A DNA stretch of 38,045 nt from Bacteroidales bacterium (GTDB taxonomy: Bacteria > Bacteroidota > Bacteroidia > Bacteroidales > UBA932). The notes beneath the pieces were generated by a model. It was not told the origin of the DNA. It was given only the letters and a program-made list of their open reading frames with translations, and ran no database searches. A program made the translations under genes and the position numbers. The DNA lies in contig JAFTFV010000060.1 in the NCBI GenBank assembly GCA_017458265.1, forward strand, positions 1 through 38,045, written 5' to 3'. Below, in pieces: positions 1 through 38,045 of this stretch; the first letter of the stretch is position 1; each line of letters begins with the position of its first letter.

Positions 1-286
1 CTTCCTTTGCCCTCATTCCAAGCTCGAGTGCAGCAGCTATCGTAACAGCCCGCACTTTGCCGATGCCTTTCTGCCGGGTGAGTTTTTCGAGCGGCATGGC
101 GGCAAGTGTCATAAGCCTGCCGTCTGCACTGGAAAGCAGCTCCTGGGCTACCTGTGTAACGTTTTTGTCGATGGTTCCACTGCCAATCAGTATGGCAAGA
201 AGGTCACTGGAACTCAGATACCGTGCTCCAAGGTGGAGCATCCTTTCACGCGGCCTGTCTTCAAGGCGCAAATCTTTAATCTTCAT
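1..286 (-). CDS. radC: RadC-family (UPF0758) protein, N-terminal part, cut by window edge
   Basis: Reading the minus strand from an ATG at 286 gives about 95 residues that run off the window. They start MKIKDLRLEDRPRERM, followed by LSSSDLLAILIGSG (about residues 25-38) and RQKGIGKVRAVTIAAALELG (about 70-90). This is the N-terminal helix-hairpin-helix-like part of RadC/UPF0758 proteins; the JAB/MPN metalloprotease-like domain that normally follows would lie outside the window. The family was named for a DNA-repair phenotype that was later questioned, so its role is uncertain; many members are linked to mobile DNA and recombination. A promoter-like pair of boxes lies just upstream (338-368), inside the terminator of the preceding gene. 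Identity is firm for the visible part; function is not. Confidence 0.85.
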   Translation of the reverse strand, partial: MKIKDLRLEDRPRERMLHLGARYLSSSDLLAILIGSGTIDKNVTQVAQELLSSADGRLMTLAAMPLEKLTRQKGIGKVRAVTIAAALELGMRAKE

Positions 287-337
287 GGCTCAAAACTTAT
301 GGGTAAAGCCACGAAAACGTCAAACTCTGTTCTTTGG

Positions 338-368
338 CAAAGATAAGAAAAAGTCCCGCCATGACAAG
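338..368 (-). promoter_or_regulatory. Predicted sigma-ABfr promoter for radC
   Basis: On the minus strand, TATCTTTG (345-338) matches the Bacteroidetes -7 consensus TAnnTTTG exactly. CTTG (368-365) sits 19 bases upstream, the expected spacing for the -33 TTG box. The -33 box lies in the arm and loop of the oadA terminator hairpin. Start-site position is inferred, not shown. Confidence 0.5.
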
Positions 369-376
369 CGGGACTT
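345..376 (-). terminator. Intrinsic terminator after the OadA-like gene
   Basis: A perfect 9-bp stem, AAGTCCCGC (351-359) with GCGGGACTT (368-376), and an 8-base loop. On the minus strand it is followed by a run of five T. It begins about 10 bases after the stop codon at 386, so it ends transcription of the carboxyltransferase gene before radC. Confidence 0.8.
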
Positions 377-385
377 CAAGGAAAA

Positions 386-2170
386 TTACTGAATGAATGC
401 TATCAGCTGCGCTTTTTGGACGTTATCGCCCTGTTTTGCCGGGGCTGCTACAATGATTCCGTCCACTGCAGCGACAATCTCTTCCATTCCGTAGAATGTC
501 TGGACATAGCCGATAATGTCTCCGGCTTTCACTTTCTTCCCGGTTATGGGAGCCATCGAGGTGTCGATTGCGTCAATCTCCCACAGAAGTTTGCCCTTTG
601 CGGGGCACTGTACGGGAGTTGCCTTGGGATAGCGGGCGACAATCTCGTCGACGTTGAATGCGGGCATCTCAACCACAGGCCTTTCCACTACGATAGGTGC
701 GCCTGCCTTTGCCTTGAGTTCTGCGAGTTCCTTGTTGAAGCGCTCCTTGGCAATGCCGCTGCGGTAATCCAGATACTGGCGTTCGTGCATGGCAAGTTCG
801 AAGAGTTCTTCATCATCTTCGCCGTAGTCCCAGCCCTTTTCGTCCATCATGGCGCGGAACTTGGGAAGTTCGTCGGGATAGTTGTCCTGAGGGTTTCCGG
901 TAGAGAATTCCATGCCCTTTTCCTTGGCCAGGGCGACGATTTCAGGAGCGAGTTCTCCGGGAAGCTTGCCCATATTGCCAAGAATCATCCCCCAGGTGTC
1001 CTTGTCGATCGTAGACCAGCGGGGCTTGTCCTGCAGCATGTTGAAGAGGTTCATCAGTGCAGTGTTCTTGACATACTGGCTGAACGGGGTGACAAGCGGC
1101 GGATAACCAAGGCGGGGCCATACATACGCCACTTCCTCGAACAGTTTGACCATGAGAGTGTCAAGTGACATTTCAGGCCTGCCGTGGGCTCTCTGTGTGG
1201 CGTTGATTGCGCCCTGGAAGCCTTTCAGGTCTGCCATCATGGAGCCCATCATGCCGCCGGGAAGGCCGCAGCCAACGAGGAGTGACGTCATCTTGGCATT
1301 GGACGGATTGATCCAATATCCGAGAAAATCGTCGATGAACTTCTGAGTGAGGCGCCTTACTTCCATGTATGCGTCCATGTTCAGGTCCTTGACTAGGAAT
1401 CCGTCACAGCGGAGCATTTCCCGGATGGTGATTACGTCGGGATGAACTTTTCCCCAGGAAAGAGGTTCTACTGCAACGTCGAGATAATCGGCGCCGGCAC
1501 GGGCGACTTCAAGCATGGAAGCGGTGGAGAAACCGGGACCGGTGTGGCCGTGGTACTGCACCTTTATATGCGGATACTTCTTCTTGATGCTGGCAACAAG
1601 CTGTCCGAGCAGATTGGGGCGGCCGATACCTGCCATGTCCTTGAGGCATATTTCATCGGCACCGTAGGAGACAACCTTGTCCACTATGTCCATGTAATAC
1701 TCGACTGTATGGACGGGGGAGTAGGTTATGGACAGGGCAACCTGGGAAATCATGCCGCCCTTCTTGGCTCCTTCCACGCTGCCTTTGAGGTTGCGGTGGT
1801 CATTGAGTCCGCAGAATGAACGGGCGATGTCCGTGCCCTGTTTCTTCTTTACCTTGAACATGAGTTCCCTCACATCCAGCGGTACGGGATTCATCCTGAG
1901 TGCGTTCAGACCCCTTTCGAGCATGTGTGTCTGGATTCCGGCCTTGTGGAAAGGTGCTGTCCAGGCGCGGACAGCCTTGTTCGGATTCTCGCCGAACAGC
2001 AGATTCACCTGTTCGAATGCTCCGCCGTTTGTTTCCACCCTGTCAAAGCACCCCATGTCGATTATGGCGGGGGCTACTTCCACAAGCTGGTCAACCCTTG
2101 GAACATATTTTCCGGAACTCTGCCACATATCCCTGTAGACCAGGGAAAACTTTATTTCGCGTTTTGCCAT
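386..2170 (-). CDS. oadA: Oxaloacetate decarboxylase alpha / pyruvate carboxylase subunit B-type carboxyltransferase
   Basis: This 594-residue protein has an HMGL-like TIM-barrel carboxyltransferase domain near the N-terminus: RDMWQSSGKY for the RDxxQS metal/substrate motif, EICLKDMAG with the conserved Lys, and YHGHTGPG with the HxH metal ligands. A conserved carboxylase domain follows (LVTPFSQYVKNTALMN), then a biotinyl/lipoyl-like domain in the last 70 residues. These enzymes move carboxyl groups between biotin and pyruvate/oxaloacetate. The tip of the last domain reads YGMEEIVAAVDG, with no Lys where biotin is attached in AMKM proteins, so it is probably not biotinylated in cis. No beta or gamma subunit genes are adjacent. 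The start at 2170 (MAKREIKF) is preferred because AAAGA lies 9 bases upstream and family members begin this way; an ATG at 2179 would add three residues. Confidence 0.9.
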   Translation of the reverse strand: MAKREIKFSLVYRDMWQSSGKYVPRVDQLVEVAPAIIDMGCFDRVETNGGAFEQVNLLFGENPNKAVRAWTAPFHKAGIQTHMLERGLNALRMNPVPLDVRELMFKVKKKQGTDIARSFCGLNDHRNLKGSVEGAKKGGMISQVALSITYSPVHTVEYYMDIVDKVVSYGADEICLKDMAGIGRPNLLGQLVASIKKKYPHIKVQYHGHTGPGFSTASMLEVARAGADYLDVAVEPLSWGKVHPDVITIREMLRCDGFLVKDLNMDAYMEVRRLTQKFIDDFLGYWINPSNAKMTSLLVGCGLPGGMMGSMMADLKGFQGAINATQRAHGRPEMSLDTLMVKLFEEVAYVWPRLGYPPLVTPFSQYVKNTALMNLFNMLQDKPRWSTIDKDTWGMILGNMGKLPGELAPEIVALAKEKGMEFSTGNPQDNYPDELPKFRAMMDEKGWDYGEDDEELFELAMHERQYLDYRSGIAKERFNKELAELKAKAGAPIVVERPVVEMPAFNVDEIVARYPKATPVQCPAKGKLLWEIDAIDTSMAPITGKKVKAGDIIGYVQTFYGMEEIVAAVDGIIVAAPAKQGDNVQKAQLIAFIQ

Positions 2171-2241
2171 AGCAAACATTCTTTTACCAAATCAAACAAA
2201 TTTCGTCATAATTTGCGTGATTTGCAAAAAATCTTTGCGCG

Positions 2242-4026
2242 TCAGAAGATAAGGTGCCAGATCCACAGGACCGCCTTCCATAGCCATTTGGCAATGGCCA
2301 GGATGGTAAAGATGATCATTACGGTGGCTATGAGGAGGAACCTCACTACAAGCCATGCCAGATAACCTGCCCATGAGGTTACGACCGACAGGCCGAAGTA
2401 ATTGGCCGCCAGAAGCACCGTCAGGATACCCGCTGCGATAAGCAGGTATATGCCGATTCCTGACAGCACGAAGCCGAATACAGTCTTGAACTTTGCCTTG
2501 CTGTGGTCCGAATAGTTCAGCAGCATCTTTGCAATCCACAGAAGCACCAGGAACAGGATGCACTGAAGTGCGGGCAGCCATGCGTACGGCGGCCATGTTG
2601 GATCGTTAGTGAAGAAGACATACTTGGCTACCGGGTTCAGGTCGCTGTAGAAGTTGTAGAGGAACGGAGTCACAAACAGTGCTATAAGCCAGAAGGTGAG
2701 GTCCGTACCAAGGTTATACAGGGTGTTGAGGTGCTTGGTAACCAGGTCCTTGAGACTGTTTATCTTTGCTCCGCTGCCATAGACGTTAAGGTCTTCGGCC
2801 TGGTCAAGGAGTTTGCGGGCTTTGATGGTTCCAAGTCCTCCGAGTTTCTTGTCGGCCTCCTTCAGAATCTTGTCGGCATACTCCGTGATGGGGGAGACTC
2901 CGGCCATGAACTGGTCCCTGTAGATTACACCGTTATAGCGCTTGCCCTTGTATGTGTATTCTACCCACCAGGCTTCGCAGCGGAGGATATCGGCATTTTG
3001 GAACAGGATATGGCAGGTGTCGCTGACCCTTCGCGCATGCTGTTCAATCATGGAGTCCAGTTTGGCGGCCATCTCGCTCTCTCCGGAGAAGACTCCCTTG
3101 CCTACGGCAGGGGCCTGAAACTCGAACATCCATTCACCCTTGTAACCACCCCGTTTATCCATGATTTCGGCAACGCCGGCTACCTTTTCATCATGGAAGT
3201 ATGCTTTCAGGAGCTCGTCTTTCAGTTCCTGGTCTATAGAAAAACAGTGTACATTCTTACCATAACCCTGGCAGGTGCTACAAGTGATGTCTCCGCGCCC
3301 GTTGCACTCTCCGCAGGTCAGCCTTCCGCTGCCACCGCAGTTCGAACATCTTTTGCTTCCGCTGCCGCCGCAGGAGGAACAGGTATGCTTGCCGCTGCCG
3401 CCGCAGGAGGAGCAACTTACGGTCTTGTATGCCAGACGAGTGGAATATATGGGCGTATAACCGTCGTAGCCTGAGACGTATCTCTCCGAATATGATTCGG
3501 TCTTCTTACCGCTTCCGCCGCAGGAAGAACATGAAGTGGAACCTTTTCCGCCGCATGAAGAGCACCGGATAGAGCCGCTGCCGCCGCATGATGAGCAGGT
3601 GATGTCTCCGCGTCCGCCACAGTTGGGGCAGGTGATGCGGCCTTTTCCGCCACAGGGGTCACAGGGCTCCACATGATGCGAACCGGTGACTTCGAAACTC
3701 TCTCCGTTATGGACAAACTTTGTAGTAGTCAGGAGGCTGTAGGACCATGCATCGACGTCCGAGGCCCTGTATATGCTTCTGGACCCAAAGCTGCCGCCCT
3801 TGTACGGGTACCTTTTTGGATTGATGGGACGGCGGTCAAACTGTGTGTGGAGTTCCACTACATAAATGGGGCAGAGCTCGTATTTCTCAAGTGTTATCGA
3901 ATCTCCATAATTGCCGAAAGGGTGCCCTTTGGAATTGGCGGCATATTCGTTCACCAGGTTTTTCACCCTGTCGCGGGCCTCCTGGTCGATAGTGAGAATC
4001 CGGTTGCGGATGAACTTGTCTTCCAT
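2242..4026 (-). CDS. Membrane protein with ten DnaJ-type CxxCxGxG zinc motifs
   Basis: The protein has 594 residues and no assigned function. Residues 1-120 are hydrophilic with no J-domain. Residues 122-257 hold ten CxxCxGxG motifs, five, then a Tyr-rich spacer of about 30 residues, then five more. In DnaJ/Hsp40 four such motifs bind two zinc ions and help hold unfolded clients. Residues about 258-440 are mixed polar. From about 440 to the end there are four or five hydrophobic segments (for example LIALFVTPFLY, CILFLVLLWIAKMLL, YLLIAAGILTVLLA, FLLIATVMIIFTILAI), so the C-terminus is in a membrane. It follows the lipoprotein gene at 4553 by 2 bp and is almost certainly co-transcribed with it. 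A role in redox or chaperone work at the membrane is only a guess. Confidence 0.8.
   Translation of the reverse strand: MEDKFIRNRILTIDQEARDRVKNLVNEYAANSKGHPFGNYGDSITLEKYELCPIYVVELHTQFDRRPINPKRYPYKGGSFGSRSIYRASDVDAWSYSLLTTTKFVHNGESFEVTGSHHVEPCDPCGGKGRITCPNCGGRGDITCSSCGGSGSIRCSSCGGKGSTSCSSCGGSGKKTESYSERYVSGYDGYTPIYSTRLAYKTVSCSSCGGSGKHTCSSCGGSGSKRCSNCGGSGRLTCGECNGRGDITCSTCQGYGKNVHCFSIDQELKDELLKAYFHDEKVAGVAEIMDKRGGYKGEWMFEFQAPAVGKGVFSGESEMAAKLDSMIEQHARRVSDTCHILFQNADILRCEAWWVEYTYKGKRYNGVIYRDQFMAGVSPITEYADKILKEADKKLGGLGTIKARKLLDQAEDLNVYGSGAKINSLKDLVTKHLNTLYNLGTDLTFWLIALFVTPFLYNFYSDLNPVAKYVFFTNDPTWPPYAWLPALQCILFLVLLWIAKMLLNYSDHSKAKFKTVFGFVLSGIGIYLLIAAGILTVLLAANYFGLSVVTSWAGYLAWLVVRFLLIATVMIIFTILAIAKWLWKAVLWIWHLIF
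3256..3663 (-). repeat. Coding repeat of ten CxxCxGxG motifs
   Basis: On the minus strand this stretch encodes CDPCGGKG, CPNCGGRG, CSSCGGSG, CSSCGGKG, CSSCGGSG, then a spacer, then CSSCGGSG, CSSCGGSG, CSNCGGSG, CGECNGRG and CSTCQGYG. Motif spacing is 10-12 residues. The plus-strand view is a run of GCCGCCGCAGGA-like units. The near-identity of the middle units suggests recent internal duplication. Confidence 0.9.
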
Positions 4027-4028
4027 GG

Positions 4029-4553
4029 CTACATTTTTTTAGGTGAGATGAAAAATGCCTTTATCACCCTTACGGTGAAGATGATCACGAAAAGGAGCAG
4101 GACCACTATGAAGTATGCCGTAAGCGAGGGGCTGTATCCGTCTCCCGGGAGGTTGTCTCCGGTGAAGACAATACGTTCGAAGAGGTTGGCCCTGGAGTCT
4201 GCAAGGGCGGTGGAGTCAGCCTTGGCGGCTTTCTTTTCGGCCTGTTCCTTTTTCAGCTTCTCTTCCTTTTCGAGTTTCTCTGCATACTTCTGGCGGGTGG
4301 CCTTGTCGGCCGCTTCTGCATAGGTGGCTTTGGACTCGGCGATGAATTTGCCGATGGAAATCCTCTCGAACGGAGAAGCTATCTTCTCCATGGCTGCTTT
4401 GGTTAACAGCGAATCTACGGGAATGGCTTCGTCCCTTGTGCGCAGGGCTTCCTTCCGTACGGGGTCTGTGATTTTCTCCCGTTTGGACTTCGAACACGAC
4501 AGTGTGCCGATGAGCGAGAGCGCTATCAGGACTATTAGGTGGAACCGTTTCAT
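4029..4553 (-). CDS. Lipoprotein with coiled coil and C-terminal membrane segment
   Basis: A 174-residue protein starting MKRFHLIVLIALSLIGTLSC, a lipoprotein-type signal peptide. The middle (about residues 75-115) is rich in Lys, Glu and Ala (KYAEKLEKEEKLKKEQAEKK) and should form a coiled coil. Residues about 145-165 (AYFIVVLLLFVIIFTVRVI) are a single membrane span followed by a basic tail. Having both a lipid anchor signal and a C-terminal span is unusual; the N-terminal segment could instead be a plain membrane helix. It is the first gene of a pair with the CxxCxGxG protein 2 bp downstream. I do not recognise the family. A promoter-like pair lies at 4578-4609. Confidence 0.75.
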   Translation of the reverse strand: MKRFHLIVLIALSLIGTLSCSKSKREKITDPVRKEALRTRDEAIPVDSLLTKAAMEKIASPFERISIGKFIAESKATYAEAADKATRQKYAEKLEKEEKLKKEQAEKKAAKADSTALADSRANLFERIVFTGDNLPGDGYSPSLTAYFIVVLLLFVIIFTVRVIKAFFISPKKM

Positions 4554-4577
4554 ATACAGGCGTTAATATGGTTTCCA

Positions 4578-4609
4578 CAAAAATATAAAATGCTTATTGA
4601 AAAAGCAAT
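4578..4609 (-). promoter_or_regulatory. Predicted promoter for the lipoprotein / CxxCxGxG operon
   Basis: On the minus strand TATTTTTG (4585-4578) fits TAnnTTTG and ATTG (4609-4606) lies 20 bases upstream, giving the Bacteroidetes -33/-7 layout 24 bases before the start codon at 4553. Confidence 0.45.
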
Positions 4610-4626
4610 ACCCCCATAGCAATATG

Positions 4627-4651
4627 AAAAAAGCAGGCCTTGAAGCCTGCT
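4627..4651 (-). terminator. Intrinsic terminator after tRNA-His
   Basis: Stem AGCAGGC (4632-4638) with GCCTGCT (4645-4651) and a 6-base loop, followed on the minus strand by six T (4632-4627). It starts 5 bases beyond the tRNA 3' end. Confidence 0.8.
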
Positions 4652-4656
4652 CTCTG

Positions 4657-4730
4657 GGTGGATGATGGGGCTCGAACCCACGACACTCGGAACCACAATC
4701 CGATGCTCTACCAGCTGAACTACATCCACC
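4657..4730 (-). tRNA. tRNA-His (anticodon GTG)
   Basis: The minus strand folds as a cloverleaf. The acceptor strands are GGTGGATG and CATCCACC, including the extra G-1 paired with C73 that marks histidine tRNAs. The anticodon stem TCGGA/TCCGA has loop TTGTGGT and anticodon GTG. The T arm has GTTCGAG. The CCA end is not encoded. It has its own promoter at 4742-4772 and terminator at 4627-4651, so it is a single-tRNA unit. Confidence 0.97.
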
Positions 4731-4741
4731 ATTTGGGACTG

Positions 4742-4772
4742 CAAATGTAGTTATTTTTTCTGTGATTACAAA
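4742..4772 (-). promoter_or_regulatory. Consensus sigma-ABfr promoter for tRNA-His
   Basis: On the minus strand TTTG (4772-4769), 19 bases, then TACATTTG (4749-4742): an exact match to TTTG-N19-TAnnTTTG. The tRNA 5' end is 12 bases past the -7 box, leaving a leader of a few bases. Confidence 0.75.
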
Positions 4773-4780
4773 AAAATGTT

Positions 4781-5458
4781 TCAGAACACTACATTTCCAG
4801 AGTATAAACGTGCATTTTTCCTCACGACAGAGTAATTACCGTCATTGTCGGATGCAAGGACGTCGCACTGGAGGAATATATCCATGAGGTCATCGGACTC
4901 GAGGAGGCCGGCAATGGGGAAACTGTAGATTCTGTAGTACTCTTTGAGAAGGTCTTCGCTCATCTTTGCGGGATTCTCGCCGTTACCCTCGTGCATGAGG
5001 TAAAAATTGAGCACTGTGCCTTCCTTGTTGTATCCGAGGGTTATGTCATGGGGACAGTCTGTCTCAGGCTTGGCATAATAGCTCAGGATAATGTTAAGGT
5101 ATCCTTTTGCAGTGATGCTGGCATCCTGGATAGCTACAGGGTCCATGGGCTCTTCGTCCTCTGAGGGCGTGTAAAGCTCCGGAGTCTGGATGGTTACGTT
5201 TTTGTATGCCTTGAGCGTGATGTCAAGGTTCCTGTTCACGATGTCAAACTGGGCAAGGAGCCTCTTGTCGTCGGTCTTCCAGCCCTTGTCCGTCTTGTCT
5301 TCCGTAACATTGAACAAGTTGCCGTAATCGTCAACCATGGTTTCGCCCTTGACTGTGACGAATTCAGAGAGGTTGGTAACTGTGTATACATCCTCTCCAA
5401 GGTTGCAGGATGTCATGAGAAAGAGGCCTGCGAGTGTTGCAAGAATCAGTCTTTTCAT
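4781..5458 (-). CDS. NigD-like lipoprotein
   Basis: A 225-residue protein beginning MKRLILATLAGLFLMTSCNLGED, a lipoprotein signal peptide with Cys at 18. The rest looks like the beta-rich NigD-like lipoproteins of Bacteroidales: a predicted OB-like part (KGWKTDDKRLLAQFDIV) followed by a second domain with the pattern GYLNIILSYY and a strand-rich end. The NigD name comes from a bacteriocin locus, but most members have no known role. The start at 5458 is chosen because it begins the signal peptide and because ATG overlaps the TGA of the Fur-like gene (ATGA), which suggests translational coupling. The reading frame is open further upstream, but that part overlaps the Fur-like gene and lacks a signal peptide. 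The NigD link is by pattern only. Confidence 0.7.
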   Translation of the reverse strand: MKRLILATLAGLFLMTSCNLGEDVYTVTNLSEFVTVKGETMVDDYGNLFNVTEDKTDKGWKTDDKRLLAQFDIVNRNLDITLKAYKNVTIQTPELYTPSEDEEPMDPVAIQDASITAKGYLNIILSYYAKPETDCPHDITLGYNKEGTVLNFYLMHEGNGENPAKMSEDLLKEYYRIYSFPIAGLLESDDLMDIFLQCDVLASDNDGNYSVVRKNARLYSGNVVF

Positions 5459-5913
5459 ATGCTTTTGTTCCTTTTTGTAGGGCGTGCGATGAGCTGGATG
5501 TCGATATCCTCTACCGAGAAGCCCTTGAATTTCCTTCTTTTCAGATGTGTAGTGACGAGGGTTGCAAGGTCCTCGTCCTCGATGTCCCTCCACGAGTGGT
5601 TTTCCCTGTCGTACATGTGGATGTGGCGGCTGGAAATGACGTCGAAGAACATCTTGTTGGTTGCCGACATCCTCCTTCCGTAGATGTGGAAATCGGCAAG
5701 TTGGGAAAGGATGTTGTATACGGAAGACACCGTTACATGAACGCCCTTTTTCGCCAGTTCTTCCTTAACAGTGTCTGCCGATGCATGTACCAGCCCCATC
5801 ATTGCGTCATGGACGGCAAGCCTCTGTCTGGTGGCCTTGAGCTTGTGTTTCCTGAGCAGCTGCCGGAATTCCTCCATTGTGGGAATGGGGCGTGTATGTG
5901 CCGTTGCGATCAT
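5455..5913 (-). CDS. Fur-family transcriptional regulator without the CxxC zinc site
   Basis: A 152-residue protein with the Fur fold: a winged-helix half (ATRQRLAVHDAMMGLVHAS, then SVYNILSQLADFHIYGRR) and a dimerisation half (RHIHMYDRENHSWRDIEDEDL). The order matches Fur/PerR. However, the usual His-rich HHHDH stretch is reduced to RHIHMYD and neither of the two CxxC pairs is present, so the structural zinc site is absent and only a partial His-based metal site could remain. It is joined to recN upstream (TGATG, stop and start overlapping by one base) and to the lipoprotein downstream (ATGA). The start could also be the Met at residue 13. The metal or signal sensed is unknown; a link to DNA damage or oxidative stress is inferred only from recN. 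Confidence 0.8.
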   Translation of the reverse strand: MIATAHTRPIPTMEEFRQLLRKHKLKATRQRLAVHDAMMGLVHASADTVKEELAKKGVHVTVSSVYNILSQLADFHIYGRRMSATNKMFFDVISSRHIHMYDRENHSWRDIEDEDLATLVTTHLKRRKFKGFSVEDIDIQLIARPTKRNKSI

Positions 5914-7547
5914 CAGCCAAGGAGGGTTTTGGCGTTTTCGATTGCCTCAGGAGTGATGACTGCGCCGGAAAGCATTCGGGCTATTTCCATTATGCGCTCT
6001 TCGTCCGAGAGCCTTCTCATAGTTGTCCGGTCATCCTTTTTGGAAACCAGGTAGTGTGCGCTGCCTTTTGCAGCCACCTGCGGCAGATGGGTGATTGCAA
6101 AGATCTGCATGTCTGCCCCCATGGCGCAGATAAGGGCTCCCATCTTATGGGCTGTACCGCCGGAAACTCCGCTGTCAATCTCGTCGAAGACCAGCGTTGG
6201 CATCTTGCGGTAGCGTGCCATACAAGCTTTCAGGCACAGCATGACACGGGAGAGTTCGCCTCCGGAAGCGGCTTTTCCAACTTCCTGCAGGTTCTTTCCG
6301 GTGGAAGAGAACAGGAAATTGACTGAATCACGGCCCGTTGAGCTGTCTTCTCCGGGAGCAAGTTCAACCTCGAAGGCACTGTGGTCAAGATCCAGAGCAT
6401 GCAGCTGCTTCTGGATGCTTTCGGCAAAAGGAACAGCAGCCTTGGCTCTCCTGTCGTGCAGTTTCTGTGCTGCCTTGTCGTAGGCCGATATGGCCGTTTC
6501 AAGCTCCTTGGAAAGCCTCTGGACTTCATCTTCGAGGGAGGTTGCGTCCGCAACCAGCGAAGACAGGGAGTCCATTACGGCGATGAGTTCTTCCTCCGAT
6601 GAGACATCGTGCTTTCTCATCAGAGAATAGAGGAGCGATATCCTTTCTTCCACCGCCTCCAGCCTTTCCGGGGAAACATCCATTCTTTCGTTTGCCGATG
6701 CTACTTCTGCGGCAATGTCGTCCAGTTCGACCCTTGCGGCTTCAAGCCTTTCTGCAAGGGGCTGCATCGAGGGGATATATCGGCCCGCCTTTTCAAGGAG
6801 TTTCCTTGCCTGGATGAGTTCCACGGCGGGGGAGTTCTCCTCCGAGGACAGGATGCCTTCCGCTCCGGAAAGCATTTCCTTGAGTTCTTCGGCATGGGAG
6901 AGCTGTTCCTGTTCGGCCTCGAGGTCTGCGAGTTCTCCGGCGACCAGTTTTGCCTGGTCCAGTTTCTCCCAGAGCGCGCGGTTATATTCCTCCTCTTTCT
7001 TTGCCGATTCGAGCCTTTCCTTGACGGATTCCAGCTGTTTCCTGGTCCTGAGGACCTTTTCCCTGGCCTCGCTGCAGGCCTTTCGCTCTGCTGCTGCACC
7101 TGCATACAGGTCAAGGACATCCTGACGGAAGGCCTGGTCCCTGAGCATCAGCGTCTGGTGCTGGGAATGAATGTCTACAAGGTGTGATGCCAGTTCCTGA
7201 AGGGACGCGGTAGAAACAGGCTCATCGTCAATGAAACAGCGCGAGCGGCCGCTTTTAGACAGAACCCTGCGAAGAAGGATGCTGTCCTCTTCCGCAGGCA
7301 GGTCAAGTGCGAGCAGCGCATCCCTTACAGTTGGCGTGATGCTGAATTCAGCCTCTACCACGCAGCTTTCTCCTTCGGGGCCGATCATGGAAGAATCGGC
7401 CTTGGAGCCCAGTACCAGGGCAAGTGCACCCAGCAGGATGGATTTTCCGGCGCCGGTCTCTCCACTAATAATGCTGAGGCCCTCCGGAAAACTGGTTTCC
7501 AGGGAGCCTATCAGAATGTAGTTGGAGATACTCAGGCTGCGGAGCAT
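5913..7547 (-). CDS. recN: DNA repair ATPase RecN
   Basis: An SMC-like protein of 544 residues acting in double-strand-break repair. Near the N-terminus GETGAGKSIL is the Walker A motif (about residues 30-39). A long Glu/Ala/Lys-rich coiled coil runs from about 150 to 370. The C-terminal ATPase half has ASGGELSRVMLCLKA (ABC signature) and TLVFDEIDSGVSG (Walker B), then AITHLPQVAAKGSAHYLVSK. Length and motif order are as expected. It starts 3 bp after the rpoZ stop. In many Bacteroidetes coaBC and a DUF4835 gene lie between rpoZ and recN; they are not here. Confidence 0.96.
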   Translation of the reverse strand: MLRSLSISNYILIGSLETSFPEGLSIISGETGAGKSILLGALALVLGSKADSSMIGPEGESCVVEAEFSITPTVRDALLALDLPAEEDSILLRRVLSKSGRSRCFIDDEPVSTASLQELASHLVDIHSQHQTLMLRDQAFRQDVLDLYAGAAAERKACSEAREKVLRTRKQLESVKERLESAKKEEEYNRALWEKLDQAKLVAGELADLEAEQEQLSHAEELKEMLSGAEGILSSEENSPAVELIQARKLLEKAGRYIPSMQPLAERLEAARVELDDIAAEVASANERMDVSPERLEAVEERISLLYSLMRKHDVSSEEELIAVMDSLSSLVADATSLEDEVQRLSKELETAISAYDKAAQKLHDRRAKAAVPFAESIQKQLHALDLDHSAFEVELAPGEDSSTGRDSVNFLFSSTGKNLQEVGKAASGGELSRVMLCLKACMARYRKMPTLVFDEIDSGVSGGTAHKMGALICAMGADMQIFAITHLPQVAAKGSAHYLVSKKDDRTTMRRLSDEERIMEIARMLSGAVITPEAIENAKTLLG

Positions 7548-7550
7548 GGG

Positions 7551-7892
7551 TTATTCTCCCTTGATCTCGATGGGGTTTTCGCTCTGGGCTTTACGATAAA
7601 CAAGGTCTCCGTTCTCGAACTCTGAGATTGCAATCAGGTCCGGCTTGGGCTGACGCTCATAGTACTGGGAGATTTCGATCTGTTCCTTGTTCTCGAAAAC
7701 CTCGTCCATGGTGTCGCGGTCGTTGCGGAACTCCTCGAGCTTCTTGGTGAGTTCCTTCTTTTCTGCCATGGCTATCTGGTTGGCCCTCTTGTAAAGGATT
7801 ACTACTGATTCGTAGATGTTTCCGGTGGGAGCGGCCAGGTTCTTGACGTCGCGTGTAATGGTGTTTGTGGGAATCTTTTTCTTGTTTTCCAT
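7551..7892 (-). CDS. rpoZ: RNA polymerase omega (Rpb6-like) subunit
   Basis: A 113-residue protein starting MENKKKIPTNTITRDVKNL. It matches the Bacteroidetes omega/Rpb6 pattern: TGNIYESVVILYKRANQIA, then EVFENKEQIEISQYYERQPKP. The segment KRANQI is the core motif of omega, which helps RpoC fold and assemble. The open frame extends 19 codons further upstream, but those residues overlap the gap after bamD and do not resemble the family, so the ATG at 7892 is preferred. It lies between bamD and recN, the usual Bacteroidetes neighbourhood. Confidence 0.9.
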   Translation of the reverse strand: MENKKKIPTNTITRDVKNLAAPTGNIYESVVILYKRANQIAMAEKKELTKKLEEFRNDRDTMDEVFENKEQIEISQYYERQPKPDLIAISEFENGDLVYRKAQSENPIEIKGE

Positions 7893-7945
7893 CTCTCTAA
7901 AAAATCTTGTTCTATATAAAGTACAAGGCTTTGTGCGTGGAAGTT

Positions 7946-8761
7946 TCAATTATTTTCGACATCGGCATTACCGTCGCGGCCCAGTATCTTCTGGACCTTG
8001 CGGTAATAGCCGTCAAGTTCGCTCTTGTACTTGGATTCCGGGAACTCTCCGGCAAAGTTCAGGTAGTCGTCCATGAAGGTGAGGAAGCGTTCTTTCTGCT
8101 TTGCCGCTACCGACAGCCTTGCATAGTTGTATGAAGACATTGCCATATAATACAGGATGTCCTCACGGTATACATTCTCGGAATTGGCCTTTAGGACGTT
8201 GTTAAGCTTTACCCTTGCGGCCTTGTAGTCTTCCATTATATAATACTGGCGGCCGGCTTCGAAGTCCTTGCGGTCAAGGCGCTCCTGAAGATTGGCTTTC
8301 ATGGTCTCGCAGGCAGCAAGATGGTCATCTCCGGGGTGTTCGCGGACGTACTCTGCAATTGCTGCAAGGCAGCTGCGTGTGGGCGCCTGGTCCAGTTCAT
8401 AGCGGTATGTTCCGCGGTAAAGGCAGTCAAGGCGGTAGAACTCTGCGTCACGGGCGAAAGGACTGCGTGGGAAGTTCTCCACGAAGCGTGCGAAATTGCT
8501 TTCGGCCGTGTAGTAATCCTTGAAGCGGTAATTGGACAGGCCCCAGTAGTACTGGACCGTATCGTCACGGGCGGTACCGCTTGTGAGGACGGCCAAGGAC
8601 TCGAAGAGTTGGGCTGCCTTCTGGAATTTCTTCTGATTGAAGTACTCCATGGCGGCATTGTACTTGGCGTCCACGTCATTGGAGGTGAGCAGGGCGTCAA
8701 ACTGGGTCTGGCATGCCGTCAGTGCCGCTGCGGCGGCCAGTATAATCATAAGTTTTCTCAT
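7946..8761 (-). CDS. bamD: Outer membrane assembly lipoprotein BamD
   Basis: A 271-residue lipoprotein (LTACQTQ lipobox, Cys at about 17) built of TPR-like helical repeats: YNAAMEYFNQKKFQKAAQLFE, YYWGLSNYRFKDYYTAESNFARFVENFPRSPFARDAEFYRLDCLYR, and later AGRQYYIMEDYKAARVKLNNVL. The NFPxSPFAxDAEF-like segment is typical of BamD. It works with BamA to insert beta-barrel proteins in the outer membrane; bamA is about 7 kb away on the other strand. Its ATG overlaps the trxB stop (ATGA). Confidence 0.93.
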   Translation of the reverse strand: MRKLMIILAAAAALTACQTQFDALLTSNDVDAKYNAAMEYFNQKKFQKAAQLFESLAVLTSGTARDDTVQYYWGLSNYRFKDYYTAESNFARFVENFPRSPFARDAEFYRLDCLYRGTYRYELDQAPTRSCLAAIAEYVREHPGDDHLAACETMKANLQERLDRKDFEAGRQYYIMEDYKAARVKLNNVLKANSENVYREDILYYMAMSSYNYARLSVAAKQKERFLTFMDDYLNFAGEFPESKYKSELDGYYRKVQKILGRDGNADVENN

Positions 8762-9687
8762 AATCCGTTTTCGATGAGGAAGTTCTCTGCATCCCTTGCC
8801 GCCATGCAGCCGGATGCCGCGGCGGTGATGGCCTGCTTGTATACTTTGTCTGCGACGTCTCCTGCTGCGAATACACCGGGAACGCTTGTGCGGGAGGAAT
8901 AACCATCCCTTACGATGAATCCCTGCGGGTCTACCTCAAGGTAAGGTGCAAACAGCGCAGAACCGGGTTCGTGGCCGATTCCAAGGAAGAATCCGTCGAT
9001 GGCCACGTCGAATTCAGTGCCGTCCTTGCGAACGAGCCTGACGCCTGTCACTCCAAGCATGTCGCCAAGGACTTCCTTGGTGTTGCAGTTCCAGAGGACT
9101 TCGATGTTCGGTGTGGCAAGGACCCTGTCCTGCATTATCTTTGAGGCACGGAACACGTCGCGCCTTACAATCATATATACTTTTGAGGCCAGACCGGAGA
9201 GGTAGAGGGCCTCTTCGCAGGCAGTGTCTCCGCCGCCCACTACGGCAACGGTCTTCTTGCGGTAGAAGAAGCCGTCACAGGTTGCACAGGCGCTTACGCC
9301 GGCTCCCATGTATTTCTTTTCGGATTCCAGTCCAAGGTATTTGGCTGCGGCACCGGTTGCGATGATGAGGGTATCGGCCTCGATTTCAACGTTGCCGTCA
9401 ACGGTTATCTTGAAAGGCCTTTTGGAAAGGTCTGCCGCGGTGGCGGTGCCTGTGCGGATGTCGGCACCAAAACTCTTAGCCTGCTCCCTCATGTTATCCA
9501 TGAGGGTGGTTGCGTCTATGCCTCCCGGGAAGCCTGGGAAGTTTTCTACTATCGTTGTAGTCGTAAGCTGCCCGCCTGGCTGCAGGCCTTCGTAGAGGAC
9601 TGGCGCCATGTTTGACCTTGCGGCATATATCGCAGCGGTGTATCCTGCAGGACCTCCGCCAAGAATGAGCGTACGGACTTTTTCCAT
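8758..9687 (-). CDS. trxB: Thioredoxin-disulfide reductase
   Basis: A 309-residue flavoprotein passing electrons from NADPH to thioredoxin in the cytoplasm. The FAD-binding motif GGGPAGYTAAIYAARS is at the N-terminus. The redox-active disulfide is CATCDGFFYRKK (about residues 134-145), and GGGDTACEEALYL just after is the NADPH site. The C-terminal GVFAAGDVADKVYKQAITAAASG closes the FAD domain. Length is standard. It starts one base after the stop of the LysM gene. Confidence 0.97.
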   Translation of the reverse strand: MEKVRTLILGGGPAGYTAAIYAARSNMAPVLYEGLQPGGQLTTTTIVENFPGFPGGIDATTLMDNMREQAKSFGADIRTGTATAADLSKRPFKITVDGNVEIEADTLIIATGAAAKYLGLESEKKYMGAGVSACATCDGFFYRKKTVAVVGGGDTACEEALYLSGLASKVYMIVRRDVFRASKIMQDRVLATPNIEVLWNCNTKEVLGDMLGVTGVRLVRKDGTEFDVAIDGFFLGIGHEPGSALFAPYLEVDPQGFIVRDGYSSRTSVPGVFAAGDVADKVYKQAITAAASGCMAARDAENFLIENGL

Positions 9688-9688
9688 A

Positions 9689-11326
9689 TTACTTTGTCAA
9701 GCTTGTTGTATAATCCTTTTCGTAGATGATGCGGCGTACGGCCTTGTTCTGATGATTTCTTGCCTGGTCTGCATCGAAGAGAAAATCTGTATGGAGACCC
9801 CTTCCTCTCTCGATTTCAAGGAATGAGGGCCAGTGGGGAGTGCCGTACCGGCGGCAGATGTCTACGAAATATCTTGCGGTATCATAGCCCTGGAATGCGA
9901 ACTGGGAAGGTTCTGCATTGAACAGTGAACGGTAGCTCCTTACGAAGGAGTCTACCTTGTGGTCGCTGTAATCCACAAAGTAAGACGTGCTTATGTGAAG
10001 GTTCACGTTGTGGTATGCCGCGGGCTCGATTGTGTCGAAAGTGCGCACCTTGGAGGGTGCATACATTGCGATGGGGTAGCCTTTTCCCTGCATGATGCCA
10101 AGGTTGCGGACTACGTCGTCTATGAATGCTTCGCTCTCTGATGCGGCAATGACACGGTTCATTCCGTCCTTTGTCATGAGTTCTGACAGCCTGGAAGGAA
10201 TCCCGGTGCCTTCGACTATTGCGTAGTTGAGGATGTCGTAAGTGAGTTCCTCGCGGGCAAGGGCGCTCCGGATTGCGATGGCTGCCGATGCGCTGCTGCC
10301 ACCCTTTTCAGTGATGAGGATGATCCTGTCGGCATTGGTGCAGTCTTCCTTTACCCAGAGGGCGAGGTCGTTGTACTGGCTGTCTGCCGGGGTAGGGGCC
10401 TGTATGAAATTGGAATAGTTTGCAGCCAGGGCCGATGCCTTCTGGTCCAGCGGGGAAATCACCGGAACCTTGCCTTCCACTCTCTGGAGTATGGCTTCGA
10501 TATCCCTTGAAGCCACCGGACCAAGAACCATGTCAGACCCGGTGAGGGCGTCGATAGGAGTGATGCCGGCCATGAGGTCGTAGACGTTGAGATTAACCTT
10601 GACACCTTCTTTCTCGAAGTCCTTCATTGCCATGAGAACTCCTGAATAGAAGTCCATGTTCAGTTCGCTTACCCTGCCGCTTGCATGGATAGGGAGCACC
10701 AGGGAAAGGTCTACAATCTCCTTGGGAGAAGCATATGGAGTGACGAACTCAAGTGCCGATACGGTATCTTTCTGCTCTTCCACGGGGGCTTCCTGCTCTA
10801 CGGTCTCTTCGGCAGCAGGAACTTCTTCCACCTTTGGCTCTTCCTGGGGGACAAGGGGCGTATCGGGGAGTGGAATCCTTATGACCTGACGGGTGCTCAG
10901 CTTCTTTGATGTGAGCCCGTTGAACTGCATGATATCGGCAACTGTCACATTGTATTTGCGGGCGATGTCGTCAATGTCCTCGTACCACTTTACGGTGTGC
11001 TCTGTGTATTTGCCCTGAGTCGTACTCTGCTTGACGGGAGCGGCTTCCTCGGTAATGGGGATGAGGATGATTGCGTTTTTCCGGAGGCCGGTTTCCCTGA
11101 GGGAAGGGTTGGCCTCGTAGATGTCGTCAACCTTGACGCCGTATGCGGCTGCGATGCCGTAAAGCGTCTGGCGCTCCAGTACCACGTGGGACAGGTATAC
11201 CTTGCCGTTGAGTTTCACCTTTTCGCTGGAAACCGTTACCGGAGTGGGGACATACTCCTGAGCGGCTGCAGTGAAGCCTGCTGCCGAAAGGAGGACGCTT
11301 GTGAGTATGATTGCAAATCTTCTCAT
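9689..11326 (-). CDS. LysM and periplasmic-binding-fold protein (LpoA-like layout)
   Basis: A secreted protein of 545 residues (signal peptide MRRFAIILTSVLLSAAGFTAAAQ). Two LysM domains follow: LSHVVLERQTLYGIAAAYGV...IILIPI and YTEHTVKWYEDIDDIARKYNV...VIRIPL. LysM domains bind peptidoglycan. An acidic Pro/Glu linker leads to a type-1 periplasmic-binding fold beginning DLSLVLPIHASG, with GSDMVLGPVASRDIEAIL and VPVISPLDQKASAL. In E. coli, LpoA uses such a fold to activate penicillin-binding protein 1A, so a wall-synthesis role is plausible but unproven. The start at 11326 is set by the signal peptide; an upstream in-frame Met would overlap the glycosyltransferase gene. Confidence 0.85.
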   Translation of the reverse strand: MRRFAIILTSVLLSAAGFTAAAQEYVPTPVTVSSEKVKLNGKVYLSHVVLERQTLYGIAAAYGVKVDDIYEANPSLRETGLRKNAIILIPITEEAAPVKQSTTQGKYTEHTVKWYEDIDDIARKYNVTVADIMQFNGLTSKKLSTRQVIRIPLPDTPLVPQEEPKVEEVPAAEETVEQEAPVEEQKDTVSALEFVTPYASPKEIVDLSLVLPIHASGRVSELNMDFYSGVLMAMKDFEKEGVKVNLNVYDLMAGITPIDALTGSDMVLGPVASRDIEAILQRVEGKVPVISPLDQKASALAANYSNFIQAPTPADSQYNDLALWVKEDCTNADRIILITEKGGSSASAAIAIRSALAREELTYDILNYAIVEGTGIPSRLSELMTKDGMNRVIAASESEAFIDDVVRNLGIMQGKGYPIAMYAPSKVRTFDTIEPAAYHNVNLHISTSYFVDYSDHKVDSFVRSYRSLFNAEPSQFAFQGYDTARYFVDICRRYGTPHWPSFLEIERGRGLHTDFLFDADQARNHQNKAVRRIIYEKDYTTSLTK

Positions 11327-11337
11327 AACTGTCTTTG

Positions 11338-12453
11338 TTATAGTGTGGAGGCAAAATCCAGGACGTCTGCCATGAAGGCATCCCATCCCAGGCGTTTCTT
11401 CTCCCTGCCGATGGCCTCCATGCAGTTTTCCCGCACGGAAGAATCGGCAAAATAGCGGAGGATTTCCTTCCGGATGGCCTCCGGGCTTGGTGTAGGAGCG
11501 ACAATTCCCGTGCCACGGCTGCCGATTGTGGAGGCAAGGCCGCCAACGTCCGTGACTACCATGGGAAGGTCGAAGTTGAGAGCAACCGAGCTGATTCCGC
11601 TCTGGGTGGCACTGCGGTAGGGGAGGACTGCAAGGTCCGAGGCGCTGAAGAACTTCTTTACCTCTGAATCCCTTACGTAGTCTGTGAAGAGGTGGACGCG
11701 GTCCTTTCCCGGCAGCGTATCTATTATTTCCTGATACTTTTCGAAAGAGCCGTATGGCTCTCCGGCAACGAGTATTTGGTACTCTTCGGGGAGTTCCCGG
11801 AACGCTTCAAGAAGGATGTCCAGGCCTTTGTATTCCCTGATGAGACCGAAAAATAGCAGCGTCTTTTTGTCTGAAGGGATGCCGAGCGATCTGCATGCTT
11901 CGTCTTTGGGTAACTTTGCTCCAAAGTGTGAATAAAGCGGATGGGCCTTGAGGATATGCGGGGCGTCAGGTCTTAGGGAGAGCAGATCATTTTCCACGCT
12001 TTCCGACATGCTCACAGAGCCTGTACATCCATTCAGGAAGTATTTCGTGAGCGGCTTGTCGAAGAAGTGAGGTTCGTGCGGGATTACGTTGTCCAGCACT
12101 ACTACGCTTTTGCAGCCGGCGTGGCGGGCAACATAGCCAAGGGAAGGGGCAAACCAGGACATCCAGTACTTCATTATGAGAAGGTCCGGTTTCCATTCCC
12201 TGATCCTGCGGGCGGTCTTGATCCAGCTTAAGGGGTTGACAGTGTTCAGGATTGCTTCTGCATCTACCGGCATGGCTTCGTCTTCAGGCGTCACGTACTG
12301 TGTCTTGCCCGGGAAGAGGAAGCCTGGATACTGGACTGAGAATGAGAAGGCCTTTACATCATGACATTTTCCCAGTTCTGCCAGCATAGCGGCGTTGAAC
12401 TGGGAAATGCCTCCCCTTAAGGGATAAAAACTTGACAGGATGGCTATTTTCAT
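11338..12453 (-). CDS. Glycosyltransferase family 4 protein
   Basis: A 371-residue GT-B glycosyltransferase. The N-terminal half begins MKIAILSSFYPLRGGISQFN, the usual acceptor-side start. The donor half begins TLLFFGLIREYKGLDILLEAF and contains VLPYRSATQSGISSVALNFDLPMVVTDVGG, where the GT4 E-x7-E motif is replaced by Gln and Leu. It probably transfers a sugar to a cell-surface lipid or glycan. Acceptor and sugar cannot be told. It lies in the envelope gene run, 6 bp after the lipidated Skp gene and 11 bp before the LysM gene. Confidence 0.88.
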   Translation of the reverse strand: MKIAILSSFYPLRGGISQFNAAMLAELGKCHDVKAFSFSVQYPGFLFPGKTQYVTPEDEAMPVDAEAILNTVNPLSWIKTARRIREWKPDLLIMKYWMSWFAPSLGYVARHAGCKSVVVLDNVIPHEPHFFDKPLTKYFLNGCTGSVSMSESVENDLLSLRPDAPHILKAHPLYSHFGAKLPKDEACRSLGIPSDKKTLLFFGLIREYKGLDILLEAFRELPEEYQILVAGEPYGSFEKYQEIIDTLPGKDRVHLFTDYVRDSEVKKFFSASDLAVLPYRSATQSGISSVALNFDLPMVVTDVGGLASTIGSRGTGIVAPTPSPEAIRKEILRYFADSSVRENCMEAIGREKKRLGWDAFMADVLDFASTL

Positions 12454-12459
12454 CCTGGA

Positions 12460-13068
12460 TTATTTCTTTGCGCTTTCCTTGGTCTTGATGTAGGCGGCGT
12501 TGAGGCCGGCAAGGAGGTCGTCGGTAATGTCAAGCTTGGGGTCTCCGGTTACGACGGGAGTGGAAAGGACAGCGCCTGCGGTTGCAATGATCATTGCATA
12601 GCCTTTCTCTGCATTGTATTCGTTTACGAATTCCTGAATGGCGTTTGCAATCTGGTTCATGGTAACCTGCTGCTCCTCGTTCATTTCCTGCTGCTTGCGC
12701 ATTACGTACTGCTGGTATTCCTGCTGTTGCTGCTGGAGTTTCTGGTACTGGACCTGGGCGACGGACTGTGTGAGGAGTCCCTTGTCCACCTTGTTCTGGA
12801 AATCTGCAGCGTCCTTTTCAAGCTTCTTGCCGCGGCGGTCAATCTCTGACTGGATACCGGAGGTCTTGGTCTCGAATACGGAGGTGAGGTCGTTGGCCAT
12901 GTCATAGCCCTGCATTACCTTGTCCATATTGAAGAATACGATGCTGCCTGCTACTGCAGTGCTGTCCTGTGCGGGTGCGGGGGCTGCGTTTGAGCCCTGG
13001 TTCTGGTTGCAGGAAGAGAGCATTGCCATAGCGGCTGCGATACCTGCGATTACGAGAGTCTTTTTCAT
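12460..13068 (-). CDS. Lipidated OmpH/Skp-like chaperone paralogue
   Basis: A 202-residue protein with a lipoprotein signal (AMLSSCNQNQ) and a Skp/OmpH body: SIVFFNMDKVMQGYDMANDL, then a long Gln/Glu/Lys coiled coil (about residues 70-150), then the closing strand EKGYAMIIATAGAVLSTPVV and a C-terminal helix. Skp forms a trimeric jellyfish that holds unfolded outer-membrane proteins. The classical Skp is soluble; this one seems tethered by a lipid at its N-terminus. A second, unlipidated copy follows bamA at 18161. A promoter-like pair is at 13103-13135. Confidence 0.85.
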   Translation of the reverse strand: MKKTLVIAGIAAAMAMLSSCNQNQGSNAAPAPAQDSTAVAGSIVFFNMDKVMQGYDMANDLTSVFETKTSGIQSEIDRRGKKLEKDAADFQNKVDKGLLTQSVAQVQYQKLQQQQQEYQQYVMRKQQEMNEEQQVTMNQIANAIQEFVNEYNAEKGYAMIIATAGAVLSTPVVTGDPKLDITDDLLAGLNAAYIKTKESAKK

Positions 13069-13102
13069 TCTATCTGTTTTTGTTTTGTATTCTTATAGCC
13101 TG

Positions 13103-13135
13103 CAAATTTAACTATTTTTTGCGGATTTCCCCAAG
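13103..13135 (-). promoter_or_regulatory. Predicted promoter before the lipidated Skp gene
   Basis: On the minus strand TAAATTTG (13110-13103) matches the -7 box and CTTG (13135-13132) lies 21 bases upstream, within the 3' end of pdxJ. It would allow the long operon to be transcribed apart from pdxJ. Confidence 0.4.
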
Positions 13136-13831
13136 ATAGGCCTGAATAGTTTTCTCAAGACCCATGTAAAGGGCGTCGGAGATGATTGCATGGCCGATTG
13201 AAACTTCGTCAGTCCAGGGGATTGTCTGCACAAAATATGCCAGATTTTCGAGGTAAAGGTCGTGCCCGGCATTGAGCCCCAGGCCGCAGTCGCGGGCTGC
13301 TTTTGCCGTTTCAAGATAGCGGGCTATGGCGGCTTCGGGACCATCGGCATACTGAGCGGCATAGTCTGCGGTGTAGAGTTCTACGCGGTCGGCACCGCAG
13401 GCTTTTGCGCCGAGGGCCATCGCGGGGATGGGGTCGATGAATATGCTCACGCGAATGCCCTTTTCCTTGAAACGGGCTACGATGTCCGTGAGAAACTCCT
13501 TATTATTAATGGTGTCCCAGCCGGCGTTGGAGGTGATTGCATCAGGTGCGTCGGGAACAAGGGTGACCTGGTCTGGAACCACTTCCAGGACGAGGTCCGT
13601 GAAGGAGGGGATGGGATTGCCTTCGATGTTGAACTCGGTTGTAATCAGCGGGCGGATTTCCCTCACATCGGCATAGCGGATGTGCCTTTCGTCGGGCCTG
13701 GGGTGGACGGTTATTCCCTCTGCACCAAACTTTTCGCAGTTGACGGCAGCCTTTGTGACATCGGGCACATTGCCGCCCCTTGCATTGCGGATTGTCGCAA
13801 TTTTATTGATATTTACGCTTAATCTGGTCAT
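13112..13831 (-). CDS. pdxJ: Pyridoxine 5'-phosphate synthase
   Basis: A 239-residue TIM-barrel enzyme that joins 1-deoxyxylulose 5-phosphate with 3-amino-2-oxopropyl phosphate in vitamin B6 synthesis. Family landmarks are RLSVNINKIATIRNARGG at the start, the HPRPDERHIRY loop, and GLGLNAGHDLYLENLAYF near the end. The start at 13831 (MTRLSVNIN) is the family start; the frame is open upstream, but that would run through the divergent promoter region. Confidence 0.95.
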   Translation of the reverse strand: MTRLSVNINKIATIRNARGGNVPDVTKAAVNCEKFGAEGITVHPRPDERHIRYADVREIRPLITTEFNIEGNPIPSFTDLVLEVVPDQVTLVPDAPDAITSNAGWDTINNKEFLTDIVARFKEKGIRVSIFIDPIPAMALGAKACGADRVELYTADYAAQYADGPEAAIARYLETAKAARDCGLGLNAGHDLYLENLAYFVQTIPWTDEVSIGHAIISDALYMGLEKTIQAYLGEIRKK

Positions 13832-13851
13832 AGAAAAGTCTTTTAATTTGA

Positions 13852-13889
13852 CAAATGTAACGAAAATTATGGGAAAAGTGTTACTTTTG
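13852..13889. promoter_or_regulatory. Divergent promoter region between pdxJ and nadK
   Basis: Two exact TAnnTTTG boxes face away from each other: TACATTTG on the minus strand (13859-13852) for pdxJ and TACTTTTG on the plus strand (13882-13889) for nadK. Neither has a clear TTG -33 box at normal spacing, so strength and exact start sites are uncertain. The whole gap is only 80 bp. Confidence 0.4.
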
Positions 13890-13911
13890 CAGGTTGATTT
13901 GAATTCAGACA

Positions 13912-14736
13912 ATGAGAATAGGATATTTTATTCTGAATGACTGCCTGAGGGAAGACGCCAGGATGGTGTCATTCCTGAAGGACCTGGAGGACAACTCCTT
14001 CGACCTTTATGAAATAAAGTCCAAGGCCGACGTCCAGCCCGAGACCGACCTCGTCCTCTCAATTGGCGGGGACGGCACGTTCCTGAGCACCGCACACGTC
14101 GTTGCCGATATCGGGCTCCCTATCCTTGGAGTTAACTTCGGAAGGATTGGTTTCCTGTGCGAAAACCGGCCGGAGGACGTCCGCAAAGCCCTCATGGAGG
14201 GTAATTTCCGCATCGAATACCGTACAGTCCTCAATGCCACCCTCAAGGGACCGGATGCAAGGCGCTCCATTGGCATGCTCCCTTATTCCGTGAATGAGGT
14301 GGCCGTCCACCGCAGCGGCTCTTCAGTGCTTGGCATCCATGTGAGCATCGACGGAGATTCCCTTCCCACATACTGGGCCGACGGCCTCCTCCTTGCAACG
14401 TCCTCAGGTTCAACAGCCTATTCGCTTTCTGTCGGCGGCCCTATATGCATGCCGGATACAAAGGTCCTGGTACTTGCCCCTATTGCGCCGCACAACCTTA
14501 ACGTGCGTCCTATCGTGCTGCCTGAATCGGCAAAAGTGGACATCTCTTTCGAGTCCAGGGACGGCCGTGCAACCATGTCCATGGACAACCGCGTCGTGGA
14601 AATCCGTCCTGAGTGGACGATTCATGTGGAGATGGCACAGTTTTCGCTCAAACGGGTCCGTATCGCCGAATCGGGCTTTGTGAAGGCACTCACCTCACGC
14701 CTGTTCTGGGGCGAAGATATGAGAAACAATGGATAG
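13912..14736 (+). CDS. nadK: NAD kinase
   Basis: A 274-residue cytoplasmic kinase that makes NADP from NAD. LVLSIGGDGTFLS carries the catalytic GGDGT motif (about residues 46-58); GVNFGRIGFLCE and LLATSSGSTAYSLSVGGPI are the other conserved blocks. The start at 13912 (MRIGYFILND) is about 22 bp after the -7 box. Its 3' end overlaps uppS by 8 bases, so the two are coupled. Confidence 0.96.
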   Translation: MRIGYFILNDCLREDARMVSFLKDLEDNSFDLYEIKSKADVQPETDLVLSIGGDGTFLSTAHVVADIGLPILGVNFGRIGFLCENRPEDVRKALMEGNFRIEYRTVLNATLKGPDARRSIGMLPYSVNEVAVHRSGSSVLGIHVSIDGDSLPTYWADGLLLATSSGSTAYSLSVGGPICMPDTKVLVLAPIAPHNLNVRPIVLPESAKVDISFESRDGRATMSMDNRVVEIRPEWTIHVEMAQFSLKRVRIAESGFVKALTSRLFWGEDMRNNG

Positions 14737-15433
14737 CAAGAAAGTTCCCGTACACGTGTCCATAATCATGGACGGAAACGGCCGCTGGGCGAAGGCCCGC
14801 GGCAAGGAAAGGGTCTTCGGCCATTTTGAAGGCGTGGAAAGCGTCCGCGCCTGCACTGAGGCCGCAGTTGAAGAGGGCGTGAAGTATCTCTCCCTCTATG
14901 CCTTCTCCGAGGAAAACTGGAACCGCCCTGCCGACGAAGTCACCACCCTCATGAAACTCATGATGACCTCCATGAAAAAGGAGTTCTCGACATTCATGAA
15001 CAACGGAGTGCGCTTCGTGGTGCTTGGAAACAGGGAAAGGCTTGGAAAAGAACTCTGCGAAACCATCGACAGGATGATGGAGGAGACCTCCCACAATGAC
15101 CGCCTTACCCTTATTCTCTTCCTTTCATACAGCGGAAAATGGGATATTATGCAGGCCATGAAAAAGGCCGCTGCAGAACTCTCTGCCGATGAATTCCAGG
15201 CCCTCTCCGCCGATGACTTCTCCTCATATCTCGTAACCTCAGGAATACCGGATCCGGATCTTCTGATCCGCACTTCCGGAGAGGAACGCATTTCCAATTA
15301 CCTGCTTTGGCAAACGGCGTACACGGAGTTTTATTTCACGCCCGTCCTGTGGCCGGACTTCCGCAAGGAAGAGTTCCGCGCCGCCCTGGAGGAATACTCC
15401 ATGAGGGACCGCCGTTATGGAAAAGTCAAATAA
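14729..15433 (+). CDS. uppS: Undecaprenyl diphosphate synthase
   Basis: A 234-residue cis-prenyltransferase making the C55 lipid carrier for peptidoglycan and other glycans. VSIIMDGNGRWAKARG holds the catalytic Asp and diphosphate-binding residues. SLYAFSEENWNRP and the C-terminal DLLIRTSGEERISNYLLWQ with the TEFYFTPVLWPDF tail are family hallmarks. It starts inside the end of nadK and is followed 32 bp later by bamA, a gene order common in Bacteroidetes. Confidence 0.97.
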   Translation: MDSKKVPVHVSIIMDGNGRWAKARGKERVFGHFEGVESVRACTEAAVEEGVKYLSLYAFSEENWNRPADEVTTLMKLMMTSMKKEFSTFMNNGVRFVVLGNRERLGKELCETIDRMMEETSHNDRLTLILFLSYSGKWDIMQAMKKAAAELSADEFQALSADDFSSYLVTSGIPDPDLLIRTSGEERISNYLLWQTAYTEFYFTPVLWPDFRKEEFRAALEEYSMRDRRYGKVK

Positions 15434-15439
15434 AATGGT

Positions 15440-15447
15440 TATCTTTG
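15440..15447 (+). promoter_or_regulatory. Possible -7 box for bamA
   Basis: TATCTTTG matches TAnnTTTG exactly and lies 18 bases before the bamA ATG, just after the uppS stop. No clear -33 box is seen, so this may be a weak internal promoter. Confidence 0.35.
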
Positions 15448-15465
15448 CAAGATAAGATTTAGGGA

Positions 15466-18060
15466 ATGAGTATAAAACGGATATTGTCTGCGGCTCTGTT
15501 GCTCCTCGGCGGATTCTCTGCCCTGGCGCAGTCTTCCCGCAGTTCCATAGAGGTTGATTACAGTCACCCCAAGAAGTATATCGTGGGTGGCGTAGGCGTC
15601 GAAGGCAACAAGTATATCGGTGAGCATCAGATACTTCAGCTTACCGGCCTCAAGGAGGGGATGGAAGTCACCGTTCCCGGAGAGGACATTACCGGCATAG
15701 TGCACCGTCTGGTTGCTCAGCGCTATTTCGAAGACGTCGCCGTGGTGCTTGATTCCCTGAGCGCCCAGCAGGATACAGCCTGGTTCAAGGTCATGATCAA
15801 GGAACGCCCCAGGGTGTCAAGATGGCTCTACACAGGCGTCAAGTCCGGAGAGAAGAAAGACCTTGAGGAGCGCCTGAACCTCCGTCCCGGACGTGAATTC
15901 TCCGATTACGTAAAGGCAACCTCCACGGACATCATCAAGCGTTACTACTATGAAAAAGGCTATCTCAAGGCCGATGTAGACGTCGATGTCCAGAAGGATA
16001 CCATCATCAAGAGCGCTATCCGCGTCACCTTCAACGTGAACAGGGGAAACAAGGTCAAGATCAAGCATATCAATTACGAAGGCAACGGAGAAATAAAGCC
16101 ACGCAAGCTTGCCAAGAACATGAAGGAGACCCATGCCAACACATGGTACAACTTCTTCAAGAGCAAGAAATTCAAGGAAAAGGAATACAAGACTGACAAG
16201 AAAACCGTCCTTGAAGCCTTCAACGAGGCCGGCTATCGTGACGCCCGCCTTGTCAGGGACTCCGTCTATTACATCGATGACAAGCACCTTGACATCGACA
16301 TGGTCTTCGACCAGGGCCGCAAGTACTATTTCAGGGACATCACCTGGACCGGCAACGCCGTATATCCTTCAGAAATCCTGAACAATATCCTCCAGATCAA
16401 GAAAGGCGACGTGTACGATATCGTGACCCTTGAAAAGCGCCTTCACGGCGGCGGAAAGGAGTCGGAGTACGACATTTCCAAGCTATATAGGGACAACGGT
16501 TATCTTTTCTTCAGCGTTACGCCCGTCGAGGTGAACATCCAGAACGATTCCGTAGACGTTGAACTTCGCATCTCTGAAGGCAAGCCCGCCATCCTCAATG
16601 ACATCATCATCAACGGCAATGACCTCACAAACGAAAGGGTCATCCGCCGCCAGGTGATGACAAGGCCGGGCTACCTCTTCAGCCAGTCAGACTTCGAGCG
16701 CTCCATTCGTGAGATTGCTTCCATGGGCCAGTTCGATGCCGAACAGGTCATGAGTCCCTCCGGATACTCCATCATTCCCAACCAGCTTAACAATACCGTA
16801 GACATTATATATAATGTAACGGAGAAGCCTTCATCCCAGCTTGAACTTTCCGGCGGCTGGGGCGGCCATACCTTCGTCATGACGGCCGGTGTGAGCTTCA
16901 ACAACTTCTCAACCAGGAGAATGTTTGAGAAGGGAGCATGGAGGCCGGTTCCGCTTGGAGATGCACAGAGTCTTGCGCTCCGTTTCCAGACCAACGGTTC
17001 ATACTACACGTCCCTGAACTTCAGCTTCCAGGAGCCCTGGCTCTTTGGAAAGAAACCTACGTCACTGTCCATATCGGGTTACTACTCCCGTATGACCGAT
17101 GCGTATTACTCCACCGAATACTGGACCACAGGCCGTCTGAACGCCACCAAGTTCTTCGAAGTGTTCGGCTTCAACGCCGGTCTTGGTACGCGTCTGAAAT
17201 GGCCTGACAACTATTTCGTCCTGTACAACAACCTCAGCTGGCAGACATACAAGCTTACCAACTGGAACAGCTACATGTTTGCTTTCAACGACGGTATATC
17301 GCACAACTTGAGCTATACCATATCGCTGTCGAGAAACTCTTCAGACCAGCAGATCTATCCCCGTCAGGGTTCGGAGTTCTCTGCCTCCCTGCAGCTCACT
17401 CCTCCTTACTCCCTGCTCAGGAAGTATGATTATGACGCTGACGGCAACAAGGTCAAGGTGGCAAGCTACAAGGATGTCAATTATGACAGATGGACCAGCG
17501 CCCAGCGCTACAAGTGGATTGAGTACCACAAATGGAAATTCAGCGGCGCTATCTATACGAAACTCGTCGGAGACCTTGTCCTCATGACAAGGGCCCAGTT
17601 CGGTTTCCTTGGATACTACAACAGGAATTGGGGCTATTCACCGTTCGAGAACTTCCAGGTTGGTGGTGACGGTATGTCCGGTTACATGACCTATGGCGCA
17701 GAAATCGTATCCCTCCGTGGTTATACGGACTATTCACTCACGCCTCAGAAGGTCACTCCTTACAGCCAGCAGGGTGTAAGCTATGCCGGTAACCTTTACG
17801 ACAAGTTCACCGTTGAATTCCGTTATCCCGTAATCCTGCAGCCTCAGTCCACAATTTATGCACTTGCATTCCTTGAGGGCGGTAACTGCTGGAGCGATTT
17901 CAGGGAGTTCAATCCCTTCCAGATCAAACGTTCCGCCGGTGTTGGCGTGAGGGTGTTCCTGCCCATGATAGGCCTGCTGGGTATTGACTGGGGCTATGGC
18001 TTCGATGATACCGCCAACGGTGGAAGCCAGTTCCACTTCGTCCTGGGCCAGCAGTTCTAG
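15466..18060 (+). CDS. bamA: Outer membrane protein assembly factor BamA
   Basis: An 864-residue Omp85 protein. A signal peptide (MSIKRILSAALLLLGGFSALAQ) is followed by POTRA domains over about residues 35-450 (for example VEGNKYIGEHQILQLTGLKEG, ITWTGNAVYPSEILNNILQIKKGD, IINGNDLTNERVIRRQVMTRPG). The C-terminal barrel starts near LELSGGWGG. LRGYTDYSLTP matches the loop-6 (V/L)RG(F/Y) motif needed for barrel assembly, and the protein ends in aromatic FHFVLGQQF as an outer-membrane signal. It is the core of the machine that inserts beta-barrels; bamD and two Skp genes are in the same window. Confidence 0.97.
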   Translation: MSIKRILSAALLLLGGFSALAQSSRSSIEVDYSHPKKYIVGGVGVEGNKYIGEHQILQLTGLKEGMEVTVPGEDITGIVHRLVAQRYFEDVAVVLDSLSAQQDTAWFKVMIKERPRVSRWLYTGVKSGEKKDLEERLNLRPGREFSDYVKATSTDIIKRYYYEKGYLKADVDVDVQKDTIIKSAIRVTFNVNRGNKVKIKHINYEGNGEIKPRKLAKNMKETHANTWYNFFKSKKFKEKEYKTDKKTVLEAFNEAGYRDARLVRDSVYYIDDKHLDIDMVFDQGRKYYFRDITWTGNAVYPSEILNNILQIKKGDVYDIVTLEKRLHGGGKESEYDISKLYRDNGYLFFSVTPVEVNIQNDSVDVELRISEGKPAILNDIIINGNDLTNERVIRRQVMTRPGYLFSQSDFERSIREIASMGQFDAEQVMSPSGYSIIPNQLNNTVDIIYNVTEKPSSQLELSGGWGGHTFVMTAGVSFNNFSTRRMFEKGAWRPVPLGDAQSLALRFQTNGSYYTSLNFSFQEPWLFGKKPTSLSISGYYSRMTDAYYSTEYWTTGRLNATKFFEVFGFNAGLGTRLKWPDNYFVLYNNLSWQTYKLTNWNSYMFAFNDGISHNLSYTISLSRNSSDQQIYPRQGSEFSASLQLTPPYSLLRKYDYDADGNKVKVASYKDVNYDRWTSAQRYKWIEYHKWKFSGAIYTKLVGDLVLMTRAQFGFLGYYNRNWGYSPFENFQVGGDGMSGYMTYGAEIVSLRGYTDYSLTPQKVTPYSQQGVSYAGNLYDKFTVEFRYPVILQPQSTIYALAFLEGGNCWSDFREFNPFQIKRSAGVGVRVFLPMIGLLGIDWGYGFDDTANGGSQFHFVLGQQF

Positions 18061-18103
18061 TATGGTATGAATATTGTGAATAACTGTTAGCCGGAATGCC
18101 TGA

Positions 18104-18130
18104 TGTCATTCTGAACGAAGTGAAGAATCT
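18104..18130 (+). repeat. Dispersed GTCATTCTGAACGAAG-type intergenic repeat, one copy
   Basis: Between bamA and ompH, 18104-18130 starts TGTCATTCTGAACGAAG and ends GAAGAATCT. I recognise this as a motif found scattered between genes in many unrelated bacterial genomes. The inner part CTGAACGAAGTGAAG is two near-copies of GAACGAAG/GTGAAG. Only one copy is seen here. Function unknown. Confidence 0.55.
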
Positions 18131-18160
18131 AAAAAACTGAAACAAAAAACTATTGAAGAT

Positions 18161-18727
18161 ATGAAAAAGATTGTTTTAATTGCACTTGCATCCCTTATGG
18201 CATTCTCTGCCGGAGCTCAGAAGCTTGGCCGCGTGAATTTCAACGAGCTTGTAATGCTCATGCCTGAAATGGACAAAGCACGTGAAACCATGAGCGCCTC
18301 CCAGAAAGAGGCCGAAGAAACTTATTCCGCAATGGTAGAGGAGTATCAGGGTAAGCTCACCCAGTATCAGCAGAAAAGTGCAAGCTGGACTGCAGCCATC
18401 AAGGAATCCAAGGAAAAAGAACTCATGGACATCCAGAACCGTCTCCAGGAGTTCCAGCAGACCATCTCCCAGGAACTCCAGCAGCAGCAGTCACAGCTCA
18501 TGGCTCCCATCAATGAGAAGGCAAACAACGCCGTCAAGGAAATCGCCAAGGCAAAGGGCCTTGCGGTCCTTTTCGACGCTTCCCAGGCAATCTACTTTGA
18601 CGATGCTCTCGTAGAAGACATCACTGCAGATGCACGCAAGGCTCTCGGTATCCCTGCAGACCGCACCATCGAAGCTCTCCAGGCAGAACTTGCCGCCCAG
18701 GCACAGCAGCAACAGGCCACCAAGTAA
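18161..18727 (+). CDS. OmpH/Skp periplasmic chaperone
   Basis: A 188-residue secreted protein (signal peptide MKKIVLIALASLMAFSAGAQ) with the Skp layout: KLGRVNFNELVMLMPEMDKA, a long helical arm rich in Gln/Glu/Ser (about residues 45-115), the return strand AKGLAVLFDASQAIYFDDALVEDIT and a C-terminal Gln-rich helix. It should hold nascent outer-membrane proteins for BamA, whose gene is 100 bp upstream. It ends in a strong terminator. Confidence 0.9.
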   Translation: MKKIVLIALASLMAFSAGAQKLGRVNFNELVMLMPEMDKARETMSASQKEAEETYSAMVEEYQGKLTQYQQKSASWTAAIKESKEKELMDIQNRLQEFQQTISQELQQQQSQLMAPINEKANNAVKEIAKAKGLAVLFDASQAIYFDDALVEDITADARKALGIPADRTIEALQAELAAQAQQQQATK

Positions 18728-18736
18728 GTTTATCTC

Positions 18737-18756
18737 ATTATCTCAATTAAGATAAT
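18737..18756 (+). other. AT-rich hairpin before the terminator
   Basis: ATTATCT (18737-18743) pairs with AGATAAT (18750-18756) around a 6-base loop, directly after the ompH stop and before the main terminator. It may help 3'-end stability; no function is shown. Confidence 0.4.
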
Positions 18757-18757
18757 G

Positions 18758-18796
18758 GAGGCTGACTCAAATGAATGAGCCAGCCTCTTTTTTTTT
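18758..18796 (+). terminator. Strong intrinsic terminator after ompH
   Basis: GAGGCTGACTCA (18758-18769) pairs with TGAGCCAGCCTC (18776-18787) with one A-C mismatch and a 6-base loop, followed by nine T (18788-18796). This closes the nadK-uppS-bamA-ompH operon. The minus strand has no T run after the hairpin, so it is not a clear terminator for gdhA. Confidence 0.9.
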
Positions 18797-18811
18797 GTGA
18801 AAGATTTATTA

Positions 18812-20155
18812 TTAAATCGTTCCCTGCTCGAGCATTGCGGTAGCAACCTTCATGAAGCCGGCGATGTTGGCGCCCTTCACGTAGTCTACTGTGCCGTCCG
18901 GCTGGGTGCCGTACTTGACGCACTGTTCGTGGATGGACTTCATGATGAAGTGGAGCTTGTCGTCAACTTCCTTGGCATCCCAGGAGATGTGTTCTGCGTT
19001 CTGGGTCATTTCGAGACCGCTTGTTGCGACACCGCCTGCGTTCACGGCCTTGCCGGGAGCGAAGAGGATACCGTTATGCTGGAAGAAGTGGATGGCACCG
19101 GGCTGGCAACCCATGTTGGAAACCTCGCAGCAGCACCAGCAGCCGTTAGCCTTGAGCTGCTTTGCATCGTCCTCGGAGAGTTCGTTCTGGAAAGCGCAGG
19201 GGAGAGCGATGTCGCAAGGGATGCTCCATGCCTTCTTGCCTGCAGTGAACTTTGCCTGGCCGGGGAACTTGTCTGCCATATCCTGGACCTTGTTGCGGTT
19301 GGATGCACGCATGACAAGCATGTAGTCGATCATTTCGGGAGTGATGCCGTCGGGAATTTCGCAGACGCCGTCAGGACCGGAAATGGCAACAACCTTTGCG
19401 CCAAGTTCGCGGGCTTTCTGAGCTGCACCCCATGCTACGTTGCCGAAGCCGGAGAGAGCGACTTTCTTGCCCTTGATGTCCTTGCCGGCCTTCTCGAGAA
19501 GGTGCTGGGTGAAGTAGAGGGCGCCGAAGCCTGTTGCTTCAGGACGGAGGATGGAACCGCCCCAGGTGCTGCCCTTACCGGTGAGAACACCGGTGTTGTA
19601 CTCGCGTGCGAGCTTCTTGTACATACCGTAGAGGTAGCCGATTTCGCGGCCGCCTACACCTACGTCACCGGCAGGAATATCCTGGTCGGGGCCTATGCAG
19701 TTCCAGAGCTCAAGCATGAAGGCCTGGCAGAAACGCATGATTTCGTCGTTGGACTTGCCGACGGGGTCAAAATCTGAACCACCCTTTGCACCGCCCATAG
19801 GGAGGGTTGTGAGGGCATTCTTGAAGGTCTGTTCAAAGCCCAGGAACTTGAGCATTGAAGGAGTTACAGCCTTGTGGAAACGGAGACCGCCCTTATAGGG
19901 GCCGATAGCACTGTTGAACTGGATACGGTAACCAGTGTTGGTGCGGACTTCGCCTGCATCGTCAATCCATGTGACGCGGAAAGAGAAGATGCGGTCGGGT
20001 TCTACCAGACGCTCAACGATCTTTGCCTTTTCGAATTCAGGATGCTGGTTGTAGACATCCTCGATAGACTCAAGAACTTCCTGTACGGCCTGCAGATACT
20101 CTTTCTCCAGAGGGTATTTGGCCTCAAGGCGTGCCATGATATCGGCTGTTTTCAT
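18812..20155 (-). CDS. gdhA: NADP-type glutamate dehydrogenase
   Basis: A 447-residue hexameric-type enzyme joining ammonia to 2-oxoglutarate. Family blocks seen: GPYKGGLRFHKAVTPSMLKFLGFEQ, PMGGAKGGSDFDPVGKSNDEIMRFCQAFM with the catalytic Lys, DIPAGDVGVGGREIGYLYG, TGKGSTWGGSILRPEATGFG, and the nucleotide-binding VALSGFGNVAWGAAQKA. Length fits the bacterial NADP-dependent group. It stands alone between two plus-strand operons with its own promoter at 20219-20250. Confidence 0.97.
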   Translation of the reverse strand: MKTADIMARLEAKYPLEKEYLQAVQEVLESIEDVYNQHPEFEKAKIVERLVEPDRIFSFRVTWIDDAGEVRTNTGYRIQFNSAIGPYKGGLRFHKAVTPSMLKFLGFEQTFKNALTTLPMGGAKGGSDFDPVGKSNDEIMRFCQAFMLELWNCIGPDQDIPAGDVGVGGREIGYLYGMYKKLAREYNTGVLTGKGSTWGGSILRPEATGFGALYFTQHLLEKAGKDIKGKKVALSGFGNVAWGAAQKARELGAKVVAISGPDGVCEIPDGITPEMIDYMLVMRASNRNKVQDMADKFPGQAKFTAGKKAWSIPCDIALPCAFQNELSEDDAKQLKANGCWCCCEVSNMGCQPGAIHFFQHNGILFAPGKAVNAGGVATSGLEMTQNAEHISWDAKEVDDKLHFIMKSIHEQCVKYGTQPDGTVDYVKGANIAGFMKVATAMLEQGTI

Positions 20156-20218
20156 AGTAAAAGAAATAATAATTGGTTATAGTTAATAATAAATAGGAAT
20201 TTCTGTTAATTCCGTTAC

Positions 20219-20250
20219 AAATTTAAATAATAAAAAGAGATTTCCCAATA
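20219..20250 (-). promoter_or_regulatory. Predicted gdhA promoter
   Basis: On the minus strand TAAATTTG (20226-20219) with ATTG (20250-20247) 20 bases upstream. The leader would be about 55 bases and very AT-rich. The remaining gap to 20338 holds the divergent promoter for the M49-like gene and nothing else I can identify. Confidence 0.45.
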
Positions 20251-20305
20251 AAAATGCAAGGAAAAAATAAATGCTCAAAACGTCGGTTATCTGAATGGAA
20301 ATTGT

Positions 20306-20313
20306 TAACTTTG
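20306..20313 (+). promoter_or_regulatory. Possible -7 box for the M49-like / DASS / porin operon
   Basis: TAACTTTG matches TAnnTTTG exactly and lies 24 bases before the ATG at 20338. A clear -33 box is not seen. Confidence 0.4.
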
Positions 20314-20337
20314 TAAGTTTTAATACTTAAACCAACA

Positions 20338-21933
20338 ATGAAAAAGTACCTGATTGCGCTTTTGGTGCCCCTGATGGTCATCACTTCCTGCGCACAGCAT
20401 CGTTCCAAGGCCGCCAGGCTCATGGCAAACTATGCAGAGGTGACGATTCCCGCTCCGGACCTTTCGGGCATCACCAACAATGGTAAAGAGGTTCTGAATC
20501 TATACCGTTTTGCGGCAGATGAGGCAGATGCCATATACTGGGAGCAGAACTTTGGTGACAAGTCTGTCATCGAAGCTCTCCAGGATCCTTCAGAGAAGGC
20601 CTATGCCATGATCAATTACGGTCCCTGGGACAGGATTGACGGCGAGCCTTTCATCGCAGGATACGGAGACAAACCCGCAGGCGCATGCTTCTATCCTCAG
20701 GATATGACTCCTACAGAATTCTCAGAGTATGCGGATCCCGCCAAGGACAGCCCCTATACCCTTATAACGAGGGCAGATGACGGCTCCCTTAAGACAGTGT
20801 GGTATCATGACGCATATGCAGACCACATTGAGAAAATCGCAGATTATCTCACCGCCGCTGCCGATATCACCATCAAGGAGAGTGTCCGCAATTACCTCCT
20901 CAAGATGGCTGAAGGTCTCAGGACCGACGACTACTATGAGGCAGAAAAGGCATGGCTGGAGATGACAGACTCCAAGATGGACCTTGTCATCGGCCCCAAT
21001 GAGACCGTGGACGACAATCTCTTCGGACGCAAGGCTTCTTTCGGTGCCTATGTGCTTCTCAAGAACCTTGACCGAACAGAAAAACTCTCCCGCATGGTCG
21101 AGAAGCTTCCTTTCTATCAGTCCATCCTTCCCGGAGAGGCAGCATATCATGAATTCGCTCCCCAGTCGGCATCCAACATCTTCTCCTGTGATGCCATCTA
21201 CTACGGCGGATATACCAACGCGGGTTATAAGGTGATTGCCATCAACTTCCCGTATGACGCCCGTCTGCAGGAGGAAATCGGCACCAGGACCATACTCTTT
21301 GACAATATCATCAGGGAGAAGTTCAACCGCACCCTCTTCCCTGCAGGAATGCTCCTGTTCGAAGGAGAGGATGCTGCCCATCTTGACGCCAATGCTTTCT
21401 ACTGGAACATCGTCTTCCGTGAAATCGCAAAGGGCCTTGGCGTAAAGGAAACCGTCAACGGACGCGGCACAGTTGCCGATGCCCTCTCTACCGAGGCTCT
21501 CACCTTCGAAAAGGCAAAATCCAACGTGCTCGGAACCTACCTCTGCGCCAAGGAAGTTGCCGATCACCAGATTGACGCACTCATCCAGAAGGAAGACGTC
21601 CTTGCAACATTCATTGCCAACGTCATCCGTTCCTGCCGTTTCGGAGATGCCGATGCTACCGGCCGCGCCAACCTCATGGTCTACAATTATCTCCTTGAAC
21701 AGGGCGCGATTTCCCTCAAGGAGTCAGGACGATATGCTATCGACTATGCCAAGACAGAGTCTGCAATCGAGTCCCTGGGCGCACAGATCCTAAAGATTCA
21801 GGCAACCGGCGACCTCGAGGCTGCAAAGGCTTTCACCGCATATTATTCCGTAGTCAGCACATCCCTCAAGTCCGACATCGTCCTTCTCGAGAAGGAGAGG
21901 ATCCCTGTTGACATCCGCTTCAAATACGAATAG
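20338..21933 (+). CDS. Peptidase M49-like (dipeptidyl-peptidase III-type) lipoprotein, zinc site lost
   Basis: A 531-residue lipoprotein (VITSCAQ lipobox, Cys about 18). The body resembles the Bacteroidetes M49-like zinc hydrolases: YGPWDRIDGEPFI, CDAIYYGGYTNAGYKVIAINFPYD, EKFNRTLFPAG, GLGVKETVNGRGTVADAL and GRANLMVYNYLLEQGA. Active members carry HEVAHGLG-type HExxH and a downstream E-x-x-KAD. Here the same place reads REIAKGLG (R361, K365) and FEKAKSN (E391, N396), so both His ligands are gone while the fold signature stays. It is likely an inactive, binding-type relative in the periplasm or at the outer membrane. It is 17 bp upstream of a carboxylate transporter gene. Confidence 0.8.
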   Translation: MKKYLIALLVPLMVITSCAQHRSKAARLMANYAEVTIPAPDLSGITNNGKEVLNLYRFAADEADAIYWEQNFGDKSVIEALQDPSEKAYAMINYGPWDRIDGEPFIAGYGDKPAGACFYPQDMTPTEFSEYADPAKDSPYTLITRADDGSLKTVWYHDAYADHIEKIADYLTAAADITIKESVRNYLLKMAEGLRTDDYYEAEKAWLEMTDSKMDLVIGPNETVDDNLFGRKASFGAYVLLKNLDRTEKLSRMVEKLPFYQSILPGEAAYHEFAPQSASNIFSCDAIYYGGYTNAGYKVIAINFPYDARLQEEIGTRTILFDNIIREKFNRTLFPAGMLLFEGEDAAHLDANAFYWNIVFREIAKGLGVKETVNGRGTVADALSTEALTFEKAKSNVLGTYLCAKEVADHQIDALIQKEDVLATFIANVIRSCRFGDADATGRANLMVYNYLLEQGAISLKESGRYAIDYAKTESAIESLGAQILKIQATGDLEAAKAFTAYYSVVSTSLKSDIVLLEKERIPVDIRFKYE

Positions 21934-21950
21934 TAAAAACAAAAGATATC

Positions 21951-23399
21951 ATGTCTGACAAGAAATTCAATTTCAAGTATTGTGTATGGCTGCCGCTGGT
22001 GCTTGCCATCACAGTCTTCCTCTGGGCCGTTCCCGTCAGTTTCTTTGGAATCGATGCCCTCACAGTGGTGCAGCAGAGGGTTATCGCCCTGTTCGTGTTT
22101 GCCGCACTCATGTGGATTTTCGAAATCATCCCTAACTGGAGCACCTCGCTTCTGGTTATCGTGATAGCGCTTCTCACCGTATCCAACAAGGGTATAGGCC
22201 TGTTCTGCGACCCGCAGTACGGCACCCTGGTGCCTTACGGCCGTATCATGGCCTCAATGGCAGATCCTGTCGTGATGCTGTTCCTCGGCGGTTTCGTGCT
22301 TGCCATCATGGCAGAGCGTTACGGCCTTGACGTCACCCTTGCAAGGGCCCTTCTGAAACTCTTCGGCACAAAGCCTGAGATTGTCCTCCTGGGATTCCTC
22401 ATCATGATTTCCGTGTTCTCGATGTTCATGTCCAACACCGCGACCGCCGCCATGATGCTTGCGCTCCTTACCCCGGTGCTCTCAAAGCTCCCTGCCGATG
22501 ACAAGGGCAAGGTGGGCCTTGCACTGTCCATCCCGGTAGCAGCCAACCTCGGCGGTATCGGCACACCTATCGGCACTCCTCCCAATGCTACCGCAAAGGG
22601 TGCACTGGAGCAGGCCGGCATCGATGTTTCCTTCGGCGAATGGTGCGTTCACATGATTCCTTACGTGATCATCATGATTCTCATCGCATGGATTATCCTG
22701 CGCATCTTCTTCCCCTTCAAGACCAAGAAGCTCGTCCTTGAAATCCCCGAGAGCAACAGGAAGAAAGACTGGAAACTCTATGTGGTATGGATTACCTTCA
22801 TCGGCACAATTCTTCTCTGGGCAACAGAGCAGATCACCCATATCAACTCCAACATTGTTGCACTCATTCCCCTTGGCGTTTTCACCGCCACAGGACTCTT
22901 CGGCAAGGAAGAAATCAAGGAAATCAACTGGAACGTGCTCTGGCTCGTAGCGGGAGGTTTCTGCCTTGGATACTGCCTGCAGGATACCGGTCTTGCAAAG
23001 GTTCTCATCCAGGCTATTCCTTTCGGCAGCATGTCCGTTGTCCTGGTGCTCATCATCGCAGGTCTCGTGTGCTACTTCCTTTCCAACTTCATCTCCAACT
23101 CTGCTACCGCTGCCCTTCTTATCCCTATCCTCATAGTGGTTGCAAACGGCATGGCAGACCCTGAAGCTGCAAACAACGCACAGTTCCTCGCCCTTGGCGG
23201 CACAAGCGCAATGATCATCTTTATCGCAGTGTGTGCATCCATCGCAATGCTTTTCCCTATCTCCACACCTCCGAACGCCATCGCATCGGCAACCGGCATG
23301 GTAGAGACCAAGGACATGACCAAGGTGGGCCTCATCATCGGCATAATCGGCTTTGTCCTGGGATTCTTCTGGCTTACGAAACTTTTCCCGTTCGCATAA
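21951..23399 (+). CDS. DASS/SLC13 (INDY-type) anion:sodium symporter
   Basis: A 482-residue inner-membrane protein with about 11 hydrophobic segments. The two SNT-type re-entrant motifs of DASS transporters are present: MSNTATAAMM with NLGGIGTPIGTPPNATA, and ISNSATAALLIP with FPISTPPNAIASATG. The second motif is SNS instead of SNT. Such proteins import di- and tricarboxylates (succinate, citrate), and some carry sulfate; the substrate here is not set by sequence. It lies between the M49-like lipoprotein and a porin-like gene, 1 bp before the latter. Confidence 0.92.
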   Translation: MSDKKFNFKYCVWLPLVLAITVFLWAVPVSFFGIDALTVVQQRVIALFVFAALMWIFEIIPNWSTSLLVIVIALLTVSNKGIGLFCDPQYGTLVPYGRIMASMADPVVMLFLGGFVLAIMAERYGLDVTLARALLKLFGTKPEIVLLGFLIMISVFSMFMSNTATAAMMLALLTPVLSKLPADDKGKVGLALSIPVAANLGGIGTPIGTPPNATAKGALEQAGIDVSFGEWCVHMIPYVIIMILIAWIILRIFFPFKTKKLVLEIPESNRKKDWKLYVVWITFIGTILLWATEQITHINSNIVALIPLGVFTATGLFGKEEIKEINWNVLWLVAGGFCLGYCLQDTGLAKVLIQAIPFGSMSVVLVLIIAGLVCYFLSNFISNSATAALLIPILIVVANGMADPEAANNAQFLALGGTSAMIIFIAVCASIAMLFPISTPPNAIASATGMVETKDMTKVGLIIGIIGFVLGFFWLTKLFPFA

Positions 23400-23400
23400 T

Positions 23401-24705
23401 ATGAAAAAGACAATCGCAATAATCCTCCTTGCTGTCATGGGCATCAGCACCTATGCACAGGAGACCCCCGCCAAGTTCAAGCTTTACGGTTTCATCCGCA
23501 ACTATGCGGTCATTGATTCCCGTGAGGTGAACGGCGGTACCCATGACCTTTACTACTACATGCCCAAGGACCAGCTCCTCAATGCCGCAGGTGAAGACAT
23601 GAATGACGGTTTCAACTGGAAATTCATATCACTTACCACACGCCTCGGCCTGGACATCTCCGGCTATGAATTCAACGGAATCAAGCTCGCAGGCAAGGTA
23701 GAGGCCGATTTCTACAGCCTCAACGGAACCGGAAGCGCCAATACTATTGCGCAGCTCCGTCTACGTCAGGCATACATGGCCCTTACCCACGAGTTTGAGG
23801 ATGGAGAGAAGCTCACCGTCAACATCGGACAGACCTGGCACCCCATGGCTGTAGACCTTCCTTTCGGAATCAACCTTGAAACCTGCGCTCCCTTCGGCCC
23901 CTTCAACCGCAGCCCTCAGGTGATGGCTCATTCCACACTTGGAAAGTTCACTTTCACCTATGGTTTCCTGTATCTGAGCCAGTATCTTCCCATGGATGCC
24001 CAGGCCAATGCCAAGAGCGTAGCTCCCTGGAAGTATGGCTTCCCCGAAGCTTATATCGGCATGACATACAAAGACGGCCCCTTCACCTGCAAGCTTGGCT
24101 TTGACAATGTCCTTTCCAAGCCCATCCGCACTGTAAAGGATGCCGCAGGAGACACTCACAAGGCAAAGGGCGCGCTTGATGCCATCACCGGATTTGCTTA
24201 TGCACAGTATGGCAAGGGCATGTTCCAGATCAAGGCAAAGGCTGCACTTGCAATGAGCGGTGAGCATATGAACATCCTTTCCGGTTACGGCATTGCAGAC
24301 TATGATGCATCCACCTATACATATACTTATACTCCCATGCGTGACCTTACCACTTTCGTGAGCGCACAGTATGGAAAGAAGTTCCAGGTTCTGGGTATGG
24401 TGGGATACATGAAGCAGCTTGGTACAAGCAAGGACCTCATGGGCAGCGCTGCCGTGGTTAATGCTACAGGAGGAAACCTCTGGCTCAATACTGCCGCCGC
24501 TGCCAACATCCAGCAGGCATTCCGCATGACCCCTACCGTCATGTGGAACATCGGCAAGATCCAGATGGGACTTGAGTACGACTACACCATTGCCGAATAC
24601 GGCAACAGTGACGCTGTGCGCAACGCCCGCGGCATCTATGAAGCCGGCAGCACGCACTGGCTTGGCAACCACAGGTTCATCTGGCTCTCCAAGTTCAATT
24701 TCTAA
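23401..24705 (+). CDS. Outer-membrane porin-like beta-barrel protein
   Basis: A 434-residue secreted protein (MKKTIAIILLAVMGISTYAQ signal). The mature part is rich in alternating aromatic strands from KFKLYGFIRNYAVIDSRE to the C-terminal NHRFIWLSKFNF, which ends in Phe as outer-membrane barrels do. The FKLYGFIR start and RLRQAYMAL resemble DcaP/porin-like barrels. The start at 23401 is set by the signal peptide; an upstream in-frame ATG lies within the transporter gene. Its position right after the DASS gene suggests it carries the same substrate across the outer membrane. Specificity is unknown. Confidence 0.8.
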   Translation: MKKTIAIILLAVMGISTYAQETPAKFKLYGFIRNYAVIDSREVNGGTHDLYYYMPKDQLLNAAGEDMNDGFNWKFISLTTRLGLDISGYEFNGIKLAGKVEADFYSLNGTGSANTIAQLRLRQAYMALTHEFEDGEKLTVNIGQTWHPMAVDLPFGINLETCAPFGPFNRSPQVMAHSTLGKFTFTYGFLYLSQYLPMDAQANAKSVAPWKYGFPEAYIGMTYKDGPFTCKLGFDNVLSKPIRTVKDAAGDTHKAKGALDAITGFAYAQYGKGMFQIKAKAALAMSGEHMNILSGYGIADYDASTYTYTYTPMRDLTTFVSAQYGKKFQVLGMVGYMKQLGTSKDLMGSAAVVNATGGNLWLNTAAAANIQQAFRMTPTVMWNIGKIQMGLEYDYTIAEYGNSDAVRNARGIYEAGSTHWLGNHRFIWLSKFNF

Positions 24706-25409
24706 TGAGTGCAGTTTACAGGGAAATACCGGCTCCGGAGTTTGAAGACATCCGGAGCCGTATCCTTTATGAGGACAATCACCTTCTTATCTTCAACAAG
24801 AGGGTGGGGGAGATAGTCCAGGGAGACAAGACCGGTGACGAGGCCCTGTCTGAGACCCTGAAGGCCTTCATTGCCAAAAGGGATGAGAAACCCGGCCAGG
24901 TTTTCATGGGCGTTCCGCACAGACTGGACCGTCCCGTGAGCGGAGTCTGCATCTTTGCAAAGACATCCAAAGCCCTCGAGCGCTTGAATGAGATGCTCAG
25001 GAAAGGCGATATCCACAAGACCTACTGGGCCCTTACGGCAAACCGTCCTGCAAAGGATGAGGATACTCTGACGGACAATCTGGTCAGAAATGAAAAGCAG
25101 AACAAGTCCTACATCGTCAAGGAAGGCGGAAAGGAAGCCAGGCTTGCATACAAGCTCATCGGCACAACCAAAACCTATTTCCTTCTGGAGGTGCAGCTTT
25201 TCACCGGACGCCATCATCAGATACGCTGTCAGCTCTCCGGCATGGGATGTCCGATTAAAGGGGATCTCAAATATGGGGCAAAGCGCTCAAATCCCGACGG
25301 CGGCATCTCTCTTCACGCACGTAATATACAGTTCATCCACCCCGTCAAGAAGACCGAGGTGGATGTAACAGCCCCTGTTCCGGATACGTGGAAAGGGATT
25401 CAGGGATAA
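24705..25409 (+). CDS. RluA-family pseudouridine synthase
   Basis: A 234-residue RNA-modifying enzyme. The catalytic motif HRLDRPVSGVCIFAK (about residues 72-86) holds the Asp that attacks uridine. LLEVQLFTGRHHQIRCQLSGMGCPIKGDLKYG is the conserved second half. There is no S4 domain; it fits the short RluA-type group that modifies rRNA or tRNA. It starts at TAATG, overlapping the porin stop, so it is likely co-transcribed although unrelated in role. Confidence 0.92.
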   Translation: MSAVYREIPAPEFEDIRSRILYEDNHLLIFNKRVGEIVQGDKTGDEALSETLKAFIAKRDEKPGQVFMGVPHRLDRPVSGVCIFAKTSKALERLNEMLRKGDIHKTYWALTANRPAKDEDTLTDNLVRNEKQNKSYIVKEGGKEARLAYKLIGTTKTYFLLEVQLFTGRHHQIRCQLSGMGCPIKGDLKYGAKRSNPDGGISLHARNIQFIHPVKKTEVDVTAPVPDTWKGIQG

Positions 25410-25421
25410 CGTTCGCCGCTT

Positions 25422-25937
25422 TTATCTTTTCAGTGAATTTTTTCTTACCCTCGAGCACCAGTGGCTCGGGGGTTCTTTCATCACGTCCCGGAACGCCTGG
25501 TAAAAAGCGGTGTTGGAATGGAAGCCGCTGAGCTGTGCCATTTCAACAATTCTGAGACTGTGATTCTTCCGGAAAAGTTCTACGGCATACATCACCCTGT
25601 AGTAGTTGACGTAGCTTCTGAAATTTTTACCGGAATAATGGTTTATTACCTTACTAAGGTATGCCCGATTGGTGAAAAGTGCGTTTGCAAGGTCCTGGAT
25701 GGCATATCTGTCAACCAGGAACGGACGCTTTTCAACCATGTACCTGCAACACTTGTCGTACAGGAACTGATCGATTGCCGCCGTTGTCATTTCTTCAGTG
25801 CTGACCGGCTGAGGGGCAGTGTCCCTCAAAAGTTCCGTAATCCGGGCTTCTTTCTTGCGGAGGCGTATAAGCAGGCATATAAGCACGGCCGATGCCGCCA
25901 CAAGGAAAGCAGCCAGAATCCATACAATTGTGTTCAT
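25422..25937 (-). CDS. Membrane-anchored AraC-type HTH protein
   Basis: A 171-residue protein. Residues 4-26 (IVWILAAFLVAASAVLICLLIRL) form one membrane span followed by basic residues. Residues about 60-165 are an AraC-type double helix-turn-helix: YAIQDLANALFTNRAYLSKVINHYSG, then MAQLSGFHSNTAFYQAFRDVMKEPPSHW. No ligand or receiver domain is present, so the span may be the only sensor or anchor. It is 51 bp downstream of the YitT pair, on the same strand, and converges with the pseudouridine synthase gene 12 bp away. Targets are unknown. Confidence 0.85.
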   Translation of the reverse strand: MNTIVWILAAFLVAASAVLICLLIRLRKKEARITELLRDTAPQPVSTEEMTTAAIDQFLYDKCCRYMVEKRPFLVDRYAIQDLANALFTNRAYLSKVINHYSGKNFRSYVNYYRVMYAVELFRKNHSLRIVEMAQLSGFHSNTAFYQAFRDVMKEPPSHWCSRVRKNSLKR

Positions 25938-25988
25938 GTGCTTTCTTCGGGTGCAGGCTTTGCGCTATCCCTGTATGTCAAAGAGCGT

Positions 25989-26966
25989 TTATTTCTTTAT
26001 TGAGTCGAAGCCCTTTCCGTAGACACCGTTGACGGAACTGACGGAGAGGAAGGCTTCCGGGTCGATCTGCTTTATGTAGCGGAGCATCAGCTTGATGTCG
26101 TTCTTCCTGGTAAGAACCATCAGAACCTTGGTGTCCTTCTTGGTATACCAGCCCTTGCCGTCCAGGACGGTAACTCCGCGGTGGAGCTCACCGGTGATGG
26201 CATCGGCAATCTTGTCATAGTTCTTGGACAGGATGAAGAGCTGGACGCTCTGCTGCTGTCCGTTGATGTACATGTCCATGACATAGCTGTTCACAGTGAC
26301 AAGGATGAGACCGTAGACGACGGTGGTTATCTTGTCGGCAAAGGGCATCAGATGGCGTACGGGATTGCCGGCTGCGTCAAGTATAGCTGCGCCTGTTACC
26401 GGGTCTACGTCATTGACGTATGAAGGGACGATGAGCGAAGAACTGATGATGAAGAAGTCCAGGAAGAGGATCACGCTGCCGGGGGAGACATTGTGGTATT
26501 TTGTCCAGATAAGGGCAATGATATCGGTGCCTCCGGTGGAGCCTCCGTTTGTGATGCTCATGCCGATGCCGATGCCCGCCATGAGGCCGCCCATGATCAC
26601 TGACATGAGTTTTCCGTTCTGCAGGGCGAGCGTGTTCGTGATGCTTACGGGGATAAGGTCAGGCAGGAAACGCAGAGCCACGGATGCCAGGATAATGGCA
26701 TAGAGAGTCTTGGCGCCGAATCCCTTTCCAAGGATTATGACTGCAAGAAGCAGCAGAATCGCATTGATGACAAAGTAGGAATAACCCATCTGGATGGTCC
26801 CCTGCGTTGCATACTGGATCATGGAACTGATACCGGATACACCTCCGCCGACGAGGTTGTTGGGGATGAGGAAAATGGACCATCCGCCAACGTAGATGAG
26901 GATTCCGAAGGTGACCAGGAGCCATTCCTTGATCTGGGTGAGTATTGATTTCTTGAGGATGGACAT
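25989..26966 (-). CDS. YitT family membrane protein (second copy)
   Basis: A 325-residue protein with five or six membrane spans over residues about 12-220 (ILIYVGGWSIFLIPNNLVGGGVSG, GMSITNGGSTGGTDIIALI are YitT/DUF161 landmarks) and a C-terminal cytoplasmic DUF2179 domain (HRGVTVLDGKGWYTKKDTKVLMVLTRKND). The function of this widespread family is not firmly known. It follows a paralogue by 2 bp. Compared with the first copy it has a longer loop around DVDPVTGAAILDAAGNPVRH. Confidence 0.9.
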   Translation of the reverse strand: MSILKKSILTQIKEWLLVTFGILIYVGGWSIFLIPNNLVGGGVSGISSMIQYATQGTIQMGYSYFVINAILLLLAVIILGKGFGAKTLYAIILASVALRFLPDLIPVSITNTLALQNGKLMSVIMGGLMAGIGIGMSITNGGSTGGTDIIALIWTKYHNVSPGSVILFLDFFIISSSLIVPSYVNDVDPVTGAAILDAAGNPVRHLMPFADKITTVVYGLILVTVNSYVMDMYINGQQQSVQLFILSKNYDKIADAITGELHRGVTVLDGKGWYTKKDTKVLMVLTRKNDIKLMLRYIKQIDPEAFLSVSSVNGVYGKGFDSIKK

Positions 26967-26968
26967 GT

Positions 26969-27889
26969 TTATTTCTTTTTCTTAAGTTCGATACCGGTTT
27001 TCATTTCTCCGAAGCCCTCGCCATATACGTTATTGGCGGGGACAACTGTCACGAAGGCCTTGGAGTCCAGGTCTTTGACCGCCTTTGTGACCTCGGACAG
27101 TTCTGTTCGGCGAATCACGATGAGGAGAACCTTGCGCTCTTTCTGGGTGTACCAGCCGATGGACTCAAGAGCGGTGACGCCGCGTTCCATCTTGTCGTTC
27201 ACATAGTCTGCGATTTCCTTGTATTTGTCTGAGAATACCAGCAGTTGTACGGAAGATTCCTTGCCCAGCATGATGAGGTCCAGAACGTATGCGCAGACAC
27301 CCATGGTGATATAACCGTAAATGACATCCGTAAAGCAGTGCCCGGGGATGAAGAGCAGGAGAGTGATGACTATGAGGTCGGCAAAGAGGTAGAACCTTCC
27401 GAGTGTCACCGGCCAGAACTTGTTCACGATGAGGGCAAGAATGTCTGTACCGCCGGTAGAGCCGCCCCTCAGGATGATGAGGGAAAGGCCGACGGCTTCC
27501 AGAAGACCGCCGATGATAGGCACAAGCACCTTCTCTGTGACTGCCAGCGGATTTCCCGGCACGGACTGAAGAAATGCCATTGAATCGCTTCCGAACAGGC
27601 GGAAGAGGGCCGATGAAAGCACTATAGCATAGATGGTCTTGATGCCGAAACTGCGCCCGAGGATTATCCATGCCAGTATCAGCAGCAGCGTATTGATGCT
27701 GAAATACCAGATGTCAACCGAAATTCCGGTAACCATGGACAGCAGTGCCGATGCACCGGTGAGACCGCCGTCGATCATGTTGTTCGGGAGAAGGAACGAG
27801 GTCCATGCCATGACGAACAGCACCACGCCGACAGAAATGACGATGTAGTCGAAAATGACCAGCAGGACCTTTCTTGTCTTGTCGTTCAT
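26969..27889 (-). CDS. YitT family membrane protein (first copy)
   Basis: A 306-residue relative of the downstream gene, with the same order: ISVGVVLFVMAWTSFLLPNN, LIILRGGSTGGTDILALIVNKF, then a DUF2179 end (ERGVTALESIGWYTQKERKVLLIVIRR). The pair differ enough to be an old duplication. It starts 3 bp after leuS ends, so leuS and both YitT genes seem to be on one transcript. Confidence 0.9.
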   Translation of the reverse strand: MNDKTRKVLLVIFDYIVISVGVVLFVMAWTSFLLPNNMIDGGLTGASALLSMVTGISVDIWYFSINTLLLILAWIILGRSFGIKTIYAIVLSSALFRLFGSDSMAFLQSVPGNPLAVTEKVLVPIIGGLLEAVGLSLIILRGGSTGGTDILALIVNKFWPVTLGRFYLFADLIVITLLLFIPGHCFTDVIYGYITMGVCAYVLDLIMLGKESSVQLLVFSDKYKEIADYVNDKMERGVTALESIGWYTQKERKVLLIVIRRTELSEVTKAVKDLDSKAFVTVVPANNVYGEGFGEMKTGIELKKKK

Positions 27890-27892
27890 ATA

Positions 27893-30652
27893 CTACTTCT
27901 TAAGTACTACGTTGACGATTCTCCCGGGAACCACGATAACCTTGAGGATAGAGAGCTCTCCGACATATTTGGGAGTGCTTTCGTGGCCGCGTACGAGCGC
28001 TTCGACGTCTGCAGGGGAGGCCGATGCGGGAGCGTCGATGAAGAAACGGGTCCTTCCGTTGAATGAAACGGGATACTTGACGCTGTTGTCCACAGTGAGT
28101 TCCTGCTTATACTCAGGGAAGGCCGCCTGCGTGACGGAAGTCTCATGGCCGAGCTGGTGCCAGAGTTCTTCTGCAATATGAGGAGCGAACGGCGAAAGGA
28201 GAATAACAAGCGGTTCCAGGATTTCCCTCTTGGAGCAGTTTCCAAGGTCGTTCAGGGCAATCATGAATGCCGATATGGTGGTGTTGTATGAGAAATTCTC
28301 GATATCTTCCTGCTCCTTGCCGATGAGCTTGTGAAGGGCCTTGAGCTCTTCTGCCGTGGCCTTTTCGTCGTTCACGAGGAAGTTGTCCCTGTCCCAGAAC
28401 AGCCTCCAGAACTTCTTGAGGAAGCGGTTTACGCCGTCGATACCCTTGGTGTCCCAGGGCTTTGCCTGTTCGATGGGGCCGAGGAACATTTCGTAGAGGC
28501 GGAGGGTGTCAGCGCCGTAGGTGTCGCAGATTTTATCCGGGTTCACTACGTTGTACATGCTCTTGGACATCTTTTCGATTGCCCAGCCGCAGATGTATTC
28601 GCCGTCTTCGAGGATGAATTCAGCATTCTTGTAGTCCGGCCTCCATGCGCGGAAGGCGTCGATGTCAAGCTTGTCGTTGTATACGATGTTCACGTCCACG
28701 TGCACGGGAATGGTCTCGTACTGGTCCTTAAGGCCGAGGGAGACGAACTTGTTGGTGCCGGGAATCATGTATACGAAGTTGGAACGGCCCTGGATCATGC
28801 CCTGATTGATGAGCTTCCTGAAAGGTTCGTCCTTGCAGACATAGCCGAGGTCATAGAGGAACTTGTTCCAGAAACGGCTGTAGATGAGGTGGCCGGTGGC
28901 GTGTTCGGTGCCGCCCACATAAAGGTCTACATCCTGCCAGTAATCATTGGCTTCATGGCTTACGAGTCCCTTGCCGTTGTGAGGGTCCATGTAGCGCAGG
29001 TAGTATGCGCTGGAGCCTGCGAAACCGGGCATTGTGCTGGTTTCGAGGGGGTAACCATCATAATTCCAGTCCTTTGCACGTGCAAGAGGCGGCTGTCCGT
29101 CCTCGGTGGGCTTGTACTGGTCAATCTCCGGAAGGGTAAGCGGAAGTGCACTTTCCGGCAGAGGGGTGGCAATGCCGTCCTTGAAGCAGATGGGGAAGGG
29201 CTCACCCCAGTAGCGCTGGCGGGAGAATATGGCGTCGCGGATGCGGTAATTGACCTTCCGGTGGCCGATTCCGTGTTTCTCCACGTAATCGATTGCTGCC
29301 GGAATGGCTTCCTTGACGGTGAGGCCGTTCAGGAAACCGCTGTTGCACATGATGCCTTCCTTGGCGTCGAGGGAGCTCTCGGATACATCGGCACCCTCGA
29401 TGAGGGGGATGATGGGAAGGTTGAATTTCTTTGCGAAGGCATAGTCCCTGCTGTCATGGGCGGGTACTGCCATGATGGCGCCGGTGCCGTAGCCTGCGAG
29501 GACGTATTCCGATATCCACAAGGGAACTTTCTCACCGGTGAGGGGATTGATGCCGTATGAGCCGGAGAACACGCCTGTAACGGCCTTGGCGGCCATCCTT
29601 TCGCGCTCTGTCTTCTTCTTGACCTCTTCCAGATAGGCTTCAACGGCCTCTTTCTGCGATGCCGACGTGAGCTTTTCAACCCACTCGCTTTCAGGGGCGA
29701 GGACCATGAAGGTGACACCGAAGACGGTGTCGGCACGGGTGGTGAAGATGGTGACGTCGTGTGTGGAGCCGTCGCATTCCACCTTGAAGACCATCTCTGC
29801 ACCTTCACTGCGGCCGATCCAGTTGCGCTGCATTTCCTTGAGGGAATCGGTCCAGTCAAGGCGGTCAAGACCGTCCAGGAGGCGTCCAGCATAGGCCGAT
29901 ACCCTTAGCTGCCACTGGGTCATCTTCTTCTGGAAGACGGGGTGACCGCCACGTTCGGAGTAGCCGTCTTTCACCTCGTCGTTGGCGAGGACCGTTCCAA
30001 GGGCGGGGCACCAGTTCACGGTGCTTTCTCCCTGATAAGCTATGCGGTAACGCATGAGGACGTCGGATTTTTCCTTGTCGGAGAATGCTTTCCACTCATC
30101 GGCAGAGAAGGCGGGGCCTTCGCTGCAGGCGGCATTCACGGCGGCGCTGCCGCCGTTTTCGAATGCTTTCACAAGTTCGTCAACGGGACGGGCCTTGTCC
30201 TGATCCTTGTCATACCATGAAGCGAACATCTTCAGGAACGCCCACTGGGTCCAGTGGTAATAGTCCGGGTCCGATGTGCGGAATTCGCGGTTCCAGTCGA
30301 ATGAGAACCCTATCCTGTCAAGCTGCTGGCGGTACCTTGCAACATTGTCGTGTGTGGTCTTTTCCGGGTGCTGGCCGGTCTGGATGGCATACTGTTCTGC
30401 CGGCAGGCCAAAGGCGTCATAGCCCATGGGGTGCAGCACGTTGAAGCCCTTGAGCCTCTTGTACCTTGCAAAAATATCGCTGGCAATGTAGCCCAGCGGG
30501 TGTCCTACGTGCAATCCCGCCCCGGAAGGGTACGGGAACATGTCCAGTATGTAGTATTTGGGTTTCGAACTGTCTTCCTTTGCCTGGTAGGTCTTCTGGT
30601 CTGCCCACCATTTCTGCCATCTCTGTTCAATCTGTCTGAAATCGTAATCCAT
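27893..30652 (-). CDS. leuS: Leucyl-tRNA synthetase
   Basis: A class I synthetase of 919 residues that charges tRNA-Leu. [26 protein letters not shown] holds the HIGH-type motif (HVGH), and [14 protein letters not shown] is the KMSKS loop. The editing CP1 insert with [18 protein letters not shown] and [21 protein letters not shown] is complete, so proofreading of mischarged Ile/Val should be intact. The C-terminal anticodon and extension domains follow. The start overlaps the previous stop (TAATG). Confidence 0.98.
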
Positions 30653-31983
30653 TATTTAATAGTCTTTCCGTTAATTCCTATCTTTCCCTTGTTCTTTTCC
30701 AGCCGGAAATCTATGGCGGCGGTCATCGACACCTTGACTTTCTTGCCGGCTCGGCGTCCGGGGCGCCACTTCGGAGACGCACTCACCACCCTGAGAGCCT
30801 CTGCGTCCAGGGACTCGTGCACGCCGCGCGTAATTCTCACGTCTGTTACCTCACCCTTTTCGTCGATGGTGAAACTCACCAGTACACGGCCCTGGATGCC
30901 GTTTTCCTGTGCATATTTGGGATACTTAAGGTACTGGTACACCCATTTTTCAAGGAAGGTTGCAGGGTCCGGGGAGTTGAGGAACATGGGCTTGGCGTCA
31001 ACATCGGCAAAAGCGTATGTTCCTACAGGGATATCTTCCTTGACGGTACCGTTGTTGAACAGCGGCCGCTGGCCGTTGCAAAGACGGAGGGTGTAGCTGT
31101 AGATGTATTCAAGTTCCTTCTCCATGCCTTCGAAATCGATGATTCCGTAAGTGTCCCGGCCGGTGTCGTGTTCTGGATATCGGCCTGTAGTGAAGAGGAT
31201 GGAGGGGATTTCCTTGCTGTAGAAGGCACGGTGGTCTCCGGTGTAGGGCTCTGCCGCGGTGCTTTTTGCCTGAATGGGAAGAAGCTCTCCCTGGAGGGTC
31301 TTGACGATGGTGTCAAGGTCTTCGTTGGAGGAGGAGTAGGCGTAGAAACCGTTTTCCGGAAGGCCGAGCATGTCAAGGTTTACCATGGCGTCAATGTTCG
31401 GGGTGTCCTTGAAAGCGCGGTCAAGGAAATACCAAGAGCCGGCAAGGGTTTCGGTGGATGCTCCGAAACCCACGAACAGTATGCTGCGCCTTACAAGGCT
31501 TCTTGCATAGGAGAGTTTCCCGGCAAGTTCCAGCATCATGGCCATTCCGGAGGCGTTGCCGTTGGCTCCGTAGTAGATGCGGTGCACCGTTTCGCCGTTC
31601 TGGGTGAAGGTGTCGGCGCCGAGGTTGTCCATCCTTGCGCCGATGACGATGTATCTGTCCCTGAGTTCTCTGTCCCAGCCCTGGAGGAAGCCGACTACGT
31701 TGCGGGAGTGGAGGGTATCGGCACCCTTTCTGAGGCCGAATTCTTCCTGAGGGAGGACGTCTATACCGCATTCACGGAGCTTTTCTTCGAGGTATGCCGC
31801 GGCCGATTTCTCTCCTTCGCTGCCGGGGGCGCGTCCTTCCATGGATGCCGATGAAAGCATGGCTACATGCTCCCTGAGGGCACGGACAGTCTCCGAATCC
31901 TCAAGAGCGTCAAGGGGATTGCGGTACTGTGCAGCGGCTGTGAGGCTTGCTGCAAGGGCGATTATGGTGAATAACTTTCTCAT
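30652..31983 (-). CDS. M28-peptidase-like domain fused to TonB C-terminal domain, metal site lost
   Basis: A 443-residue secreted protein ([19 protein letters not shown] signal). Residues about 35-300 follow the M28 aminopeptidase fold: [81 protein letters not shown]. Several metal and catalytic positions are changed: the expected H-x-D is R117-M-D119, the bridging Asp in GADDNASG is GANGNASG, and the Glu pair before the GS is S176-T177. Residues about 345-427 are a TonB C-terminal domain ([33 protein letters not shown]). There is no TonB-type N-terminal anchor, only a cleavable signal. It is probably a periplasmic binding or adaptor protein. It overlaps leuS and the SPOR gene. Confidence 0.85.
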
Positions 31984-32504
31984 TTGTTCTCAAGCAGCCA
32001 GGCATCCTTGGTGAAGACATCCTTGCTGCGGACTGTCTTCAGGATGGGGATAATCTCTGTGAGTGAGTTTGAAGGGCATATCGCAACAGCATTGAGGCCG
32101 TTCCTGAAACTGATGATCTGGGCGGGATAGCCGGCATCCACGCTGGTTTTCTGCATGCGCATTGCATTGTTGATATCCCTGAAGGCCCCTACAACGATAT
32201 AGTACTTGGCCGTGAGCTCGGAGCTGCCCAGGCCTCCCAGGTTGGAAGGGGTCCTGATGGCATTCTTTGCCTGGGACAGGGAGTCAAGGAGGAATGCTTC
32301 CAGGGCGGCGAGGGAGTCGGCCATCTGCTTCTGGACCTGTCTCATGGAGTCCAGGCGTGCCTGATGGGCGGCTTCTTCTGCCTGCATGCGTTCGATGCGA
32401 ATTTTCTCTACCTGTGCCGATGTGGGGCGCCCGGCTATGGTCCTTACGAAATCACAACCGGAGATTGCCAGTACGGCGATAACAAGTATCAGGGTCCTTT
32501 TCAT
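31980..32504 (-). CDS. SPOR-domain lipoprotein
   Basis: A 174-residue lipoprotein (LAISGCDF lipobox). Residues about 30-85 are a charged helical stretch (EKIRIERMQAEEAAHQARLDSM), then a C-terminal SPOR-like domain KYYIVVGAFRDINNAMRMQ...GLNAVAICPSNSLTEIIPIL. SPOR domains bind denuded glycan strands at division septa. Its stop overlaps the start of the M28/TonB gene (ATGA), which ties the two together. It is first in the run that continues to leuS. The SPOR call rests on pattern, not on a profile search. Confidence 0.75.
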   Translation of the reverse strand: MKRTLILVIAVLAISGCDFVRTIAGRPTSAQVEKIRIERMQAEEAAHQARLDSMRQVQKQMADSLAALEAFLLDSLSQAKNAIRTPSNLGGLGSSELTAKYYIVVGAFRDINNAMRMQKTSVDAGYPAQIISFRNGLNAVAICPSNSLTEIIPILKTVRSKDVFTKDAWLLENK

Positions 32505-32568
32505 AGGCTTATTTCAGGCGCTAATGCCCTTAAACTGCAAAATTAATCATTTTTCAAGAAAAATGAAG

Positions 32569-32576
32569 TATATTTG
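32569..32576 (+). promoter_or_regulatory. Possible -7 box for phoH
   Basis: TATATTTG matches TAnnTTTG exactly, 8 bases before the ATG at 32584, which would give a very short or leaderless transcript. On the minus strand TAATTTTG (32545-32538) is a possible -7 box for the divergent SPOR operon. Neither has a clear -33 box. Confidence 0.35.
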
Positions 32577-32583
32577 TGCCTGT

Positions 32584-33510
32584 ATGAAGAAGACTCTGAA
32601 ACTTGAAGCCATCGACCCCATCGAAATTTACGGCGTGGGGAACAAAATCCTTACCGAATTCTGCTCGTATTTCCCTCACCTTAAGGTAACCGCCCGCGGG
32701 GATGAACTCATCCTGGACGGAAGGGAGTCGGATATCGCCGAATTCAACATCCGTTTTGCAGAACTCATAGAAAAGCGCCACCGCAAGATGAACCTCACCG
32801 TGTATGACGTTGAGGATATCTTCTCGGGCGGCCAGGAGGATAAATTCCGCCTTGCAGGCGACGGAATCATCGTTTACGGAACGGACGGCAAGGCAATACG
32901 CGCCCGCAACAAGACCCAGCAGGACCTTGTAAAGGCATACTTTGAGAACGACCTTGTCTTTGCCGTCGGCCCCGCCGGAACCGGCAAGACATATACTGCA
33001 ATAGCACTGGCGGTAAGGGCCCTGAAGAACAGGGAGATAAAGAGGATTATCCTTACCCGTCCGGCCGTTGAGGCAGGGGAGCGCCTTGGATTCCTTCCGG
33101 GAGACCTCAAGGACAAGCTGGACCCGTATCTGCAGCCGCTCTATGACGCTCTGTCAGACATGATTCCCTCCAAGAAGCTTCAGGATTTCATGGGGGACGG
33201 GACAATCCAGATCGCTCCTCTGGCATACATGAGAGGCCGAACGCTGGACCGTGCCTGCGTCATCCTTGACGAGGCCCAGAACACCAACCTCGGCCAGCTC
33301 AAGATGTTCCTTACGCGAATGGGACCCAGCGCCAAGTTCATCGTCACTGGAGATGCAACTCAGATAGACCTTCCCCGCAGGGAGGATTCCGGACTTCTCC
33401 GCGGAATAGAGCTTCTCGAAGGAATAAAGGGCATCGCTACCATACGGTTCACCCCGGCCGACATTGTCCGCCATCCGCTGGTGACCAAGATCGTAAACGC
33501 TTTCGGTTAG
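32584..33510 (+). CDS. phoH: PhoH-like ATPase
   Basis: A 308-residue protein. The N-terminal part (residues 1-100) is a KH-like start seen in PhoH/YbeZ proteins. FAVGPAGTGKTYTAIALAV is Walker A, ILTRPAVEAGERLGFLPGD is a typical PhoH block, and RACVILDEAQNTN is Walker B. KFIVTGDATQIDLP and the end block ADIVRHPLVTKIV complete the family. It is linked to RNA metabolism with YbeY in many bacteria. The start at 32584 is chosen because upstream residues overlap the SPOR gene and are unlike the family. Its TAG overlaps the TAA of the GH127 gene in convergent orientation. Confidence 0.93.
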   Translation: MKKTLKLEAIDPIEIYGVGNKILTEFCSYFPHLKVTARGDELILDGRESDIAEFNIRFAELIEKRHRKMNLTVYDVEDIFSGGQEDKFRLAGDGIIVYGTDGKAIRARNKTQQDLVKAYFENDLVFAVGPAGTGKTYTAIALAVRALKNREIKRIILTRPAVEAGERLGFLPGDLKDKLDPYLQPLYDALSDMIPSKKLQDFMGDGTIQIAPLAYMRGRTLDRACVILDEAQNTNLGQLKMFLTRMGPSAKFIVTGDATQIDLPRREDSGLLRGIELLEGIKGIATIRFTPADIVRHPLVTKIVNAFG

Positions 33511-35234
33511 TTTTCCCAGTATACTACATACCTGCAGTGGTGCGCCTCATAAAACGGCTTCACGGCTATGCCGGAGGCCGTTTTCCAGCTCAGCGGGCCA
33601 TCGGCCCTGAGGGGCTCCAATGTGGCGTGTGCGGCAGGACCGTAGTCGTAAGTGTAGTAGTCGTTATACTTGGAGGGGTCGGAGAAAGGGTTGTCCACGT
33701 GGGCAAGGATGCCGGCAAGGACTATCGGCCCCCAGAGCATGGCAACGCGGGAATTGTCTCCGGGAAGGGGTTCCCTGTGCAGGGTCATGCCGAATTCTAT
33801 TTCAGTGACGGGGCGGGGATTCTTTATGGTATAGTAGCCGTCGGCCTTGACTTTACGGCCGTTGACTTTCATGTAGGAGGCCCACCGGGGAACGCGGATT
33901 TTCAGGTTGAATTTCCTGCTTCCGTCTGTCTGCAGGCGCACTTTCCCGTTCTCCGGGAAGGATGTTGTGAGGGTGATGGTGCGCCCCTGGAAACTGGCTT
34001 TTGAGGGGATGAAAAGATTCACGTAGACGTCGTTCCCGTCCTCTGAATATATTGCCCTGTCATATTTTGCATGGCTTTCGAAACCTGAGCCGACGCAGCA
34101 CCAGAAACTGTTCATGGGAGTGGAATAGAGCCTGAAGGCGCCGGTCTGCAGGGGTGTGAAATAGCAGACCATTCCTGTTGCGGGGTCCTGCTGGCCAAGG
34201 ATATGGTTGTAGAGAGCCCTTTCGTAGTATTCCATTATTTCAGGGTTGTGGGAATAGCTGTATAGGCGTTCTGCAAGTTTGAGGAGATTGAAGGTGCAGC
34301 AGTTTTCGCCGTCGTATCCGGTGAGGTGGCGGTTATGGGTTCCTGGCTTGAAAAGATGCTCTTTGTCAGATACTTCCCCCGTTACGAAGGCATGGTCGCG
34401 TACGAGGGTCCAGAACAGAAGTTCAGCGGCTTCGAGACTCTTCCTGTCGCCTGTGATTTCGTAGTTCCGGCATTCTCCGAGGAGTTTCGGGATGAAGGTG
34501 TTTGCGTGGTTTGTGCCAAGATCGGCATTCCCTTCCTTAAGAGGGTCGATTTTCTCCGGGTGGTAGAAGAACCTGGCTACTTGAAGGTACTTTTCTTTGC
34601 CGCTTGCAAGGTAAAGGTTGTACATGGCTTCGTTGAAGCCTCCGAACTCGTTTCTTATCATCCTCAGGCGCACTTCTTCAGGCAGGCCGATGAGTTTGTC
34701 ATACGCCCAGTCTCCCATCCCGCAGGCAACTTCGAGGGCCTTTTCGCTGCCCATGATATTGTACTGGTCCAGCAGTCCCTGGAGTATCTTGTGCAAGGTG
34801 TAAAAAGGGGCCCAGACGCTCTTCCCGGCGATATTCCTGTCGATGAGACCCTCTCCGAAGGCCGACAGATATCCTGTTCCATACTGCTTCTGCACTTCTG
34901 CGAGGCCGTCGATTAGGGAATCGGCCTTGGCTTTCATTCCAAGGGAGGCGGTGGCAGAGAGGATGTGGCCGGTGGTGTGGCCGCGGAGGTCGCAGTCAAG
35001 CGATTCCCAGCCGCCAAGTTTTTTTACGGTCATGTAGCCCCCTTCCTTCCCTGAAAACACACCTGCCGTGTTGCGGAAACTATGGAGCAGGGACTGTGCC
35101 GGAATGGAGGCAATCCAGAGGGAATCCCTGGTGCGGTTTTCATCGAAACGGGAGGGCAGAAGTTCTACTTTGCTCTGAGCCGATAAAAGGCCTGATGCCA
35201 GAATGAGTATGGAAATAAGCGCTGTCTTTTTCAT
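33507..35234 (-). CDS. GH127-family beta-L-arabinofuranosidase-like hydrolase
   Basis: A secreted enzyme of 575 residues (MKKTALISILILASGLLSAQS signal). It matches GH127/DUF1680: LGGWESLDCDLRGHTTGHILSATA, GGFNEAMYNLYLASGKEKYL, DGENCCTFNLLKLAERLY, and MNSFWCCVGSGFESHAKYD. The zinc ligands known from HypBA1 (Glu, Cys, and two Cys, one of which is the nucleophile) are all in place (E310, C312, C379, C380), so it should be active. Likely substrates are arabinofuranose ends of plant glycans or hydroxyproline-rich proteins. It stands alone, without an adjacent SusC/SusD pair. The start is set by the signal peptide. Confidence 0.92.
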   Translation of the reverse strand: MKKTALISILILASGLLSAQSKVELLPSRFDENRTRDSLWIASIPAQSLLHSFRNTAGVFSGKEGGYMTVKKLGGWESLDCDLRGHTTGHILSATASLGMKAKADSLIDGLAEVQKQYGTGYLSAFGEGLIDRNIAGKSVWAPFYTLHKILQGLLDQYNIMGSEKALEVACGMGDWAYDKLIGLPEEVRLRMIRNEFGGFNEAMYNLYLASGKEKYLQVARFFYHPEKIDPLKEGNADLGTNHANTFIPKLLGECRNYEITGDRKSLEAAELLFWTLVRDHAFVTGEVSDKEHLFKPGTHNRHLTGYDGENCCTFNLLKLAERLYSYSHNPEIMEYYERALYNHILGQQDPATGMVCYFTPLQTGAFRLYSTPMNSFWCCVGSGFESHAKYDRAIYSEDGNDVYVNLFIPSKASFQGRTITLTTSFPENGKVRLQTDGSRKFNLKIRVPRWASYMKVNGRKVKADGYYTIKNPRPVTEIEFGMTLHREPLPGDNSRVAMLWGPIVLAGILAHVDNPFSDPSKYNDYYTYDYGPAAHATLEPLRADGPLSWKTASGIAVKPFYEAHHCRYVVYWEN

Positions 35235-35238
35235 GTTG

Positions 35239-35270
35239 TAAATATAGGTATTCACTATTTCTCCGGCAAG
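35239..35270 (-). promoter_or_regulatory. Predicted promoter for the GH127 gene
   Basis: On the minus strand CTTG (35270-35267), 20 bases, then TATATTTA (35246-35239), one mismatch from TAnnTTTG. It is very near the start codon at 35234, giving an almost leaderless message if correct. Confidence 0.35.
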
Positions 35271-35299
35271 TTTTGTAACTGCGATGTGACATTTTGGGC

Positions 35300-35313
35300 G
35301 GTAATCGGTTACC
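35300..35313. promoter_or_regulatory. Inverted repeat GGTAA-TCGG-TTACC in the divergent region
   Basis: GGTAA (35300-35304) and TTACC (35309-35313) around TCGG. It lies midway between the GH127 start and the peptide gene start, so it could be an operator for either. It is a short repeat and could be chance. Confidence 0.4.
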
Positions 35314-35321
35314 TAATAGAA

Positions 35322-35345
35322 ACGCCTGTACGCGCGTAAGGGCGT
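35322..35345. promoter_or_regulatory. 24-bp palindrome, candidate operator abutting the -7 box
   Basis: The central 10 bases TACGCGCGTA (35329-35338) are a perfect palindrome. Flanking it symmetrically are ACGCC (35322-35326) and GGCGT (35341-35345), so 20 of 24 positions are symmetric about 35333.5. The last base is the first base of the -7 box TAACTTTG (35345-35352). A dimeric regulator bound here would cover the promoter of the peptide/lipoprotein operon. Confidence 0.55.
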
Positions 35346-35352
35346 AACTTTG
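35345..35352 (+). promoter_or_regulatory. -7 box for the small peptide / lipoprotein operon
   Basis: TAACTTTG is an exact TAnnTTTG, 37 bases before the ATG at 35389. The normal -33 position falls in or beside the palindrome and lacks TTG, so the promoter may need an activator. Confidence 0.4.
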
Positions 35353-35388
35353 CAGCCGATAATGCTGAAATATAACCAACAATCAGAT

Positions 35389-35538
35389 ATGAAAACAGAA
35401 AAACAAACCTACATCGCACCCGAGGCCCTGGAAATCCTCCTCCGCCCCGAACTGAACTTCTGCGAAAGCAGTACTGACCTGCAGATGGGAGACACCATCT
35501 TTGATGAAATTGAAGTAATCGTTCCCGACATCTGGTAG
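35389..35538 (+). CDS. Small 49-residue peptide of unknown function
   Basis: Begins MKTEKQTYIAPEALEILLRP, continues with NFCESSTDLQMGDT and ends with acidic and hydrophobic residues and DIW. It has no signal peptide, one Cys and a strongly acidic C-terminal half. Bacteroidales genomes often have small genes of the type K-x-x-YIAPE-x-x-x-L near surface lipoprotein genes; I recognise the style but know no function. A start at 35350 would add 13 residues but overlaps the -7 box, so 35389 is preferred. The lipoprotein gene starts 21 bp after the stop, suggesting one transcript. It could be a regulator, a peptide signal or a spurious gene. Confidence 0.55.
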   Translation: MKTEKQTYIAPEALEILLRPELNFCESSTDLQMGDTIFDEIEVIVPDIW

Positions 35539-35559
35539 AACCCCTTAACAGCAAAAGAC

Positions 35560-37047
35560 ATGAAAAAGATATTCTTCGTATTCGCAGGCATCGCCCTTGC
35601 ACTTGTTTCCTGCAATAAAGAGGCAGACCAGAATGTTCAGACACAGGAAAACCTCGCATCATATTCCGTAGTTATCGGCACCTCAACAAAGGCTGTCATC
35701 GCCGCTGGTGACGACGCCTCCCACATGGATATCAAGTGGGCCGATGGTGACAAGATCGCATTCAAACTCAGCGATGATTCCGTCGTGGGCGCAACCGTTA
35801 CCATGGACGGGACAACCGCAAAAGTTTCAGTCAAGGTCGGTGCAAACACCATCACCGACGCCTGGTTCCCCTATTCTGCAGAAAAACCTTCAGGCGTTCC
35901 TGATTATCAGGGTGCCAATTCGGTTGATGTTCCCCTGGCCATGACTGGTATTTCCGGCGATACCATCACTTTTGACGAGGTTACTTCAGACTGGGCAATC
36001 GTCCGCGTTCCCGTGAAAGCCGGCATCAACGGCGAAGCCCGCACCCTCGTTTTTGTCAAATTCAAGAACAACAACCCCGCCGCTCCCGTCCAGGTTATCC
36101 AGAAGAACTGCGCCACCCTGCTCAGTGACGATGTCAAGTATTTCGACTTCGTAGTCCCCTCCGGCGTGGAAAGCACCACGGAGATCATCTTCCGTGACAC
36201 TAACGGTCTGGAATATCGCCGCAAAGGCTCTGCCTACACCTTCGAAAGCCATAATATCTACGAACTCCCCACCATCGCCGACATCGATGATACCGGAAGG
36301 CATATATGGGTTTTCAAAGGCGAGGAAGGCCCCGTCGATAACCCTCTGTCAAACAATGCCCCTTTCACCTACTGGTTCAGGACACAGGCCGACAGGTTTG
36401 CTACCATGACCCGCGGGGCAGATTACTGGACGCAGGAAGCCTGGGTTCAGAACGAAGCACAGTTCAAATACCGTTTCGGTTTCGCTCCTTCTCTGAACGA
36501 TGGCGGTCAGGGCAAGTCCTCTTCCACATGGGGCACAATTTCTGAGTCCAAGACCACCATAAACGGTGTGGAAAATCAGGTAATGCGTTTCCCCGTACAT
36601 GTAGGAAACTATCCCATTTTTGCAGTTAAAATTACCAAACTGGGCACCCTTGGCAACAGCCGTAACTTCAAGCTGGATGTCAACTCTATTCTTGCAGAGA
36701 ACCAGACAGGCAATGCGTTCTACGGCAGATCAATGCCGGTGAAGTACTTCGACGCCGTAACGGCCAAGAGAACTCTTTCAGAGACCGATACTGAAGGCAT
36801 TTATTATTTTGACTTCTATAACGACAATCTCACCTTCAAGTTTGGAGACGGTTCTTCCAGGGAGAAACTTCCCAGTTCCCGTGCCCTTCATTTCACGACC
36901 TGGCAGGTTCAAATTCCTGATGTCACTTATTCTGAGATTCAGTCTCCTCTACCTACATGTAATATCTACTGGGCTGTAGATGGTAAAGTAGATTTCCGCC
37001 AAAGTGGATTTGAAAAAGGGGCCAGCGGAAGGCCGTTTCAAAGGTAA
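35560..37047 (+). CDS. Fimbrillin-like surface lipoprotein, 3' end replaced by IS21 sequence
   Basis: A 495-residue lipoprotein (IALALVSCNKE lipobox, Cys 19). The N-terminal third (TKAVIAAGDDASHMDIKWADGDKIAF) has the KWxxGDKI pattern of Mfa/fimbrillin-like Bacteroidales proteins; later parts are beta-rich with many Tyr, Thr and Asn. Up to about residue 471 (TCNIYW) it reads as native. The last 23 residues are encoded by sequence that looks like the end of the IS element, ending in an accidental stop. The original C-terminus is therefore lost and the protein may not work. It is likely surface or periplasm facing, perhaps pilus- or glycan-related. Ligand unknown. Confidence 0.7.
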   Translation: MKKIFFVFAGIALALVSCNKEADQNVQTQENLASYSVVIGTSTKAVIAAGDDASHMDIKWADGDKIAFKLSDDSVVGATVTMDGTTAKVSVKVGANTITDAWFPYSAEKPSGVPDYQGANSVDVPLAMTGISGDTITFDEVTSDWAIVRVPVKAGINGEARTLVFVKFKNNNPAAPVQVIQKNCATLLSDDVKYFDFVVPSGVESTTEIIFRDTNGLEYRRKGSAYTFESHNIYELPTIADIDDTGRHIWVFKGEEGPVDNPLSNNAPFTYWFRTQADRFATMTRGADYWTQEAWVQNEAQFKYRFGFAPSLNDGGQGKSSSTWGTISESKTTINGVENQVMRFPVHVGNYPIFAVKITKLGTLGNSRNFKLDVNSILAENQTGNAFYGRSMPVKYFDAVTAKRTLSETDTEGIYYFDFYNDNLTFKFGDGSSREKLPSSRALHFTTWQVQIPDVTYSEIQSPLPTCNIYWAVDGKVDFRQSGFEKGASGRPFQR

Positions 37048-37064
37048 GTAAGTCTCGTTGGTTT

Positions 37065-37841
37065 TCAAAGTTTTTTGAAGATATTTTGCGTTTCTTTCAC
37101 TCGATATGAAGGTCCGGTCATGTTGACCATGAAGGCTTTGTGACAGAGCCGGTCAACCAGGGCAGAACAAAGGACCTTGTCCTTGATGATTTCCTCCCAG
37201 CGGGTGAACGGAAGGTTTGTAGTAATGATGGTGGCCTTGTCTCCGGTTCTTGTCGATATCATATTGAACAGTAGTTCAGCACCTTCCTTGTCAAAGCTGA
37301 CGTACCCCATCTCATCACAGATAACCAGATCATACTTCCGAAAGCGAGCTTCCAGAGACTGAAGAGTCTTTTCTGTCTTTGCTTCCCGGATTTGCGTAAG
37401 CATGTGAGGCACAGTGGTAAAGTACACCGTATACCCCTCCATGCAGGCTTTGATTCCCAGTCCGATGGCGATATGCGTTTTTCCAGTTCCTGGATTTCCA
37501 TACATAACTATATTGCGCCCGGAACGGATAAAGTCAAGCGTTTCGAACTCGGGGAGAAGATTCCGGCCGTCGGCCGGAAGATCTTCCCTTACAAGTTCAG
37601 CGAGGTACTTCATCTGAGGGAACCCCGCCTTGTGTATGCGCGTGTACTTTCTATTTTCATAGCGCTGGTCTACCTCCTTCTGGAGAAGCGTGGCGAGGAA
37701 CCTGCGATAGTCCCAGCCGCTGGCAAGCGCCTGCGTAATAGTGTCTTCCAAACAATCCTTGACTGTCGGGAGCTTGAGCTCCTTTACATATTTGATAATG
37801 AGCTCGTTGTCGGTTGTGAAGTGGTCCATGGCGCGTCTCAT
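37065..37841 (-). CDS. istB: IS21-family helper ATPase IstB
   Basis: A 258-residue AAA+ ATPase that helps the transposase IstA pick targets. NIVMYGNPGTGKTHIAIGLG is Walker A (about residues 110-129); LVICDEMGYVSFDKEGAELLFNMIS is Walker B; ATIITTNLPFTRWEEI is sensor 1. ALVDRLCHKAFMVNMTGPSYR is the usual IstB end. Length is typical and the frame is intact, so the element may be active. The start overlaps the istA stop. Confidence 0.95.
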   Translation of the reverse strand: MRRAMDHFTTDNELIIKYVKELKLPTVKDCLEDTITQALASGWDYRRFLATLLQKEVDQRYENRKYTRIHKAGFPQMKYLAELVREDLPADGRNLLPEFETLDFIRSGRNIVMYGNPGTGKTHIAIGLGIKACMEGYTVYFTTVPHMLTQIREAKTEKTLQSLEARFRKYDLVICDEMGYVSFDKEGAELLFNMISTRTGDKATIITTNLPFTRWEEIIKDKVLCSALVDRLCHKAFMVNMTGPSYRVKETQNIFKKL

Positions 37842-38045
37842 TCGGGCAATTTGGTCCCATTTTCCATTACATTTTCAAGTTGCGTGAGGATATCCTCGGA
37901 GCCGGTCTCTATCTCGATGAACTCGTCCGTTTTCTGCTCCTCGCGGAAGGACTCATCCTTGGCTTTCATTGTCTGCAGGGCAACTTTGAAGTGGTCCGCA
38001 GTGAAGGTCTTCACTCCGTTGGACCTGATGAGGGTGGCCGCATCC
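37838..38045 (-). CDS. istA: IS21-family transposase IstA, C-terminal end only
   Basis: The minus strand from the window edge is open for 69 residues and ends FIEIETGSEDILTQLENV then MENGTKLPE and TGA at 37840-37838. The stop overlaps the istB ATG (ATGA). Position and coupling identify it as the end of istA; the catalytic DDE core lies outside the window. Identification rests on context more than on sequence. Confidence 0.75.
   Translation of the reverse strand, partial: DAATLIRSNGVKTFTADHFKVALQTMKAKDESFREEQKTDEFIEIETGSEDILTQLENVMENGTKLPE

Follow-up and report, generated by a model that had tools for sequence, protein, structure and literature searches.

The window, the whole stretch of Bacteroidales DNA that was analysed (38,045 nucleotides, from a genome of 2.13 Mb in 67 contigs), carries three consecutive open reading frames on the + strand, separated by gaps of 17 and 1 bp. 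Their coordinates agree with the three-gene cluster described in an earlier, sequence-only reading of this DNA. The features are as follows:

20306..20313, + strand: candidate promoter element TAACTTTG, matching the Bacteroidetes-type -7 element TAnnTTTG and the sole + strand match in 20101-24800
20338..21933, + strand: putative pseudopeptidase lipoprotein, 531 aa, a DPP III (M49) homologue without zinc site (Pfam, phmmer)
20338..20391, + strand: predicted lipoprotein signal peptide with lipobox ITSC and Cys18, followed by AQHRSK (own sequence pattern)
21418..21432, + strand: R361-E-I-A-K365 at the position of the zinc motif HExxH (alignment)
21508..21525, + strand: E391-K-A-K-S-N at the position of EECKAD, with the third zinc ligand Glu replaced by K392 (alignment)
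21951..23399, + strand: DASS-family (SLC13/INDY-like) inner-membrane anion transporter, 482 aa (TIGR00785)
23401..24705, + strand: outer-membrane barrel-like protein, 434 aa, which goes with one DASS subtype, with sub-threshold DcaP porin matches in some relatives

TAnnTTTG is the consensus of the Bacteroidetes-type -7 promoter element. The divergent neighbour, at 18812-20155 on the - strand, looks by eye like a glutamate dehydrogenase gene; it lies beside the cluster in many relatives, which may be plain synteny.

Over residues 158-329 the lipoprotein gives a partial match to the Pfam M49 profile, at 26.1 bits against a gathering score of 21. With phmmer, residues 23-527 align with 6eom, the short DPP III of Caldithrix abyssi (5.7e-72), and residues 27-530 with 5zum (1.1e-60). 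These matches uphold the M49 homology suggested by the sequence-only reading, as do the two altered motifs that it reported: the 6eom alignment places HEISH opposite REIAK (361-365) and EECKAD opposite EKAKSN (391-396). The zinc ligands of the Caldithrix enzyme are His379, His383 and Glu412 (PMC5805324; its text prints the Glu as 442 in one passage and 412 in another, and the alignment count gives 412). Their counterparts in the window lipoprotein are R361, K365 and K392. The HExxH/HExxGH and EEC(K/R)A zinc site of family M49 is absent. The reading had allowed for an intact HExxH elsewhere in the protein; the full translation and the 6eom alignment rule this out, as no HExxH occurs anywhere in the 531 residues.

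Homologues were grouped by their residues at the three ligand positions. Among 178 distinct homologues (229 records minus 51 sharing a central sequence, window protein excluded) there were 46 HHE, 40 RHE, 8 RHD, 1 RHK, 7 RQK and 76 RKK forms, and we refer to all those with Arg for the first His as R-forms. The sample leans toward the kin of the window protein because this was the search query; one source set is the best 80 of 265 relatives. The closest named relatives are Bacteroidales metagenome assemblies, and samples of rumen, omasum, reticulum or abomasum give many of these their names. Alignment A1 has 132 rows (40 HHE, 92 R-forms). At the position matching Tyr242, Tyr occurs in 40/40 HHE forms and 0/92 R-forms; at residue 441, His occurs in 40/40 and 0/92, respectively. 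We take these positions to correspond to Tyr318, the catalytic Tyr of human DPP III, and to its His568. Judged by sequence, the lipoprotein is a catalytically dead M49 homologue.

Median dN/dS is 0.10 for RKK (40 pairs), 0.08 for RHE (40) and 0.07 for HHE (32), as estimated by NG86 with synonymous sites near saturation and pairs with dS of at least 2.5 dropped. By this measure the pseudopeptidase clade is conserved and under apparent purifying selection. Sequencing error and pseudogene formation are excluded by the recurrence of the R/K/K triad in 76 distinct homologues and by their low dN/dS (median ~0.10), so the lost zinc site is, as first supposed, not a sequencing slip. A quickly built tree with 96 rows puts all 62 R-forms on one side of a branch with an SH-aLRT of 100. 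Rooted at the midpoint, it gives L200, an HHE protein from the same genus, as their sister. Among the 45 genomes with matching regions retrieved, 32 had R-forms only, 13 HHE only and none both. A sample of 295 genomes of the order gave matches in 182; at the 30 loci where the motif was read, there were two R-forms, one being that of the window. In a search for R-forms beyond the order, covering 395 genomes of the phylum, only that of the window passed E<=1e-140, a bar that would miss distant R-forms. Stages of four kinds, intact, RHE (intermediate), RKK (full) and fused, occur in one bacterial group.

The R-forms are tightly linked to transporter genes. A transporter gene lies at most 174 bp away (measured between match ends) for 123/132 R-forms, 105 of these being DASS (three fused) and 18 AspT-family. 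None of the 46 HHE forms adjoins either kind (five have short flanks), and 20 further HHE loci had neither DASS nor AspT within stretches of 6.1-9.6 kb. Fisher's test gives 6e-34, which is not a fair probability since the rows are related sequences. Five AspT pairs out of the 18 are near-copies that come from a single genus. Linked genes share a strand except in two cases (L083, L135), with median gaps of 6-52 bp over four same-strand gene arrangements, and the linkage persists across differing surroundings, gene orders and the two transporter families. Pairing with AspT-family transporters by the same pseudopeptidase clade is new relative to the sequence-only reading. Four AspT-family partners (L215, L181, L188, L212) match PF06826 and TIGR01625 above cut-off; the others were called from tblastn matches to the protein of L215 (similarity 40-100% across all 18). 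The AspT-adjoining forms are 16 RHE, 1 RHD and 1 RHK. RKK and RQK forms have a DASS neighbour in 82/83 cases and an AspT neighbour in none. In the quick tree with midpoint root, the partner changes between DASS and AspT several times among the R-forms.

The best 80 of 265 relatives, a choice that favours close kin, gave 80 loci, and every one of them has a DASS gene no more than 1,500 bp from a lipoprotein gene; 12 of these loci hold two lipoprotein genes. The proposed tie of lipoprotein to DASS transporter is thereby supported, as it is by in-frame fusions (below). Starting from the transporter, DASS occurs at E<=1e-60 in 101/299 genomes of the family, and in 11 of the 29 DASS loci L216-L244 no lipoprotein match was found (flanks of up to 1.5 kb). 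Nine of these 11 retain the barrel. The lipoprotein thus supplements a pair of DASS and barrel, and some genomes can do without it. At L244 (genome G387), a remnant of the lipoprotein gene, with N- and C-terminal pieces only, lies at 1067-1406 just upstream of the DASS-barrel pair.

In three genomes of one clade (L156, L157, L158), DASS and pseudo-M49 form a single open reading frame of 994, 995 and 994 aa. A short linker joins the end of DASS (FPF) to the M49 domain, with no signal peptide or lipobox Cys at the junction; profiles confirmed both halves of the L156 fusion. L156 is an RHE form and L157 and L158 are RQK forms, so a complete R/K/K triad was no precondition for fusion. In VcINDY, the C-terminal residues are described as moving at the extracellular surface (PMC7553777, figure legend), which would make the fused M49 domain periplasmic, as is predicted for the lipoprotein. 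PMC6359215, PMC5413979 and PMC11782487 yielded no statement on the location of the DASS C-terminus.

Our lipobox pattern is present in 126/129 unfused R-forms and 40/46 HHE forms. At least two acidic residues at +3 to +5 were found in 6/126 R-forms and 1/40 HHE forms among those with a lipobox, and AQHRSK after Cys18 of the window lipoprotein contains no acidic surface-export signal of the kind described in PMC5080379. The lipoprotein signal is predicted to be of the periplasm-facing type. A surface SusD-like lipoprotein was considered and rejected, as the export signal is missing and none of the three genes has a Sus-family Pfam match.

The window DASS protein scores 242.1 bits against TIGR00785 (cut-off 198.6 bits). 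By eye it has the motifs SNT and SNS; two Ser-Asn-Thr carboxylate motifs are described for the DASS family, which consists of elevator-type transporters (PMC7553777). Its best matches among solved structures are PHO90 (1.7e-38) and VcINDY (2.8e-37). Because PHO90 carries phosphate, the ligand could be something other than a carboxylate, perhaps phosphate.

The barrel is a less constant companion than the sequence-only reading supposed. A survey of the three-gene linkage found the DASS linkage to be far more general than that of the barrel, which depends on the DASS subtype. Among the same 80 loci, it lies near DASS in 36 of the 42 whose DASS is at least 75% identical to that of the window (29 within 300 bp, 7 within 1,500 bp). 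At loci with a more distant DASS it was found in 1/38, plus one farther off. We therefore rejected the idea that the barrel belongs to a fixed three-part system. The window barrel protein has no Pfam match of its own, including to DcaP (PF19577), and a profile of its family found nothing at E<=1 among solved structures. Four of the 22 family members match PF19577 at E<=0.1. The best score was 21.8 bits against a gathering score of 27 (10 of the 22 members scored), so DcaP membership was not accepted. DcaP porins serve growth of Acinetobacter on carboxylic acids (PMC12338516). A second barrel gene, from another family (Porin_4/Porin_O_P match), lies near DASS at L033 (4013-5083), and its cluster also occurs in L007, L018 and L021.

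To our knowledge, described DASS and AspT transporters operate without a dedicated periplasmic subunit. The reading that we favour, at slightly better than an even chance, is that the dead M49 protein serves anion transporters of the inner membrane as a dedicated partner subunit in the periplasm, probably capturing substrate as in TRAP and TAXI-GltS systems. A short DPP III would have lost catalysis through replacement of its first zinc His by Arg, together with the catalytic Tyr and second His. The lost peptidase would then have become the periplasmic partner of a DASS symporter at the window and of AspT-family permeases in sister lineages. Its two-lobed fold would close on an anionic ligand inside the old active-site cleft and hand the captured anion over to the transporter. 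Zinc-site loss, purifying selection, linkage, fusion and a periplasm-type signal can be read from the sequences, and from there we infer the physical complex, the ligand and the hand-over. C4-dicarboxylates and acidic amino acids are the substrate class shared by the DASS and AspT families, and such a compound is our guess for the ligand.

Substrate binding is suggested by the ancestral fold, by a recharged cleft and by the TAXI-GltS precedent. The domains of Caldithrix DPP III close on the ligand in simulations (PMC5805324, section 20). We defined the cleft as 21 substrate-site positions, taken from that section and the zinc ligands, mapped by hand via the 6eom alignment, plus residue 441. 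Mean side-chain charge in the cleft rises from -6.75 in HHE (to which zinc would add +2) to -3.54 in RHE/RHD and -1.12 in RKK-type forms, while charge outside the cleft moves the opposite way (-11.7, -19.5 and -18.9, respectively). Since the three ligand columns define the groups, we also left them out, which gives -5.75 (HHE), -3.54 (RHE/RHD) and -4.02 (RKK-type). The shift persists without the ligands but is smaller, and the ligands themselves make up most of the RKK gain. In conservation, random column sets were as low as the non-ligand cleft columns in 0/5000 draws for HHE, 156/5000 for RKK-type and 2299/5000 for RHE/RHD. The cleft thus exceeds random columns in conservation in HHE and RKK-type forms, not in RHE/RHD, which favours a selected pocket in RKK-type forms. 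The 92 R-forms in A1 keep E222 in 90, N303 in 91, E362 in 92 and E391 in 92. RKK-type forms (n=57) hold Y306 in 57, T441 in 56, G236 in 56 and Y292 in 55, all of which differ from the commonest HHE residue.

Several results count against a subunit role: the 11 of 29 DASS loci without lipoprotein, six R-forms without a nearby transporter, a lipobox already in HHE forms, fusions with an incomplete triad, the smaller charge shift without ligand columns and the unremarkable cleft conservation of RHE/RHD forms. Some of these fit the main rival, a reading that we consider distinctly less likely. In it the dead peptidase would bind no substrate and would stabilise, localise or tune the transporter, as 4F2hc/rBAT do with SLC7 through their glucosidase-like ectodomains. 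The make-up is equal, with a hydrolase-like ectodomain on a transporter (PMC8537225), although 4F2hc/rBAT have an alpha-amylase-type fold, their own transmembrane helix and another transporter family. Such a role would explain fusion and carrier switching equally well, and service to two different transporter families, the ordinary RHE/RHD cleft and the ability of DASS to do without the lipoprotein all fit it. A pure scaffold would not need the RKK-type cleft, where non-ligand positions have become fixed for residues that HHE forms seldom or never have, and where columns beat random conservation.

A sensor or regulator that binds a periplasmic peptide or metabolite and gates the transporter, delivering no substrate, is improbable. 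It would account for the retention of the substrate-side E222 and N303, and a LysR-like protein cluster (by eye) occurs in 13 loci, with one LysR regulator confirmed by profile near the AspT-linked locus in G229 (L215). Pfam found no signalling domain in the protein, however, and fusion puts pseudo-M49 directly on the carrier. That linkage merely reflects co-regulated nutrient genes, with the lipoprotein acting alone, seems less probable still. Nine R-forms are unlinked, three of them (L054, L057, L063) being the second lipoprotein gene of a DASS cluster and six being alone (one near a contig end); these six and the many solitary DASS genes agree with this view, but the in-frame fusions, the persistence of linkage in varied surroundings and the unlinked state of the intact homologues examined do not. 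Surviving enzyme activity based on a different metal or chemistry is very improbable: both the HExxH Glu and the leading Glu of the second motif occur in 132/132 rows of A1, including 92/92 R-forms, but RKK forms have three basic ligands and 92/92 R-forms lost the Tyr and second His.

The partner subunit that we favour would combine a known principle with an apparently undescribed component. The binding proteins of TRAP/TTT systems, which like the proposed pair join a binding protein to a secondary carrier, are of the DctP, TAXI and TctC types, and none is an M49 component. The window lipoprotein belongs to none of these families, as Pfam gives M49 alone above cut-off, and its relatives are M49 by profile. 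The membrane partner is from the same families, by profile, as solo DASS (VcINDY, PHO90) and AspT transporters. Compared with short DPP III (6eom, 5zum), homology is full-length and E222, N303, E362 and E391 are common to both, whereas zinc ligands, catalytic Tyr and second His are replaced. Linkage and fusion of an extracytoplasmic protein and a carrier are present, as in binding-protein-dependent secondary transporters. The membrane parts of TRAP share the DASS fold (PMC12344293). The closest precedent is TAXI-GltS (PMC12344293), where a lipoprotein gene likewise lies beside an acidic-solute secondary transporter, with fusions in some genomes. In that system the partner, a binding protein of TAXI type, forms the N-terminal part of the fusion; in ours a dead M49 protein is C-terminal to DASS, and it pairs with AspT too. 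In the LaINDY exchanger of the DASS family, Arg and His are proposed as stand-ins for sodium ions (PMC7553777), and R/K/K in place of zinc may be a parallel by inference. The papers listed by our searches of open-licence literature include none on an M49-transporter partnership or a binding protein for DASS or AspT, in line with the sequence-only reading, which knew of no system of this make-up.

According to the authors of PMC12344293, soluble binding proteins were known before TAXI-GltS from TRAP and TT transporters alone, and further classes would test whether the elevator mechanism permits their use. DASS with a peptidase-derived partner, if true, would be such a class and would illustrate a route from enzyme cleft to binding or scaffold subunit.

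Three further observations concern the wider family. The window's genome encodes another, long M49 protein of ~681 aa (G000:C14 27331-28485, L116). Eleven loci (L044, L046, L048, L051, L053, L054, L057, L063, L072, L073, L077) hold one RKK and one RHE pseudo-M49 gene with a single DASS, which looks like two distinct partners sharing one carrier. In genus g164, from another family of the order, near-identical RHE pseudo-M49 genes (L085, L146-L149) each lie 6 bp from an AspT-family gene, possibly through horizontal transfer.
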